Source: Nitrososphaerota archaeon
GTDB lineage: Archaea > Thermoproteota > Nitrososphaeria > Nitrososphaerales > Nitrosopumilaceae
Reading direction: 5' to 3'
Length of the DNA stretch: 60,086 nucleotides
Assembly: GCA_028866895.1 (NCBI GenBank)
Contig: JAGWHF010000009.1
Span: 1-60,086, forward strand
A program made the position numbers and the translations under genes. This document shows positions 1 to 60,086 of the stretch, one piece after another (positions within the stretch are counted from its first letter, which is position 1; each line of letters starts with the position of its first letter). The notes below the pieces were generated by a model. That model saw only the letters and a list, made by a program, of their open reading frames with translations. It had not been told where the DNA came from and ran no database searches.

Positions 1-1
1 T

Positions 2-394
2 CAACAAATTACAGGTATTAGTTTTAACTCTAGCAATTGTTACTTTATGGGAATACAAATATCTGGTGGTAATGTGATAGGCTCTGTTACAGATTCTACT
101 GGGACCAGCAAGTCAGTATCAACTGCAACTTCAGCAACTAGTATAACTTGGGGCTTTGTTATGACCGAAGATAATGCCAACACCTATGTTTTCTTTCAAC
201 CAACATGGTCTTGGGTCAGTGTAAGTGGGTGCGGTGTGTCAGCAACTTTTTGGGCAAATGGATTTGTATATAAGGGACAGCAAGCTTCCTGTAGTGCATT
301 CTCTACTAAAGAAGATTACAATTCAGGTACTGTTGAAATAACTTTGGGCCCAAATGCAACCAACTCTCCTTCTTGTGGAACTCAATTGTGGTAA
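2..394 (+). CDS. Partial beta-rich hypothetical protein (5' end outside window)
   Basis: The frame is open from the first complete codon at base 2, so this is the 3' part of a gene starting before the window; the ATG at 47 is internal. About 130 residues are visible, rich in Ser, Thr, Gly and aromatic residues with paired cysteines, typical of an extracellular or beta-sandwich protein. The composition resembles the two paralogous proteins downstream (1244-1909, 3766-4434), but I cannot align them convincingly. Function unknown. Confidence 0.6.
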   Translation, partial: QQITGISFNSSNCYFMGIQISGGNVIGSVTDSTGTSKSVSTATSATSITWGFVMTEDNANTYVFFQPTWSWVSVSGCGVSATFWANGFVYKGQQASCSAFSTKEDYNSGTVEITLGPNATNSPSCGTQLW

Positions 395-563
395 AATATA
401 CGTTATATGTGTTTGTGAATTAGTTATAGATATTGTTAAAAACCAAAACAAAGCTTCGTCATTTTTATATGTTATAATGTAAGATAAATAACATGTTTTT
501 TCCACTTGGAATTTCAATCTACTATAAACACTGTAGAATGATTGTTATCCAAAATTGTTTAAA

Positions 564-1136
564 ATGAAAACATTGCATATTATGCTGATAGTTGGAATCA
601 GCATATCAATGATAATCACGGCCATTCTTTTGTTACAGAATTCATCTTTACAACAACAAATAGATTCACGCAATAATGTAATGAATTCTGGTTCTATACT
701 AGATGAATATGAAAAACAATTTGGAAACATTACCTTAGGATATGATCCGCCACATGTTTCTCTTGATGGAAAAATATACATCATAGAAGGTATAGGTAGT
801 GTTAACACTAATGTGGAGCCAAATAGCACATATACAATAAAAACGAATCATAACTATCTGATTCAAGCGCATTTTACAAGGAAATATGACATTAAACCAT
901 CTTTGATCTATTATGTATGTCATCTCCAAATATTGAATTCTACCAATCAACTCGTAATGTCTGAATGGGGGGACATAACATTGATTCCAAAACAAAATTC
1001 GTCAAACTGTGCTTTACAGTGGATTCCAACCAAAGTTGGTAATTATACAGCACAAGCTTTTGCAACTGAAGATGAAATAGGTAGTGCTCCCCTATTATCT
1101 TCTCCTGCTACAATTCACATACAGATATTATCTTAA
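564..1136 (+). CDS. Membrane-anchored extracellular hypothetical protein
   Basis: About 190 residues. The N-terminus has one hydrophobic segment (MLIVGISISMIITAILLL), probably a signal anchor, followed by a Gln-rich stalk and a beta-rich domain with N-glycosylation sequons and two cysteines. The end (GNYTAQAFATEDEIG) resembles the last strands of an Ig-like or CARDB-type fold. A TTG at 555 is an alternative start in the same frame; a TATA-like ACTATAAAC lies near 522-530. The family was not recognised; cell-surface location is inferred from the anchor. Confidence 0.6.
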   Translation: MKTLHIMLIVGISISMIITAILLLQNSSLQQQIDSRNNVMNSGSILDEYEKQFGNITLGYDPPHVSLDGKIYIIEGIGSVNTNVEPNSTYTIKTNHNYLIQAHFTRKYDIKPSLIYYVCHLQILNSTNQLVMSEWGDITLIPKQNSSNCALQWIPTKVGNYTAQAFATEDEIGSAPLLSSPATIHIQILS

Positions 1137-1243
1137 TTGAGATGCATGTAGAAAATTCTAGAAAATGACTTTATTTTTTCTCATGTATGTGAAAATGTGA
1201 ATCATAAATATCCATATATAGTACACTGTACTATACAAGTAAC

Positions 1244-1909
1244 ATGACAAACACGCAGTTCGGATTTGATATTGCCATAAGTTCATGCAGCCCATATGGG
1301 ATAGGTATTGATTTCACAGTACCCACAGGAATAGCAACCATCGCTAGCAAGACTGGAGCAGGTGGATGGTGTACAGCGGGAAATATTTTAGCATATGATA
1401 GTAGCGGTAATTATGTAGAATGTAGTATCACATATGCATACAACATAAGTGGATTAACCAGAGGTTGGTATTTCTGGTACGGATATAATGGCACAGGCAC
1501 CTACGTTGCACTAAGTGCTGATCCTACTAGTGATAGTGTAACACTTTCACTACTATACAATGGCACCAACTGGATCGCGTTCTTGACTGACCACACAAAC
1601 AGCAGTAATAACCACTCTAAATCGTTCAGTAGTTCCATAGCCGGATATGTTATCAAATCTGGTGACATATGGTTTGAAAATGGTGGAGATACAAACTGTT
1701 GTGATTACAGCAGTACATTCGGGGGAATGACGTTCTCAAATTTGACGTTCTACAATCAGAGTGGAGGAACAATCACTTGCAGTGCGTCTGTAACTGGGCT
1801 AGTCCCGGGTAATCATAACCAGCCAACTTCTAATTGTGCTAATACTAAGAGCATATGTATAACTGAAACTGTGAATACCTCAACATATGTACTTGCTACA
1901 AACGGCTAA
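1244..1909 (+). CDS. Beta-rich paralogous protein, copy 1
   Basis: A 221-residue protein clearly homologous to the product of 3766-4434. Shared blocks in the same order are QFG, a DFTVP segment, WCTAGN, YVECSITY/YAECSITY, GWYFWYG, GDSVTL/SDSVTL, LTDHT, DIWFENGG/NIWFENGG and ACITE/ICITE. The Gly/Ser/Thr/Tyr-rich composition suggests an all-beta, lectin-like or eqolisin-like sandwich; I see no catalytic residues to support a peptidase call. A TATA box (CATATATAG, 1213-1221) lies about 27 bp before the ATG, so the transcript looks leaderless and no signal peptide is encoded. A secreted protein gene follows, as with the other copy. Confidence 0.7.
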   Translation: MTNTQFGFDIAISSCSPYGIGIDFTVPTGIATIASKTGAGGWCTAGNILAYDSSGNYVECSITYAYNISGLTRGWYFWYGYNGTGTYVALSADPTSDSVTLSLLYNGTNWIAFLTDHTNSSNNHSKSFSSSIAGYVIKSGDIWFENGGDTNCCDYSSTFGGMTFSNLTFYNQSGGTITCSASVTGLVPGNHNQPTSNCANTKSICITETVNTSTYVLATNG

Positions 1910-2032
1910 TAGCGCTACAAATCGAATTACGGAATGTTTTGTATAACTTACGATCATTTTACATAATTTTTGATTCTAGCAACTAGAAAAAAATCACATT
2001 AACTTTTTAACATAGAAAAACATGTTTTAATT

Positions 2033-2953
2033 ATGAATTTATTTTTGTCTGTTTTAGTTGTCTTGATTTTCGTTTCTGCTACGAGTCTAGGTTTTGCATA
2101 TGCCACTGTTTCAAAAAATGTCTATAATCTATCTGTAGGAGGTAGAGAGTTTGTTGTTTCTTATGATATAAGTAATGCAACGGTTAATGAAATTCATATC
2201 AAAAAATTTCTTAGTTATACAAATCATTATTGGTATTCTTTTATGATTCCCATTGGCAATAGTACGACTGATCCGGGAATGTTAACAATAACACTACCGT
2301 CAGAACTCATGGTAAGCACGTGTCAATCCGGCATTTTACCAAAAATTTCTTTAAACAATAATGTATTTACTCCAGCTAACATGACATCTGAAACAAAAAC
2401 CGATAGTACTATTTTGGTTAAATTACCACCCTTTACTAAAACCGTAGAAATCAATGGATATGGACCAGACCCTAGTAATGGGTGTCCCACATTTGCCTAC
2501 AAAATGACTTATAATGGAACAATATACTGGATCGACTACAAGAGCAATCCAGAGATACAAGATATTAGGATGAATGAAAAAAATTCTTCAATCGTTGTTA
2601 CCTTAAGTCATCTATATCATTTTCCTCCACCACAACCATGGAGTTATGTAGACATACAGATACCAAGAAATCTACTTGATTCAAAAATTGGACAAAATGA
2701 TGTGCCTTTTACAGTAACGGTAGACGGAAATATGACACAAATTCAAGAAATTGAAACCACTAACACAACGCGTACTATTCACATTCCTCTGCGTGGAGGA
2801 TTATATTATCAAGATAATGAGGGTGAGATAGTAATTACAGGTACTGCGACAGCACCAGAGTTTCAATTTGTAATTCCAATTTTGCTAATAGGTGTTACGG
2901 CATTAATTATCTTTTACAAAGTGAAAATTGTAAAGTTAAACTCTTCTACTTAA
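2033..2953 (+). CDS. Secreted, C-terminally anchored hypothetical protein
   Basis: A 306-residue protein with an N-terminal signal peptide (hydrophobic residues about 3-20, ending GFAYA), a long beta-rich extracellular region with many Asn-X-Ser/Thr sequons, and a C-terminal transmembrane helix (FVIPILLIGVTALIIFY) followed by Lys-rich residues. This is the layout of an archaeal surface protein with a stop-transfer anchor. A TATA-like CTTTTTAACA lies about 27 bp before the ATG. It follows paralog copy 1 just as the secreted protein at 4543 follows copy 2, which suggests a duplicated two-gene unit. No known domain recognised. Confidence 0.7.
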   Translation: MNLFLSVLVVLIFVSATSLGFAYATVSKNVYNLSVGGREFVVSYDISNATVNEIHIKKFLSYTNHYWYSFMIPIGNSTTDPGMLTITLPSELMVSTCQSGILPKISLNNNVFTPANMTSETKTDSTILVKLPPFTKTVEINGYGPDPSNGCPTFAYKMTYNGTIYWIDYKSNPEIQDIRMNEKNSSIVVTLSHLYHFPPPQPWSYVDIQIPRNLLDSKIGQNDVPFTVTVDGNMTQIQEIETTNTTRTIHIPLRGGLYYQDNEGEIVITGTATAPEFQFVIPILLIGVTALIIFYKVKIVKLNSST

Positions 2954-3092
2954 ACGGTCTTTCCAGTCTTACGCTTCAACTCGCTCGATAGACACATTCT
3001 GCTGATTTACTACTCTAATTGATGCAAGACCAGACTTTGTGATAAGGCAGAAAATCAAAGGTTAAAGTGTCGGGAATAATACTGTTTGATGT

Positions 3093-3257
3093 CTATTTTA
3101 TGTGACCTGGGCTTTTTTCATACATATCGAGTAATATTTCCAAAAAATCGCTTGTATACATTCTAGGTTTTTTCTTCTTTATTTTATGAACAGTAGAGAG
3201 AATCCGGTCGTATGTTTCTGCACGAATGGTAAGAGCTCTATATTCCGTTCTGGGCAA
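3093..3257 (-). CDS. Tiny ribbon-helix-helix-like protein, family copy 1
   Basis: A 54-residue product read from a TTG start. It begins MPRTEYRALTIRAETYDRI, a basic N-terminus, a short beta strand, then two predicted helices, the layout of an Arc/MetJ-type RHH DNA-binding protein. It aligns with two other tiny genes here (39188-39328 and 39937-40086): all three begin Met-Pro-Arg from TTG, continue Y-K/R-x-I/L-T-I/V-K/R-x-E, and end in an Asn/Ser-x-Phe-Leu-x-x-Leu-Leu/Ile helix. Conservation in three places is the main support that it is real. Confidence 0.6.
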   Translation of the reverse strand: MPRTEYRALTIRAETYDRILSTVHKIKKKKPRMYTSDFLEILLDMYEKSPGHIK

Positions 3258-3407
3258 TATTGGATTTTTTAGAATGTAGTTGATAAGTTCTTGGTAGAAA
3301 ATTTATGGCAACTTGTTCTACAATATTCTTATGTGTGGCATTGGATAATCTGCGTACTCCTTAAATAGAAAATTGTACTATAAAATTCACTATAAATTGT
3401 ACAGTAT

Positions 3408-3710
3408 ATGGGAATAGAATTGATGATAAAAACAAAAAACGATAAAAAATTCACGCCAAGCATAAAAATTGTAACTCGTATTTTAAAAGAAATTTCTGAA
3501 CATGGCCATATCATACGAACTGAACTAGCAAAAACTGCAAACATAAACTATACCATACTTTCAAAATATTTAACATGGTTAGAAGAAAGCTCGCACGTCG
3601 AATTAATAATAATGGATAAAAAAGTAAATGTCAAACTAACTGAAAGAGGTTATGAAGTTTTGACACATCTTGATAAACTTGACGCTCAATTTATCAATTT
3701 TGTTGATTAA
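3408..3710 (+). CDS. Winged-helix transcriptional regulator
   Basis: A 100-residue protein with a helix-turn-helix core (residues about 20-70: ILKEISEHG, then TELAKTANINYTILSKYLTW) and a beta-wing followed by LTERGYEVL, the usual end of archaeal winged-helix domains of the ArsR/MarR-like type. No metal-binding or sensor domain is visible. It sits between the two duplicated surface-protein units and may control them. It may start slightly downstream at the ATG of MIKTKND. Confidence 0.75.
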   Translation: MGIELMIKTKNDKKFTPSIKIVTRILKEISEHGHIIRTELAKTANINYTILSKYLTWLEESSHVELIIMDKKVNVKLTERGYEVLTHLDKLDAQFINFVD

Positions 3711-3765
3711 TCGTAAATAAAACTGACAAAATGTTAGCGCGATTTAATATCCTGTAAAAGAAGAT

Positions 3766-4434
3766 ATGTGCATGGGATGTCCAGCAAACAATAGCCAATT
3801 TGGTTATACTATGAAAGCACCAACTACTACATTACCTTATGGTGTTAGTGTAGATTTTACAGTTCCTAGTGGTGTGACAAGTGTAGCCAGTACGTCTACA
3901 GGAAAGTGGTGCACTGCTGGAAATTTAATCGCTAATGACGGCTCTGGAAATTATGCAGAATGTAGCATTACCTATTTTGCTTCTGGTGGCTCACAATCTC
4001 AGGGCTGGTATTTCTGGTATGGATGGAACGGTTCGGGTTCTTATATTTCACTAGGCACTGCTCCTACTGGTGATAGTGTTACATTAACACTACAATGGAA
4101 TGGAAGTCAATGGCAAGCAACATTAACTGATCATACACACAGTGGTAATAACCAAGCCGCTGGCATAGGTAGCTCTTCTAAGTTTTCCATAGCTAATAGT
4201 AACATATGGTTTGAAAATGGTGGTAATACTACTTGCTCTAACTATTCGAGCTGGGGTTCGACATTGACTTTCTCTAATCTAAAGTATTATGATATAAATG
4301 GTAGTCAAATTTCATTCTCAAATGCCATCTGTGGATATGTTAACTGTAATGTACCAAATACATGTACAGGCGGTACTGCATGTATAACTGAAAGTACTTC
4401 TGTATCAAGTTTGACAATAACACGAAATTGTTAA
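3766..4434 (+). CDS. Beta-rich paralogous protein, copy 2
   Basis: A 222-residue paralog of the 1244-1909 product with the same ordered blocks (WCTAGN, ECSITY, GWYFWYG, GDSVTL, LTDHT, NIWFENGG, ACITE). The N-terminus MCMGCPANN is cysteine-rich and there is no signal peptide. A TATA-like GATTTAATATC lies about 24 bp before the ATG, so the start is probably right and leaderless. Function unknown; copies seem to be kept next to secreted protein genes. Confidence 0.7.
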   Translation: MCMGCPANNSQFGYTMKAPTTTLPYGVSVDFTVPSGVTSVASTSTGKWCTAGNLIANDGSGNYAECSITYFASGGSQSQGWYFWYGWNGSGSYISLGTAPTGDSVTLTLQWNGSQWQATLTDHTHSGNNQAAGIGSSSKFSIANSNIWFENGGNTTCSNYSSWGSTLTFSNLKYYDINGSQISFSNAICGYVNCNVPNTCTGGTACITESTSVSSLTITRNC

Positions 4435-4542
4435 TGTGATAGCATAAGCATAGAAGATTCATGACTTAGAATATGCGAATTTTATTTTAATTTGTAGTAC
4501 ACATTATTTATAATCGCTATTCTAATATTACTTGGGAAATAA

Positions 4543-5493
4543 ATGAAAATTCTATATGTCTTAATTATTGCAATTTTGAATATAACACTATGCGCTAATA
4601 CTGTACTTGCAGATTTATCAAAATCAGTAATTAATGTTAATGACACTAAATATGATATTACAATAAATGCCGAGCATGAAAGTGTCAACGCAATATTGCC
4701 CAATCTACATTCATATGTTTATAATTCTCTCGATATGAATATAACAAGTGACAAGCAATACAATGGTTCTTTGACTTTAACATTAACAAAAGATGCAGTA
4801 GCAAATATTTTTTGCATAACAAGATCGGATTTAGATAATCATCATCTAAAAAGCGGAAGTGGGTTTAATGTATTAGTTGATAACAATCGTGAAAACTTTA
4901 CAATGTCCACCACTAATAATAACATCTTCTTAACATTTGAAATTCCAAAAGGTTCACAGAATGCTACCATTTTCAATGAGTTCGTTGGAATGGCAGTGTC
5001 TCCTTTGGTATATTTTAAAGGAATTCCTCAAACAGGCACCTACAGTTCAGGACAGGACGTGATCTTTAATGGTAAACTTGTTGATGCTTGTGGCAGACAT
5101 CTGGGAATAGAAAAAGTATACTTTACTGCAGAGCAACTCAATATTACAAAAGAGGTTGCTTCAGATACCAAAGGCAAATTTAGTATTAATTTTACAATTC
5201 CCGCAAATACAGAACCTGGAAATTACACATCTAAAATTGAAATGTATCAATATGATCTTGCATATCCTCTCAGTGGCGTGGAAGCACTATATCTTAACGT
5301 GAAAACGAACAACATGAATAATATCATTCTAGAATCTCCACTACAACAATTCAAATCTGGAGTCTTTACTCAAGATGTCAGATGCCTTGATGGTTATACT
5401 CTAATAATAAAAACAGAAGATGGTTCTCCCGCATGTGTGACACAACAAACCGCTCAGATATTGATTGAACGCGGTTGGGGACATCTATCATAA
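4543..5493 (+). CDS. Secreted thaumarchaeal protein with conserved C-terminal CxDG...RGWG motif
   Basis: A 316-residue protein with a signal peptide (ILYVLIIAILNITLCANTVLA). The middle region contains an Ig-like segment (PQTGTYSSGQDVIFNGKLVD, then ISINF/IPANTEPGNYT) of the kind seen in macroglobulin-like and S-layer-associated proteins. The last 40 residues carry the block CLDGYTLIIKTEDGSPACV followed by ILIERGWG, which from memory ends many secreted proteins of Nitrososphaera and Nitrosopumilus relatives. This is the best taxonomic signature in the window. Molecular role unknown; probably surface-exposed or periplasmic. Confidence 0.75.
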   Translation: MKILYVLIIAILNITLCANTVLADLSKSVINVNDTKYDITINAEHESVNAILPNLHSYVYNSLDMNITSDKQYNGSLTLTLTKDAVANIFCITRSDLDNHHLKSGSGFNVLVDNNRENFTMSTTNNNIFLTFEIPKGSQNATIFNEFVGMAVSPLVYFKGIPQTGTYSSGQDVIFNGKLVDACGRHLGIEKVYFTAEQLNITKEVASDTKGKFSINFTIPANTEPGNYTSKIEMYQYDLAYPLSGVEALYLNVKTNNMNNIILESPLQQFKSGVFTQDVRCLDGYTLIIKTEDGSPACVTQQTAQILIERGWGHLS

Positions 5494-6423
5494 CTCTTCA
5501 AAGTTGGTCTCTCATATCTTACATTTCAATATCACAATCTACAAAAACTGGCAGTAATATATGATGGAATCCAGACTTTGTCCTGACAAGTGTCTCAATA
5601 TATGGTACGCATCTGTGGAAAAGAGATGGAACTGAACTACGACTCTAACCCGGAGAACAGGGTGTGTGGCTTTAGCTGCACAAGATATGGTACACGGTTC
5701 GTGTCTTTGCGAATATAATCACGGAGATAAGGGAAGCCTTTAGGGATATGGAATATTCCTAGAACCACTCACAAAAGAGGAAGAAGAGCAACAGATCTCA
5801 GACAGAGAGGCAAGCAAAGTATTCTTCAAGGAGTATGGTAACAATACAGGAAGATGGAAGGAAAGAAAGAGAGAAAGTTTTGAAAAGAGGGAGAGAAATA
5901 GGCTTGACGATAGCGAAACTGAGATAAGTATTACTAATCTCGAAAAGATGGAAAGATCAAGAGAAAGATAGGACACTCAAAACCAAAGAGAATTGAAAAC
6001 TATGATAGGAAAGAAAGCTTGCAAGTCGGTTAGACAATCTAAAAATATGAAATAAAAAAGAAAGACGGTAGTAAAAATTCCAAATGTAGAAAATTACAAG
6101 ATACTCAAATGTCAAAAATAACATAAAATTGACGATCTAAAACTATATGGTTTTCAAGGAACAGAAAACTAGATACAGGAAGGTACTGCACAAAGAAAAA
6201 GAAAATAAAAAATAAAATACGTATAATATGGCGGTAAAGCGCTTTTTGGTCAAAAACAAGGAAATTTTCATGCACGGTCTGTTCATAGAGATGCAATTTC
6301 CTTACCTGTTTTTGAGAGCATGGTTGTGCAGTGCAGTCTGTCGCAAACAGAAACCATATGGTTTTGGCATCACAAAACCCTATGGTTTCTTGCTCCTTTT
6401 ATGGAGCATATCATTACAGCACC
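5494..6423. other. Gene-poor 930-bp stretch with a possible gene remnant
   Basis: No complete gene is supported. From 5744 to 5971 the + strand has 75 sense codons giving a charged, Lys/Arg/Glu-rich sequence (LTKEEEEQQISDREAS, KVFFKEYG) that reads like real protein, but it is preceded in frame by a TAG and has no start codon, so it may be a decayed gene end. The rest is purine-rich and AT-rich. Near 6351-6388 lies a strong inverted repeat (separate entry) just before the promoter of the AbrB-like gene. The stretch may mark the left edge of the mobile element. Confidence 0.4.
6351..6388. promoter_or_regulatory. 16-bp inverted repeat upstream of AbrB-like gene
   Basis: AAACCATATGGTTTTG (6351-6366), a 6-base spacer and CAAAACCCTATGGTTT (6373-6388) are reverse complements with one mismatch. 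A BRE/TATA-like CTCCTTTTATGG follows at 6393-6404 and the ATG at 6424. The position directly upstream of the promoter suggests an operator or activator site, possibly for the AbrB-like protein itself. A related half-site (AAACTATATGGTTTTC) lies near 6141-6156. Confidence 0.55.
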
Positions 6424-6720
6424 ATGGAACAAAAAATCTATGCAAGAACTGTGATGAGGATGGGACATGAGCCTCAACACACGTTCATGGTTACTATACC
6501 GAGAAAGATCTGCTGGTCTCTACAGATAGAGAAAGGGACGAGACTTTACTTCAAGCTTGAAGAAAATAGATTCACAGTATCAAAAGAGGAGAGATTCCTT
6601 GGGAACAGAATAGAAGATAACAATGACGGTACAATTACAGATGATACATCAGATCAAACAAAAGAAGAAAGGGAGGATATCACGGTACATGGGATCTCTC
6701 TTGCCGACCTTGGGTACTAG
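6424..6720 (+). CDS. AbrB/SpoVT-like DNA-binding protein
   Basis: A 98-residue protein. Residues about 18-45 (FMVTIPRKICWSLQIEKGTR) match the swapped-hairpin AbrB domain core, in which a TIP-R-K strand is followed by a short helix and a K-G turn. The C-terminus is acidic. The ATG at 6424 is chosen because a TATA box (CTCCTTTTATGG) lies 25-30 bp upstream; the frame stays open further upstream but would run through the promoter. The 3' end overlaps the convergent ParM-like gene by 41 bp. Likely a regulator or antitoxin-like protein of the element. Confidence 0.65.
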   Translation: MEQKIYARTVMRMGHEPQHTFMVTIPRKICWSLQIEKGTRLYFKLEENRFTVSKEERFLGNRIEDNNDGTITDDTSDQTKEEREDITVHGISLADLGY

Positions 6721-7534
6721 ACGGTATCATGGTACCAAGCTTGTAAAGTCCTTGTGCATTTGAATAGGCAGGGTCCTTTGCCACTTTGAAGCAGGGTATC
6801 TTTTTCCGCAACGCCTCACAAAACCCCGGCACAAGCACGCCTCCTCCTGAAAGATACAGATCGTATTCACGTAAGAGCCGAGTCTTGAATACGGCAAGCT
6901 CGTTGGCAAGTATGGTGGCCAGGTTTAGTCGCCTTTTTTCCGTGGCCTTCTTTTCGTGCTCCAGATAGTCAAGGCCGTCGTACAGGTAGTCGCATGCCTG
7001 TGGTATAGAGATGCCTTCAATATACTTGAGGTCTTCAAATAGCACTAGCTCTGTTGTGCCCTGCCCTATCGACATGACTAGTCCCGTTTTGGCATCTTCT
7101 GCAAGTAGTGTTCCTATAGACTGTGGAATGACCAGTATCCTTGCAGGCTTGAGGGTGCGCTGAACCAGCTTCTCAAGCGTTTGCTTTTGAGTTGCAGCCC
7201 CGTATGGCAGGCCCATCATGACAAGAATGGAGCCAAGGTCACGTTTGCATCCAAGCTGCCTTGTAGCTTCTTTTATTATGGCACCAAAAGCCTTCTCCTC
7301 TGCAATCCTTCCCTCAAGGACTGCCCTTACAAGTACCGCATCAGGATATATCGACATCCTGACAGCCTCGTATCCCACAGCTTCGACTGTTCCTTCCTTT
7401 GGATCTTCCCACCTTGTCAGTCTTCTTGTTCCGTATATGGATGGAAAAGATGCCCTCACGTGTGAAGATACGCACTTTACAAATCCCGTTCCTGCGTCTA
7501 GTGCGATGACATCATCGTGGTTCTCGTATGCCAT
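6680..7534 (-). CDS. ParM/Alp-like actin ATPase, copy 1
   Basis: A 284-residue actin-fold protein. Phosphate loop 1 is ALDAGTGFVKCV (about 11-22), the middle MGLPYGA matches ParM-like proteins, phosphate loop 2 is SIGQGTTELV, and the adenosine motif LSGGGVLVPGF is near residue 230. Plasmid actins form filaments that push DNA apart; archaeal examples such as Ta0583 are known. Loop 2 has Gln and Ser where canonical ParM has Gly and Asp; the second copy at 34091 shares this. The ATG is preceded on the minus strand by CCTTTTAAAC about 27 bp upstream, so it is leaderless. Confidence 0.8.
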   Translation of the reverse strand: MAYENHDDVIALDAGTGFVKCVSSHVRASFPSIYGTRRLTRWEDPKEGTVEAVGYEAVRMSIYPDAVLVRAVLEGRIAEEKAFGAIIKEATRQLGCKRDLGSILVMMGLPYGAATQKQTLEKLVQRTLKPARILVIPQSIGTLLAEDAKTGLVMSIGQGTTELVLFEDLKYIEGISIPQACDYLYDGLDYLEHEKKATEKRRLNLATILANELAVFKTRLLREYDLYLSGGGVLVPGFCEALRKKIPCFKVAKDPAYSNAQGLYKLGTMIPSSTQGRQERSHVP

Positions 7535-7566
7535 GATATCAGGAAGATATTTAGTTTAAAAGGACA

Positions 7567-8520
7567 CTAGAAATCCTCAGACTCGTCTTCGTCGTACCAC
7601 GAGTCCTGGTTCTGCTGGGGTTTGAGCAAGCCGTACGTCTCAGGGTCGTCTGCTGCAGCCTCGCTATACGAGTCGGGGTCGTCAAGCGCGTTCTCGCGCC
7701 TCGAGTCCCAATCGACGCCATATTTCCAGGATCTTACCATATCTTTTCTGTATCTCCAGGTTGCATCCTTACCATATCTTTTTTTCAAAAATTCCTTTCT
7801 TTTGCGCTTTCTCTCCCTCTCCTTATCTGCCCGAAGCTTGACGTAGTCTGTATATGATATAGCAACAAGGTTCATCGATTCAAGTTTGTTCCAGACAAGC
7901 CTGTGCAGGTTCCTCCTCTCATCTCGAAACTTCTGCATTGCACTGTCAAGTTTGACATCATTATGACGGAATGACCAGTAAGCTTCGCTCTCTTCCCTTG
8001 CAAGCTCCTCCTTTCTTTTTGCAAGCTTTGTCCTGTAGAGGTCTTTCATGCCACGGTATCTTTGAAACTTGATTATGCAAGCATGTGCTTGCAGACCTGG
8101 CATGTCATATTTCATGAAACAATTGTCGTCCTTGTAGATTGCACCTTGTACATACTCGTCTATGATATCATCAAACCCGATTACAAGCTCAGTTCCCACG
8201 CCCCACCCAAACTTGCTGCAAACTTTCTTTGGTATGATAACATATCTGCTTGACTTGCCGCTTCTCTGTATGGTAGTTGTCCTGCTCTTATCATTGATAC
8301 CATTTGGAGGAATCTCAAGATCCCATATTGTTATCATGAAACATTTTGGGTTCTCGATATCTTCGTAGAAATATCTGAACCGTGAAAAGTTCGCAAGCCT
8401 CTTTGATATCTCGGTATTGTAGGACGCGATCTTCTTTTCAAGCTTCCTTGGCAAAGATACTATAAACGAGCTCTTTTCTGTCTGTTTCTTTGTCTTTTTT
8501 ATCTTACGGATAAAGTACAC
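7567..8520 (-). CDS. AbrB-domain-containing basic hypothetical protein
   Basis: A 317-residue, strongly charged protein starting at GTG with a CCTTAAAT TATA box about 30 bp upstream. Residues about 83-115 (IQRSGKSSRYVIIPKKVCSK, then FGWGVGTELVIGF) look like an AbrB/SpoVT strand-helix-strand unit. The C-terminal half is rich in Arg/Lys/Glu, probably helical, and ends in acidic residues. It lies 33 bp upstream of the ParM-like gene on the same strand and may act with it as a DNA-binding adaptor. The adaptor role is inferred from position only. Confidence 0.6.
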   Translation of the reverse strand: MYFIRKIKKTKKQTEKSSFIVSLPRKLEKKIASYNTEISKRLANFSRFRYFYEDIENPKCFMITIWDLEIPPNGINDKSRTTTIQRSGKSSRYVIIPKKVCSKFGWGVGTELVIGFDDIIDEYVQGAIYKDDNCFMKYDMPGLQAHACIIKFQRYRGMKDLYRTKLAKRKEELAREESEAYWSFRHNDVKLDSAMQKFRDERRNLHRLVWNKLESMNLVAISYTDYVKLRADKERERKRKRKEFLKKRYGKDATWRYRKDMVRSWKYGVDWDSRRENALDDPDSYSEAAADDPETYGLLKPQQNQDSWYDEDESEDF

Positions 8521-8620
8521 ATTTCCTCAGAGGGAGGAGATTGCAATAGATTTAAGGGGAAACTGCCCTTGAGCTTGAATCGCTCATCGGCCTGTATTTA
8601 TAGCAAGAATAGCCATAATA

Positions 8621-8643
8621 AGAAGTTAGTACCTAGTTAGTAC
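8621..8643. promoter_or_regulatory. Direct-repeat operator of the MazF-type pair
   Basis: TTAGTACCTAGTTAGTAC (about 8626-8643) contains two copies of TTAGTAC separated by CTAG, directly before the antitoxin ATG and downstream of a TATA-like TATTTATAGC near 8595. Placement over the transcription start fits autorepression by the antitoxin, as is usual for such pairs. Confidence 0.5.
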
Positions 8644-8745
8644 ATGCAAAAGGCAGAAAAGAAAAGGCCTGCACTTGACGAGCACGGTTACGAGCTTTCA
8701 AAAAAGGTTATCAAAAAGCTGGTAGATAAAGAAAAGAGTGCCTAG
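8644..8745 (+). CDS. Small antitoxin candidate of MazF-type pair
   Basis: A 33-residue, Lys-rich product (MQKAEKKRPALDEHGYELSK, then KVIKKLVDKEKSA) too short for usual gene calling. It ends 8 bases inside the downstream toxin start, a translational overlap typical of toxin-antitoxin operons, and repeated TTAGTAC boxes precede it. It lacks a full DNA-binding domain and may be just a toxin-binding peptide. The call rests on position and overlap. Confidence 0.55.
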   Translation: MQKAEKKRPALDEHGYELSKKVIKKLVDKEKSA

Positions 8746-9097
8746 AGCAGAGATTTGTTTTGAGCCCGGAATAATAGTTCATGTAAGCGGAGGAAAATTC
8801 CCAGGCAAGGAAGAAAAAGATCGCTATTACTTGGTAATATCGGATTATTCAAGAAATCCTACAAACGAGACCTTCATCTGCCTGCCCATAACATCCTGGG
8901 AGGCCGATGATCCTTTTATGATAAAGATAAACGACAATGATTTTGAAAGGGCTGGGCTTGCAAGGCCAAGCCAAGTGGTATGCGACAACATATTCACTTT
9001 CCTAAAGGCAGACGCGGATTCTGAAAAAGGAAAGGTCACGCCCATTTTCTATTCAAAGGTCGCAAAATTACTCAAGGAAAAAATATTAAAAATTTAG
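8738..9097 (+). CDS. PemK/MazF-type endoribonuclease toxin
   Basis: A 119-residue protein starting at GTG. It has the MazF/PemK layout: PGIIVHVSGGKFPGKEEKDR (the loop before strand 2), YYLVISD, an N-E-T-F-I-C-L-P-I-T-S segment matching the conserved 'vvpiTS' strand, and later PSQVVCDNIFTF, matching the 'vd.iytl' strand. MazF toxins cut single-stranded RNA at short sequences. The gene overlaps a small upstream reading frame, its likely antitoxin. It converges with the Mini-A gene, overlapping it by 4 bp. Confidence 0.8.
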   Translation: MPRAEICFEPGIIVHVSGGKFPGKEEKDRYYLVISDYSRNPTNETFICLPITSWEADDPFMIKINDNDFERAGLARPSQVVCDNIFTFLKADADSEKGKVTPIFYSKVAKLLKEKILKI

Positions 9098-10032
9098 CTT
9101 TTGGATTTTGGATTTATTCCCGAGGATCCCGCCTTCTTGGAATTGCCATAAAGCAGCAAACCAAGCTTGTCAATCAGCGATGTAACTTCCTTGCTTCTGA
9201 ACCTTTTTTGCAGTGATTTCCTCTCTTTTTCTATCTCCTTGAAGGTCTTGTTCCATCTGGATACATCGATATGTCCTTTTATTGCATCTCTGATGATATT
9301 TTGTAATTCGTTTGGAGGGAGTGCGTCAAGCTCCCAGCACTGGTTCCCGTACTGTGAAGAATACTCCCTCCACCTGCTGTCACTGATTTTAGTTGGCATC
9401 GGTTCCAGCCCAAACTGCCTCACCTGTGTGTATGTCAGTGCCATCCGCTTTACTCTTGCGTGCGAGCCATACCGGTACAACCGCGACTGGATGTCTTCTG
9501 TCATGTTCAGGCCGGAAGGATCGTGGTCTGCAAAGTGAAGTATCGTGATAGGCCTGTCGTCATAAAGAGAGAATCTCTTGTTTATTGCCTCGTATACCTT
9601 GGTAAAAGAAGAATACCCCCTGCTTGGGTACGTTACCACCCTGTATCCGTCGGCAATGGTAGAAAACAGGGTGGCTAGCGCGTCCTTTTCTACCCATACC
9701 TCCACGTACTGCGGCTGGTCATCCCATGTCCTTCTGGTGTACTGTTCGGTGTCTTCAAGTTCTGAGATCTTGGACCTGACAAAATCTTGCACCGAACCGT
9801 AACCGTAGTCGCCACCTATCACCTGTCTTGCACGATCTACTATGCTTCTTGCATCGATTTCTCCCTTCTCCCTGCCTCTTGTTATCATCCTGTCAAATAG
9901 CTTGTAGCTGTTTATGGTATTCTGGATGAATCCGCTTGATACGAGCCTGTAAAAGATCTGCCTTACGGTAAGAAGGATATTGTACTGTGATATGATGTCG
10001 TTTGTTGCCTTGACATATTCCTGGTACCGCAA
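9094..10032 (-). CDS. Topo VI-A-like Toprim protein ('Mini-A')
   Basis: A 312-residue protein with the two domains of the Spo11/Topo VI A subunit. The N-terminal winged-helix contains LTVRQIFYRLV, where Tyr28 sits at the DNA-cleaving tyrosine of the family (consensus R-x-x-[FY]-Y). The Toprim domain has EVWVEKDAL (Glu115) and HFADHDPSG (Asp169, Asp171) for metal binding. No B subunit is encoded nearby. Stand-alone A-subunit homologues called Mini-A are known from mobile elements and are thought to act in element DNA replication or resolution. The start is TTG. The match is by motif; the free-A arrangement decides the name. Confidence 0.75.
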   Translation of the reverse strand: MRYQEYVKATNDIISQYNILLTVRQIFYRLVSSGFIQNTINSYKLFDRMITRGREKGEIDARSIVDRARQVIGGDYGYGSVQDFVRSKISELEDTEQYTRRTWDDQPQYVEVWVEKDALATLFSTIADGYRVVTYPSRGYSSFTKVYEAINKRFSLYDDRPITILHFADHDPSGLNMTEDIQSRLYRYGSHARVKRMALTYTQVRQFGLEPMPTKISDSRWREYSSQYGNQCWELDALPPNELQNIIRDAIKGHIDVSRWNKTFKEIEKERKSLQKRFRSKEVTSLIDKLGLLLYGNSKKAGSSGINPKSKS

Positions 10033-10210
10033 GGAGATATTAGTGGTTGACTAGTCACACAAATCTTGCTATTGATTGCAAGCTTCTCTGTACATAGTAC
10101 ATCTTAAAACAAGGCTTTATACCCATTTTTGGGTTGCGCATTTTCTGACGCACTATCTGAATGGATCGCAAGATGGCCTGAACCTTTTAAAGAATACAAG
10201 ATTATTTGGC

Positions 10211-10339
10211 ATGATTGTATCAAATACAGAAAAAGATGGTGATGCATTTGTCAAGGTAAGAAAAGATGACCTCCAAAAGATTCTTGAGCTTGTCAAGATA
10301 CTTCAGACTCGCTTAGGACCCGCTCAACAATCCCCCTGA
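10211..10339 (+). CDS. Small hypothetical protein convergent with integrase
   Basis: A 42-residue product starting at ATG 10211, with a good BRE/TATA box (AACCTTTTAAAG, 10186-10197) 20-25 bp upstream. The sequence is charged and ends in a predicted helix (DDLQKILELVKILQTRL). The last 47 bp lie antisense to the 3' end of the integrase gene. The well-formed promoter is the main argument that it is expressed; a transcript could regulate the integrase by antisense overlap. Confidence 0.45.
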   Translation: MIVSNTEKDGDAFVKVRKDDLQKILELVKILQTRLGPAQQSP

Positions 10340-11471
10340 GTTTTTTGAGCTCCTCCCTTACTGCCTGGTCTTCAATTGACATCCTGCTCTGCTCCTTTGG
10401 ATCAAGAGGGCTTGCACACCTTGAGCAGTAAAGCATGCCGGGCGATGACCTCTCAGAACACCTAGGGCAAACTGCAGGCACAAATTCTGGTTTTGGTGGC
10501 TCGACAGATCTTCCAGAGTATAATGCAGAGAGCTTGCCGTCAAGATCTTTTCCAGAGAGATGAACATATACAGCTGGCATCTTGGAGCCCATGGCCCACC
10601 CATACATTATCTTTAGCTCAGAATCCGTCAGGAACTGCGCATTTCTTGTTGCAGAGCCATGCCTTAGCATATGGTTGAAGACGCGCTTTGTTATTCCAGA
10701 CTGTCTTGCTATATACTTGAGTCTCCTGTTCCACATGGTCCAGCTCACTCGATAGTTTCTGTAGTTTGTGCTTTGGGTCAGCCAGAGCGGTGAGTCTGGT
10801 TGAGCTCGCAGGGAATGGGTCTGCATGTACTGGGATAGTAGAGTTACCGAAGCTATAAGACGGACGATCCTCTCGCCCGTCTTACCCTGTACTCTTATCC
10901 TTGCACCCCTGTCATCAAATGTTACATCTCCTATATTCAGCAGTAAAAGCTCAGTTGCTCTAAGCCCTGCCTCAAAGCCTACTGCGAGCATGGCCTTGTC
11001 TCTTAATGTTGATGCAGTCTTTATCATGGTCTCAACTTCTATACTTGTAAAAAACTCTGGCTGTCTTCTCTCGTTTGGCTTGATTGCCTTGTGCATCCAT
11101 CTTACCTCGTCAGGCCATGAAGTCTCCTTGTCAACGTTGCCAGACCTTACAAACTTGTAGAACCTCTTTACAGCCAAGATATAGTCTGATGCAGTATGTG
11201 GCGCATAACCTGAACTGTTAAGCCAAGACACAAAGCGCTCTATGTCTGCACGTTTTGCATCCTCGATCTGGACACCGAGATGCTCTGCAAAGTTCTTTAG
11301 ATGAAAGAGATACTTGGCAAGCCTTCCCTTGCTTACGCCCATGCTGGAAAGATGGTAGGTGAACTTTCTGATGATATCCCTATCATGTTGTGATATATTG
11401 GATTCATCAAGACGCTTGTAGGCATTTTGCAAGGTATACTGGTAATCATATATCTCATCTACTGTTTTCAT
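10293..11471 (-). CDS. Tyrosine recombinase/integrase with C-terminal zinc ribbon
   Basis: A 392-residue protein. The N-terminal SAM-like core-binding domain is at 30-115. The catalytic residues are all visible: Arg171 (AGLRATELL), Lys197, the box HMLR (His267, Arg270), Trp292 in the third position and nucleophile Tyr302 (VYVHLSG). A C-terminal zinc ribbon (CPRC...CSRC, Cys335/338/349/352) and a coiled tail follow. Start ATG 11471 is chosen because CCTTAAAAAG lies about 25 bp upstream; an upstream in-frame ATG (11528) would span this promoter. It probably integrates and excises the element; the catalytic domain is intact, and split halves as in SSV-type integrases are not seen. Confidence 0.9.
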   Translation of the reverse strand: MKTVDEIYDYQYTLQNAYKRLDESNISQHDRDIIRKFTYHLSSMGVSKGRLAKYLFHLKNFAEHLGVQIEDAKRADIERFVSWLNSSGYAPHTASDYILAVKRFYKFVRSGNVDKETSWPDEVRWMHKAIKPNERRQPEFFTSIEVETMIKTASTLRDKAMLAVGFEAGLRATELLLLNIGDVTFDDRGARIRVQGKTGERIVRLIASVTLLSQYMQTHSLRAQPDSPLWLTQSTNYRNYRVSWTMWNRRLKYIARQSGITKRVFNHMLRHGSATRNAQFLTDSELKIMYGWAMGSKMPAVYVHLSGKDLDGKLSALYSGRSVEPPKPEFVPAVCPRCSERSSPGMLYCSRCASPLDPKEQSRMSIEDQAVREELKKLRGIVERVLSESEVS

Positions 11472-11531
11472 AGAATATGGAGTTTGTTTTCTTTTTAAGG
11501 CGTAATCGAATCTGCGATTTGAACGCATAGA

Positions 11532-11757
11532 TTAGTATGCGGTTGCCGCGCAAGGGTATCCGCAGTTTTGTTCTCCTCCTCTCGCTTTACGCGTGAGGAT
11601 GTCATTATCTTACATACACCTACCGAATCGAATAAACTTTTTGTAACATTGATTCAGTTGAAAATTTCACTCAAAACCTAAATTTTGTTTCCTCTGTTCG
11701 GGTCCACAGGGATCCGTTTCGATATAGATCGCTTTTCGGGTTTCAGCGAAACTTATC
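11532..11757. repeat. Left flanking repeat region of the Pup-like cassette
   Basis: This noncoding stretch between integrase and cassette shares three blocks with 18955-19160. ATGCGGTTGCCG (11537-11548) matches ATGCGGTCGCCG (19016-19027). GTAACATTGATTCA (11643-11656) is identical to 19132-19145. GATATAGATCGCTTTTCGGG (11721-11740) continues to 11745 and agrees with 18955-18979 at 21 of 25 bases. GCGGTTGCCGC and CGGGTCCACAGGGATCCG can form hairpins. The placement beside an integrase and at both cassette ends suggests recombination sites. Confidence 0.5.
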
Positions 11758-13812
11758 TTGCATATGTCAGTTCCAGATGATACTTCTTATGTAACATATA
11801 CATTCAACGTGCCTGTGGTTCCAACTTTTTTCTCATTACGACGTTTAAAGCCTCAAAATCATAAGACGAGATATGAGGGTTCAAGAGACATTAACGTAAT
11901 ATCATTTGTCCTATTTTTCATATTAATTTCTAATTTTGTTAATGTAGCGGACGCCAGTTTGGAAGAACACTACAATCAAGTATTGCATCAGCCAACCTAT
12001 GATTGTCATAACGGATCATGTATGCCAACAGGTTCAGTTCAGGGTGAACATCTGGCGACACAGACTGGATTATCACCTCCCCTTTCTCAACCCAATCCAT
12101 TAATTCCCATGACAGTCACAACTGATAAATCATCGTATTATGATGGAGACACAATCACTATATCCGGTACAACAAGAGATTATCTGGGCGATATGCCGAT
12201 TACAATTAACATAAGAAATCCAATTGGAAATGTAGTTAGTTTGGCTCAAATCTCGGTGCTACCAAACCACACCTTTTCGACCACAGTTACTGCTACAGGT
12301 CCTTTATGGCAAGATGCGGGAATGTATACGGTATATGCCCAGTATGGGGCCACAGACAGGTCTGCAGAAACAACTTTTCAATTATCAGCAGGAATATCAC
12401 ATGCATCTCAAACCGTTCAAGTAACAATTAGTTATGGAGCGAGCAATACCCGTGGAATTTGTACTTTCACAAGCTGCTTCGATCCAAACATAGTAAATAT
12501 CAAGGTAGGCGATGCTGTCACATGGACAAACGCAGACATTGTAGGACATACAGCAACAAGCGGCAGGCCATCAGATAACCAGACCGGCACTGTCTGGGAC
12601 AGCAGCCTGATTCCAGCTGGCAAATCCTATACGAGCCCACCTTTTACCACGCCAGGCACATACAACTATTTTTGTCAAGTTCACCCCTGGATGACAGGAG
12701 TGGTGATTGTAAGTGGTGCCCCTCTTACCTCAGGGATTCTGGATCCTACAATCACAACAGTATTGGCAAGTCAGACGACTTTAAACACTGGAGCCCCCAT
12801 AATCGTCACCGCTAACATCGTTGGAACCGCAAGCAACACAATTCCGACAGGTGCTGTGTCGTGGGGAGATGGGAGTGCTGGAGGCACATTCACATCTCAA
12901 TCATGTCAGGGAACAGAAAACTATCATACATGTACAGCAACCTATACTGCACCAAACACTCCTAGTAATATAGTCATAACCGCAAATTATTTGGGAGATA
13001 GCAATAACGCTCCAAGTTCTGGCTCAACAAACATCTCTGTCATTACCTCTCAATTCAATGGAGGAGGCAGCCCTAGTCCCACTATCCTGTTTATTGCAAT
13101 AGGCGTTGTAGCATTTGGCATAGCTTTATTCGCAATCAGCCATAATGTAGGAAAATCTCGAAACACTGTTACAGTTCGGCCAATTGATTCGGGGGAGAGA
13201 GGCAATTCAGGCGGAGGGGGACCAGCCAGAACGGAAGAGGTTTATCACGGGACCACTCCCCCCACATACATTACAGGTGATAGAGAGCCAAAACCTACTT
13301 CTGTTCTAAAACCAATCCCGCAAACACAGCCTGCAAAACCAAGATCGACAGCATCTGGTCCAACACATGGTACCCTACCTGCTGGGTTCAAACCAGTAGA
13401 TTCTTCTCTTGTCGAAAAAACCCGAATTCACGATGATCCCCTTTTAGGCGTACAAGCGGATTGGTTTTCCCTTGCAGAACAATCACCCGACGACTCCGTA
13501 ATTGTGAATGGAATAAAAATCCCTAAACTTGATTGTTATAGAAGAGCAGCAGAATCAAATCAAAACGAGCCTAAAATTTGGAAGAGTCTTGGTCTTTATC
13601 TCCGAAAAGACCAGACAGTTGAAATAAACAATAAGAAATTTTCAAAACGTGATTGTCTCCTTCATGCCATGAATTTAGGTCTGAAGGATGCCTATATTTG
13701 GGCTAGCCTTGGAGAATCGCTTGATAATGGTGAATCTGTATTTGTCGAGGGAAAAAGTATGACAGCGATTGATTGTTACCTAGAGGAAGCATTACTACTA
13801 TATCCGCAATAA
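11758..13812 (+). CDS. Membrane cupredoxin protein with cytoplasmic TPR-like tail
   Basis: About 684 residues. After a hydrophobic signal-like segment (INVISFVLFFILISNF, about 46-61) come an Ig-like domain, a plastocyanin-type cupredoxin domain (about 242-320) with type 1 copper ligands in order (GHTATSG His, then NYFCQVHPWMTG with Cys, His and Met), a second Ig-like domain, one transmembrane helix near 442-464, a low-complexity linker and a C-terminal tail of three repeats (LDCYRRAAESN, DCLLHAMNLG, IDCYLEEALLL) resembling SEL1/TPR units. The start is uncertain (TTG 11758 or ATG 11764). It is the first gene of the cassette with the Pup-ligase-like genes and ends in Pro-Gln. It could link an outside redox or metal sensor to the cytoplasmic system; that is inference. 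Confidence 0.7.
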   Translation: MHMSVPDDTSYVTYTFNVPVVPTFFSLRRLKPQNHKTRYEGSRDINVISFVLFFILISNFVNVADASLEEHYNQVLHQPTYDCHNGSCMPTGSVQGEHLATQTGLSPPLSQPNPLIPMTVTTDKSSYYDGDTITISGTTRDYLGDMPITINIRNPIGNVVSLAQISVLPNHTFSTTVTATGPLWQDAGMYTVYAQYGATDRSAETTFQLSAGISHASQTVQVTISYGASNTRGICTFTSCFDPNIVNIKVGDAVTWTNADIVGHTATSGRPSDNQTGTVWDSSLIPAGKSYTSPPFTTPGTYNYFCQVHPWMTGVVIVSGAPLTSGILDPTITTVLASQTTLNTGAPIIVTANIVGTASNTIPTGAVSWGDGSAGGTFTSQSCQGTENYHTCTATYTAPNTPSNIVITANYLGDSNNAPSSGSTNISVITSQFNGGGSPSPTILFIAIGVVAFGIALFAISHNVGKSRNTVTVRPIDSGERGNSGGGGPARTEEVYHGTTPPTYITGDREPKPTSVLKPIPQTQPAKPRSTASGPTHGTLPAGFKPVDSSLVEKTRIHDDPLLGVQADWFSLAEQSPDDSVIVNGIKIPKLDCYRRAAESNQNEPKIWKSLGLYLRKDQTVEINNKKFSKRDCLLHAMNLGLKDAYIWASLGESLDNGESVFVEGKSMTAIDCYLEEALLLYPQ

Positions 13813-13985
13813 TTTCTAACATAACTCCTATAGCATAACTCTACTATATCTTGAGTAACTGAACATAATCAACAGAATTTTAGATCTGAGTCAGCATAAT
13901 TGACAGAATACACTGTGATAGAAAATAATAATCGATTTTACGGGTTTTTTAAAAAATGAATCCTTTGATTTTGAATAAGTAAAAT

Positions 13986-13996
13986 ATCTTTAAGTA
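13986..13996 (+). promoter_or_regulatory. TATA box of first PafA/Dop-like gene
   Basis: ATCTTTAAGTA lies about 25 bp before the GTG start at 14016, the spacing of leaderless archaeal genes. It supports GTG 14016 (or TTG 14019) as the start. Confidence 0.5.
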
Positions 13997-14015
13997 GACA
14001 TAATTCTGTTTTCAT

Positions 14016-15581
14016 GTGTTGAAACAAAAAACCCATCGTGAAGCGAATGGTGCCTTTAATCAATTCGTTCCTACTCGCATAGGCGGGCTTGAAACGGAAG
14101 TAGCGTTACAGGTTCCTCGTCTGACTAATGAATCAACTACAGAGTATCAGGCAAGGACGGTTAACCTTATCAAGAGATTTGTAGCCCTATACAAGGAAAA
14201 TAATGATATCAAATGGAGTTATCGGTATCCTGTTGAGCTCTGGAAATTTGATGCTGAAAACAGGATAGTCATGAATGGCTCGCGGCTTTACAGCGATCAT
14301 TATTACGTTGAGTATTCTACGGCCGAATGCGAAGATCCAAGAACCTTGATCGCAGTAGACCGCGCAGGAGAGCTAATTTTGGCGGATTTGCTAAGGCTGT
14401 TCCATGAAACTGTAAATAAAAAAGCGGTTTTGCTAAAGAACAATTTATCGTTTCTGTCTAGTATGAAACCTTTTACGTATTCATTTTCTTGCCATGAGGA
14501 TTACTCTGTATCCCCACATCTCTTTGATGCTATTTGCAATCAGAACTTTTCCATTCAGAGTGCCATTTGGCTAAGCTACCTTGCTACAAGGATCATCTTG
14601 ACAGGTGCCGGAAGGGTAGGACCAAGCCTTCCCCATGAATTTGCACCAATATATGGCAGACAGGCAATGATGCAATTAGCGGAGGAAAGTAACGGGAGTT
14701 TTGAATATCTCTCTGCAAGAATGAAACTTCTTCGAAGACAAATAAAAGACGTCAGCGTAGATTTTGGGTCCATTGTACCATTTGAAATTTCAGCTCGGTC
14801 GTCATCCATAACATGCCTACGCAGCCACGAAACCATGGAATTCAGACCTCTCATTAACCTTAGAGATGAGCCTCATGCAGATCCGTATTTTGTTAAGAGA
14901 TTACATGTTATAGTAGGAGATTCAAACAGGGCAGAACTTTCTACCTATCTAAAGTTTGGTTGCGCACAGCTGGTCTTGTTATTCTTAGAAACATCAATTC
15001 CTGAAAACCCCATTATTCTGGACAACCCCCTTCTAGCAATGAAGCTTATTTCACGGGATCCTACCCTTCAAACTTCAGTCCCAATCTTGAAAGGGGGAAG
15101 TATGAACGCCATACAATATCAATACTGGCTATGTGATGAGATTGAAGATACGTTAAACCAACAAAAACTACATTTACCGGCGTGGGGACCAGCAGTACTT
15201 CAAGAATGGAGGAAATCGTTAGATAATTTAGTAACGGATCCTTTAATGATGAGGGACAAATTAGATTGGGTTGCAAAATATGCACTACTAAAGGACCACT
15301 TTCCTACAGGTTTTGAGTCTACGAATCAAACCGCTATGAAGTTAGACTTGATTTATCACAAAATCGGACCAGACGATTATTACACTGAGCTTGTACATGC
15401 AGGAAAAATGATCAAAATAGTCAATGACGATATGGTAAATTCCTTTAAGACGACTCCCCCTCATACTCGTGCAAGGCGAAGGATGGAGATTATCAAAGAG
15501 GGGTCCATAAAAGAAGCTAACTGGAATTACTTGGTAAGAAAGGACGGCAAAGAGTTTTGGCTTCAAGATCCAGCAAACTGA
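14016..15581 (+). CDS. PafA/Dop-family Pup ligase- or deamidase-like protein 1
   Basis: A 521-residue protein with the ordered motifs of the PafA/Dop (glutamine-synthetase-like) family: GLETE (24-28) for ATP/Mg binding; NGSRLYSDHYYVEYSTAEC (87-105), matching the family consensus NGaRxYvDHaHPEYStPEc with catalytic-base Asp94; SCHEDY (158-163, consensus GCHENY); YLATRIILTGAGRVG; and the C-terminal small domain (DKLDWVAKYALL, LDLIYHKI, then PPHTRARRR). PafA ligates the Pup C-terminal glutamate to lysines; Dop deamidates Pup and removes it. All main motifs are intact, so activity is plausible. Which role it plays is undecided. Known pupylation is bacterial, so an archaeal copy beside a Gln-ended small protein is notable. 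Confidence 0.85.
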   Translation: MLKQKTHREANGAFNQFVPTRIGGLETEVALQVPRLTNESTTEYQARTVNLIKRFVALYKENNDIKWSYRYPVELWKFDAENRIVMNGSRLYSDHYYVEYSTAECEDPRTLIAVDRAGELILADLLRLFHETVNKKAVLLKNNLSFLSSMKPFTYSFSCHEDYSVSPHLFDAICNQNFSIQSAIWLSYLATRIILTGAGRVGPSLPHEFAPIYGRQAMMQLAEESNGSFEYLSARMKLLRRQIKDVSVDFGSIVPFEISARSSSITCLRSHETMEFRPLINLRDEPHADPYFVKRLHVIVGDSNRAELSTYLKFGCAQLVLLFLETSIPENPIILDNPLLAMKLISRDPTLQTSVPILKGGSMNAIQYQYWLCDEIEDTLNQQKLHLPAWGPAVLQEWRKSLDNLVTDPLMMRDKLDWVAKYALLKDHFPTGFESTNQTAMKLDLIYHKIGPDDYYTELVHAGKMIKIVNDDMVNSFKTTPPHTRARRRMEIIKEGSIKEANWNYLVRKDGKEFWLQDPAN

Positions 15582-15753
15582 AGATCGGTAAACAGCAACT
15601 TCCTCAACCATAGTCACTCATAGATATCCTACAGCTCAGATGCATTAGATCGTCAATAGTAGGTCCGACCATATGAGAAAAATGCGGGTGTTAGCACTTG
15701 AAAACGAGATGGCGTAGAGTATTGTTAAATATGTCTTCATCGTACTTCTACCT

Positions 15754-16164
15754 ATGGTGGATTACGAAGAAGACAAGAAAGATTCAGGAAAAGTAGAGAA
15801 GAAGTGGGAATCAAATCGTAAGAATTTGAGTCCTAATTTTGTAATAGAGAGCACGAAAGGAGACAAGAAGAATATTTACTATGGAAATCAAGGAGAAAGG
15901 GAATTCTTCGAGGGCGAAAAGAAACATAGAGGACATACAGTTATTGATACAAAAACACAAGAGATCAAGTATGCAAGAACGATGCGAGGAACCGAGATTT
16001 ATGATGATAGAGCGGGAGATGCGGGTGGGTCAAGTAATTCCTCTGGAGGTACACCTCCTCCATCAGGTGGTGACAAGACAGAAACTTCTAGTACAAGTGT
16101 TCCGGATTGGGCAAAGAGAAAGGTTGAATCGTGGGAAGGCCAAGGCGTTGGATCTGGACAATAA
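15754..16164 (+). CDS. Candidate Pup-like modifier protein ending Gly-Ser-Gly-Gln
   Basis: A 136-residue, hydrophilic, low-complexity protein. The N-terminal half is Lys/Glu/Asp-rich, the middle is Gly/Ser/Pro-rich, and the C-terminus is VESWEGQGVGSGQ. Bacterial Pup is a disordered 60-70 residue protein ending Gly-Gly-Gln (or Glu); Dop deamidates the Gln so that PafA can attach it to lysine. The terminal Gln, the flexible glycine tail and the location exactly between two PafA/Dop homologues make it the obvious modifier candidate. It is about twice the length of Pup and has Gly-Ser-Gly instead of Gly-Gly. GTTAAATA at 15724 lies about 27 bp before the ATG. Confidence 0.65.
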   Translation: MVDYEEDKKDSGKVEKKWESNRKNLSPNFVIESTKGDKKNIYYGNQGEREFFEGEKKHRGHTVIDTKTQEIKYARTMRGTEIYDDRAGDAGGSSNSSGGTPPPSGGDKTETSSTSVPDWAKRKVESWEGQGVGSGQ

Positions 16165-16178
16165 CCACTGATTAAATC

Positions 16179-18821
16179 TTGAAATCTATATTTCCAATTA
16201 TAGGGCTTGAAACCGAGTTTGCAGTATTATACAGCTTTCTTAGCGAAGACAAAAAGAACATAGCTCCAAAAGGATGGCAGCGTCAGTTCAACGAAACATT
16301 TTTTGATGAAGTAAAAAAGCAAGTTATATCTGTTCCAGGTGCTACCTTGGGCTCTGATTTCGAGGAAAACCCCACAGTTTTTTTCTTAGCAAACGGAGGG
16401 AAGCTCTATTTAGATTTTGGAAGACTAAATGAAATTAATCAAATAAGGCTTGCCAGAACGCATGAAAGTGGGTATCCTGAATGGGCAACCCCAGAGTGTG
16501 CTACGCCAGATGAAATTCGCGTTTATGAACAAGTTGGAACGCGGATTGTTGTAAAAGCATTTGAAGCTACAGTCAAGAATGCCCAAAGCCGTTGGGGTGA
16601 TGAATTTAAAGCTCATCTCCTAAAACAGAGTTTAGTATCTGGTGGTGGTCAGCGAGGTTGCCATGAAAACTATCAGATTTCCAAATCCCTATATGATGTC
16701 CTCATCAATCAAGACAACGATGTAGTGAAAAAATTCTGGCTACCATTTCTTGCTACAAGAACAATATTTTCAGGAAACGGGAACTTGACGAAAGAGGGAT
16801 TCCTCCTTTCACAAAGGTCATCCATAACCAACAGATATCTTCAATGCGTGGGATGCAATCTTCTTTACAACGATCCTAAACGAGGGGTATTAGATATACG
16901 AGCAGAACATTTTGGTGATTCTAGCTTGCGTAGACTCCAAATAATATGTGGCGACGTACTCTTGTCCCCTTATGCTACTTGGCTAAAAGTTGGTACGACG
17001 TGGATTGTTCTCGCCCTCTTTGAATACCTGAATTCCAATAATATCCATTTTCCAAACTTGGAAGTTGAATACAATAACATGGAATCTCTGTTTAATCGTG
17101 TGAATTCTGGTATGAGTAACAATGAAGATTTCATGTGGTCTATTGCAATCCAGAGATCTATTCTAGAAATGACTGAGAAATTTTTATCTAATATGAGCTT
17201 ACCTGAATCGGCCGAAGTTGTTCTAAAAGATTGGAATTCTATTCTGGATAATTTAGAAAAGGATTACATGAAACTTTCTAATGAGATCGATTGGATAGCA
17301 AAGTTAGAATTTTTGAAGAATTGTGGCTATCAGACTAGAGATGAAAATTTTCAATATTTGCAGGAAGTAAACCAAAAATTCCATATTATATGGCCTGAAG
17401 GTGCTGAAAATACCAAAAATTGGGATAAGCAAGTTGATTGGCAAAAATACAAATCGATTCCACCGGATGTGCCAAGGGCAAAACTGCGATCTAAAATTAT
17501 AAAAAACACTCATGAAAAACACTCGACTCCTCTCATCACTTGGAATCTGGTAGAATACCCTGATTCAAAAGATTCCTTGTACATTGACGTCATGCCCGAT
17601 CCTAATTCAGAGTTTCCTATCAGGATAGATCCAAATACTGTTAGCACTGGACAACTCCCTGTTGAAGTAGAAGTTACATATGCAATGTTTCTTCAAACAG
17701 TTGCACAAAAGAGCAAGGAAAGATCTAGAATTGATTCTCTAACCACGGAAATAATGAATCGCATTTCTACTAACTACACCGTTATCTCTGAAGAATTACC
17801 TGATCCAAAATCAAGATTATTTATTGAAATGAGTAATTTTGTGCCTAAAAATTATATCATATCTGCCATAAAAAAACAAGTGGATCCGGAATGGAAGAAG
17901 ATGCACAACTTCAAATGTAGGGGAGCGGATGCAGCTAGTTTGATAAAACCCCTAATCGACACAAATGATAGAGTAGAAAAGTCAATAGCCTCAACTTTAT
18001 TAAATATCGTTGATTCATTATTGAAAGAACGGCAACAGCTAGGTGATGAGTCTACTCGTGTAAGTTTGATTGAGGATCGTGAAATGTTAATTTGGAAAAT
18101 AGGCAGCGGCAACCTTGTAAACGAAATTCACTCCACACTTGATTTGCTCTCTTCCATATCCAATACCGTCTCAAATTCAAAAGAAAATTATAGTACCAGC
18201 GAGAAAAAAAATATTGAAATTGCCATAAGGAGAACAATAAATAGGTTTAACGATGAAATTGTCATACTACTTTGGATAGATCCTAGTTGGGATGAGGAAA
18301 TGCGCAAAAAAGGTTGGGATAAAGATGCTTATCGAGAAGCACAAAGGTTAGAATACTACAGGCAAGCTCACAGAATTGTAGAAAAGATCGTCTATCTCTT
18401 ACCTGAAGATCCTGAATCATGGTACCTTAAGGGAATAATCAACCTTAAGCAAAAAAATTATGAAGATGCCAGCTACGCGTTTACCAAGTCACTAGAAAAG
18501 ATTGTTCAAAATTTGCTTGTTAAGCAAAAGGATATTCAGGATAAGATTAACGAAATAAAAGAATTTGAGAAATCTTCAGGAATGCTATTCTTATCGAACT
18601 ATCATACTTTGCAAAACGAGCTGAAGGTATTTTATTCCGAAATTAAGAAATTTCTAGATAATTCATCTAAATTAAATGACCATCTGATTGCGCTCGACGC
18701 TAAAGCCTTTCGTGATTTGCGATTAGCTCGATCTTTAGATAAAAACATGGACACTGAACGAATCATTCTTGAAGCATATGATCTCTCAGCTAGAGAAAAC
18801 AACATTAAACCACTTAATTAA
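16179..18821 (+). CDS. PafA/Dop-family protein 2 fused to large C-terminal region with TPR
   Basis: An 880-residue protein starting at TTG, 14 bp after the small modifier candidate, so probably co-transcribed. The N-terminal half (about 1-450) is PafA/Dop: GLETEFAV (9-16), NGGKLYLD (72-79), then after an extra ~20 residues GYPEWATPEC (98-107), GCHENY (160-165), FLATRTIFSGNGN, IDWIAKLEFL and PPDVPRAKLR. The Asp and the Pro-Glu motif, adjacent in PafA, are separated by an insertion. The second half (450-880) has no PafA counterpart; near 715-770 it contains a TPR-like pair (PEDPESWYLKGIINLKQKNY), and helical segments follow. It may be the partner enzyme (Dop-like) with a substrate-binding arm. 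Confidence 0.8.
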   Translation: MKSIFPIIGLETEFAVLYSFLSEDKKNIAPKGWQRQFNETFFDEVKKQVISVPGATLGSDFEENPTVFFLANGGKLYLDFGRLNEINQIRLARTHESGYPEWATPECATPDEIRVYEQVGTRIVVKAFEATVKNAQSRWGDEFKAHLLKQSLVSGGGQRGCHENYQISKSLYDVLINQDNDVVKKFWLPFLATRTIFSGNGNLTKEGFLLSQRSSITNRYLQCVGCNLLYNDPKRGVLDIRAEHFGDSSLRRLQIICGDVLLSPYATWLKVGTTWIVLALFEYLNSNNIHFPNLEVEYNNMESLFNRVNSGMSNNEDFMWSIAIQRSILEMTEKFLSNMSLPESAEVVLKDWNSILDNLEKDYMKLSNEIDWIAKLEFLKNCGYQTRDENFQYLQEVNQKFHIIWPEGAENTKNWDKQVDWQKYKSIPPDVPRAKLRSKIIKNTHEKHSTPLITWNLVEYPDSKDSLYIDVMPDPNSEFPIRIDPNTVSTGQLPVEVEVTYAMFLQTVAQKSKERSRIDSLTTEIMNRISTNYTVISEELPDPKSRLFIEMSNFVPKNYIISAIKKQVDPEWKKMHNFKCRGADAASLIKPLIDTNDRVEKSIASTLLNIVDSLLKERQQLGDESTRVSLIEDREMLIWKIGSGNLVNEIHSTLDLLSSISNTVSNSKENYSTSEKKNIEIAIRRTINRFNDEIVILLWIDPSWDEEMRKKGWDKDAYREAQRLEYYRQAHRIVEKIVYLLPEDPESWYLKGIINLKQKNYEDASYAFTKSLEKIVQNLLVKQKDIQDKINEIKEFEKSSGMLFLSNYHTLQNELKVFYSEIKKFLDNSSKLNDHLIALDAKAFRDLRLARSLDKNMDTERIILEAYDLSARENNIKPLN

Positions 18822-18883
18822 TTCGATCCAATCCTAAACAATAAGCATGCCTGAATTTGATTAATAAATTCAATATCTCGACC

Positions 18884-19160
18884 GAGTCCTATAGGACACA
18901 TACAAGTAGCTAGTTTGTTGACTCCGTAGGTAGGAGTCTTAGCAGTTCCGTGCTGATATCGGTCGCTTTTTGGGATTCAACTATGACCATGAGAAGATTT
19001 TGAACCCGAACGAACATGCGGTCGCCGGACCGCAGCCCCGAACGGGTACAAGTCCACCACTAAAGTTCGACATTGGTGGAACATTTTGGTTTCCCTAAAC
19101 CTATTTTGTGGTCTATTGTGATAAGTCTTTCGTAACATTGATTCATTTTGTAAAATTCAT
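18884..19160. repeat. Right flanking repeat region with dense hairpins
   Basis: The noncoding stretch between 18822 and 19248 holds the right copies of the three repeat blocks described at 11532-11757, and many perfect inverted repeats: GTCCTATAGGAC (18886-18897), GACTCC/GGAGTC (18920-18938) nested in GCTA/TAGC, GCGGTC/GACCGC (19018-19033), CCCGAACGGG, and CCACCA/TGGTGG (19054-19079). It could be a recombination site, a structured RNA, or both. No gene is supported here. Confidence 0.5.
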
Positions 19161-19248
19161 AGCAATTGTGCAATCTCAGATATATGATGTTTCGGTATGA
19201 TTTGGACTAGTTGAGAAACACATGGTAAGAACAAAATACTGAAATGAA

Positions 19249-19836
19249 CTATAGTTGTCGTTGCCAATCCTTAATTGAAAGTTTAGCCCTGTCAGATTCA
19301 TCATCATGTAGTTCAACATTATGTGCAACTACAGCTCTGATCTGATTTAATTGTGACAAGATTTGTCTCACTGCTTTTCTGCTTCTAAATTGATCTGAAA
19401 AATCACTCCAATTGTGTTCTATTATGGGCAATAGCTCCCCTAAGGTAACGTAAAGAAGAGGATCATCTAATGATCTAATGGTCATGACAGAGTCTTTTTC
19501 TTTCTCTTGTCTCTCTTTGACTTCTTTTTTAATGATATCTGGAATTCGATTTTCCCACCAATCGACACCATATTTTTCTAACAATGTTTGTTTCACCAAT
19601 TTCCTAACAGTGTTTTCGAAACAATAAAACATTACATAATAATCTGACATTCTTTTTGCACTTTGTCTGATATCCGTATCAAATAAATCTGGATCAACAA
19701 TTTCTTTTTTTGAGGTTGTGGAAATATGTCCAATCTCAATACCTGATTCTTCAATCTTTTTTAGATCATCTTCAAGTTGTAGATTTCTCATTCCAAAATC
19801 ACGTAGCTGTGCTGATAATGGAAAATTTTCACTCAT
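19249..19836 (-). CDS. Swt1-type HEPN domain protein
   Basis: A 195-residue protein resembling the Swt1/HEPN family. An all-helical C-terminal part holds FENTVRKLVKQTLLEKYGV-WWENRIP, a DPLLYVTLGEL segment, and the HEPN nuclease signature Arg-x4-His (Arg167-AVVA-His172, NQIRAVVAHNVEL). HEPN proteins are often metal-independent ribonucleases in defence and toxin-antitoxin systems. It follows the DUF5343 gene with an 8-bp overlap, so the two are translationally coupled and probably act together. Confidence 0.75.
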   Translation of the reverse strand: MSENFPLSAQLRDFGMRNLQLEDDLKKIEESGIEIGHISTTSKKEIVDPDLFDTDIRQSAKRMSDYYVMFYCFENTVRKLVKQTLLEKYGVDWWENRIPDIIKKEVKERQEKEKDSVMTIRSLDDPLLYVTLGELLPIIEHNWSDFSDQFRSRKAVRQILSQLNQIRAVVAHNVELHDDESDRAKLSIKDWQRQL

Positions 19837-20449
19837 TGAGAATATGTTCCTTTAGACTCTTGAAAATTGCGTTAAAAACTTCAACGTCTGGAGTAGCGGG
19901 CAAGTTAAGATTTATTGTATATGATATGCCTAATTTAGATAATAATGTTGGTTTTTGTTTCTCTTCTTCCTTTGGTTTGCCTTCCTCTTTCTCTTTAACT
20001 TTCTCTGTTGCCTTCGCGCTAAAATCCGCAAGTTTTGCTAACTCCATAAAAGTACCAACGATCTGAAGTACAGTGGAATTATTTTCTGGCAAGCCTGTTA
20101 TTGTTTTGACTTTTGCAGTTAATTCTTCTTTAGACAGCTTATCAGCAAATTCGTTAGCTTGAAAAATTTTCTCATATGATTGTTTTATGCATTTTGCCAT
20201 TACAAATTTTGCCGAAGCTGGATCTCTATAGTCTTTGTAGTCTTGTGTGGGAATATTAGATGCATCCAAAAACCCGATCTTCTTGAGAAATGGAATCATG
20301 GGAAAATAATTTGATGACCTCAAGTCAAGCATCGTTTTCATAAATTCATGGGTAAATTTTGTTGGTACAGCGGCCTCTTGTATTTTAGCAAATAAATTAG
20401 ATAATTGAGCATAGCTACCAACATAAGGCATATTCTCTACCATAAACAA
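19829..20449 (-). CDS. DUF5343-like protein, partner of HEPN
   Basis: A 206-residue protein with the traits I associate with DUF5343: an N-terminal YVGSYAQLSNLFAKIQEAAV segment, SSNYFPMIPFLKKIGFLD, then GLP and a C-terminal strand pair ISYTINLNLPATPDVEVFNA followed by IFKSLKEHIL. The N-terminal region looks like a winged helix. Between them lies a Lys/Glu-rich linker. It is the upstream gene of a two-gene minus-strand unit with a HEPN protein, and may be its regulator, antitoxin or sensor. Confidence 0.7.
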   Translation of the reverse strand: MFMVENMPYVGSYAQLSNLFAKIQEAAVPTKFTHEFMKTMLDLRSSNYFPMIPFLKKIGFLDASNIPTQDYKDYRDPASAKFVMAKCIKQSYEKIFQANEFADKLSKEELTAKVKTITGLPENNSTVLQIVGTFMELAKLADFSAKATEKVKEKEEGKPKEEEKQKPTLLSKLGISYTINLNLPATPDVEVFNAIFKSLKEHILNE

Positions 20450-20639
20450 TGGAATAATACTAGACCATAAAAACAGATCTGACGGTAATTATCATATACC
20501 CTTGATATTTCCCTCGAATATGGGAATTTATGCAAAGTGGTAATGATCCCTAATTTGACAACGATTGAAAATGCAAGATTGTCTCGTGTCTTTCACGATC
20601 GTGTTTTTAATCTCCTATTACATGAAAACAAAGGGGTTT

Positions 20640-22178
20640 ATGAAGAAAGGAAACGGTATGAATGGTGCAAACCTGGGGTTTGAACAGAAACTCTGGCTGG
20701 CAGCTGACAAACTAAGGAGCAACATGGACGCTGCAGAATACAAACATGTTGTACTAGGCCTGATTTTTCTAAAATACATCTCTGATGCATTCAATGAAGT
20801 TTATGAAAAACTAAGAAAAGATCCGACCTCTGATTCTGAGGATGTAGACGAGTATATCTCGAGGAGGGTCTTCTGGGTTCCAAAAAAGTCAAGATGGGAG
20901 TATCTGGCAAACAGTGCAAAGAAACCTGAAATCGGCACGATAATCGACGAGGCAATGGATGCCATAGAAAAAGATAACCCTTCCCTAAGGGGAGTTCTTC
21001 AGAAAAACTATGCAAGACCTGCTTTGAACAAGCAGAGACTTGGCGAGCTAATTGATCTGATCGGCACAATAGGCTTGGGCGACAAAGACAGCAGGAGCAA
21101 GGACATTCTTGGAAGGGTTTACGAATATTTTTTGGGACAGTTTGCAGATGCAGAAGGAAAAAAAGGAGGCCAGTTCTACACACCTCGAAGCATTGTCAAG
21201 CTGCTAGTAGCCATGCTTGAGCCATACAAGGGAAGAATCTTTGATCCTTGCTGCGGTTCCGGTGGAATGTTTGTGCAATCAGAAAAATTCATTGAAGCAC
21301 ATGGTGGAAAAATCGGCGACATTTCAGTTTACGGCCAGGAAAGCAACCAGACCACATGGCGCCTCTGCAAGATGAACCTTGCGATAAGGGGAATTGATGC
21401 AAATGTGGAATGGGGCGATTCTTTCCGGGACGACCAGTTCAAGGACTTGAGAGCAGATTTCATTCTTGCAAATCCCCCCTTCAACGACAGTGATTGGGGA
21501 GGAGAATTATTACAAGATGATGTAAGATGGAAATTTGGAACTCCTCCTAAAGGCAATGCGAACTTTGCTTGGGTTCAAAACTTTATTCATCATCTCTCTC
21601 CTACTGGCATGGCTGGATTTGTTTTAGCAAATGGTTCCATGTCCTCTAATACATCTGGTGAGGGAGACATACGCAAAAACATAATCGAAGATGATCTGGT
21701 TGACTGCATGGTTGCCCTGCCCGGTCAACTGTTCTACAATACAATGATTCCCGCATGTCTTTGGTTTGTTTCAAGGGACAAGAAAAACCACAAGTTCAGA
21801 GACAGAAGAGGCCATGTCCTTTTCATTGATACCAGAAAAATGGGAGTTTTGGTTGATAGAAGGCATAAGGAACTAACAGATGAGGACATCAAGAGAATCT
21901 CAGATACCTATCATTCTTGGAGAGGAGAGCTAAAAGACAAAAAGTATCGGGATATTTCCGGATTTTGTAAATCTGCCCCTTTGGAAGAAATAAGAAAACA
22001 TGAATGGATTCTCACACCGGGGAGATATGTCGGAGCAGAAGAGGAAGAAGACGTAGAAGAAGAATTTGAAAAAACTATTAAACGCTTGACAATTAAACTT
22101 TCGGAACAAATGAAAAGAGAACAAAATCTGAATGATGAAATTAAAAAAAATTTGCAACAGATTGGATTTGAGATGTAA
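20640..22178 (+). CDS. hsdM: Type I restriction-modification methyltransferase subunit
   Basis: About 512 residues from ATG 20640; ATG 20622 is an alternative and the upstream hydrophobic extension looks noncoding. The helical N-terminal domain ([20 protein letters not shown]) is typical of HsdM. Methyltransferase motif I is [12 protein letters not shown] and motif IV is ILANPPFND, as in N6-adenine methylases. The C-terminus is a coiled coil that would contact HsdS. It is the first gene of an hsdM-hsdS-hsdR operon with 3-4 bp gaps, and it modifies host DNA so that HsdR does not cut it. Confidence 0.95.
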
Positions 22179-22181
22179 AAT

Positions 22182-23411
22182 ATGGTGAATATGTCTAGCT
22201 GGGAAATGATTCGTCTCGGAGACCTTGTCTCTATCAAACATGGGTGGCCATTTAAGACAGAATTCATTTCTGAAGATCTCACTGGAAGGCCAATTGTAGT
22301 GAACATTGGAAATTTTCGATATACTGGAGGTTTTAGATTTGACGATACAAAAGTGAGAGAATATCGTGGTGACTATCCACCTGAGTATAATCTATGTGCA
22401 GGCGATATATTACTGGTCATGACATGCCAGACCAGTGAAGGTGAGATACTTGGAATACCTGCTCGTGTCCCCGATGATGGCAGGACTTACCTTCATAATC
22501 AAAGGTTAGGAAAGGTAATTGTTATTCATCCTGAAAAAGTACGATCTGATTTTCTATATTGTCTTTTTTTGTATCCTGAGTTCAACAGATGGCTTTTCAC
22601 ATCTTCATCAGGAACTAAGATTCTACATACAGCTCCAAAACGCATTGAAAGCTTTGAATTTAATTTGCCTCCATTAAATGAGCAACGGGAAATCGCAAAA
22701 ATTCTTTGGGATCTCGATTCCAAAATCGAACTCAACCAACAAATGAACAAAACCCTTGAAGCTATAGGTCATGCAATCTTCAAGCACTGGTTCATCAACT
22801 TTGAGTTTCCAAATGAGGAAGGCAAGCCGTACAAATCCTCGGGTGGAGAGATGGTTGATTCTGATTTGGAAAAAATTCCAAAGGAATGGAAGTATGGGAA
22901 ATATTCTGATTTAGTAGAAATAACAACAGGTAAAGGACTTAAACGAGAAGAATTCGTAGAAAATGGTAAGTTTCCCGTAATGGGAGCTAACGGAGAATTG
23001 GGAAGAACTGATAATTTTCTTTTTGATGAAAATTTAATCTTAACAGGCAGAGTTGGAACCCTTGGCACCGTATACGTTGTTAGAGATAAAGTTTGGATTT
23101 CAGATAATGTCCTAATCTCAAAGGCAAAATCAAATGAGTTCTTTTATTACTCGTATTATACTCTAAGAAATTTTGAATTTGAATCATTAAACAGAGGAAG
23201 TACACAGCCTCTCATAACTCAAACAGATTTGAAAAATCAGACTTGTTTAATTCCCAATCATACAATTTTAGTTTTGTTTAATAAAATATTATCATCCGTA
23301 TTAAATAAAATATATGATAACAATTTTCAAAATAAAAATCTGTCACAAATACGTAATTTGTTATTACCCAAACTTATGTCTGGGAAAATCAGAGTTCCGG
23401 TAGAGGCCTGA
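22182..23411 (+). CDS. hsdS: Type I restriction-modification specificity subunit
   Basis: A 409-residue protein with two target-recognition domains separated by conserved helices. The first is 1 to about 165; a central spacer helix follows ([20 protein letters not shown], then [20 protein letters not shown]). The second is about 220-370, starting with [17 protein letters not shown], and the C-terminal helix ends [13 protein letters not shown]. The two domains read the two halves of a bipartite DNA site. It lies 3 bp after hsdM and 4 bp before hsdR. Confidence 0.95.
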
Positions 23412-23415
23412 CAAT

Positions 23416-26400
23416 ATGCCAAAAGCTATACACGAATCAGATGTTGAAGAGAATGTTCTTGATAGTCTCAAAGATCTTGGCTACGGTATAATCAGAGGTG
23501 ATAACGAAGATTATCAACCTGAAGGGAAATATGCCCTAAGAGACGATTACAAGGATGTTGTTCTTGTCGAAAGACTCAGAACTACACTAAAGGAGATCAA
23601 TCCTTCCATTCCAGAAGAGGCAAGGGAGCAGGCAATAAAACAGATTCTAAGAAGCGAAAGTCAGAGGCTAATCGTTGACAACGAAAACTTTCACAAGCTA
23701 CTAGTCGATGGAATAGATGTCCCAATCCAGACAAAGGACGGAGAAAGGCACGAAAAGGTCTGGCTGTTTAATTTCAAGGATCCAAAACGTAACGATTACT
23801 TGGCAGTAAACCAGTTCACGGTACAGGAAAACAACGTAGAACGAAGACCCGACGTTGTGATTTTTGTCAACGGAATACCACTGCTTATCTTTGAGCTTAA
23901 AAACCTGGCAGACGAGAACGCAACGATTGATGATGCATACCACCAATTCCAGACATACAAGGACCAACTGCCGACACTCTTCAGATTCAACGAGATTCTT
24001 GTAATTAGTGACGGACTCAAGGCACAGGCAGGAACCATCTCATCCGAGAGGGAGAGGTTCATGCAATGGAAGACAATCAACGGAGAAAAACCACGAAAGG
24101 GGCTCAACGAGATCGAGGTCCTTCTCAGAGGAATGTGTGACAGGTCGATATTCCTAGACATTGTAAGAAACTATATCGTCTTTGAAAAGGACACAGAGAC
24201 ATTAAAGAAGCTTGCGGCATACCACCAGTACTGGGCCGCAAACAAGGCTGTAAAATCCACACTAAAGGCAAGAAGAGGAAGCAAAAAGGCTGGTATCGTC
24301 TGGCACACCCAAGGATCAGGAAAATCCCTGACCATGATTTTTTATGCAGGAAAGCTTGTCAGAGAAATGGACAACCCTACCATAGTAGTTCTGACAGACA
24401 GAAACGATCTTGATGATCAATTATTTGGAACCTTCGGAAGGTGTCAGGACATTCTACGGCAGAAACCGACACAGGCAGAATCAAGAAAGGAACTACAGGA
24501 AAAGCTCAAGGTCTCATCGGGCGGTATCGTGTTTACCACAATTCAGAAATTCTTTCCGGAAGAGAACCGGGAAAAATATCCGATGCTATCCGAAAGAGAC
24601 AACATTGTGGTAATCGCAGATGAAGCCCACAGAAGCCAATACGGATTTTCCGCAAAGATATTGAGCAGAAAGGACAAGACACTGATAACCTATGGTTATG
24701 CCAAATATCTAAGGGACGCCTTGCCAAAAGCGTCATTCATCGGGTTTACTGGAACGCCGATAGAAAAGTCGGACAGATCCACACCAGCAGTCTTTGGAGA
24801 ATATATTGACAAATACGACATAGAGCAGGCAGTAGAGGACGGGGCAACTGTTAGAATCTATTATGACAGCAGGCTTGCAAAACTGGAACTCAAGCCAGAG
24901 GAGAGGCCAAAGATAGACAAGGAATTCGAGGAGGTAACAGAAGGAGAAGAAATCGAAGGAAAGGAAAAACTGAAGAGCAAATGGGCAAGGGTAGAAAAAG
25001 TAGTAGGTGCTTCAACCAGGATCAGAAAAATTGCACAAGACATTGTGAATCATTTTGAAGAGAGACTGAAGAGCTTGGAGGGCAAGGGGATGATCGTATG
25101 CATGTCAAGGAGGATATGCTACGATCTGCACAACGAGATAGTAAAACTCAGGCCAGAGTGGTACAACAAGGAAGACGAGAAGGGATTCGTCAAGGTTGTA
25201 ATGACAGGTTCCGCATCTGACCCAAAGGACTGGCAGGAACATATACGAAACAAAATCAAAAGGAAGAAGATCGGTGACAACTTCAAGGATCCAAGACATG
25301 AGCTGAAACTTATCATAGTAAGGGACATGTTCCTGACAGGGTACGATGCGCCTTCGCTTCACACGATGTATCTTGACAAGCCGATAAAGGGCCACACGCT
25401 CATGCAGGCAATAGCGAGGGTAAACCGCGTCTACCCCGGAAAGGTCGGAGGTCTTGTAGTGGATTATATGGGAGTAGGTGCGGAACTAAAAAAGGCACTA
25501 GTTGACTATACAGAAAGTGGCGGAAGGGGCAAGCCGACATTTGACCAAGACAAGGCAGTAATGCTGACGCTGGAAAAATACGAAATCGTCAAGGACATGT
25601 TCCACGGATTCAATTACAAGAAATTTTTTGAGCTGGAATCAGGCAAAAGGATAACTTTTGTTCCAGACGCAATGGAACACATCTTAAAGGAAAAGGGCAG
25701 AAAGGAAAGATTCCAGAAAGAAACCACTGCGTTACTGAAGGCGTTCTCTCTTGCAGTGCCACGTCCAGAGGTTATGAAGATAAAAGAAGAGATCGGTTTC
25801 TTTCAGGCTATAAAATCAGCAATAGTAAAAACAACTGAAACCGGCAAGGAAGGACAGGAAGAAAAGTTCGACACGGCAATCAAGCAGATAATTTCCAAAG
25901 CCGTGATATCGGACAGGATAATTGACATCTTCGAGGCTGCAGGAATTCAAAAACCCGATGTATCCATACTATCAGAGAACTTTTTAGCGGAGGTAAAGGG
26001 GATGCCGCAAAAGAACTTGGCGTTTGAGGCGCTCAAAAAACTGCTAAATGACGAGATCAGAATCTTTGCAAAAAGGAACATAATTCAGGGCAAGTCGTTC
26101 ATGGATCTTCTTGACAAGACCATCAAGAAGTACACTAACAGGAGCATAGAGGCGGCCCAAGTCATTGAAGAACTGATAGAACTTGCAAGAAAGGTCAGGG
26201 AAAAGAAAAACAGAGGGGTGCAGCAAAACATGACAGAAGACGAGCTTGCATTTTATGACGCTCTGGAAGTAAATGACAGCGCCGTCAAGGTTCTTGGAGA
26301 CGGAACGCTAAGAAAGATTGCTTTGGAGCTGACGGAGATGATACGAAAGAGTGTCACTATAGACTGGACTCAAAGGGAGAGTGTTCAGGCTGAAATACGT

Positions 26401-26538
26401 CTAAAGGTTAAGAAGATCTTGAGAAAACACGGTTATCCTCCAGACAAACAAGAAAAAGCTACTCAAACTGTTTTGGCTCAAGCAGAGGTGATAGCAAAGG
26501 ATTGGGCAGAAAGCACTGTTACAAAGATTTTGGAATAG
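23416..26538 (+). CDS. hsdR: Type I restriction endonuclease, motor subunit
   Basis: A 1040-residue protein. The N-terminal PD-(D/E)xK nuclease has [19 protein letters not shown]. The superfamily 2 translocase has Walker [15 protein letters not shown] box [20 protein letters not shown], and later motifs V-VI ([22 protein letters not shown]). The C-terminal helical domain binds the methyltransferase. It has full length and no disruptions, so the restriction system is probably active against incoming DNA lacking the host methylation. Confidence 0.95.
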
Positions 26539-26657
26539 TCAGACTAGATTTCAAACCTTTATAGAAATTGAAAAATTTTCCACGTTTGCATTTGTACCTG
26601 AAAACATTAACAGATTTACCATACTTCCATGTCTTCAAAGGATTCTCTTGTTTAGAT

Positions 26658-27176
26658 TTACGGAAAGGGCAAATACGCTCTTCCAATAGATATTATGATT
26701 AAGACCGCAAAGATTCCTAAAAATATCAACGGCACCGCTTTTTCTACATCTGTAAGTGGCTTATACAATGATTTATTTTTTCCCTCCCCCAGAATTTTCC
26801 ATTCTATTCCATGCAGTGATAACGGAAGTCTTTTTTCAATTTCTGTGATGATTTTCCATTTTCCACTACTGAGCTGCCTGTAGGATTTTACCGTCCTCAA
26901 CCATGTATAACTAAAAAGAATCCCACTGATTGATCCTACAATAACCCACCCACTATTGGTCGTAATAGTTGTTACCAGATTAAACAGAACGCCCAATGCT
27001 GTAAGCAATCCTGTGCTTATACTCAGAAAAAAACTGTTGGCCGTGGCACGGCGTTCGTTCAAGCTGTCTATCATCTTCAGGTATATCCTATACTGTTCAA
27101 ATAACCATTCTTCACCTTTCTCTCCAAGTTCTTTTGTAGAATTGAAAAGTTTGCTTAATTCCTCTTGTTCGTTCAT
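26658..27176 (-). CDS. RipA-like membrane protein paired with TIR protein
   Basis: A 172-residue membrane protein. An N-terminal helix (GEKGEEWLFEQYRIYLKMID) is followed by RRATANSFFLSISTGLLTAL, a second membrane helix (VIVGSISGILFSYTWL), a cytoplasmic stretch and a third helix (VPLIFLGIFAVLIIISI). The ANSFFLS start of the first helix and overall size fit what I recall of the RipA-family octameric membrane proteins that sit next to TIR-like proteins. It lies 7 bp after the TIR-like gene on the same strand, so it likely acts with it. The name is by resemblance. Confidence 0.65.
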   Translation of the reverse strand: MNEQEELSKLFNSTKELGEKGEEWLFEQYRIYLKMIDSLNERRATANSFFLSISTGLLTALGVLFNLVTTITTNSGWVIVGSISGILFSYTWLRTVKSYRQLSSGKWKIITEIEKRLPLSLHGIEWKILGEGKNKSLYKPLTDVEKAVPLIFLGIFAVLIIISIGRAYLPFP

Positions 27177-27183
27177 GTCTTAT

Positions 27184-27669
27184 CTATTGCAATTCATCGC
27201 CAAGTTGATCCGCTTTCCAGTCAATGATTTTATCTCCATACTCAGTTAGTGCCCGTGGGACTTTATGATTTTCGTCTTTATGTAGCCTCATTCCAATCAC
27301 TTTTTTGCCCTGTCTGTGTGCTTCCCTAATTTCCCAGTCCACCGCTTCGCTGTCTGCGGTAGTTTCACCTATTGCCACAATCACCACAGATGTTAGTGCT
27401 ATGATCTCTTTGCATTGAGTCTTCCATGCCTCGTCGAAAGGCTCTTTGATTGAATAGTCTCTGAATTGAAAATCAAATCTGTCATCTTTTGCCTGAGAAC
27501 GTAGTAGATTTACTTGCGCCTCATCTTCCACTGCGAAGCTGATGAAAACATTCCTCTGAACTCGTGACTGTGTGGCTCTTTCAGCTTCATCAGTAGCTGA
27601 TCGAAAAATCTTTTCTCCTGTATCGGAGCCACGTGAAGAAAAATCAATACTGCCTCCAGGTCCGCCCAT
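27184..27669 (-). CDS. TIR-like (MTH538/ThsB-type) protein
   Basis: A 161-residue protein. After a disordered Gly/Ser-rich 38-residue start, RNVFISFAVEDEAQVNLLRS matches strand A and the first helix of MTH538/ThsB TIR-like domains; FRDYSIKEPFDEAW and VVIVAIGETTADSEAVDWEI follow, with Glu113 (DWEI) at the usual catalytic Glu position, then a GKKVIGMRLH strand. TIR enzymes make signals from, or degrade, NAD in defence. Its own TATA (CCCTTAATAC, about 27699-27708) sits in the 52-bp gap after the QueC-like gene. It is followed by a RipA-like membrane gene. Confidence 0.75.
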   Translation of the reverse strand: MGGPGGSIDFSSRGSDTGEKIFRSATDEAERATQSRVQRNVFISFAVEDEAQVNLLRSQAKDDRFDFQFRDYSIKEPFDEAWKTQCKEIIALTSVVIVAIGETTADSEAVDWEIREAHRQGKKVIGMRLHKDENHKVPRALTEYGDKIIDWKADQLGDELQ

Positions 27670-27721
27670 ATCGTATCAGTTTAGGGGGAGAGGATTATCG
27701 TATTAAGGGTTATTGGACTAA

Positions 27722-28315
27722 TCAAGTTTGTATTTTTTCTATCGTTTGCCTTTCTTTGCAGCTCATGCATTTTCCACAAGGATCTGGTGAACCTATATGA
27801 CAAGAATATGTTATTTCCAATGGAAAATTGTATTTCCTTGCTAGTTCAATAACCTCACGTTTATTCAGATCTATTAACGGTGTGAGGATTTTGATTTGTT
27901 CTTGGATTGCAATGTTGAGAGTTGTCTCTGAGCTTTTCATGAACTCTTTAGTTTGATCCGGGAAAATGGAATTTGATAGCGAACCTATTGAAATTACTTT
28001 GATTGATTTAGTATGTGCATAAATGGAAGCAATAGTTAGAAGCAAGAGGTTTCTTGCTGGAAAAAACGGACTATCACTGTAGGATAAATCGGGCTTTGTC
28101 AGCCCTATGGATAGTTTTCCTATATTCGAGATATCTATGACCTCGGGTTTGATTTTCAGAAATTCGCAGATTTTGTAGAAGGACTTTTGCTCCATCATTG
28201 CGGCTTTTTGGCCGTAGTTGATGTGTAATGGAAAAACTTCATGCCTCATCCTCTTTAGCATGAGCATGAGTACACTGGAATCGATGCCGCCCGATGCTAG
28301 GCATATCACTTTCAT
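27722..28315 (-). CDS. QueC-like 7-cyano-7-deazaguanine synthase (Cap9-like)
   Basis: A 197-residue PP-loop ATPase. SGGIDSS (8-14) is the ATP-binding loop; YGQKAAMMEQKS, PARNLLLLTIASIYA and PLIDLNKREVIELA are QueC blocks; the zinc site CHIGSPDPCGKCMSCKE gives Cys172, 180, 183 and 186. QueC makes preQ0 from carboxydeazaguanine. It overlaps the OGG-like gene by 4 bp and sits with a TGT-like gene, the exact trio of accessory genes in type IV CBASS (Cap9, Cap10, Cap11). It is somewhat shorter than typical QueC (about 220). The role could be nucleobase-protein or DNA modification. Confidence 0.85.
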   Translation of the reverse strand: MKVICLASGGIDSSVLMLMLKRMRHEVFPLHINYGQKAAMMEQKSFYKICEFLKIKPEVIDISNIGKLSIGLTKPDLSYSDSPFFPARNLLLLTIASIYAHTKSIKVISIGSLSNSIFPDQTKEFMKSSETTLNIAIQEQIKILTPLIDLNKREVIELARKYNFPLEITYSCHIGSPDPCGKCMSCKERQTIEKIQT

Positions 28316-29040
28316 AATTCTTTATTTCGCATGTAGTGCCAAACCGCTAGATCAAACAATGCCAAATTAAACCCATGGTACTCTGCAAAATTTCTGAGAG
28401 TTTTTTCCAACCTTAGATATCTTTGCAAAGTCAGCGAAGAGTTTGTATCAAAATCAACAAGGGAAAATTCCTTTAGAAATGTCAAGACGTGCACATCGAT
28501 AATTGCCAATGAATTGGTAAATCCTATGTTACGGAGAAAGTGCGACGCTTCCTTTATCCCGAGACCAGATATTTGATTTACAAAGAAATTTCTTGCCTCT
28601 AAATCAGAAGTCATATTGGAAAGTACGCTCTTTATGGAATTACCTCTATACAGTGCTTTTGCTGCTCCCACGATTTCAGCAGAACGCTTCTTTGGGTAGC
28701 GATATTTTCTCAACTCACCATTCTTTTTTCTTGGATCAAAATTCGGTTTATCTAACTCGTGGAAAAGTGTAATTCTGGATTTGTTGTCTTCCATCATCCA
28801 TTTGTAATCAAGATAACCTCTTTCTGTTAATACGTCTACAACTGACTTTGCAAGCTCATAGGCCACATTACCAGACAGTATGCAAAAGCAAAGTTCCCTC
28901 CAAAGATGTTCTTCTGAGGCGTTAATCCAGTCTAGCCGATTTTTGTGGTCTTTCTCTAGTTGGTAGTAGATGTCTAAAATCGGACTAGGAACAAAAGTAT
29001 CGCTGATCTGACTTGTAGTCAAAACTTGCAAGTTGTTCAA
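28312..29040 (-). CDS. OGG-like HhH-GPD DNA glycosylase (Cap11-like)
   Basis: A 242-residue helical protein starting at TTG. The helix-hairpin-helix is SGLGIKEASHFLRNIGF with catalytic Lys163, followed by AIIDVHVLTFL with Asp182, the Lys/Asp pair of N-glycosylase/lyases of the archaeal Ogg2 type. The N-terminal WRELCFCILSGN also fits that family. These enzymes cut the glycosidic bond of damaged bases. Genetic coupling to QueC- and TGT-like genes (4-bp overlap and 32-bp gap) suggests a substrate other than 8-oxoguanine, such as a deazaguanine base. Confidence 0.8.
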   Translation of the reverse strand: MNNLQVLTTSQISDTFVPSPILDIYYQLEKDHKNRLDWINASEEHLWRELCFCILSGNVAYELAKSVVDVLTERGYLDYKWMMEDNKSRITLFHELDKPNFDPRKKNGELRKYRYPKKRSAEIVGAAKALYRGNSIKSVLSNMTSDLEARNFFVNQISGLGIKEASHFLRNIGFTNSLAIIDVHVLTFLKEFSLVDFDTNSSLTLQRYLRLEKTLRNFAEYHGFNLALFDLAVWHYMRNKEL

Positions 29041-29072
29041 GATATCCTTTCCGTTGCTACTATTCTAAACCA

Positions 29073-30080
29073 TTAAAAAAAGTTGACGATTTTAGAAACT
29101 GTCTTCTGATCCACATACCTTTTCAAGAAATTCAACTCATCTTTGAGGATTATGGATTGCTGCAACTCCAAGACAAAATCCTGATAAAATAACAGATTGT
29201 GCAGTATGGCACGCAGTATTGGATCCATATTCTTCATTCTACAAACCCTGCACATGCAGTCAGTAATGGAAAGATTGGCAAAATCAGTAAAGCCCAGTGA
29301 CCTCAAATCCACCACCCACCTTGACCAGTCTATGCTGTCGAAGATATCAGCTCCTGCCATTGCAAACAGCGCCATGGACAGCGGATTGCCACAACCTAGG
29401 ATGTGTAACACATTTTCCTCTTTATCGTTATCAAGGATATTTCGGATTTTTTGCACTGTCTTTATTTTATCATGTAACGTTTTTCCGCAGCTTCGCTCCG
29501 GAATTGCGATTACCTGACATAATTCGGAGTTATTCAGAGATAGTTTCTTGACCAGTTTCTGAAGCTGTTCTGGGGATTGTCCATGACAGATTGTAATGCA
29601 GTGATTGTCTTTCATTAATTTGCTAGAGTCCTTTGCATTTTGATGCGTAAGCCTCAGTATGTCTAAGTAATCTGAATGTGAATCAGGAATATTGTCAAAG
29701 CTTGTAAAGAAATCAGATTTTATTTTGTCAATTATGGCTCTATATTTTTTAAAATTCCATCTTCTGTCACGGAACCAATAACTTTCGAAGCTACCACTAT
29801 CTATCAACAAAAAATTATTTTCTTTTGAGAACTTACCTAACATTCTAGAAATGCGGTTGTAGTTCTCCCTTGAAAGACCAGCTAAATCGTACGCCGAAAC
29901 AAGCAATCGTGGATAACCACTTCTTACGATAGACTGTACCAATGGTTCAAGAGGTAATCTGGTAGCCACACTGGAAATGGATGGGAAATATGTTGGAGTA
30001 ACTAGTCGCTTTTTATCGATTTCAATCTGAAGAACCCTTGATTTGTACGATCCTCTATGCAGAATTTTTGTGTAGAGCAT
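29073..30080 (-). CDS. TGT-like transglycosylase (Cap10/DpdA-like)
   Basis: A 335-residue TIM-barrel-type transglycosylase related to tRNA-guanine transglycosylase. LLIDSGSFESYW carries Asp94 (general acid/base position); GCGNPLSMALFAMAGAD and FDSIDW follow with Asp248/251 at the nucleophile area; the zinc site is CMCRVC plus His294 (Cys275/277/280). Single-domain size without PUA fits DpdA- or Cap10-like rather than archaeosine TGT. It leads a minus-strand trio with OGG-like and QueC-like genes. It may exchange guanine for a deazaguanine in DNA, or act in the type IV CBASS-like modification chemistry. Confidence 0.8.
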   Translation of the reverse strand: MLYTKILHRGSYKSRVLQIEIDKKRLVTPTYFPSISSVATRLPLEPLVQSIVRSGYPRLLVSAYDLAGLSRENYNRISRMLGKFSKENNFLLIDSGSFESYWFRDRRWNFKKYRAIIDKIKSDFFTSFDNIPDSHSDYLDILRLTHQNAKDSSKLMKDNHCITICHGQSPEQLQKLVKKLSLNNSELCQVIAIPERSCGKTLHDKIKTVQKIRNILDNDKEENVLHILGCGNPLSMALFAMAGADIFDSIDWSRWVVDLRSLGFTDFANLSITDCMCRVCRMKNMDPILRAILHNLLFYQDFVLELQQSIILKDELNFLKRYVDQKTVSKIVNFF

Positions 30081-30115
30081 TTCAATATCTGCTTGTCACA
30101 GCTATGGAGAGTTGT

Positions 30116-30394
30116 TTAATGTGAGGCGGCATATTCTTTTACCTTTCTAGCAAAATCCTTTAGATCCATGAAAACGTATCCAACACCAAGAATCTTGCAT
30201 TGTTTTTTTAGGTTGTCGTCATTAGTAACCACAACAAGACCATGTTTATGTGAAAATTTTGCTACTGTTGGGTCATCAGAACCCTTTGCAGGGCAACCTG
30301 GTTCGCCAACTTTTTTGAATCTAATGTCTAAAGATGATAGATATCTATCAAGACCCAAAACATTTTCATCGATTAGAAATTCAATGTCTGACAT
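30116..30394 (-). CDS. DUF5615/PIN-like protein
   Basis: A 92-residue protein: EFLIDENVL (acidic residues of a PIN-like active site), LSSLDIRFKKVGE, then GSDDPTVAKFSHKHGLVVVTNDDNLKKQCK with a conserved Asp/Asn-Asp pair, as in the DUF5615 PIN-like group often called VapC-like or Mut7-C-like. It would be a ribonuclease. It lies 35 bp upstream of the TGT-like gene on the same strand. No antitoxin partner was recognised upstream. Confidence 0.7.
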   Translation of the reverse strand: MSDIEFLIDENVLGLDRYLSSLDIRFKKVGEPGCPAKGSDDPTVAKFSHKHGLVVVTNDDNLKKQCKILGVGYVFMDLKDFARKVKEYAASH

Positions 30395-30917
30395 CTATTT
30401 TGTATTTTGAACGTTCTGAATTAAGGTTATCCATAGGAATTTCTGAGATTTTATTATGGGCCGCTTCTAAAAACGAAAGATCATCAGATCATTTTCAAAG
30501 GACCTGTATTGTGGTAGTGTCAGGCGAGATATCGTTTCTTTACCGACGCATCAACCACCGTCTTTGGGATCTTTTTCTCTTCGTACGATTGTCTTACCAC
30601 ACAGCACAAGGACTCTTCACATGTGAAGGTATACTCTGAAATTGTGTAAGAGATGGAGAAAGAGATCATGATAGAAGAGCGTAAACCACTTTCTTCTAGT
30701 GACACAGCGATATGAAAGTGTATTCTGATTTCAAATCTCTCACAGGGATTCAACTTTGCAGTTCGGTGCGGTGTAATCAAAATCCTGACAGATGATCAGA
30801 ATAAATCCTACAGAAAAATTTACGTGAAATTCAAATTTAATCAAACGTTATAGGCAAAGACGACATTACGGTACATAGGTGATGCAAGAAAAAAGCAAGC
30901 GTTTCTGAAAGTCTGCA
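30395..30917. other. Intergenic stretch, no supported gene
   Basis: About 520 bp separate the PIN-like gene from the RHH-like gene. Reading frames of 86-101 codons exist on both strands but lack promoter elements, protein-like composition or recognisable motifs. No tRNA, hairpin or repeat stood out. Confidence 0.5.
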
Positions 30918-31268
30918 CTATCTTGGGCTCTTGCCCTTGAGCTTTATCACCTGAGGCAGCGCAAGTGCAAAGTGAATGTGCATGCAGTCATTTGACTCGT
31001 CTTGCGTACAGTAGAGCATGCCGTTCTTAAAGTAAATCTCTGCAAGCTTGTTTACCTTGTGGTCGCGCAGGACAATGGTCTCGCCGACGGAAACCGTCTC
31101 TATGTATGGTGCATACTTTTTCAAAAAATCATCCTTTTCTATATTGAGCAAGAGTATCTCGTTTACGTAATCAATGAGAGTTACTCCCCTTGCATCAGCC
31201 CTTGCTTTTGCCCTGGAATAAATTGACTGTTGAATGGCAACGGTCGGGTCGCGCTTGGGCTTTTTCAA
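30918..31268 (-). CDS. Ribbon-helix-helix-type regulator
   Basis: A 116-residue protein from a TTG start (preceded by TATTAATAAAC). It begins MKKPKRDPTVAIQQSIYSRA, continuing into KARADARGVTLIDYVNEILL, an RHH-like strand-helix-helix. A beta-rich C-terminal domain with two cysteines and DESNDCMHIHFALALP follows. It is divergent from the TFB-like gene, with repeated TAGAAC-TGTTA boxes between, so it is probably the regulator of that region and of itself. Confidence 0.65.
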   Translation of the reverse strand: MKKPKRDPTVAIQQSIYSRAKARADARGVTLIDYVNEILLLNIEKDDFLKKYAPYIETVSVGETIVLRDHKVNKLAEIYFKNGMLYCTQDESNDCMHIHFALALPQVIKLKGKSPR

Positions 31269-31299
31269 TATATATGGTACCGTATGTGTGTTTATTAAT

Positions 31300-31335
31300 A
31301 TTACATGCTAGAACGTGTTAGAACATGTTACAGGC
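31300..31335. promoter_or_regulatory. Tandem operator boxes in divergent promoter
   Basis: CTAGAACGTGTTAGAACATGTTAC (31307-31330) holds two copies of TAGAAC(A/G)TGTTA-type sequence; each half is near-palindromic. They lie between the RHH regulator and the TFB-like unit, upstream of a CCTTAAAAGG TATA box (about 31364-31373). Confidence 0.45.
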
Positions 31336-31515
31336 ACGTGACTTCACATAAGTTGTAAACTAGCCTTAAAAGGAATTTGCATTACCATATTATCATGAGA
31401 ACGGTACATTTCCGACATTTTTCCAATCCAAGGCGAGTAGAATGTACCGTAACATCATTACACTTTTGTGCATGTGAGCGGGGAGAAAATCATCGCTTTT
31501 CTTCCCCTGTCATGA

Positions 31516-32391
31516 TTGTTGAAGTGCCCGTCATCGGTTCCAAAGTCAGGTATTGCAGAGGTGTCCCAGGTGGAATACCAGGAAATCCATGACCAGTGCC
31601 CAGTCTGCGGAAGCACAAGGCTGTGCAGCGCAGAAGGCGAGGTCTGCTGCCCTGCTTGCGGTGCCGTCCTAGGAAGGGACTACCAGCCTGAGAATGCCCA
31701 GTCCGAGTCAAAGCTCAACCTTTACCAGGCCACCGAGGTGGGAACGGCAAAGGTAAACCTAGAATGCGCAAGGCACATGCATGAGGCAAACCCAGACAAG
31801 TCGGCACTTTCCAACGCATGCACCAAGCTTGAGCTGCCGCTGCATGCATCGCAGGATGCAAGCGCGATATACCACACCATGCAGGAGCAGAGGCAGAAGG
31901 AGTGGATAGAGTATGCGCTCAGGCTGGAGGATCTTACAAACAAGGCCAAGAAAGACCTAGCAGGAGAGGGGGAGGTTGCAGCGCTCAAGGGATGCAGGCC
32001 AAAGAGAAGCACCAAGGCCCAGACCGCCGCCTTTGCCATCGACCTTGTCTGCAAGAAGAACGGACTGCCAAGAGCGGACGACCAAATAATTGACGCTGTA
32101 ATGATGAACTTTGGTGTCAAGCGCAAGTTTACAATGCTCAAGGCCTATTCGCTCAACGAGATAACGGCACGTAATGCAGGAATCGACTGCAGCTATCCAA
32201 AGCAGGTCTACCATATACGCCTCCTGCTCTCAGGGATGCAGGGTAAGATTGGAAGCGGTGCCCTGTACTACAAGATAATGCGCCATGCCATAATGAACCT
32301 GCAGAAGATCACAGCCGGGCGTGAGGATGCAAGGGCGGCACGTGCAGTAGGGCTCGCGCTAAAGGGGATAAGGCTCCATGTACCAGTTTGA
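31516..32391 (+). CDS. TFB-like transcription initiation factor
   Basis: About 291 residues if TTG 31516 is used; GTG near 31561 is an alternative, and the start is uncertain. The N-terminal zinc ribbon CPVC(x12)CCPACG is followed by a B-finger-like region (VLGRDYQPE) and a helical region compatible with cyclin repeats (QTAAFAIDLVCKKNGLPRAD). The linker and cyclin parts are divergent from host TFB. It would recruit RNA polymerase to element promoters. It overlaps the ParB-like gene by 14 bp. A good TATA (CCTTAAAAGG) lies about 140 bp upstream. Confidence 0.65.
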   Translation: MLKCPSSVPKSGIAEVSQVEYQEIHDQCPVCGSTRLCSAEGEVCCPACGAVLGRDYQPENAQSESKLNLYQATEVGTAKVNLECARHMHEANPDKSALSNACTKLELPLHASQDASAIYHTMQEQRQKEWIEYALRLEDLTNKAKKDLAGEGEVAALKGCRPKRSTKAQTAAFAIDLVCKKNGLPRADDQIIDAVMMNFGVKRKFTMLKAYSLNEITARNAGIDCSYPKQVYHIRLLLSGMQGKIGSGALYYKIMRHAIMNLQKITAGREDARAARAVGLALKGIRLHVPV

Positions 32392-33406
32392 ATACCAGAC
32401 AGTCGAGCTTGCAGGGCTAAAACCCTGCCCGGTAAAGGTTACCCTGCAGACTGGGAAGCTATTCAAGGACCTGCTTTCTGCTGCCAAGAGCCATCCTGAA
32501 ACTATAGAGCCGATTACCGTTGCAGTCCACGGTTCCACCCAGTATATCATAAACGGCCACCTGAGGGCAAGGGCGCTTCGGGAGGCCGGAAGAGACTCTG
32601 CAAGGGCACACATCATTGCGGCAAGGGATATCGATGATATCGTGAGGCTGCACATAGAGCTTAACACGCACGGCTCTGTCAACCCGCTCTTTATGCTTGA
32701 TGCCGCCAAGTTTCTAAAAAAGCATGACGCAGAAGGCTTTATCCCAAAGGCATACATCGACCTTGCCCAGAAGGTGCTCTACAGCAAGGTGAGGATATGC
32801 CTTGATTCTTTTCTTGAGGCTGCATGCAAAAAATATTCCCAGGTAGCGATGCCGGTCCATGTAGTCAAGTGGCTTGTCTCATACGAGTCTGAAAAGGCCC
32901 AGCTCACAGCAGCCGAGGTGTTGACCGCGTCACTCCTTCAGGCAAAGGAGCCAAACTTTGTCTTTCCAACTCCTCAGGACCTTGAGGTAATAAGCGAGGA
33001 GCTCAAGCTCAGGGACGGGGAAGAGGGGGAGGCTGTAGTTTACTCGCCAGAGGAGAGGGGCAGGAAGACTGCAAGGATAACAAGGGAGGAGAAGAACCTG
33101 ATCAAGGGGCACCCAACCTACAGGATGGTACTCACACCTGACGGGGACAAGCTCCTCCTTGACGAAAAGACCCTCAGAGTCTCAAAGATAAAGGAGGACT
33201 CTGCAAACGGCTGCATCAAGCTTGAGGAGGCAGATGACGCAAGGTTGGTCTACGCCATCCCCGATGCGCTGCTTGACTTTCTGATGGTAGAGCAGAAAAA
33301 GAAGATAAGGTTTGCCAAGATATCCTCAAGGAAGGACCTTGAGCATATTGTTTCCAGCATAAAGGACGAGACACAGGTACGCATGCTTGTAGTGCTTGCC
33401 AGATGA
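32378..33406 (+). CDS. ParB/Srx-like protein
   Basis: A 342-residue protein. Residues 20-115 form a ParB/sulfiredoxin-like domain: a P-V-K-V-T strand, SHPETIEPITVAV, then YIINGHLRARALREAG (the G-x-x-R-x-x-A motif) and LHIELNTHGSVNPLFMLDA. ParB-type proteins bind centromere-like sites and move DNA. The remaining 200 residues have no recognised domain. It overlaps the upstream TFB-like frame and the next gene (ATGA), so the three are co-translated. No ParA is present; ParM-like actins may be the motor. Confidence 0.75.
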   Translation: MYQFEYQTVELAGLKPCPVKVTLQTGKLFKDLLSAAKSHPETIEPITVAVHGSTQYIINGHLRARALREAGRDSARAHIIAARDIDDIVRLHIELNTHGSVNPLFMLDAAKFLKKHDAEGFIPKAYIDLAQKVLYSKVRICLDSFLEAACKKYSQVAMPVHVVKWLVSYESEKAQLTAAEVLTASLLQAKEPNFVFPTPQDLEVISEELKLRDGEEGEAVVYSPEERGRKTARITREEKNLIKGHPTYRMVLTPDGDKLLLDEKTLRVSKIKEDSANGCIKLEEADDARLVYAIPDALLDFLMVEQKKKIRFAKISSRKDLEHIVSSIKDETQVRMLVVLAR

Positions 33407-34044
33407 TTCATTCCGCACTGCGCCCCAAGATGTGGGGTTACAACCACGGCAAGAGGTGGCTAAAAAAAGGCACCCCTTCGGCTCAGGTAATTCTGGACCT
33501 GTACCCTGAAAAGAAAAAGACCCTGCGGGAGGTTCGCCACAGCATAGGATCACCCGAAGGCTCAAAGGGGTACCGGCTTGCGCAGACGATCTGGGAGCTC
33601 AAGGCCAGGGGACTTCTATCAGGTACTAGGCGTGGCATGTACTGGCTTACGGATTCTGGCAGGTGGATTGCAATAGCCTGCAAGCTTGATCTATCGTTTC
33701 TCCAGACGTGCGTTCTTGCCTGCGCATGCTGCGTTCAGGTAAGGTATGCAGAGACCGGCAAGGAGGGTTATTACATGATATCATACTTTGAGAGGCTGCT
33801 TGGCGAGTATTATTCCAAAAAGTACCTCCCGGTAGTCATTTCCACACTTAACAGGAAGGGCTTTACGTCAAGGTACCGCAAGAGGTGGATAAGGGTTTAC
33901 CCCGACAAGCTAGACGAGATGATGTCAAGATACGGCAAATACTTTGAGGAGCTCGAGTCGTGGCTGTACGAGCTCAAAGAGTCCGAGCCAGAGATATTCA
34001 AAGAGGCACTTGAGGGTTTCTCGCTGGACGACGATTCTGATTGA
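33403..34044 (+). CDS. Winged-helix-rich hypothetical protein
   Basis: A 213-residue basic protein starting at the ATGA overlap with the ParB-like gene. Residues 40-80 (REVRHSIGS, then QTIWELKARGLLSGTRRGMY, WLTDSGRWIA) look like a winged helix; a second helix-turn-helix-like region is at 135-170 (LPVVISTLNRKGFTSRYRKR). The C-terminus is acidic (SLDDDSD). Probably a DNA-binding partner in partition or replication. Confidence 0.6.
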   Translation: MIHSALRPKMWGYNHGKRWLKKGTPSAQVILDLYPEKKKTLREVRHSIGSPEGSKGYRLAQTIWELKARGLLSGTRRGMYWLTDSGRWIAIACKLDLSFLQTCVLACACCVQVRYAETGKEGYYMISYFERLLGEYYSKKYLPVVISTLNRKGFTSRYRKRWIRVYPDKLDEMMSRYGKYFEELESWLYELKESEPEIFKEALEGFSLDDDSD

Positions 34045-34090
34045 ACAGCGGTACGTTCCCTCCTTAAATGAATGCCATCTTCTTGGTATC

Positions 34091-34927
34091 GTGACATCAA
34101 TCGGCCTTGACGTTGGAACCGGTTTCGTAAAATGTGTCTCCGATACTGCAACCAAAAGATTCCCGTCACTTTATGTCTACAGGCATGCATCTTCCTGGGA
34201 AGAGAAGAGGGGAAGGATCGAAGCGGTGGGTGATGAGGCAGTCGAACTGTCAAAGAATCCGGATGCCGTTGTGATAAGGCCTGTCATGCAGGGAAGCCCT
34301 GTCAACGAGGGGGCGTTTATGAAGCTTGTAAAAAAGGCAGTCGAGCTTGTATCGCAGAAAAAGGACGCCGTGGCAAGCCAGGGCCCAGACAATCTGCACA
34401 TTGTAATAGGGCTGCCCTACGAGGCAAGGGCACAGCGCGATTCCGTAAAGAGACTTATCCAAAGGGAGTACAGGCCTGCCGCGTGCAGGGTCGTGCCGCA
34501 GGCAATAGGCACGCTGGTTGATGCGGGCAAGACGGACGCTATTATAGTCTCGGTGGGACAGGGCACGACTGAGATGGTGGCATTCCAGAAGATGGTGCCT
34601 GTCAAGGGCCTCTCAAGCCACCATGCCGTAAGCGATATCAGCTCAAGGCTTGATGCCTCAAAGATCTCATACGTTGCATGCGAGATCTTCGGGGACTCCA
34701 AGGCAGGCCCGCTTGTTGACATGCTTGCAGATTCCATTATTGACGACCTCAACTCGATAAGGCAGGACCTGAAGACCCTTCCGGTCCTCTTTTCAGGGGG
34801 AGGCATGATGATCCCAAGGCTTTGCAAGCTTCTAGAGTCCAAATTATCAGAAAAGATTGAAATTTCACAGGACCCGGTCATGTCAAACGCGCTTGGCCTA
34901 TTCAAGCTTGCATCCCAGAGATGCTGA
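34091..34927 (+). CDS. ParM/Alp-like actin ATPase, copy 2
   Basis: A 278-residue actin-fold protein from GTG 34091, chosen because CTCCTTAAATG lies about 27 bp upstream. Loop 1 is GLDVGTGFVKCV, the middle is IVIGLPYEARAQRDS, loop 2 is VSVGQGTTEMV, and the adenosine motif is LFSGGGMMIPRL. It is a paralog of the 6680-7534 product (shared FVKCVS, SxGQGTTE, SGGGx-[IV]P). Plasmid ParM filaments separate DNA. It follows a ParB-like gene, which makes a partition role likely. Confidence 0.8.
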   Translation: MTSIGLDVGTGFVKCVSDTATKRFPSLYVYRHASSWEEKRGRIEAVGDEAVELSKNPDAVVIRPVMQGSPVNEGAFMKLVKKAVELVSQKKDAVASQGPDNLHIVIGLPYEARAQRDSVKRLIQREYRPAACRVVPQAIGTLVDAGKTDAIIVSVGQGTTEMVAFQKMVPVKGLSSHHAVSDISSRLDASKISYVACEIFGDSKAGPLVDMLADSIIDDLNSIRQDLKTLPVLFSGGGMMIPRLCKLLESKLSEKIEISQDPVMSNALGLFKLASQRC

Positions 34928-35199
34928 CAAATTCGGAGCGAAGGTTCGTCGAGAACCCTGGCCAATTCTCAAAAAAGCGGCAGAGGACGTTTCGCTGCAG
35001 GATAAACAAGAAGATAAGAAAGTTTGGAGCCGACCTTTGGGCAATTTCTGAGAAAAATGTTATGCTAGGCCTTGACCTCAAACCGGTCTCTGGTTTTTCA
35101 GGAATCGGGGAGCTTCAAAATTCTGAAGCTCTAAAGAAAACCAAGAAGGATTCAGAAGACAAGAAAGACTTCCTCCTTGACGCACTTGAAAACTGGTAG
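34921..35199 (+). CDS. Small basic protein after ParM-like gene
   Basis: A 92-residue protein overlapping the ParM stop by 7 bp (ATGCTGA), so co-translated. It is rich in Lys/Arg at the N-terminus (RRFVENPGQFSKKRQRTFRC) and acidic later. Its size, charge and position immediately after the actin gene fit a ParR-like DNA-binding adaptor, but no RHH signature is clear. Confidence 0.6.
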   Translation: MLTNSERRFVENPGQFSKKRQRTFRCRINKKIRKFGADLWAISEKNVMLGLDLKPVSGFSGIGELQNSEALKKTKKDSEDKKDFLLDALENW

Positions 35200-35627
35200 C
35201 TGCAGGTATCCCTTAAAAAGAAAGCCTTCTTTGTCATCGAGTCACATAGGCTCAAACATAAAATCAAAACAAAAAACTGTACGAACGCATTCCGGCAACA
35301 TCGCCAACAACGATAACGTCTAAACCATTTTTTTCAAACCCAATACAAGACAATCCGCAAAACTACAAGACAAAAACCACAGGACATACCAAAAGAGCTT
35401 CAAAAAACCGAAACGCCTATGCGGCTCCTTTTTCGGGCCAACACAAACAATCGCAACTGCCTGCCTTGAAGTAATATTTTCTGTCAAACAAAAACGACAG
35501 GACAAACGTGGATTTCCACCGCATAGAATTTTTTCAAACAAAAGATGCGAGCTAGCGTAAGCTATAACCAGGCAATGTCAGCACCATGCAGCGCAACGGC
35601 CCGAGTCCTACAAAGGAGGTAGAAAAC
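35200..35627. other. G-poor, A/C-rich noncoding stretch
   Basis: About 430 bp with a strong TATA box (CCCTTAAAAAG, about 35210) near the left end and unusually few G on the + strand from about 35250 to 35540. Partly repeated words (ACAGGACA and ACAAGACAA, two copies each) occur. No protein is supported. It could be a long 5' leader, a centromere-like or an origin-like segment. Confidence 0.4.
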
Positions 35628-35939
35628 ATGGCAGACGAGAAAACCGTTGACCAGATCATATCGATGCTGGTCAGAACAGCAATCGACCTGAAGCGGGAGA
35701 CATCTTTTGTCCCCGAGGCCGCAGAGATAGCTTCAGAGTCGGAGATACTGGGACAGATACTTGTCCAGTATTTCAAAATGTCCGGCCGAAAGATAGCCGA
35801 GACTGCATATGCGGCCCTTGACGAGGCAGGACTTGCGGTGGAGGCGCTTGCCTTCTCCGAGCTCTGGCGCAAGATGAACCCAGACCAGAACGACCTCTGG
35901 GCAACAGGGGAGGACTATCCAGATGGCAACCACAACTAG
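35628..35939 (+). CDS. Hypothetical acidic helical protein, SD-led
   Basis: A 103-residue helical protein (DQIISMLVRTAIDLKRE, SEILGQILVQYF). The ATG 35628 is preceded by AAGGAGGT, the only clear Shine-Dalgarno seen here; an earlier in-frame ATG at 35586 is therefore less likely. It overlaps the ArdC gene by 17 bp. Function unknown; the tight coupling suggests it works with ArdC. Confidence 0.65.
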   Translation: MADEKTVDQIISMLVRTAIDLKRETSFVPEAAEIASESEILGQILVQYFKMSGRKIAETAYAALDEAGLAVEALAFSELWRKMNPDQNDLWATGEDYPDGNHN

Positions 35940-36744
35940 AGCACTTGAGGAGCTAGGGAGAATAGTCTCCCTCTTCTCAAGCCAGGAACTGCCACAGATG
36001 TGCGCGCAGGCCTTTATCCAAAGCGCAGGACCTTCGCGCAAGTGGTCGCTTGGCAACAAGCTTGTCATGATATCGCATGGCACGTCTGACGCCCGGGGAT
36101 ACCGCCAGTGGCAGGAATCAAGAAGGCAGGTCAAGAAGGGGGCACACGCCCTCTACATCCTTGCCCCCATGATCCACAAAAAGAAGGTGAAAAACGAAAA
36201 GACGGGCGAGGAGGAAGACCTCGAGTATCCTGCAGGATTTGTTGGGATTCCAGTCTTCCGGTATGAGGACACGGAGGGCAAGCCAATACCGGAATACCAA
36301 CCAAGGTTCCTGCCACCGCTGCTTGATGTCGCAGCAAAGTGGGGAGTCAAGGTCGAGTATGGGCCTACAGTTCGTGGCGAGGGCGGCTCGTACAACTTGG
36401 CAACAAACGTGATTAGATTGTGTCAGGAAGACCCTGACACCTTCTTCCACGAGCTTGCACACAAGGCCCACTCGACATTTGAGAAGCTCAAGCCTGTGCA
36501 GGACCCAGAACAGGAAACAGTGGCGCAGCTTTCTGCATGCGTCCTGGCCAAGATCTACGGATACGATGCGACAAGCTTCTCTTGGAACTACATCGCGTCG
36601 TATGCAAAAGAGAAGACGCCAGAAGCTGTTGGCAAGCTCTGCCTCCGCGTTCTCTCCAAGGTCGAGAGGGTTATCACCCTCATCTTGGAGGCGCACGAAA
36701 AGCAGGAACTTGCAGTACCAACAGCTGCCCGACCTGAGATGTAA
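35923..36744 (+). CDS. ardC: ArdC-type antirestriction protein
   Basis: A 273-residue protein with two parts. The N-terminal half matches the ArdC ssDNA-binding domain: NKLVMISHGTSDARGYRQWQ, KKGAHALYILAPM, VGIPVFRYEDTEG. The C-terminal half is a zincin-type metallopeptidase with HELAH (His176, Glu177, His180). ArdC proteins of conjugative plasmids protect incoming single-stranded DNA from host nucleases, including type I restriction. It is encoded on an element that also carries its own type I system. Confidence 0.8.
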   Translation: MATTTRALEELGRIVSLFSSQELPQMCAQAFIQSAGPSRKWSLGNKLVMISHGTSDARGYRQWQESRRQVKKGAHALYILAPMIHKKKVKNEKTGEEEDLEYPAGFVGIPVFRYEDTEGKPIPEYQPRFLPPLLDVAAKWGVKVEYGPTVRGEGGSYNLATNVIRLCQEDPDTFFHELAHKAHSTFEKLKPVQDPEQETVAQLSACVLAKIYGYDATSFSWNYIASYAKEKTPEAVGKLCLRVLSKVERVITLILEAHEKQELAVPTAARPEM

Positions 36745-36766
36745 AACAAAGAAAACATCCTACAAT

Positions 36767-36846
36767 AGGCGATGATGAGAATGTGGGCACTGGCTCAAGA
36801 AGAGCCAGAGTCTGACACGGTGATGAAGGCCGTGTAATCTGAGCCT
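36767..36846 (+). ncRNA. C/D-box sRNA candidate with hairpin-extended guide
   Basis: All four boxes are in order: C ATGATGA (36772-36778), D' CTGA (36812-36815), C' GTGATGA (36820-36826), D CTGA (36839-36842). Flanking AGGC/GCCT forms the terminal stem. The C'-D spacer is exactly 12 nt, as in archaeal guides. The C-D' spacer is 33 nt but contains a perfect hairpin CTGGCTC/GAGCCAG (36790-36808) that shortens it. Archaeal C/D sRNAs direct ribose methylation. It lies just after ardC. Target not determined. Confidence 0.7.
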
Positions 36847-36925
36847 GTTATGATAATCCAGTTATAAAAATGTGTTACAAATATCCTCCTCTGCCACCTT
36901 AAAAACAAGACAACTCTCTTTCGGC

Positions 36926-37372
36926 ATGTACGGCTTTGACACGCAGAAGATAATTACGTACAAGACCCGTCCACCTCTCTGGTTCTGGAACCCTTCATGT
37001 GACTTTGTCGGTGTGATAAAGTGCCTGGGAGAGGTGAGGCGCGCTGCAAAGGCTGACAAGATGCTGTCAGACCTTGACGTAGTGCCGGTAAGGATAATCG
37101 AGGGCGAGGAAACTGTAGTTGAGATCTGCATGGGAATATTCCACAATAAAGAGGAACATCTCAGGGTTCGGTCTTACAACGAGGAGAGGTTGCTTGTGCT
37201 CTCAAATGTCATACTGCGATACGAGGTGCCCTCCCTTGCGCCCCTTGCCGGGAAGAAAGTCTTCATAGGAGGCAGGGGAAAGAGGTACTCGATAAACGAT
37301 CAAGAGTACGACAACTTTGTGGTACTTGAGTTTGAAGACGCCATAAGGGAGGGCCTAGTCATTTGCGGATAG
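36926..37372 (+). CDS. Hypothetical beta-rich protein
   Basis: A 148-residue protein from ATG 36926, chosen because CACCTTAAAAAC lies 25-30 bp upstream. The sequence (ITYKTRPPLWFWNPSCDFVG, VVPVRIIEGEETVVEICMGI) is alternating and beta-rich. Its last bases overlap the next zinc-ribbon gene by 10 bp. No known family recognised. Confidence 0.6.
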   Translation: MYGFDTQKIITYKTRPPLWFWNPSCDFVGVIKCLGEVRRAAKADKMLSDLDVVPVRIIEGEETVVEICMGIFHNKEEHLRVRSYNEERLLVLSNVILRYEVPSLAPLAGKKVFIGGRGKRYSINDQEYDNFVVLEFEDAIREGLVICG

Positions 37373-37518
37373 ACCTGTGCAGGTTGTGCGGCTCTGAAAG
37401 GATTCCTTACGTGTTTTGCAGCGAATGCAGGGAGCCTACGGCGTTTTTCTGCAGGAACTGTGACAGGGTAGGCGCCATCACCCACGTGCACCTGCAGCAA
37501 AAAGCGGAGTCGGACTAG
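37363..37518 (+). CDS. Double zinc-ribbon small protein
   Basis: A 51-residue product from TTG 37363: LCRLCG, then VFCSEC, FFCRNC, with a C-terminal HVHLQQ. The CxxC pairs can form one treble zinc site or a double ribbon. It overlaps the preceding gene and is followed 9 bp later by the AbrB-like gene. Spacing of cysteines is the evidence; it is too short for routine gene calling. Confidence 0.65.
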   Translation: MRIDLCRLCGSERIPYVFCSECREPTAFFCRNCDRVGAITHVHLQQKAESD

Positions 37519-37527
37519 GTCCCTGGC

Positions 37528-37803
37528 ATGAATGATGACAAGATCTTGCAGCAGTGGGTGGTCGTACAAAAACAGCGGTCAAGAAACTACAGGGGCATAA
37601 ACTACTTCAAGTACCGCGTTACCATCCCTGTACAAATTGCGGAGATGATGAAACTCAAAGGCGGGGAGATACTGGAAGTATCCCTTGTCAAAAAAGAGCT
37701 GGTGATAAGAAGAATCCTTGACGGACAGAAGGCTCAAACCCGCAAGATTTGCAGCTTTTTGCCTCCCCATATTATTTACTCCGTCCATTCTTTTTTATTT
37801 TGA
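37528..37803 (+). CDS. AbrB-like DNA-binding protein
   Basis: A 91-residue protein with YFKYRVTIPVQIAEMMKLKG then GEILEVSLVKKELVI, the AbrB/SpoVT strand-helix-strand with the TIP and KxG signatures. The last 30 residues are hydrophobic and may run past the natural end. Likely a regulator of the small-gene cluster around it. Confidence 0.6.
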   Translation: MNDDKILQQWVVVQKQRSRNYRGINYFKYRVTIPVQIAEMMKLKGGEILEVSLVKKELVIRRILDGQKAQTRKICSFLPPHIIYSVHSFLF

Positions 37804-37849
37804 TTTCTTTAGGCAGTCTAATTACAATTTCATCATTTTACTTGGAGAT

Positions 37850-38170
37850 TCATTTTTCCTGCTTCTTCCATATTGGTACCTTTCCGTCTATGCCAACCAT
37901 CTCGTACTCTTCCTCCTGAGTGCTTTTTGTCTTTCCAAAGACCAGCTTGACTATCTTTGTTGCGCGTTTGTTCCTGCCTGTTATTATTTTTGTCACTAAC
38001 AGCTTGGAATCAATCTCCTGGTATAGCGATATTACATTAAACTCTGCGTCTACCATGTAGCGGTGCTTTTTTGCAATGTAGCAAACGTCATTCCACAATT
38101 CCGGCAGCTGCTTTGAAATGTCAAGGGTCATCTCTCCAAAAAATGTCACGTGCCTGTTGTTATCAAACAC
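37850..38170 (-). CDS. Hypothetical protein
   Basis: A 106-residue protein with a helical start (ISKQLPELWNDVCYIAKKHR) and an alternating beta part ending in GIDGKVPIWKKQE. No recognised motif. It is encoded opposite to the upstream small genes; codon use looks coding. Confidence 0.5.
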   Translation of the reverse strand: MFDNNRHVTFFGEMTLDISKQLPELWNDVCYIAKKHRYMVDAEFNVISLYQEIDSKLLVTKIITGRNKRATKIVKLVFGKTKSTQEEEYEMVGIDGKVPIWKKQEK

Positions 38171-38273
38171 AAGGTATCAAAACCGGGGATCTATTTACCT
38201 GTACCGGATAACCTTGCCACGAGGTATTGGAAACCTCGATAATCCCATACATTACATCTCATGTTCATCTTCC

Positions 38274-38429
38274 TTAATCTCTTCGGAGTTTGATCTTTTC
38301 AAGTATGAGTTGGTACATTTCCTCTACATTTTCATAAGATGTGTCACTGCGAGGGTCGATTAGTTTACGACTGATGCCAAATTCCTCTATAGTCTTCCAC
38401 ATATCCTCCAATGAGGGTTTCCCATCCAT
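38274..38429 (-). CDS. Small acidic helical protein
   Basis: A 51-residue product (MDGKPSLEDMWKTIEEFGIS, then ENVEEMYQLILEKIKLRRD) missed by size. GAGATTAAATGTT, about 25 bp upstream, is a TATA box, so the ATG is leaderless. The same TATA read the other way serves 38481. Role unknown; perhaps antitoxin-like. Confidence 0.55.
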   Translation of the reverse strand: MDGKPSLEDMWKTIEEFGISRKLIDPRSDTSYENVEEMYQLILEKIKLRRD

Positions 38430-38444
38430 TGACTTTACCCCGAT

Positions 38445-38465
38445 TGTCTAAACATTTAATCTCCA
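38445..38465. promoter_or_regulatory. Shared divergent TATA element
   Basis: AACATTTAATCTCC (+ strand) is about 27 bp before TTG 38481, and its complement GAGATTAAATGTT is about 25 bp before the minus-strand ATG at 38429. One near-palindromic box can therefore drive both genes. Confidence 0.5.
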
Positions 38466-38480
38466 AGTAAATTATCAAGA

Positions 38481-38747
38481 TTGATAATCACCAAAAATGG
38501 CAAGCAGTACCGTTTTCTTCGACAAAAGGAAACGGAAAGTAAAATCAACAAAGACACATCTTTTAATAAATCAGGGGTGGAAATCATGTCATTGGATCTT
38601 CCCAAGCGGTGCCCCATCTGCAGAAAAAAGTTTTCCGACCACTCGGAACTGCAGGACAAGATATGCAGGGTAATAACAGTCAAAGAGTTTGCAGGCTGCT
38701 GCCCTGGGTTTGACGTGCAATACAGGCCTTCTTTTGAGACCGGCTAA
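38481..38747 (+). CDS. Small zinc-binding protein
   Basis: An 88-residue product from TTG, or 53 residues from ATG 38586 (TATA-like CTTTTAATAA about 26 bp upstream supports this internal start too). The C-terminal part has CPICRKKFSDHSELQDKIC and CC, a zinc-finger-like C-x2-C...H...C arrangement. The first 35 residues (ITKNGKQYRFLRQKE) could be a separate tiny protein or an N-terminal extension. Confidence 0.55.
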   Translation: MIITKNGKQYRFLRQKETESKINKDTSFNKSGVEIMSLDLPKRCPICRKKFSDHSELQDKICRVITVKEFAGCCPGFDVQYRPSFETG

Positions 38748-38791
38748 AGTTCAATTGTCAAACATCCTTTCTGAATACTAGATCTCCCAGT

Positions 38792-39076
38792 TTACATGAA
38801 TGCCTCTTCAAGACGCCTGTAAGCCTCGAGGTACTTTTCTCCCGTCTCCGTAATTTTGCAAGTCGTCCTACCAGTAGCCCCGCCTTCAAGCTTCTCAATC
38901 AAGCCCTGGCTCTCGAGAAGATCTAGGTATTGGTGTAGCTGCTTGGTGTTGAGGTTGCACCCATATATGATACGGGTCTTGAGTTGGCTCGCCCTGCAGG
39001 CCTTTAGGATCATTGCCATTATATCTAACGGGCCGCGGTTGCCCCAGCCGGTAAGATTTGGGCTCTCTCTTGACAC
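38792..39076 (-). CDS. Winged-helix protein
   Basis: A 94-residue archaeal winged-helix: DIMAMILKACRAS, TRIIYGCNLNTKQLHQYLDLL, ESQGLIEKL, TCKITETGEKYLEAYRRLEE. The GCNL-N-x-x-Q recognition helix and ITETG ending match archaeal single-wHTH regulators often found on plasmids and viruses. Probably a local repressor. Confidence 0.8.
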   Translation of the reverse strand: MSRESPNLTGWGNRGPLDIMAMILKACRASQLKTRIIYGCNLNTKQLHQYLDLLESQGLIEKLEGGATGRTTCKITETGEKYLEAYRRLEEAFM

Positions 39077-39187
39077 TATACATCAAGTACGTCCAACCAA
39101 AAAAAAAACACTGTGCAAGAATGTTAGCAAAGATGGTTTCAGTATAACGACAGTGCAGTTCAGGCAATCTTTCAGGTCCAGTTGAAC

Positions 39188-39328
39188 TCAATGATGTCCA
39201 AGCAGCCTGTCAAGGAAGAAAGAGTTGTCCACACGAGGGTCTTTTTTCTGCTCCAGTGCAAGGGCTCTCCAGAATTTCTTGGCCGTCTCTGCCTTGACAG
39301 TTATAGTCTTGTATCCCGTTCTTGGCAA
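39188..39328 (-). CDS. Tiny ribbon-helix-helix-like protein, family copy 2
   Basis: A 46-residue product from TTG (MPRTGYKTITVKAETAKKFW, ending FFLDRLLGHH). A TATA-like CTGTTTAACTATG lies 25-27 bp upstream. It is homologous to the genes at 39937 and 3093. RHH-like layout: one strand and two helices. Probably a DNA-binding repressor or antitoxin. Confidence 0.65.
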   Translation of the reverse strand: MPRTGYKTITVKAETAKKFWRALALEQKKDPRVDNSFFLDRLLGHH

Positions 39329-39395
39329 CTTGCTAGGCTATCATTCAGTCATAGTTAAACAGATCCTTCCGATCATGTAATCTCATCTATTGCAT

Positions 39396-39653
39396 TCAAC
39401 CATTCCTTTTGTACGACCCAACTGCCTCATCGATCATCTTGGAGTAGGTGGAAATACAATAATTGCATGGATCTTTTAATTCGTTAAAGGATTTGTGCAG
39501 TCCTTTTACTTGATTCAATGTGTTCTGACGACCCGTTGCAGTCCTAGGGTCTTTACCTGCTCCCAAGACTCCATGGACATGCTTTGTAATCCAGTCACAG
39601 CCTATCATATTTGCACCGCATTTTTCACATTTCTTAGATATTATACCTGACAT
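39396..39653 (-). CDS. Small zinc-binding protein
   Basis: An 85-residue protein (KKCEKCGANMIGCDWITKHV, then DPCNYCISTY) with three CxxC-like elements. The promoter core GGATCTGCTTAACTA, about 25 bp upstream, is shared with the RHH-like genes at 39188 and 39937. Function unknown. Confidence 0.6.
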   Translation of the reverse strand: MSGIISKKCEKCGANMIGCDWITKHVHGVLGAGKDPRTATGRQNTLNQVKGLHKSFNELKDPCNYCISTYSKMIDEAVGSYKRNG

Positions 39654-39677
39654 GTCATTGAGACATCAAAGTCCTAG

Positions 39678-39875
39678 TTAAGCAGATCCGTCGTTTCCGG
39701 GGATTTGATGCAATTTTTCAAATTTTTTCAATCTCTTCAAGATCAATTCAACGCTGGGATTCTGGCCCATTCGCATACAAGGAATGTTATTCTCGTGACA
39801 ACCATTCAGACCAGCTAAATCCAAACAATGATGAGTATCGCGGAGATTAACCTCTAGCAGACTAATCATTTCCAC
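39678..39875 (-). CDS. Small Cys/His-rich hypothetical protein
   Basis: A 65-residue product containing THHCLDL and NGCHENNIPCM, possibly a zinc site, then a helix (ELILKRLKKFEKLHQIPG). No good promoter seen. It lies between promoter-linked small genes on the same strand, which supports a real gene modestly. Confidence 0.4.
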   Translation of the reverse strand: MEMISLLEVNLRDTHHCLDLAGLNGCHENNIPCMRMGQNPSVELILKRLKKFEKLHQIPGNDGSA

Positions 39876-39936
39876 GCAAGAAGAAATCCAAATGGCAAGT
39901 ATTCTTCGTTCTTTTTTACCAGGCCTTTAGCATCTA

Positions 39937-40086
39937 TCACTTCTTTTTATACGAATCAATCAGACTTTGCAAAAATGCGCTGTTGTCCATGTTAGGATCT
40001 CTTCTCTTTGTATCATTGCAGGCCTTGATAAACCGATTAAAGACCTCCTCTTTTATCGTAATCGTCTTGTAATCTTTTCTAGGCAA
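39937..40086 (-). CDS. Tiny ribbon-helix-helix-like protein, family copy 3
   Basis: A 49-residue product from TTG (MPRKDYKTITIKEEVFNRFI, then NMDNSAFLQSLIDSYKKK). TATA CGTTTAACTATG lies 25-27 bp upstream; the same box in the other orientation (GTTAAAC) is about 26 bp before ATG 40139. Paralog of the 39188 and 3093 genes; the non-ATG start is shared by all three. Confidence 0.65.
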   Translation of the reverse strand: MPRKDYKTITIKEEVFNRFIKACNDTKRRDPNMDNSAFLQSLIDSYKKK

Positions 40087-40138
40087 CTTACTAGATTATC
40101 ATTTAGTCATAGTTAAACGGATCCTATCTTTTCACTGT

Positions 40139-40321
40139 ATGCATCTTCCTTCATTCCGTGATAGTTATCTGCCAAGACTTGATGTGTACAGTACTTTGCT
40201 TTCGGGGGAACGGGACAGGTATGGGGGAAGGCCCGCTTTGATAAAATCTGAAAAGTGGACGATATACTGCGAGAGGAAAATTCCGGGACGGGGTTACGTA
40301 GCCATGTACCTGAACCCTTAA
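40139..40321 (+). CDS. Small hypothetical protein
   Basis: A 60-residue product (YLPRLDVYSTLLSGERDRYG, SEKWTIYCERKIPGRGYVAM). Promoter GTTAAAC at about 40111 is correctly spaced from the ATG. No family recognised. It ends 24 bp before the next gene. Confidence 0.5.
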   Translation: MHLPSFRDSYLPRLDVYSTLLSGERDRYGGRPALIKSEKWTIYCERKIPGRGYVAMYLNP

Positions 40322-40345
40322 GAGCAATTCAAGCATATTGGAGTC

Positions 40346-41143
40346 ATGATATCACTTCCGGTAGGCGTCAGGGTAGTCAAGTTCTACGATGCCGAGATGA
40401 AGAAGGCTGGCAAGGGCATACTGTACCTACTAAGCAACGGAATTATGTTTGAGAAGAAGGGCGAGGGTGCCAAGTTTGAGTGCAACTTTGATTATCTGGC
40501 AAGCTTTGAGGCTGTAAAGAAGGACAAGCTTCGTGTGATGGCACGGACGCAGCAGGGTCCAAGACCGGTCGAGTTCAAGGTGGATCCGGCAAAGCAGGTA
40601 GAGTATGATATATCTCAGGTAAACAAGGAATATGCAGATTCGGCAAGTTCAGGCGCATCCAAGAATATTGAAAGGCAAGAAAAATTCGACCAGGATGCTC
40701 ATTCACGATTGGAGGCCAAATGGTTCAAAGAGAACTGGGAACAAATAATGAAATTTCTGAGGCAGGAAAGAGTTTCGTATCTTAATGAGTATGTCAAGAA
40801 TGCGAAGACTGGAAGTCCAAACGTAGATCCATATGTATTACTTGTCACCTATGAAGATCTTACCTACAAAGACTTCGCTGATCTAACAGGATTCCTTAAG
40901 TGGAGATATTCCGATATAATGGATAAAGAGGTAAACGCTATATCTTCTGTTTTTCAAAACTTTGGAGTTGATTTCTCCGTAGGCATGCTAGATATGGATG
41001 TACAAATGTGCAAGCCGCTAGAACCTAACTTCAAGAAAAAAGGGTACACATTGTATCAGTTTGTTGCTACTGTAGCACGAGAGAAGTTAGAAAGTGCCAA
41101 ACTAAGTGAATCTCAGCAGATATCCCCCAGCAGCCAGAAATAG
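40346..41143 (+). CDS. PH-like domain hypothetical protein
   Basis: A 265-residue protein. Residues 1-90 (LPVGVRVVKFYDAE, GKGILYLLSNGIMFEKK, FECNFDYLASFEAVKKDKLR) resemble a PH/GRAM-like beta fold. The rest is helical (NIERQEKFDQDAHSRLEAKW, YKDFADLTGFLKWRYSDIMD). The ATG is leaderless with CCTTAAGAG about 25 bp upstream; it overlaps the word ATGATATCA. Role unknown. Confidence 0.65.
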   Translation: MISLPVGVRVVKFYDAEMKKAGKGILYLLSNGIMFEKKGEGAKFECNFDYLASFEAVKKDKLRVMARTQQGPRPVEFKVDPAKQVEYDISQVNKEYADSASSGASKNIERQEKFDQDAHSRLEAKWFKENWEQIMKFLRQERVSYLNEYVKNAKTGSPNVDPYVLLVTYEDLTYKDFADLTGFLKWRYSDIMDKEVNAISSVFQNFGVDFSVGMLDMDVQMCKPLEPNFKKKGYTLYQFVATVAREKLESAKLSESQQISPSSQK

Positions 41144-41161
41144 AATTAGCACAGATGGTTT

Positions 41162-41400
41162 ATGATTGTAAAACGAAGATTCGCCATTATAATACAAAAA
41201 GAACCTGAAGGGGGTTACACAGGTAAGTGTCTAGAGTTGCATGGAGCTATAAGTTTTGGTAGAACAGTGGATGAACTAAAGAGAAGCACGATTGAGGCCA
41301 CGGGCTTGTCCTTGAGACCTTGGAAGAAAATGCTAAAAAGCACAGGACATTAGTCATAGAAATCCCATGTCGGACAAGATTGCACACATATAAGAAATAA
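41162..41400 (+). pseudogene. HicB-like antitoxin with frameshift
   Basis: The N-terminus (FAIIIQKEPEGGYTGKCLEL, then HGAISFGRTVDELKRSTIEA) is a HicB partial RNase-H-like fold. In frame the protein ends 41353 with an unlikely tail. A one-base shift near 41303-41310 continues as VLETLEENAKKHRTLVIEIP, the normal HicB C-terminus, to a stop at 41400. No HicA toxin is adjacent, so it is probably a decayed pair; a sequencing error cannot be excluded. Confidence 0.6.
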
Positions 41401-41468
41401 TGGAATACGTAATACTGTGGCCTTAAATCGAGATACATTTTAAATAACTCTTCCGGCTTATTGTTATC

Positions 41469-41606
41469 ATGGCAGAAGAGATCCTAACACTGGAAGGAGA
41501 GGATGCCAAAGCATTTCTCGAGTATGACTCTAGAGAGTTGACCGCGGAAGAGAAAGCTACACTGAAAAAAGCTCGTGAGTACTATCTCTCCAAATGTAAA
41601 GCCTAG
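41469..41606 (+). CDS. Small partner of GNAT protein (antitoxin candidate)
   Basis: A 45-residue acidic product (MAEEILTLEGEDAKAFLEYD, then LTAEEKATLKKAREYY). ACATTTTAAATAAC lies about 27 bp upstream, a strong TATA. It precedes a GNAT acetyltransferase by 33 bp. Small acidic proteins before GNAT toxins are a known toxin-antitoxin layout; this one lacks an RHH domain. Confidence 0.6.
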   Translation: MAEEILTLEGEDAKAFLEYDSRELTAEEKATLKKAREYYLSKCKA

Positions 41607-41639
41607 ACTTATTTAATCTGATTTCTAAATTACACTGCA

Positions 41640-42143
41640 TTGGAATTAGATTATGAGATCATTTCTCCTAACGACGACCTTTCATTACTTGACTTTACCG
41701 AATCTGACGGCACAGATCCGCTGGGAGTTGACGAATTCGTAAGGACAAAGGCTGACAAATATCATGAAAATAAGATTGCCACAGTGCGGATAGTGCGGGA
41801 TAAAAAAGAGATAGTTGCTTATTTCACGGTTTCAATGTCGTCAATAGGTGTGGATATACTTGCGAGCGGAGAAAAGGTAGAGGGTGTAACCCCGATTCGA
41901 TATCCTGCCATGTTGTTAGGTCAGTTAGGGGTGGATAAAAAATATAGAGGAAAGGGAATAGGAGGTGACATTTGCAACTTTTGTCTTGGTTTGGCCGATG
42001 TTCTTGGAAAGCTAATTGCTTGCAGGTACGTGATTTTGCAGACCAGTATTGATGGAACATCGTTGTACAACAGATTTGAATTCCACATGTCTCCCAAAGC
42101 CCCTGTAGGCAGGAAAGTTTGGATGTACAGAAGACTTGCTTGA
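41640..42143 (+). CDS. GNAT acetyltransferase (toxin candidate)
   Basis: A 167-residue GNAT. The acetyl-CoA loop is QLGVDKKYRGKGIGGDI (about 98-114), with strand AYFTVSM before and CRYVILQT...NRFEFH after, matching the usual V-x-x-x-x-G-x-G-x-G/A motif and the late Tyr. GNAT toxins acetylate aminoacyl-tRNA. The small upstream gene fits an antitoxin. Start TTG 41640. Confidence 0.75.
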   Translation: MELDYEIISPNDDLSLLDFTESDGTDPLGVDEFVRTKADKYHENKIATVRIVRDKKEIVAYFTVSMSSIGVDILASGEKVEGVTPIRYPAMLLGQLGVDKKYRGKGIGGDICNFCLGLADVLGKLIACRYVILQTSIDGTSLYNRFEFHMSPKAPVGRKVWMYRRLA

Positions 42144-42166
42144 TTCTTAACGCGAGAACTGAACAT

Positions 42167-43981
42167 TTACATTGTATGAAAATTTTCATTGAATGTCTGG
42201 GATTCATCTGTGATATGTGATGATTTTCTGACATTGTAATTTCGTATAAGCGCCTTCATATTGTCATTAGTCAATCCGCCCATCTTCTGCAAATTGTATG
42301 AAATATTTGCAATCTTGTCAGGCTCAAGTCCGTGATTTACTATCGTGGCAGAGACTGCTTTTGCAAAGGTCTCCTTGTCTTTTACTGGAACGGAATTAAA
42401 GTATGGGTGCTCAAGTATCTTGGTATAGTTTCCACTCTGGATGGAATCATGGGCAAGGTTGAGCAGATTGTTACCGCTTTGCTGAAAAGTTATCTTTTGC
42501 TCTTGTGGCACAGGAATCGTCGCAAGTTTTGTCATGACACCTGCTGAATTGTCAGTCAATGTATGGTCCACCGAAGGCTGGATTATGTTGATGCCTTGCT
42601 GCTGCGCAACACCCTGGAAACTTTCTGCAACCTGTGTGCCCATGTGGCGGACATCATGTGCAATCTCTCCTGCGCCAATCTTTCTCAGTGCCTGGGCGCT
42701 AGCATGGGAGGCACCCTGAGTCAGCCCTCCAAACCCGCCTGCAAATCCTCCCTTCAAACCAGCCTTGACCATGTCAAAGCGTGAATAGGGAGCGCCAAAC
42801 TCCATTCCCTGCTGCTGTACTGCCCCGATCGCACCCATGGCACCCATTGCTATTCCCTGGCCTGTCCGCGCAGCAACTGTTGCCATCGTACCGCCAAATC
42901 CTATTCCAGATGACACAATGTTTGTCATCGAACTAAAGAGCGAGCCGAGCAGCGGCACAAGTATGGTTGGGACAAACGTAGCAAGCGTGAGCACTGCAAC
43001 AGATGCAAACCACCGCTCTTCTACAGGATGCGTTGCAATAGAGCCCAAGTACGCGGCACCTGTTACCATCACAAGGCTTGAAAATATCGGCACAATCGAG
43101 AGGCCAAACAGCGTGTCAAGGAGCCTCTTTGTGATGCTGCGGAACCATGGCACAAGTGATAGAATCAGAATTACCGGGAGGCCTGAGACAAGCACTGCAG
43201 TCAGCACCTGCCTTATTGCAGCAAACATGTATGTGAGAAATGACGCCATAAGAGCTATCAGGCCTCCTACCAGCCCAAGTATGAAGGCCGTGCCCTGGTT
43301 AGAAAAGGAAGAGACAATGTTTGCACCGTTGAAGAGCTGGATGAGGTTGTTGAGAAGATTGTTGTCAACCTGCGGAAGCTGGCCCTGCGATATTCCCATC
43401 CCGTTTATCGTATCAAAGACCTTGGTAACAGATGGAGGCACCTGGCCGGTATTTGCAGGATCCATTATTGCCCTTGATGCATCCTCGATGCCCGTGGCGT
43501 AAAGGTCCCATATTGGCGGAAATACAAAGAGTATCAGCACATAAAGGGTTCCCTTTGAGATTATCCCAAATGCGGTTGCGGCAGGTACAACCTCTATCTG
43601 CTCCAGCATGAAAAGTATTGCAGCAATTATGAGTATCGCACCAATTGCCCAAATGGTTCCAGACCGCAGCATGTTGTATACCGAAAGTAGCGAGCCTGAT
43701 GCGTTCTGAATCGATGTAGAATTTTGTTGCGGCGTAGAGTTTTGCAGCGTAGTAGAGTTTCCTAGAGAATCAAACTTGGGCATCGTGGTAGTAAGCGAGA
43801 CATACGAGTTCTCAAGCGTGGTCATGAATACCTTGGAGATTCCAACCATGATGGCAATGATAACAATAGCTGAAACTATCATGATGAGTGAGTCAAGGCC
43901 AAAGCCCTGCCTTGACCTTACCATGCGTTTTTTGGATCTTCGCATCGGCACTATGACTAGGTTTGAATCATGATGCAGCAC
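42167..43981 (-). CDS. VirB6/TrbL-like polytopic membrane protein
   Basis: About 604 residues from GTG 43981, chosen because TTTTAAAAGG lies about 25 bp upstream; the upstream extension would cover the promoter. Multiple transmembrane helices follow (GFGLDSLIMIVSAIVIIAIM, GTIWAIGAILIIAAILFML, FILGLVGGLIALMASFLTYM, and more), then a Gly/Ala-rich segment (GMATVAART.., GGFAGGFGGLTQGASHASAQ) and a soluble tail. VirB6 forms the inner-membrane channel of type IV secretion. It clusters with VirB4 and VirB11. Confidence 0.8.
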   Translation of the reverse strand: MLHHDSNLVIVPMRRSKKRMVRSRQGFGLDSLIMIVSAIVIIAIMVGISKVFMTTLENSYVSLTTTMPKFDSLGNSTTLQNSTPQQNSTSIQNASGSLLSVYNMLRSGTIWAIGAILIIAAILFMLEQIEVVPAATAFGIISKGTLYVLILFVFPPIWDLYATGIEDASRAIMDPANTGQVPPSVTKVFDTINGMGISQGQLPQVDNNLLNNLIQLFNGANIVSSFSNQGTAFILGLVGGLIALMASFLTYMFAAIRQVLTAVLVSGLPVILILSLVPWFRSITKRLLDTLFGLSIVPIFSSLVMVTGAAYLGSIATHPVEERWFASVAVLTLATFVPTILVPLLGSLFSSMTNIVSSGIGFGGTMATVAARTGQGIAMGAMGAIGAVQQQGMEFGAPYSRFDMVKAGLKGGFAGGFGGLTQGASHASAQALRKIGAGEIAHDVRHMGTQVAESFQGVAQQQGINIIQPSVDHTLTDNSAGVMTKLATIPVPQEQKITFQQSGNNLLNLAHDSIQSGNYTKILEHPYFNSVPVKDKETFAKAVSATIVNHGLEPDKIANISYNLQKMGGLTNDNMKALIRNYNVRKSSHITDESQTFNENFHTM

Positions 43982-44020
43982 GGAATCAAATCCTGTTCTC
44001 CTTTTAAAATGAAAAATCAC

Positions 44021-44160
44021 CAGCCATTCTTTGAAATCAAGTTTGAGGTTTCTAATTCAGGGGTACGGACCGGTGGATTTCCCGCCGGGTCGCGTACCCC
44101 ATTTGTTTGGGGAAAGGGGAGGTAGAACCCATGGCCCCAATCATTGAGCCTGTCTTGTTT
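44021..44160 (-). ncRNA. Structured noncoding segment with own promoter
   Basis: On the minus strand, GCCTTAAAAAC (complement of about 44155-44165) is a TATA box for a transcript starting near 44140. It runs through a 41-base near-perfect hairpin (44060-44100: outer stem GGGGTACG/CGTACCCC, inner GACC-GG/CCGGGTC and TGG/CCC). A second hairpin (CCTGTCTT/AAGGCAGG, 44149-44170) spans the TATA itself. No protein is encoded. It may be a regulatory RNA, a terminator or a DNA-processing site between prepilin peptidase and VirB6 genes. Confidence 0.5.
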
Positions 44161-44178
44161 TTAAGGCAGGAGAGATGA

Positions 44179-44802
44179 TCATAGAAAAAGTATCAAAACA
44201 GTTGACGCAAGCATGAATGGTATCATGGGCAATGCGGATGCGACATACCCGTCAAAATCTCGGGCAAACTCGAGGCCCTTTTGAGGCCTGAACCGGAAGA
44301 CAAAGCTGTTGCCATTTTGGGCGCTGAAGACAAACCTCTCATACCCTCTTCTCCTGTGCAGCACAAAGAACGCAGCTGCCTTTCTGTGAATCCCTTCATT
44401 CATTCCAGAGTAGAGTCTGCCATGGAACATGTCGGCTAGGTTGCATGCCACGTTGTAGCAAAACGAGAAGGCCGAGGCAAGGAGAGGTGTGAGAATCGAC
44501 ACAATCACGACAAGAGGCAGGTTGCCAACTTGGGGCAGTACAACGGCAAGGGCGATCAAGGCAAGCGAGTCTGCCTGGCCAAAGACCCTGGAAAGAAACA
44601 ATCCGATTCCTGTTGCAATGCCGATACCGGTGCACAGCAAGCTGAATGAATCTCCTTGCCCAAACAGATAGAGCATTGCACCTGTACCACCAAAAAGAAT
44701 CCAGACAAGATCACTTACCTCCCGCGTCTTTATGTCATAGTACGATGCCACAGAGAGCATCGCAAGTGCGACCAGCGGTCGCAACAGTTCAGCTTCTGAC
44801 AT
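44179..44802 (-). CDS. Prepilin peptidase-like (A24) membrane protein
   Basis: A 207-residue membrane protein: VASYYDIKTREVSD (first catalytic Asp region), then GQADSLALIALAVVLP (second Asp in the GxxD-type position), several helices and a C-terminal helix. A24 peptidases remove the leader from type IV pilins and archaellins. The ATG lies 20-25 bp from a TTTTAAG promoter. It sits beside the VirB11/TadA-type ATPase, PrgI-like and pilin-like genes, so the element may build a pilus. Confidence 0.7.
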   Translation of the reverse strand: MSEAELLRPLVALAMLSVASYYDIKTREVSDLVWILFGGTGAMLYLFGQGDSFSLLCTGIGIATGIGLFLSRVFGQADSLALIALAVVLPQVGNLPLVVIVSILTPLLASAFSFCYNVACNLADMFHGRLYSGMNEGIHRKAAAFFVLHRRRGYERFVFSAQNGNSFVFRFRPQKGLEFARDFDGYVASALPMIPFMLASTVLILFL

Positions 44803-44821
44803 GCATGATAAAGGTGGCGCT

Positions 44822-44882
44822 TCTTAAAACAGAAAAATTGCATCTTAGGAAGATCCCGTCCTTTTATGATATCATTCATCTT
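44822..44882. promoter_or_regulatory. Divergent promoter between prepilin peptidase and PrgI-like genes
   Basis: CTTCTTAAAACAG (about 44818-44831) is a TATA box usable in both directions; CTTTTATGATATC (44861-44873) lies 25 bp before ATG 44889. The ATGATATCAT palindrome (44867-44876) is shared in spirit with the starts of several other genes here. Confidence 0.4.
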
Positions 44883-44888
44883 GATGTG

Positions 44889-45497
44889 ATGCGCAGGACA
44901 GAGATGCTCTGGTTTGAGGATGTAAGTGCAGTAAACGAGCCCGTGCTCTCATTTCCGGTAATAGGCAGGATCTCGATGAGGCAGTTCTTCATACTTGGTA
45001 TCGCAGGCATGGCCTCATACGGCCTCTTCTCGGCAACGCACGGCCCAGCCTCGGCGGTCCCGATCTCGATAGGAGCGTTTCTTGCCCTTGTGAAACCAAA
45101 GGTGGGCTCTACCGAATGGATGATCTTCTCATCGGTGCTCTTTTTTGCAAGAAAGATGAGAATACTTCTTGAAAGAAGGCCCCTAACTCCAAAAAAATCA
45201 AAGGCAGGTTGCGCCAAGGGCCAAGACTATACCAGGACAATCATCATGGCGGATCTCTCAAGACCATTCAGATTCAGGACAAGACTTGTGGGTAAAGCGG
45301 GCCAACCCATTGCATGCAGGAGAGCCAGAGTCTTTCTTGATTCAAGACAGATTGATTTGCTTACAACTGATGCCAACGGCGAGCTTGAGGCCGTGATTGT
45401 GCCATATGTAGAAGGTAAAAAAAGAATTACAGTCTATGTCGAGGACCAGAAGGAGCCTGCTTTTGCAGAGACAGTAGAGGTCCGGACCTCGCAGTAA
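44889..45497 (+). CDS. PrgI-like membrane protein with C-terminal Ig-like domain
   Basis: A 202-residue protein from ATG 44889 (CTTTTATG TATA about 26 bp upstream). The N-terminal part has FPVIGRISMRQFFILGIAGM and ISIGAFLALVKPK, two helices as in PrgI/VirB3-type proteins of conjugation systems, then GSTEWMIFSSVLFFARKM. Residues 125-200 form an Ig-like domain (RVFLDSRQIDLLTTDANGEL, KKRITVYVEDQKEP). Part of the secretion gene set. Confidence 0.7.
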   Translation: MRRTEMLWFEDVSAVNEPVLSFPVIGRISMRQFFILGIAGMASYGLFSATHGPASAVPISIGAFLALVKPKVGSTEWMIFSSVLFFARKMRILLERRPLTPKKSKAGCAKGQDYTRTIIMADLSRPFRFRTRLVGKAGQPIACRRARVFLDSRQIDLLTTDANGELEAVIVPYVEGKKRITVYVEDQKEPAFAETVEVRTSQ

Positions 45498-45530
45498 TCC
45501 TGCCTTAAATCTCATGATACCATTCATTGC

Positions 45531-45845
45531 ATGTTTGACCATCTCTCAGGCGAGAACGTCGACCTTGGAAACAAGTACGCCAAGATGATAATTTCCGGGG
45601 TTGCAGGCCTGATGCTTGTGCTGATTGCTCCAAACGCGGCAAACTTTGTGTGCAACTGCGACATACTATCAGGGCAGGTAAGCACTGGCAACGGCACAAG
45701 CACGGCAACGCTGATTCCAACTGACCTTATGCACCGGGTAGTCGGGGCAGGCCAGTTCATAGGAATGGTAATTGCCCTGGGTGTAATCGTGACGGGTGCA
45801 ATCAAGCTCAAGCTAGACCCAAAAAAAAGTTTGAAACGCCTCTAG
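45531..45845 (+). CDS. VirB2-like small membrane protein
   Basis: A 104-residue protein with two hydrophobic helices (MIISGVAGLMLVLIAP, AGQFIGMVIALGVIVTG) joined by a polar loop, and a Lys-rich tail. Two-helix small size and position between PrgI-like and VirB11 genes fit a pilin-like or VirB2/TrbC-like subunit. The ATG is leaderless; CCTTAAAT lies about 25 bp upstream. No class III leader is visible. Confidence 0.6.
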   Translation: MFDHLSGENVDLGNKYAKMIISGVAGLMLVLIAPNAANFVCNCDILSGQVSTGNGTSTATLIPTDLMHRVVGAGQFIGMVIALGVIVTGAIKLKLDPKKSLKRL

Positions 45846-45904
45846 CCCTGTCACCTTCCGTATTTTTTCTTGTTAATCTAGAGTTCTCATGGTGGGCCCT
45901 TGCC

Positions 45905-46216
45905 ATGTGCCTTGCATTCTGGGCAGTCTCGTTCCTTTTGGATGCTGCAATAACTGTTTCGCGCAGAGAACTTGTCAGGTACGAGAGCAACCTGCTCTTC
46001 CGGTACCTTGTGGGGAGGTTCGGCGTTAGAATATCTGTTGCTATCCAGGCAACGTTGGAGGCAGGACTTGGACTTGCAATAAGTTCCGTTATATCGTACG
46101 AGATTCAGACCACATCGGTAGGCATCATATCTTTGGTCTTTGGCACGGCGCATCTTCTGGCCTGGCACTCCAACAGGAGGTTTCTTGCGGGATATGAACT
46201 GGGATCAGGCAGTTAA
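45905..46216 (+). CDS. Polytopic membrane protein, DUF5658-like
   Basis: At least 103 residues: FWAVSFLLDAAITVSRRELV, then NLLFRYLVGRFGVRISVAIQ and further helices. The D-x-x-x-T...NLLFRYLV pattern resembles DUF5658. The frame is open to 45866 without a clear ATG/GTG/TTG, so the true start is uncertain. Probably a secretion-cluster membrane component. Confidence 0.55.
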   Translation: MCLAFWAVSFLLDAAITVSRRELVRYESNLLFRYLVGRFGVRISVAIQATLEAGLGLAISSVISYEIQTTSVGIISLVFGTAHLLAWHSNRRFLAGYELGSGS

Positions 46217-46249
46217 TGCGATTTCATGTATCAATCCTCTGGATTCATT

Positions 46250-46295
46250 AACTCTCCCTTTTGGCTAACAAAAATTTTAGTCAAAAGGGAGAGTT
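46250..46295. repeat. 19-bp inverted repeat with short loop
   Basis: AACTCTCCCTTTTGGCTAA (46250-46268) and TTAGTCAAAAGGGAGAGTT (46277-46295) form a 19-pair hairpin (one G-U) with an 8-nt loop; weaker pairing extends outward. It lies between the DUF5658-like gene and the VirB11-like gene. It could be a terminator for the upstream genes or a transfer/processing site. Confidence 0.65.
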
Positions 46296-46369
46296 GATTG
46301 ATTCATAATTATGTTTTCTAACAAGAATGCATCTGCACCTCTTTAAATGTAGACACATAATCTGTAGAT

Positions 46370-47842
46370 ATGGCAATCCGGTTCTCCGCACTTGAGGCAG
46401 ACATTAGGCAGGCAGAGGTAATAGACCAGTACAAGGTGGGGATGGCCACAGTCTACATCACCTCCGACTGCAGGTACCTGATACAGGAGCCCCACCTCTC
46501 ACGGGAGGCGTATGCCATCTATTCCAAACTCGAAGACCGCATGGACACATTTCTCCAGTCCCTTGGCGATATCAGAACGGACCCGGAGAGGATGCATGAG
46601 CTGGAGGGACGCATCTGGAAGGAGGCGCAAAAAACAAGGCAGGCCGACAGGGTCTCGGATTTCTTTGGGGTGTTAAAATATTTTATCATGAGAAACAAGG
46701 CAGGATACGGGCTGCTTGACGTCCTGGTAAACGACGATCAGGTAGACGAGATATTTGTCGAAGGACGCGGAATCGAGGTTGCAGTGAGCCACAGGCGGCA
46801 CCAGGAGTTTGGCCTCCTTGAGACCAACATCGTAATCGGCGATGTAATAGGTACAAGCCTTCTTGTCTCAAATCTTTTGCGCAAGATTGGAAAAACAGTA
46901 GTAACAAAGCCCGTCACCGAGGGAATCACGGACCAGAAACACCGGGTAACCATTACCTATGGAAATGCCATCCCTGCAAACGGTCCGGCCATAACGATAT
47001 CAAAGTTTCAAGCAAAGTCATACTCGGTAACTGATCTACTCCGGCTTGGAACGATATCAAGACTAGAGGCCGCATACCTCTGGATGCTCAACGACGCAGG
47101 CGCCTTTGGGTTGGTGGCAGGCGATGCGGGCTCGGGAAAGACAACAATGCTAAACTCCATTGGTACCATGTCAAACCCAAGATGGAGGGTGATTACAATA
47201 GAAGACGTCCGCAGGCTGCATATTCCGCACAGGCATGTCTTGGCATTTGATGTCTGGCCTCTCGATGATCATGAGAGGCTGCTGCAACTTGTCAGGGCCT
47301 CGCGCTGGATGAGGCCCGACCTTCTCATGGTAGATGATGTCCAAGAGGAAGAAGCGCGGGAGGTTTTCCGTTCCGCCCAAAACGGCCATGCGGTTCTTGC
47401 ATCGATGAACTGTCATGATATCGATTCTCTTCTTTGCAGGCTTGGGGCAGATCCCATTGGGATTAAGCCTGCAATGCAGGCGATCCTGTGGTATGCCGTT
47501 CTTATGGACAGGTTCAGGTCGCCTCAAGGGCGGTATGTTCGCAGGATAAGGTCAATTATGGAGTTTGATCCTGCCAACTGTGTTCCGTCAAGAACCGATC
47601 TCTTTTCTGGCAATGCCAAAGCCATGGAAGGGCCTGAAAGCATCGAGGATCTTCTAAGGAAGAGCAAGCTGGTAAGGCATGCTGCAGAAATTCTCGGTGT
47701 TAATCCTGAAGCGGATCTGCAAGCAAGAATAAAACTTTTGGACGAGTGCCTCGAGAAAAATGCAGGAAAGGTCCATGATGTATTTGAAATTTTAAAAAAA
47801 CATTACCGACCGAATCGGATCCGGATTGCTGACCAAAAATAA
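46370..47842 (+). CDS. VirB11/TadA-type secretion ATPase
   Basis: A 490-residue ATPase. An N-terminal domain (residues 1-120) precedes the VirB11/GspE core: LVNDDQVDEIFVEG, Walker A GDAGSGKTTMLNSIG (about 249-263), Asp-box LLMVDDVQEEE, a His-box-like AVLASMNCHD. The ATG is leaderless with CTTTAAATG about 27 bp upstream. It powers pilus assembly or conjugation. Confidence 0.9.
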   Translation: MAIRFSALEADIRQAEVIDQYKVGMATVYITSDCRYLIQEPHLSREAYAIYSKLEDRMDTFLQSLGDIRTDPERMHELEGRIWKEAQKTRQADRVSDFFGVLKYFIMRNKAGYGLLDVLVNDDQVDEIFVEGRGIEVAVSHRRHQEFGLLETNIVIGDVIGTSLLVSNLLRKIGKTVVTKPVTEGITDQKHRVTITYGNAIPANGPAITISKFQAKSYSVTDLLRLGTISRLEAAYLWMLNDAGAFGLVAGDAGSGKTTMLNSIGTMSNPRWRVITIEDVRRLHIPHRHVLAFDVWPLDDHERLLQLVRASRWMRPDLLMVDDVQEEEAREVFRSAQNGHAVLASMNCHDIDSLLCRLGADPIGIKPAMQAILWYAVLMDRFRSPQGRYVRRIRSIMEFDPANCVPSRTDLFSGNAKAMEGPESIEDLLRKSKLVRHAAEILGVNPEADLQARIKLLDECLEKNAGKVHDVFEILKKHYRPNRIRIADQK

Positions 47843-47965
47843 TTCCGTCGGTAGGAAATTACAGAAGGAAGAACCCTACACTGGATAGTTAGAGGGTCAA
47901 ATCATTGACTTGTTTTGGTTGTAAAGAAACGGTTGGTTTTTGGATGGTACAAAATGGGTGTAAAG

Positions 47966-48154
47966 TTACGGTTGATTTGCTCTGTGCCAGTAAACCATAG
48001 TTCTATGTTCATTTCTGCAAAATGAAGGAGTTGGATAATTATCAGAAGAAACAGGTGCATTTCTTGGAATGATGTAATTTGGATTATCTGGTCTATTCAG
48101 AGTTAAAGGTTCCCTACATATGGGACATTCCATAGGTTGGTTAATTCTTGCCAT
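47966..48154 (-). CDS. Small zinc-binding protein
   Basis: A 62-residue product with CPICREPL (CxxC) and FCRNEHR, giving a Cys/His zinc site. Promoter CGATTTATTG lies upstream. Two repeats of a 19-bp sequence (47917-47935, 47956-47974) lie at its 3' end. Function unknown. Confidence 0.55.
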   Translation of the reverse strand: MARINQPMECPICREPLTLNRPDNPNYIIPRNAPVSSDNYPTPSFCRNEHRTMVYWHRANQP

Positions 48155-48304
48155 AACTACAATAAATCGTCAAACTAATTGAAATACCCTTGTCTTAGAA
48201 TCCAAATAAAATTAGGAAAGTAGTTTTAGCCAGCAACTATCCTTTCCGTTGGCAGCAAGATTTCAATTCATGGATGTTTTCTTTTGCTTGCCCATCCTTT
48301 GGGG

Positions 48305-48451
48305 TTATGCCAGATTGTGGTGCAAAATAAGATCCATATAGTCCAGCTCGCCGGCATTATCAAACCATTCCTGCTCCTTGTTATCGATATAGTTGTGCTG
48401 TATGTCGCGCATCATCTCATGCTCCGATTCGAGACATTCTCTTTCGTCCAC
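48305..48451 (-). CDS. Small acidic protein near VirB4
   Basis: A 48-residue product from GTG (MDERECLESEHEMMRDIQHN, ending LDYMDLILHHNLA). CTTTTTAATC lies about 25 bp upstream. The upstream frame is open but runs across the promoter of the divergent VirB4 gene. Modest support. Confidence 0.45.
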   Translation of the reverse strand: MDERECLESEHEMMRDIQHNYIDNKEQEWFDNAGELDYMDLILHHNLA

Positions 48452-48570
48452 ACTGGGCAAGCTTGAATGATTAAAAAGCACGCCAATCTGTACTTGCTGT
48501 GAAAAAACAAAATCGATTGAGAAGATTCTGCATTTAACCTTCCTTAATAACAAACCAAGTCTGGTATCAT

Positions 48571-50373
48571 GTGAAAAAGCCGGCTGCAAAACCAGTCTAC
48601 CCATACGAGATCAATCCCACCAACTTTTTCACACTCCCAGAGCAAAAGCAGTCGGCAGTCCTCTCAAGGTTCTACTCGCTTCTGGCCTCGATACAGGAAC
48701 CTCTGCAGATTCTTGTTACAAAGGAACCGCTCAGGATAGGGATTGGAAATGATACAAAGACTCTGGAGGTTACAAGGACATTCATGTCAAGTACAGAGCC
48801 GCTTGACTGGATGCTTGAGAGCCAGGGGTTTGACTATGCAGTCTCAAGCCTGCCAAAGTTTGAGACAAAAAAAGAGTTCTGGAAGCATGTCCAGCTGCAA
48901 GACGGCAGTCTTGCCAAGTGCTTTACATTATACCTGCCGTCATCATCACTATATCCTGCATGGGCTCACTCACTTCTGTCAGTTGCTGATGTGTTAACAA
49001 CCGAGTTTGTACCAGTAGAGCAGGACAGGGCAGTATCCAAGCTTCAAAGAAAGGTACACTTGATGAGGTCTACCATGTCCACAAACCCAAAGATAGTGCA
49101 CCAGATCCAGATGGGCCTTGAGGCAATATCGGAGCTTGAAAAGAACAACACAAGGCTCTTCAAGGTTACACTGAACGCGGTAATCTTTGCAGATGATATA
49201 AAGTCGTTAAAAGAGAGATCAAAAAGGTTTGCAAAGCTTTGCCGCGTATCGCTCTCGCACTTTGACGACAGCCCTACAATGCAATCAAGGATGCTTGGCG
49301 GTTGGGGGAAGAGACTGTATGTCGACCTTGGTTCTTGCGACGTCTTCTATCCGTTTGTAAGCTCGGACATGCTGGAGGTTCCAAACGGGATAACGCTTGG
49401 AGTCAACTACACCGGCGCTCCAGTGATATTTGACTATACCATGCGCGCAAACTATAACATTCTGATACTTGCAAGCTCAGGTGCTGGCAAGTCAGTCACT
49501 GCCAAACTGATACTGAAAAGACTGGTAGAGAAATACCCTCAAGCCCTTGCATTTATTGTAGACCCAGAAGGTGAGTATGAAAGGATTGCAGAGTATCTAA
49601 AGATAGAGCCAATAAGAATCACGGGAGGCGGGGAGCTGGGCTTTGACCCGTTTGAAATGTTTGAGAAAGAGGTTGATGCGGTAAACGCGCTGTGCGAGAT
49701 TGCAGACGTGCCGCCCCTTGTTGCAAAGTCGTTCCAGGCAAAATGCGAGGGGGTAAAGAGCCTTGAAGAATTTTATGCGAAATTATCAGACGAGGAAGAG
49801 GGATACCTTGTGAATCTCTTGAAGGGGCCTGTTGCCACACTCTTTCGGGGCGAGTCAAGGATTGGGGACAGGACTATTATTTCATTGAAGGGCACATACG
49901 CAGAGGATTACGTCGCACGGGTCTCTTTTCTTGCACTTGCCAAGCTATGGAAGAAGATAACTACTGCACCAGTTGAGACACCAAAGATACTGTTAATCGA
50001 CGAGGGACATCTCATATTCCGATTTGTCTCGGCTGCCAAGTTCGTGGACCTACTTGCACGCATGGGAAGAAAGAAGAACGTCATATTCATATTTATTTCG
50101 CAGAGGGTAGAAGATGTTACAAAGACAGAAGCTGGACGAGCTTTCTTTGACAACTCGGAGACAAAAATAATCCTGCGAAACAACGAGATTGCATCTGACG
50201 AGCTTGTCAGGTCACTGCAGCTATCGCCTCAGGAAAAAGACATGGTACTGTCGTTCAATCCAGGAGAATCTCTTATCCTCACTCGGGACCATAGACTGAG
50301 GGCATACATTACACCATCAAGGGAAGAGATTGAGATGTTTGGGACTTCGCCGAAAACCCAGAACGTAGCGTAA
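48571..50373 (+). CDS. virB4: VirB4-type conjugation ATPase
   Basis: A 600-residue protein from GTG, leaderless with TTCCTTAATAAC upstream. The N-terminal CagE/VirB4-like domain includes DWMLESQGFDYAVSSLPKF. Walker A is LASSGAGKSVTAKLI (about 303-317); Walker B is ILLIDEGHLIFR (about 472-483); a late arginine-rich motif follows. VirB4 energises the secretion channel and is a hallmark of conjugation systems. Confidence 0.9.
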   Translation: MKKPAAKPVYPYEINPTNFFTLPEQKQSAVLSRFYSLLASIQEPLQILVTKEPLRIGIGNDTKTLEVTRTFMSSTEPLDWMLESQGFDYAVSSLPKFETKKEFWKHVQLQDGSLAKCFTLYLPSSSLYPAWAHSLLSVADVLTTEFVPVEQDRAVSKLQRKVHLMRSTMSTNPKIVHQIQMGLEAISELEKNNTRLFKVTLNAVIFADDIKSLKERSKRFAKLCRVSLSHFDDSPTMQSRMLGGWGKRLYVDLGSCDVFYPFVSSDMLEVPNGITLGVNYTGAPVIFDYTMRANYNILILASSGAGKSVTAKLILKRLVEKYPQALAFIVDPEGEYERIAEYLKIEPIRITGGGELGFDPFEMFEKEVDAVNALCEIADVPPLVAKSFQAKCEGVKSLEEFYAKLSDEEEGYLVNLLKGPVATLFRGESRIGDRTIISLKGTYAEDYVARVSFLALAKLWKKITTAPVETPKILLIDEGHLIFRFVSAAKFVDLLARMGRKKNVIFIFISQRVEDVTKTEAGRAFFDNSETKIILRNNEIASDELVRSLQLSPQEKDMVLSFNPGESLILTRDHRLRAYITPSREEIEMFGTSPKTQNVA

Positions 50374-50516
50374 CCAACATACGAATATTTTTTTGTAAGG
50401 ATCACACAGTGGCTTTTAAATATTCGATTCCTTTAGCTCTTCAATCTACGTGACCTATGAATTCATCATGTCTCATCGATTTGACAGTGACAAATTTTTT
50501 CATCTTTCTAATCCGT

Positions 50517-50765
50517 CTATTCTGAAAGCATCTGTTTTTTTGCTTCTTCAATGACTTTTTGAAACCCAAGTAAAACTTTTTGCATATCAAGTGGTTTTTC
50601 GATGATAACGCTTGCAGGTGAGATACAAGCCTTGACTGACCATCCTTTATTTAGATGAGATGATACCTCTTTTTCACCGATAACCTTCTGTACCACATAA
50701 ATGTGACGCTTCCACAATGCCATTTCAGCTTGCCACTCACTCCAAGGATCAATACCTATTGACAT
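50517..50765 (-). CDS. Small hypothetical protein
   Basis: An 82-residue product: IDPWSEWQAEMALWKRHIYV, then KEVSSHLNKGWSVKACI, and a C-terminal helix (FQKVIEEAKKQMLSE). The 'LNKGWxVK' segment recurs in small DUF-type proteins, but I cannot name it. TATA-like AGTTATATAC upstream supports expression. Confidence 0.55.
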   Translation of the reverse strand: MSIGIDPWSEWQAEMALWKRHIYVVQKVIGEKEVSSHLNKGWSVKACISPASVIIEKPLDMQKVLLGFQKVIEEAKKQMLSE

Positions 50766-50976
50766 ACAACGGTGTACCGTATTGCTTGTATATAACTATT
50801 CGATGGAAGCAGACTATATTACAACAAATCAGTCTGGTTTATTTTTACAATAATTAGACAATTTTTTTTATGTTAAATCCTAAATCTAATTTTGCCATCA
50901 AATTTTCTACTTGGGCATTTACTACGGATATTTTCTGTTGCTTAGAGTGTTTTATTTGTAATCTTATGTCAAGATC

Positions 50977-51225
50977 TTAAATTTGGGATTGTTCATTTTT
51001 GATCGCTTTTGATGCATACGCAAGAGCAAAGTTTTGAATTCCAACTCTCGTTCCCTTGTCTGGGATGTACTTTGCATATTCATTTATCCTCATCGCAACG
51101 ACTGCAGGATTCATCACATCAGGCATCCATCCACCACTATTAGTATCCCATGGACCTCCCAATTGAGCCCCTCTAGGGCGTTTCAAGTTTGTTTCACTTA
51201 TATTATCTGACATTTTTTTTGCCAT
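50977..51225 (-). CDS. Small hypothetical protein
   Basis: An 82-residue product (GAQLGGPWDTNSGGWMPDVM, NPAVVAMRINEYAKYIPDKG). Start ATG 51225 (MAKKMSDN) is chosen because CCTTAAATAC lies about 25 bp upstream and the longer frame would cover this promoter. No family recognised. Confidence 0.6.
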   Translation of the reverse strand: MAKKMSDNISETNLKRPRGAQLGGPWDTNSGGWMPDVMNPAVVAMRINEYAKYIPDKGTRVGIQNFALAYASKAIKNEQSQI

Positions 51226-51397
51226 AAGTAGTAGAACCGGACACTTGTATTTAAGGAAAATGATCATGATGTTTGTTCAATCTATGAGGCCTATGAATTT
51301 ATCAGGTCTCATGGATTGGGGTCTGTTGGATCATGTCCCATGATCCGAAAAAAGCCTATCGGGATTATCTTTTAAACATTTCAAACCCTTTGGTTTG

Positions 51398-53569
51398 ATG
51401 CAAAAAAAGCAACCTGTTATGTTCATAATAATGTTGATAATCAACCCTATTTTCTTATCAATACCAAATGCAAATGGGTATCTTGACGCATCATGCCATG
51501 TGTCAGTACAAATCACTCCACATCCCTCGACCATCCAGATAAAGGGGCAGACCTTCACGAGGCAGAACCCGGACGGCACATACTATCCGGGAGACGCGTT
51601 TGACTTTGCAATACTTGTATCGTGGACACAGAACTGCTGGCATCTTTATCCAAAGCCAATCCAGTCAGGCGGATTGACGGTATCCAACATACAGCAGGGA
51701 CCCGAGTCCTGCAGTGAGTACGGTTGCTCTTACCCTGAATACGGACACGCAGAGATTGCCACAACTGCAAACACCGCATACGTATCCCAGACTGTGGAGG
51801 CCTTTGGGCTTGTCTGTGATATCTTCAAGTGTACCAAGGGATACACAGCTGGCTATGGGTCGTATTCTCCGACAATCATCGAACCGCAGGTGACTGTAGC
51901 TCTCAAGTTTGAGAACCTGACCGACAGGGATGGCTATAAGATGAGAAATGAAGATGGAACATACTATGTCTGGGATGGAATCAACATTGTATTTGATCCC
52001 CATTACGAGTGGAAGATGGAAAGGTTTGGAACAATCGATACTCATACAGATTCAAGCTCTGATATCCCATTAATTGGACAGTACGAGTGTCACAAGAGAT
52101 CCTGCCCACATACATTTTCAGTACCGGCAATAGAGCCATGGAATTACGGTTTTGAGTATGAGGAGGGCCATACAGCATACAACTCGACGTCACCAGGTGA
52201 TATCCACAGGCACCTATTCCAGTATCATACCACTGTTTACAATCTTGGTCGGAAGATTGGGCAAGGGTCTAATTCTACGACTGCTCTTGTAGTACAATAT
52301 GATCCTGTCTATGTGAACTATCCGTATACCGTATTGAAGGACACCAGCAGCTGGTGGGGATTTGGCAAGAGCCCTGCAGTTGCTCTCCACTATTATGGCT
52401 CAATAGGAGGAGGACAGGACGACGGTTCTGCAGTAATTCATCCTGACAGGAGAAGCAAGATAAACAGTTTTGATTATACGAGTTTTGCATACCGCATAAC
52501 AACACCAAGGCCGCTAAACGAGTCCATGACGTGGCAGGCATCGTACCCTGCAAACTTTGTTGACGGAAATTTTACTTATCATGACAACTCGCTGCAGTCT
52601 GGAAAAAATTCTGCCATGTTTGTCCATGCAGGATACGGCAAGATTGTCTTTACTGATCCCATACTGTATCCAATTCTGAAAACAAGATATGACAATTCCA
52701 CGATAATCAACAGGTTACAGTCTGCAAACTTTGCAGGATACGGTATCTACAACCTGACAAAGTATTATTTTTCATATCCTCATACTAGATTCAGTACGGA
52801 TGTCATTGTGATAGCTTTGCACTCGGATGGCTCGATTAATTACCTTCCTCTAAGCTTAAAGATGGTTCCAGACTTTGCAGAGAATGCAACATACGAGCAA
52901 GATTTCATACGGGATAAAGTAATTCATGACAGGGACAGGATATTTGCAGGAATCGTGCTTGACGACATGTACGGAAAACAGAACACGGCTTCAGGCACTG
53001 GAGTGGTAAACATACGGGCTAACCTCACCTCGATGGTAATACCTAACGTGTACAAGGTATTTGCGCAGAATCCTCTTGATCTTCCATTGAATCTAGTCTA
53101 TGAGCAGCCCTCACCATACAACGTTACCATCACTGCAGGGCAGGAGCAACTCTCGTTTATCGAGCGGGGTTTTGAGTTTGATACCAACTGGAGATATGTT
53201 GTAAACACAGACCAGGACAATGTGCTAAATGCTACAAGATACCAGGGTTTGATAGACATCTATCCCGACAACAACTTTGGTCCATATTCGCAGATTCTCA
53301 TTGACGGCAAGGCCCAGAACTTTACTTGTAATAGTGGATGCACCATACTCTTGCCTGACACGAATGCAAATGCAACTGTTACTGCATTCAACGTTTGGGG
53401 AGGCAAGGCATTGAAGACTTTGGAGCCGGATGTCACCATGCCCAAACCGTTCCAGTATGATAACATACTGACTGCTGTCTTGATGTTGATAGTGACATTG
53501 ATTGGATATGGGCTTGTCAGAAGATACTGGGGGAGCTTTGCCTCGGCGTTAGGCTATGGCAACAACTAG
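51398..53569 (+). CDS. Large secreted, C-anchored surface protein of the element
   Basis: A 723-residue protein with a signal peptide (VMFIIMLIINPIFLSI), a long beta-rich extracellular region with many N-sequons and cysteines (CHVSVQITPHPS, CSEYGCSYPEYG), and a C-terminal transmembrane helix (ILTAVLMLIVTLIGYGLV). Leaderless start after ATCTTTTAAACA. Sitting in the secretion cluster, it may be an adhesin or an exposed part of the conjugation machine. No known domain recognised. Confidence 0.7.
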   Translation: MQKKQPVMFIIMLIINPIFLSIPNANGYLDASCHVSVQITPHPSTIQIKGQTFTRQNPDGTYYPGDAFDFAILVSWTQNCWHLYPKPIQSGGLTVSNIQQGPESCSEYGCSYPEYGHAEIATTANTAYVSQTVEAFGLVCDIFKCTKGYTAGYGSYSPTIIEPQVTVALKFENLTDRDGYKMRNEDGTYYVWDGINIVFDPHYEWKMERFGTIDTHTDSSSDIPLIGQYECHKRSCPHTFSVPAIEPWNYGFEYEEGHTAYNSTSPGDIHRHLFQYHTTVYNLGRKIGQGSNSTTALVVQYDPVYVNYPYTVLKDTSSWWGFGKSPAVALHYYGSIGGGQDDGSAVIHPDRRSKINSFDYTSFAYRITTPRPLNESMTWQASYPANFVDGNFTYHDNSLQSGKNSAMFVHAGYGKIVFTDPILYPILKTRYDNSTIINRLQSANFAGYGIYNLTKYYFSYPHTRFSTDVIVIALHSDGSINYLPLSLKMVPDFAENATYEQDFIRDKVIHDRDRIFAGIVLDDMYGKQNTASGTGVVNIRANLTSMVIPNVYKVFAQNPLDLPLNLVYEQPSPYNVTITAGQEQLSFIERGFEFDTNWRYVVNTDQDNVLNATRYQGLIDIYPDNNFGPYSQILIDGKAQNFTCNSGCTILLPDTNANATVTAFNVWGGKALKTLEPDVTMPKPFQYDNILTAVLMLIVTLIGYGLVRRYWGSFASALGYGNN

Positions 53570-53573
53570 GCAT

Positions 53574-53690
53574 TTAAGAAAACGAATCTAGCATGTTTGG
53601 GTTGATTTTCCTGTGTGCCTTGTTGAGATGAAGTTCCAATCCTTCCGTTGAGAAAAATTCCAAGCTACATTCTTTGCATTTCAAAACCAT
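53574..53690 (-). CDS. Minimal C2H2 zinc-finger protein
   Basis: A 38-residue product (MVLKCKECSLEFFSTEGLEL, then HLNKAHRKINPNMLDSFS) with C-x2-C-x12-H-x4-H spacing and the conserved Phe and Leu of a C2H2 finger. GTTAAATC, about 25 bp upstream, gives a leaderless ATG. It lies between the surface protein and the 53779 gene. Confidence 0.65.
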   Translation of the reverse strand: MVLKCKECSLEFFSTEGLELHLNKAHRKINPNMLDSFS

Positions 53691-53778
53691 GTCATTTCTT
53701 TTACAAGTCTTGATTTAACAGATTTGATCGAAAAAATAGAACATTGAGGGTTACATCAGATGAACCTGTAAAGATGCA

Positions 53779-54750
53779 CTAGTCTTGCATGTCGTTTTTC
53801 TCCGATGGTTCCTCATCGCTTTTCTGTATATCAAGGTCAGTATTGACAATCTCTTCGGTTTTTCCGTGCACAAACGTGGGGTTTGGCCCCATCTCAAAGT
53901 TGATGGTCCGAATGTCGTGCTCTTGGGGAAACGATATGAAGTACGCAAGTTCGTTTGCAGTCAATACCATGCTCTTTGAGCGCAGTTTCTCTGGGACAAA
54001 GGTCATGGGATTGATAGTCTTGACAGGATGGAATAGTTCAGCCATCTTCTGCAGGAAGGTTTTATCCTCATATGAGAACTTGGCCCTCTTCCTTGAGATT
54101 CTGTCCTTGAATCTGTTGCTTGAAACAATTCCTATCATGTTGTCAATCTTGTTCAAAGATTCCTTGATTGCTATCCTGTCCTGCCGGCTGCCTGTGTATT
54201 CCATGCCAAAAACGATGCAGCAGTTGTAGTAGCTATAGTTTACATCCTGCTTTTTTCTTGCAGCTGCAAGCTCTGCCTTCTTCTTGCTTGGGAGCCTGCC
54301 CTTGTGCGAGTCTTGGAATGCCTCAAGCGAGGCTATTTTTGAGTTGATCTCGCTGCGGCATTTCTCGGTAGATCTGCAGACAAAGCAGGCCATAATCGAA
54401 TCGTCCTCCCGGTTCCACATCTTCTGGTAAACGTTGGACTTTGCCAGCTTGGCAGGGTCAAGGAGGGGTACAAGCGAGCCCTTGTTCTTCAGCACAAGGT
54501 ACCGTGTTACCATATTCTCAAAGTCGGGAAACCTGACCTCTGTTACGGTCAGGCCTTGAATTGTCCAGAAGAGTGTCTTCTCATTTGCAGGAGCCCTGAC
54601 AATGATCCTCATGGCGCGGTCTTTTTTCAACACAAAGAAGGCAAATTCTGATGCAGACTCGATTATCTTGAGGATCTGGTTCTCTTGGTCGTCCTTGAAG
54701 TTCTGCTGGGGTTTTAGCTCAAGCCATACAAAATCACTTAGCGCTTTCAT
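53779..54750 (-). CDS. Detached coupling-protein-like domain
   Basis: A 323-residue protein without Walker motifs. Features such as LFWTIQGLTVTEV, VLTANELAYFISFPQEHDIR and NPTF resemble the region before the ATPase in VirD4/TraD-like or VirB4-like proteins ('ELA-x-x-hFP'). The DUF87/FtsK motor is missing, so it may be a separate N-terminal subunit or a truncated gene. CCTTAAAT promoter about 25 bp upstream of ATG 54750. The end is acidic. Confidence 0.45.
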   Translation of the reverse strand: MKALSDFVWLELKPQQNFKDDQENQILKIIESASEFAFFVLKKDRAMRIIVRAPANEKTLFWTIQGLTVTEVRFPDFENMVTRYLVLKNKGSLVPLLDPAKLAKSNVYQKMWNREDDSIMACFVCRSTEKCRSEINSKIASLEAFQDSHKGRLPSKKKAELAAARKKQDVNYSYYNCCIVFGMEYTGSRQDRIAIKESLNKIDNMIGIVSSNRFKDRISRKRAKFSYEDKTFLQKMAELFHPVKTINPMTFVPEKLRSKSMVLTANELAYFISFPQEHDIRTINFEMGPNPTFVHGKTEEIVNTDLDIQKSDEEPSEKNDMQD

Positions 54751-55166
54751 GCAATGTGAAGAATCTTGAAATTTAAGGCCGGATTAGCAACGGTTCACTA
54801 AAGTAATGGAATCTGCAGGACGAAAATTTTCTCACGTTGAACTATATTGTTATGGAATTTGTAAAATTCACGTTCGAGCATGATGACTCATTGTGGGCCG
54901 AGTTAGTATGCAATATATGACAAGAAATCTTTATTCGTTAAACAATAATTGGAAGAATTTTTCATATTGTTTATTAATGAAATAAAAATTATATGTTTTA
55001 ATCTCTAGAGAGGATGACTTTTTATAGATCAGTCCCACTTGTACGGTATTGACATCGTCTGGTATTGACGAAGCTGAAATATCTTCAGAGGCATCGAGGG
55101 GGTTGAAAAGAGATTACCAAGAAAAAAACTTTTGAGGGAACAGTACACGGATATAAAAATCAAGAT
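54751..55166. other. Intergenic stretch, possible element boundary
   Basis: About 415 bp, AT-rich. It shares TTTGTAAAATTCA (54858-54870) with 19147-19159 in the cassette's right repeat. Two GGTATTGAC copies lie near 55039 and 55057. The frame of the next gene stays open about 55 bp upstream of its ATG without a standard start. No gene supported. Confidence 0.4.
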
Positions 55167-56561
55167 ATGTCAGAAGAAGGGAACCACTTCGAAGCTTGGA
55201 CATTTCGCTTAATACCTGAAGATGAAGTTGGGAATTTACATCCAGAAAATCAGATAACAGTTCAATTGGGTGGAAAAGCCTTTGAGGGTTCTATTAATGA
55301 CGGAGATAAAGTACAGATAGAAGGGAAATGGAATGAAGGTGAGGTAGTGCACCCCGACACCATTTTTAATTTGACTACAAGATCAGAAGTTTTTGCACTC
55401 AATGACAGCAGAAAAAAGAATATAATTATTGCATTTGTAATAGTGGTTGTTTTATTGATCGTTGGTACAATTGGTTACACTCAATTCGAACAGCAAAAGG
55501 AACAGGCTGAACAACAATTTCTGCAACATCAGCAACAAATGCAGCAGCAATTTCAGCAACAAACCCAACAAATGCAGAGACAGAACCAACCGCAGCAAAC
55601 ACAGGGATCAGCTCAACAAATTGGGCCATCTGTTACATTTTTTGCTCCCATCTCTAATGGGCTAACAATAACCATTAATGGTAAGAGTCAACCCAGAACT
55701 CAAGGCGCCTCAATTACAAGAACAACATGGGACTGGGGCGATGGTCAGTCTACGACAGGTGATTTCCCTCAATCGCATACTTACTCTGACGCTGGTACAT
55801 ACACCGTCAAGGTAACAGCGTATGATAATTTGAATTCTTATGGTTGGTCTACAGATTCTGTAACAGTATATGTTCCTGTACAGAACAATAACAACCAACT
55901 AAACCAGCAACAACAGCTGCAGACACAACAAGCCTCAAGTTCAGCTACTCCCTATGTTGTGGTCTTCAGCGGCTCCACTCCAGCTACCTATGCGAACATG
56001 GCAAACTATCAAAGGATAGCCGTTATTGGAAATAATGCGTATTGGATGGGTGTTAAAAGTGATAACTTTATCGCATTAAGCAATATTCAGTTAGTTACTG
56101 CTGCTGGAGATCAAAACACGTATGCTACTCAACACAATCTTAATTTAGTATCTAGTTATGATTCAGCTGTTTCATCTCTTTCTAATTTGAATGATCTTAT
56201 GCAAGGTACGGATTGTCCAGTTATTGGCAATGTATCTTTTATCTTTCCAAATCAGCAGCAAACAATTACAATTAATGGAAGAGGTTTTGGATCTCAACAA
56301 CCTTTTGTGGGTGATTCACAGTACCTTTTGATAGCCGACTACACGGCAAACCCGTATTGGGAAGCCGGGCATACAGGTGATCTCGTAACTCTGAACGTAT
56401 CTAAATGGACAGACTCGCAAATTGTAATTGATGGGTTTGAGGGTTCATACGGAAGTCAGAACTGGATGCTAAAATCTGGAGATACCCTTGACATCTATAT
56501 TGTAAATCCGAATGGAGCTTGTCAAATGCCGGGTTTTTTTGATACTTTGGTGGAGTCGTGA
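55167..56561 (+). CDS. Membrane protein with Gln-rich stalk and PKD domain
   Basis: About 464 residues. The N-terminal cytoplasmic beta domain (FEAWTFRLIPEDEVG, TVQLGGKAFEGSINDGDKVQ) precedes one helix (IIIAFVIVVVLLIVGTIGY, about 85-103), a Gln-rich coiled stalk, a PKD domain (TTWDWGDGQ, HTYSDAGTYTVKV) and a C-terminal IPT/TIG-like domain (ITINGRGFGSQQP). The N-terminal domain seems to extend upstream of the ATG (frame TFEGTVHGYKNQ), so the real start may be non-standard. It is followed by a HerA-type ATPase. Confidence 0.7.
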   Translation: MSEEGNHFEAWTFRLIPEDEVGNLHPENQITVQLGGKAFEGSINDGDKVQIEGKWNEGEVVHPDTIFNLTTRSEVFALNDSRKKNIIIAFVIVVVLLIVGTIGYTQFEQQKEQAEQQFLQHQQQMQQQFQQQTQQMQRQNQPQQTQGSAQQIGPSVTFFAPISNGLTITINGKSQPRTQGASITRTTWDWGDGQSTTGDFPQSHTYSDAGTYTVKVTAYDNLNSYGWSTDSVTVYVPVQNNNNQLNQQQQLQTQQASSSATPYVVVFSGSTPATYANMANYQRIAVIGNNAYWMGVKSDNFIALSNIQLVTAAGDQNTYATQHNLNLVSSYDSAVSSLSNLNDLMQGTDCPVIGNVSFIFPNQQQTITINGRGFGSQQPFVGDSQYLLIADYTANPYWEAGHTGDLVTLNVSKWTDSQIVIDGFEGSYGSQNWMLKSGDTLDIYIVNPNGACQMPGFFDTLVES

Positions 56562-56581
56562 AAAATTTAGTTTAGATTAAC

Positions 56582-59500
56582 ATGGCAACTGATTTTCTAG
56601 ACATGCGAAGAATCGATTATTTGCAACGCATCGGCCTTGCCCAACAGCAAATTCCTGTTATATCGCCTGAAAGACATATCACACTTGACAGACGGGCTCT
56701 CCTGCGTGTAAAAGGTATAGGAAGAATAAAAAAAGAGCTTTTGCCGAACTCGGACCAAAAAATCCGTCCTCTGACAGAAGATCTTCTTACGGGCTTGTAC
56801 AACTACGGGATTCCTGTTGCTTTTTCGATTCGAGGCGATTCAAAAGGAGTATCGATTTATCTTGGAACATGGTCGGAAAACAGGCAAGAAAAGAAACCTG
56901 CACTGGATTTGGACAGGAAAAAAAATATCTTTATCTCTTTATTGAATAGTATCTATCCAGCAGTAGACATTGATCCTAAGGCAGGCGAGTTGCCCCTCTC
57001 AGATCTGCCGGTATCTGGTTACGCCATAGGTATGCCCACTGTAAAAGAAAACGATGCTCTTGATATTTCACTACAGTTGGATAAAATGATAAGATCAATG
57101 GCTGGCATGAATTGGGCATCCTTGGTCTTGGCAGAGCCCATTCCTGAAAAAGAAATCACAGGATTACGAAATATTGTAACCAATGAAATGAGATTCGCAC
57201 AGCAATCTGCTCAACAGGGAGCGACCAAGCAACTTGCCGAGTACTATACCAAGCTGCTACAAAACCTTCTTGAGAGGCTCACGATAGGTCTGGAAATGGG
57301 ATGTTGGCGTACTGCTGTTTATCTCTTGGGAGATCATGAAAGTTACTATCGTCTTGCAAGCGTTTGGCGTGCCGTCTTTACTGGTAAGGAGTCACTCCCT
57401 GAAACATTAATGGTCCTAGATGACGAACGAGCATCAAGTCTCGCAAAATCTTGGTCGCTTCCCGATGAAAAAGTTACAAAAGGACCTGGATATTACCAAC
57501 ATCCATACCAGTTCCAATCCTTACTAAGTTCAATCCAACTGGCATCCTATGTACATCTTCCCAATTCTGAGACAAATGGATTTAATGTCAATATTATTCC
57601 TGATTTTGATGCGGTTCCTCAAGAGGTTGGAAGTGACAAGGTGGTATCTCTCGGTGAGGTTATTCATAGAACACGCAATACTAAAATAAAATACTCGATT
57701 CCAATCGAATCCTTAAAAAAACACGTCTTTGTTTCGGGGGTCACGGGAGCTGGAAAAACAACTACACTATTTCATATGCTGATGCAGTTAACAAAAAACA
57801 AAGTTCCATTTCTAATTATAGAACCTTCAAAAACTGAATATCGCGCCCTGATTAATGATCCAACAGTAGGCAAGGAATTGCAAATTTTTACAGCGGGAGA
57901 TGAGAAAGTCTCGCCTTTCAGACTTAACCCCTTCGAGTTTCCATCTGGCATACCTGTTGGAGTCCACTTGGATATGCTACGCTCCGTTTTTAGTGTAAGC
58001 TTTGGAATGTGGTCACCCTTACCCCAAGTCCTGGAACAATGTCTCTTTGAGATCTACAAGGATAAAGGCTGGGAAATAACAAGTGGGGAAAATACGAGAT
58101 TAGAAAAAAAAACCCAGCCCGTCCCGGCAGCATTTCCGACCTTGACGGATCTTTTTAACAAAGTTGACGATGTGACAAGGCAACTTGGATATGAACAAAA
58201 AATAACCGATGACATTAGAGCTGCATTGCAGACAAGGTTAAACAGCCTTAGATCCGGGGGAAAAGGCCGCATGCTGGATGTCCAGAGCTCGCTTCCTGCT
58301 GAATTATGGATGGAAAAGTCAACCGTATTGGAACTTGAGAAAATGGGAGATGATGACGACAAGGCATTCCTGATGGGATTGCTGTTTATACGGTTGGTCG
58401 AACACCGTCGCCTCAAAGAAAAATCCAAGGATTTAAAACACCTCCTTGTAATTGAAGAGGCTCATAGGCTCCTGACTAATGTCTCAACACAGCAAAGACA
58501 GGAGGAATCAAACCCACGAGGAAAAGCAGTGGAAACTTTTTCCAACATGCTCTCCGAAGTACGTGCCTATGGACAGGGAATGGTAATTGCCGATCAAGTG
58601 CCTGTAAAGCTTGCACCGGACGTCATAAAAAACACCAATCTGAAGATTTCTCACAGGATTGTGGCATCAGACGATCGTGAGGCATTGGCGGGGGCCATGC
58701 ACATGACAGAGAACCAAACAGAAGCACTTTCTAACCTTACAAAAGGAGAAGCCGCTGTATTTGCCGAAGGTGATGACGTACCATTGATGATAAAGGTGGG
58801 ACCTGAAGAGGAGATAAAAAAATTACTGGAGATATCTGAGAAATGGCCTAAAGGTGATGAAGTTGCTGAAAAAATGAAACCTAAAATGGCAGAATACCAG
58901 AAATATTATAAAAGGCATCCTGCGCTGGATGACAAAACTGAAATTCCGGACACTGAATGGAACACCGCATTTGAAATCTTTCAAAAATCCAACTTCAAAA
59001 GAGATCTGGTTCGATTCGTCATCTCAATATCCGAGGATTCTGGTCTTGATAATAATGGCGCAATAAGCGCCATATGGTCAGGAATAACCGCTGATGTGAA
59101 TCGTTTCCTAAAACATGGAGTCAACAGAAATTCAGTGTTGTTGAGCCTCATTATTATTGGTACAGATTGGTTGGCAAGCAGAAGAGGCGTTCAGGCAGGT
59201 TGGACTTATACTAAAACGGAATTATTTGCTTCCTATCTTCGTTCTACCTTGAAATGGATAAACTATGGTAAAGATTTTGATGAGAAATTAAAAGCGTTGC
59301 GCAAGACTATGCTATATTTCAACTCACGTGTTATTGAACCGTTTAAGGAATGTCATAACATATGCAACCAAAAAGGAAATGTCTGCATGTATCGTCATAC
59401 AGTATCTGATTTTATTTCATTTCGACAAGACATGAATAAGCAGTGGATATCGGCCTTAAATGAAGACTTTAAGAAAAATTCCGACCTGTCAGATATGACA

Positions 59501-59704
59501 AACTCACTAAAATTTTGTCAAAATGTTGTTCCCAACATTGTTAACAGATCCATTACAAACAAAGATACAGCTAGAAGGATAGGTCTTTGCTTTGCACAAC
59601 ACATGGTATCTCGGGAACTTCCCGAATCACAAGCGCATATGATAAAGAATCTGATACGTCAATTCGATTTATTGGATACAAGAAATGAAACAAAACAAAA
59701 TTAG
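56582..59704 (+). CDS. HerA/FtsK-type ATPase with large flanking domains
   Basis: A 1040-residue protein. The N-terminal 370 residues (VKGIGRIKKELLPNSDQKIR, FSIRGDSKGVSIYLGTW) resemble the accessory part of DUF87-type proteins. The motor has Walker A GVTGAGKTTTLFHML (about 385-399) and Walker B HLLVIEEAHRLL (about 620-631), then ADQVPVKLAPDVIKNTNLKI with SHRI. The C-terminal 280 residues carry a Cys/His cluster (CHNICNQKGNVCMYRH). It could pump DNA or protein at the membrane. Lies 20 bp after the PKD gene. Confidence 0.8.
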   Translation: MATDFLDMRRIDYLQRIGLAQQQIPVISPERHITLDRRALLRVKGIGRIKKELLPNSDQKIRPLTEDLLTGLYNYGIPVAFSIRGDSKGVSIYLGTWSENRQEKKPALDLDRKKNIFISLLNSIYPAVDIDPKAGELPLSDLPVSGYAIGMPTVKENDALDISLQLDKMIRSMAGMNWASLVLAEPIPEKEITGLRNIVTNEMRFAQQSAQQGATKQLAEYYTKLLQNLLERLTIGLEMGCWRTAVYLLGDHESYYRLASVWRAVFTGKESLPETLMVLDDERASSLAKSWSLPDEKVTKGPGYYQHPYQFQSLLSSIQLASYVHLPNSETNGFNVNIIPDFDAVPQEVGSDKVVSLGEVIHRTRNTKIKYSIPIESLKKHVFVSGVTGAGKTTTLFHMLMQLTKNKVPFLIIEPSKTEYRALINDPTVGKELQIFTAGDEKVSPFRLNPFEFPSGIPVGVHLDMLRSVFSVSFGMWSPLPQVLEQCLFEIYKDKGWEITSGENTRLEKKTQPVPAAFPTLTDLFNKVDDVTRQLGYEQKITDDIRAALQTRLNSLRSGGKGRMLDVQSSLPAELWMEKSTVLELEKMGDDDDKAFLMGLLFIRLVEHRRLKEKSKDLKHLLVIEEAHRLLTNVSTQQRQEESNPRGKAVETFSNMLSEVRAYGQGMVIADQVPVKLAPDVIKNTNLKISHRIVASDDREALAGAMHMTENQTEALSNLTKGEAAVFAEGDDVPLMIKVGPEEEIKKLLEISEKWPKGDEVAEKMKPKMAEYQKYYKRHPALDDKTEIPDTEWNTAFEIFQKSNFKRDLVRFVISISEDSGLDNNGAISAIWSGITADVNRFLKHGVNRNSVLLSLIIIGTDWLASRRGVQAGWTYTKTELFASYLRSTLKWINYGKDFDEKLKALRKTMLYFNSRVIEPFKECHNICNQKGNVCMYRHTVSDFISFRQDMNKQWISALNEDFKKNSDLSDMTNSLKFCQNVVPNIVNRSITNKDTARRIGLCFAQHMVSRELPESQAHMIKNLIRQFDLLDTRNETKQN

Positions 59705-59791
59705 GCAAAATGCCTTCGGTCAGAGTACTTTAGGATTGCATGTTGCTGATAAAAACTATGCTGGCAATACTCTACTGGGGAGTATAAAGAA

Positions 59792-60086
59792 ATGAGCGAC
59801 GGTGGAGGGGGTGACGCTGGTGGTGCAGGCGATAGTGCAGGTTCGTCTGCAGCTCAAAGTGGTGATGCCGCCGCTTATGGTAATGCTTTCAGTGATGTCT
59901 CAACTGGTTGTGGCAGCCTTGGCCAAAATTTTGAACCTATTCTTAATTCCGGTGATAACCTTGGTGGATTCACTGGTGTCAGTAATGATGCTCCATACAC
60001 AGGATATGTGCCCCCACCAGTTGATAATGCTCCACCGCCCCCACCAGTTGATAATGCTCCACCGCCCCCACCAGTTGATAATGCTC
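59792..60086 (+). CDS. Gly/Ala-rich protein with PPPPPVDNA repeats (partial)
   Basis: The start of a gene cut by the window end. Ninety-eight residues begin MSDGGGGDAGGAGDSAGSSA and end in three copies of a 27-bp repeat encoding PPPPPVDNA (first copy shortened). Low-complexity, likely disordered. It follows the HerA-type ATPase by 87 bp; the promoter is unclear. Confidence 0.6.
   Translation, partial: MSDGGGGDAGGAGDSAGSSAAQSGDAAAYGNAFSDVSTGCGSLGQNFEPILNSGDNLGGFTGVSNDAPYTGYVPPPVDNAPPPPPVDNAPPPPPVDNA

Follow-up and report, generated by a model that had tools for sequence, protein, structure and literature searches.

A Probable Pup-like Protein-Conjugation Module on a Mobile Element of an Archaeon

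Three consecutive genes on a mobile element of a Nitrososphaerota archaeon of the ammonia-oxidizer type, here called A, B, and C, probably constitute a self-contained Pup-like protein-conjugation module without linkage to a proteasome. They were analyzed in the first 60,086 nucleotides of contig JAGWHF010000009.1 (GCA_028866895.1), referred to below as the window. Descriptions of Pup conjugation come from Actinobacteria and a small number of other bacterial lineages, where it mainly marks proteins for the bacterial proteasome (PMC2588565, PMC3511204). A literature search, drawn mostly from sources other than subscription papers and preprints, found neither archaeal nor CPR-bacterial Pup systems mentioned. 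An archaeal conjugative element with a seemingly complete Pup-like set would place Pup chemistry in a third setting, apart from its own ATPase and protease and in a cell that already possesses an archaeal proteasome.

Gene Layout and Mobile Setting

The three open reading frames are co-directional and follow the order dop-pup-pafA. A sequence-only reading had proposed a deamidase, modifier, and ligase in this arrangement; the layout is borne out, and the roles themselves we infer. All three frames are open, and 14 bp separate the end of B from the start of C on the same strand. The features are as follows.

14016..15581, + strand: gene A, Dop-like enzyme (521 aa, GTG start; conserved domain from about 14076)
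15754..16164, + strand: gene B, Pup-like modifier candidate (136 aa, ATG start, 16 Lys, C-terminal end GVGSGQ)
16150..16161, + strand: C-terminal Gly-Ser-Gly-Gln codons of B, presumed deamidation and conjugation site (direct reading; a [GS]G[QE] end like that of Pup)
16179..18821, + strand: gene C, whole (880 aa, TTG start)
16179..17603, + strand: C residues 1-475, PafA/Dop-fold domain, presumed ligase (PF03136, AF2 model, structural match)
17604..18821, + strand: C residues 476-880, helical extension, presumed target- or partner-binding part (weak TPR matches; low-pLDDT helices)

The window also carries conjugation genes and integrases, in line with the mobile setting first suggested. A comparison of the window's left part with the rest of the contig gave no exact att repeats of at least 16 bp. 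The contig is archaeal, as had been supposed: a gene 11 kb outside the window has relatives of 62-64% in genomes of the host's genus, on which ground a contaminant contig was rejected.

No ARC/Mpa ATPase or 20S proteasome subunit occurs among the window ORFs scanned, so the earlier statement that no proteasome subunit lies nearby holds for those ORFs. The host genome encodes five proteasome subunits (PF00227), all away from the element, with two of the genes adjacent (C22:43490-44658). That extra adjacent pair could be taken as a dedicated second proteasome served by the module. However, five subunits are usual in the genus (most of the 37 genomes searched), many of these genomes have a similar adjacent pair, the pair is unlinked to the element, and PF03136 was found in none of the other genomes among the 37; the idea was rejected as exceedingly improbable.

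The Two PafA/Dop-Family Enzymes

Profile and motif evidence assigns A and C to the PafA/Dop family, with an ATP/Mg active site that is intact in A and nearly intact in C. The ordered family motifs listed at the outset were found in both proteins. The Pup_ligase profile PF03136 matches A across the whole domain with an E value of 2.2e-86 (291 bits, cut-off 25) and C with 8.9e-51 (173.7 bits, same cut-off), values that chance could not plausibly give. Matches to the equivalog models are below their cut-offs: A scores 216.5 bits with TIGR03688 (Dop; cut-off 492.3) and 209 with TIGR03686 (PafA), and C scores 118.7 bits with TIGR03686 (cut-off 551.3). Against solved structures, the sequence of A matches Dop (4b0r, 1.5e-46), and the AF2 model of C matches the PafA-Pup complex (4bjr, E 4e-23). 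VIA-align gave the C model Z scores of 35.1 with Dop (5lrt) and 32.7 with PafA (4bjr), all Dop/PafA entries falling between 29.8 and 35.1 and the nearest other fold, a GCS-like one, at 19.8. By sequence and by fold, the top solved structures are Dop and PafA. An ordinary glutamine synthetase or GCS identity for A and C was rejected on the PF03136 matches and on the C model (Z of 30-35 for Dop/PafA vs 20 for GCS-like).

Residues for Mg2+ binding and catalysis in AcelDop are E8, E10, Y92, D94, E99, H155, R227, and H241 (PMC8599861). All eight are retained in A and seven of the eight in C, where Gln occupies the H241 position. C further displays AEHF where the DEPH motif stands in the family. The Dop-loop, an insertion of 40-65 residues before strand 2 (PMC8599861), falls in the E10-Y92 spacer, which measures 64 residues in A, 72-119 in most Dop-like proteins (50 in one), and 33-64 in PafA-like proteins. 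The short Dop-loop region of A, and the Gln at H241 and lost DEPH motif of C, were counted against a Pup-like module. Together with an insertion of roughly 50 aa in A, the same features would suit a degraded or repurposed Pup system in which B is bound by A and C, one or both of these enzymes being inactive, and the complex serves for binding or sensing. We consider this distinctly improbable: A and C both keep the catalytic Asp and the remaining Mg/ATP residues, many PF03136 members of the comparison set also have Gln at position 241, and the three frames are open.

C differs in length through a helical extension of about 400 aa, a feature missing from the initial description. It includes a weak TPR-like stretch at about residues 745-773; the TPR matches fall below cut-off, and the helices are modeled at low pLDDT. 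No extension of this kind occurs in the other proteins compared.

The Modifier Candidate

B is the small, lysine-rich middle protein with a Gly-Ser-Gly-Gln end that the sequence-only reading had singled out, and this end corresponds to the G[EQ] end of Pup. By codon log-odds, B looks coding in no frame but its own, which scores +0.03 against values from -0.27 to -0.63 for the five others. Among 524 unrelated ORFs of at least 100 aa from the fetched loci, 3 have a [GS]G[QE] end, and two of the three are the same gene.

Pup is disordered when free and forms two C-terminal helices upon binding. The AF2 single-sequence model of B is of low confidence (pLDDT 51) and has a disordered tail with no C-terminal helix predicted; it shows a low-confidence β-strand stretch at residues 29-76, followed by a Gly/Ser/Pro-rich linker and the tail. 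B may therein contain a small β domain. A fold search with this low-confidence model gave no match, a Pfam search including Pup (PF05639) gave none even at an E value of 1, and no credible relative of B was found in 250 genomes. At 136 aa, B exceeds every described Pup (50-90 residues; Iyer et al. 2008, PMC2588565). Judged on these features, B lies outside the Pup family proper, being too long, lacking a profile match, and possibly carrying the β domain. Its length, the missing profile match, and the lack of a predicted C-terminal helix pair were also counted against a Pup-like module.

Comparable Loci and Phylogeny

The loci most like the trio come from bacteria: near PF03136-family enzymes of Parcubacteria and Armatimonadota lie small ORFs whose products are highly charged and end SGQ or SGE. 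The Parcubacterial locus L029 encodes, in order, an AAA ATPase, a Dop-like enzyme, an 80-aa ORF ending ESGQ, and a PafA-like enzyme; this locus and the Actinobacteria locus L004 have the gene order of the trio. Further small SG[QE]-ended ORFs lie near such enzymes in L060, L089, L091, and L103. The Pfam Pup profile (PF05639) misses the small ORFs of L029, L089, L091, and L103 (L060 was outside this test); in that search, five small ORFs ending SG[QE] or GGQ, and one ending NAE, from bacterial Dop/PafA loci went unmatched.

Among archaea, family f27 (Thermoproteota) has a chromosomal PF03136 pair, G189 a single PF03136 enzyme adjoining an ARC-like ATPase, and the Nitrososphaeria genome QQ_bin.110111 a single PF03136 gene; none of the native archaeal PF03136 loci has an equivalent of B. 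Homologous loci lacking a Gln-ended middle protein had been named at the outset as a possible refutation; the outcome is mixed and does not refute the reading: small [GS]G[QE] ORFs accompany Dop-like enzymes in Parcubacteria and Armatimonadota, and none is near the f27 pair, which belongs to a different branch. No second trio turned up among the genomes searched at the level of family (250), order (400), class (400), and phylum (398), and a genome scan with C alone gave no match. Searches of phage, plasmid, and IMG/VR sequences gave no viral or mobile relatives, one 'phage' match being rejected as a piece of actinobacterial chromosome. The trio is known from one locus only, a point counted against a Pup-like module because a single copy says nothing about conservation of the terminal Gln of B.

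In a 62-row tree, A falls inside the Dop clade among Parcubacterial Dop-position proteins (support 98/93), and the f27 pair and the QQ_bin.110111 gene form a separate branch. A and C are both long branches; C has no settled place, and AU tests are not decisive for it. Nor do AU tests reject a grouping of A with the archaeal homologues (p 0.135-0.145) or of A and C as sisters (p 0.156); these results, like the lack of ARC/Mpa or proteasome genes found in the element, were counted against a Pup-like module. Gene order, this one tree, and fold point to A as a Dop-like deamidase and to C as a PafA-like ligase. More tentatively, the module may have its source in Parcubacteria-like bacteria whose Pup systems are divergent.

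The archaeal loci and long branches also bear on a reading in which A and C, though PF03136 enzymes, have some other function, such as γ-glutamyl ligation to a small molecule or a peptide, and the Gly-Gln end of B, the product of an unrelated gene, is due to chance. Such functions would accord with chromosomal pairs lacking a nearby [GS]G[QE] ORF, with the lone enzyme beside an ARC-like ATPase, and with AU tests that permit either A or C with archaeal homologues. We nevertheless regard this reading as unlikely, given that B lies between A and C on their strand and 14 bp before C, has the end expected of a modifier at a chance frequency of 3/524, and accompanies an A placed with support in a Dop clade whose bacterial members occur with Pup-like ORFs.

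Proposed Mechanism and Significance

In the favored conjugation module, A would deamidate the terminal Gln of B to Glu and later cleave B conjugates. C would use ATP to phosphorylate the γ-carboxylate of this Glu and join the activated residue to a target lysine, with the target chosen by the helical extension. More speculatively, the tag might alter the activity of host, phage, or rival-element proteins or, alternatively, their fate in the host's own proteasome. A possible defense role is suggested by the gene neighborhood only. One doubtful though conceivable version is a weapon or shield, with C attaching a folded-domain B to proteins of viruses or rival elements in the archaeon and A reversing the attachment; if true, pupylation-type conjugation would be new both to Archaea and to mobile elements.

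The trio offers a compact system for studying the effects of Pup tagging where no degradation follows and the way a ligase acquires target specificity. It also draws attention to Parcubacteria and Armatimonadota as sources of divergent Pup-like candidates, most of them missed by the Pup profile.

Comparison with Known Systems

The f27 pair and the QQ_bin.110111 gene share with the trio an archaeal host and PF03136 membership but differ in their separate branch, the lack of a nearby Pup-like ORF, and a location that is non-mobile as far as seen. The actinobacterial Mpa/ARC-Dop-Pup-PafA locus likewise has two PF03136 enzymes flanking a small Gly-Gln-ended protein, with the same order, strand, and retained active-site residues. 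The archaeal element differs from it in having no ARC/Mpa or proteasome genes found, in a B that is twice as long as Pup and not recognizable by profile, in the 400-aa extension of C, and in its archaeal host and mobile setting.

Parcubacterial loci (L029, L089, L091, L095, L099, L100, L102, and L103) resemble the trio in that small charged ORFs ending SGQ, SGE, GGQ, or GGE accompany divergent Dop-like enzymes, and the best tree groups A with their Dop-like proteins. Unlike the trio, they have an adjoining ARC/CDC48-like ATPase, with apparent proteasome subunits in L091, and their modifiers are 60-83 aa long compared with the 136 aa of B. In Plesiocystis and Rhodopirellula, the genes for Pup and a Pup ligase are not linked to proteasome genes (Iyer et al. 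2008, PMC2588565), and as proteasome-free Pup loci they provide a precedent for the archaeal trio. Their ligases have four transmembrane segments and lie beside a membrane protein, whereas C has a soluble helical extension.

Identity of the trio

Three genes on the + strand correspond to the layout proposed in the sequence-only reading, with PafA/Dop homologues carrying PF03136 (Pup_ligase) on either side of a small gene.

14016-15581, + strand: A, Dop-like enzyme; PF03136 at 2.2e-86 over 485 residues (Pfam)
15754-16164, + strand: B, candidate modifier (136 aa); no Pfam match
16179-18821, + strand: C, PafA-like presumed ligase (880 aa); PF03136 at 8.9e-51, residues 7-456 (Pfam)

With the NCBIfam models, A scores slightly higher for Dop (216 bits) than for PafA (209), and C slightly higher for PafA (119 bits) than for Dop (111); none of the four scores reaches its equivalog cut-off. 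Among solved structures, sequence matches of A and C comprise Dop and PafA only. A model of C, built on an alignment of 13 sequences, matched the PafA-Pup complex 4bjr (E 4e-23) and Dop/PafA entries at Z 30-35, the next fold following at Z 20. Since profile, structure-sequence and fold matches all converge on Dop/PafA, the competing identification as ordinary GS or GCS, against which the profiles were to be checked, is excluded; A and C are members of the PF03136 superfamily, yet fall in neither equivalog.

With the eight named active-site residues of AcelDop as reference (PMC8599861), all are kept in A and seven in C, where His241 is replaced by Gln, as in many family members of the comparison set. 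The equivalent of catalytic Asp94 is kept in both. The Dop-loop region spans 64 residues in each enzyme, which falls between the ranges usual for Dop-like (72-119) and for PafA-like proteins (33-64), and loop length therefore cannot assign the two roles.

B, the Gln-ended protein of the sequence-only reading, terminates in GVGSGQ and codes in its own frame only; Lys, Glu, Gly and Ser are abundant in it. Of 524 unrelated ORFs of at least 100 aa in the retrieved loci, 3 end in [GS]G[QE], two of the three being one gene. No relatives of B were found in Pfam, the PDB or a family-wide search. In a low-confidence single-sequence model, B has a helix at its N-terminus, five strands within residues 29-76 and a disordered tail.

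Setting on the contig

The contig is 90,403 bases long, with the window as its first 60,086, and is archaeal as proposed, given a regulator gene farther along with 62-64% relatives in the genus. Integrase, VirB4-like, TrbL-like, PrgI-like and secretion ATPase genes in the window show that a conjugative element is present, bearing out the suggested mobile setting; no close relative of its VirB4 turned up in the other 36 genomes of the genus. The trio is flanked by the integrase side and, on the other side, by a row of defence genes.

19249-20449: HEPN_Swt1 and DUF5343 pair, matching PADLOC candidate defence system PDC-M34A/B
20565-26538: type I restriction system, next to that pair
26658-30080: cluster of 8xMP membrane protein, ThsB-like TIR, QueC-like, OGG-HhH and TGT-like genes

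The last may be a defence system, either Thoeris-like or linked to 7-deazaguanine. Position beside these genes is the one observation pointing to a defence role for the trio. Directly upstream of A (11758-13812) lies a gene for a membrane protein that combines a plastocyanin-like domain with a soluble, repeat-like C-terminus. The host genome also has an extra adjacent proteasome alpha/beta-like pair (G000:C22:43490-44658, L134); most genomes of the genus have five PF00227 genes, and an adjacent pair is apparently usual there.

Relatives and descent

PF03136 is rare in archaea. A and C are the only such genes in the host genome, and no other genome of the host family (250 genomes) has one. In the class, one genome, Nitrososphaeria archaeon QQ_bin.110111 (L028/L045:412-3172), has an ARC-like AAA ATPase gene overlapping that of a single PF03136 enzyme; in the phylum, one Thermoproteota family (f27, L020-L027) has a conserved chromosomal pair, which adjoins pyruvate:ferredoxin-oxidoreductase-like genes.

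When the N-terminal halves of A, C and one archaeal homologue were used to query 84,980 species genomes, 17 loci were obtained. The top match was a Parcubacteria MAG (L029), in which the gene for an AAA ATPase is followed in turn by a Dop-like gene, an ORF of 80 aa ending QESGQ and a PafA-like gene. PF03136 genes occur in 16 of 188 sampled genomes of its class, at up to 8 per genome; these Parcubacteria genomes with Pup-like loci (L029, L089-L108; G753, G829, G857 and others) mostly carry 2-8 paralogues, a few having one. One of these loci, L091, also has two genes resembling proteasome subunits. In Armatimonadota (Chthonomonadaceae H1_ARM1, L060:9655-11336), a Dop-like gene is followed directly by a 61-aa ORF ending RQRSGQ, likely a divergent Pup. 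A record filed as 'Bacteriophage sp.' (MT835496.1, L004) holds an actinobacterial ARC-Dop-Pup-PafA chromosomal piece and is therefore probably misnamed.

The expectation that homologous loci carry a Gln/Glu-ended ORF holds at L060 and in many loci of the Parcubacterial class, where small charged ORFs ending GGE, GGQ, SGE or SGQ lie near PF03136 enzymes; it fails at the f27 and QQ_bin.110111 loci, where no Gly-Gln/Glu-ended ORF was found. Our literature search found no paper on the Parcubacterial loci.

A 62-row mixture-model tree groups A with twelve Parcubacterial Dop-position proteins (support 98/93) and the archaeal homologues separately, the placement of the C branch being unsettled. AU tests on smaller sets rejected no rival placement, so the view of A as Dop-like and bacterial in descent is likely rather than proven.

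Proposed working and comparison with known systems

In pupylation, Dop deamidates Pup-Gln and also cleaves conjugates; PafA activates Pup-Glu by phosphorylation and ligates it to lysine. Extrapolating from this family enzymology, the most likely working is that A would convert the terminal Gln of B to Glu, C would attach B to lysines of targets, and A would take B off again; the helical extension of C is a natural candidate for target choice. No ARC/Mpa gene was found in the element; degradation would thus depend on ATPases of the host, and a signal that does not lead to degradation is no less likely.

By length and profile, B is not a member of the Pup family (PF05639), although it would work like Pup if this best reading is right. 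Its miss is weak evidence against such a role, since divergent SG[QE]-ended ORFs at bacterial Dop/PafA loci miss the profile too: three ORFs with the classical YVQ[KR]GGE end matched, none of the divergent SG[QE]-ended small ORFs tested did, and several Parcubacterial loci hold SG[QE]/GGQ-ended ones that go undetected. The order of A, B and C is that of the Dop-like gene, small ORF and PafA-like gene in the Parcubacterial locus L029, and the same order is found in Actinobacteria.
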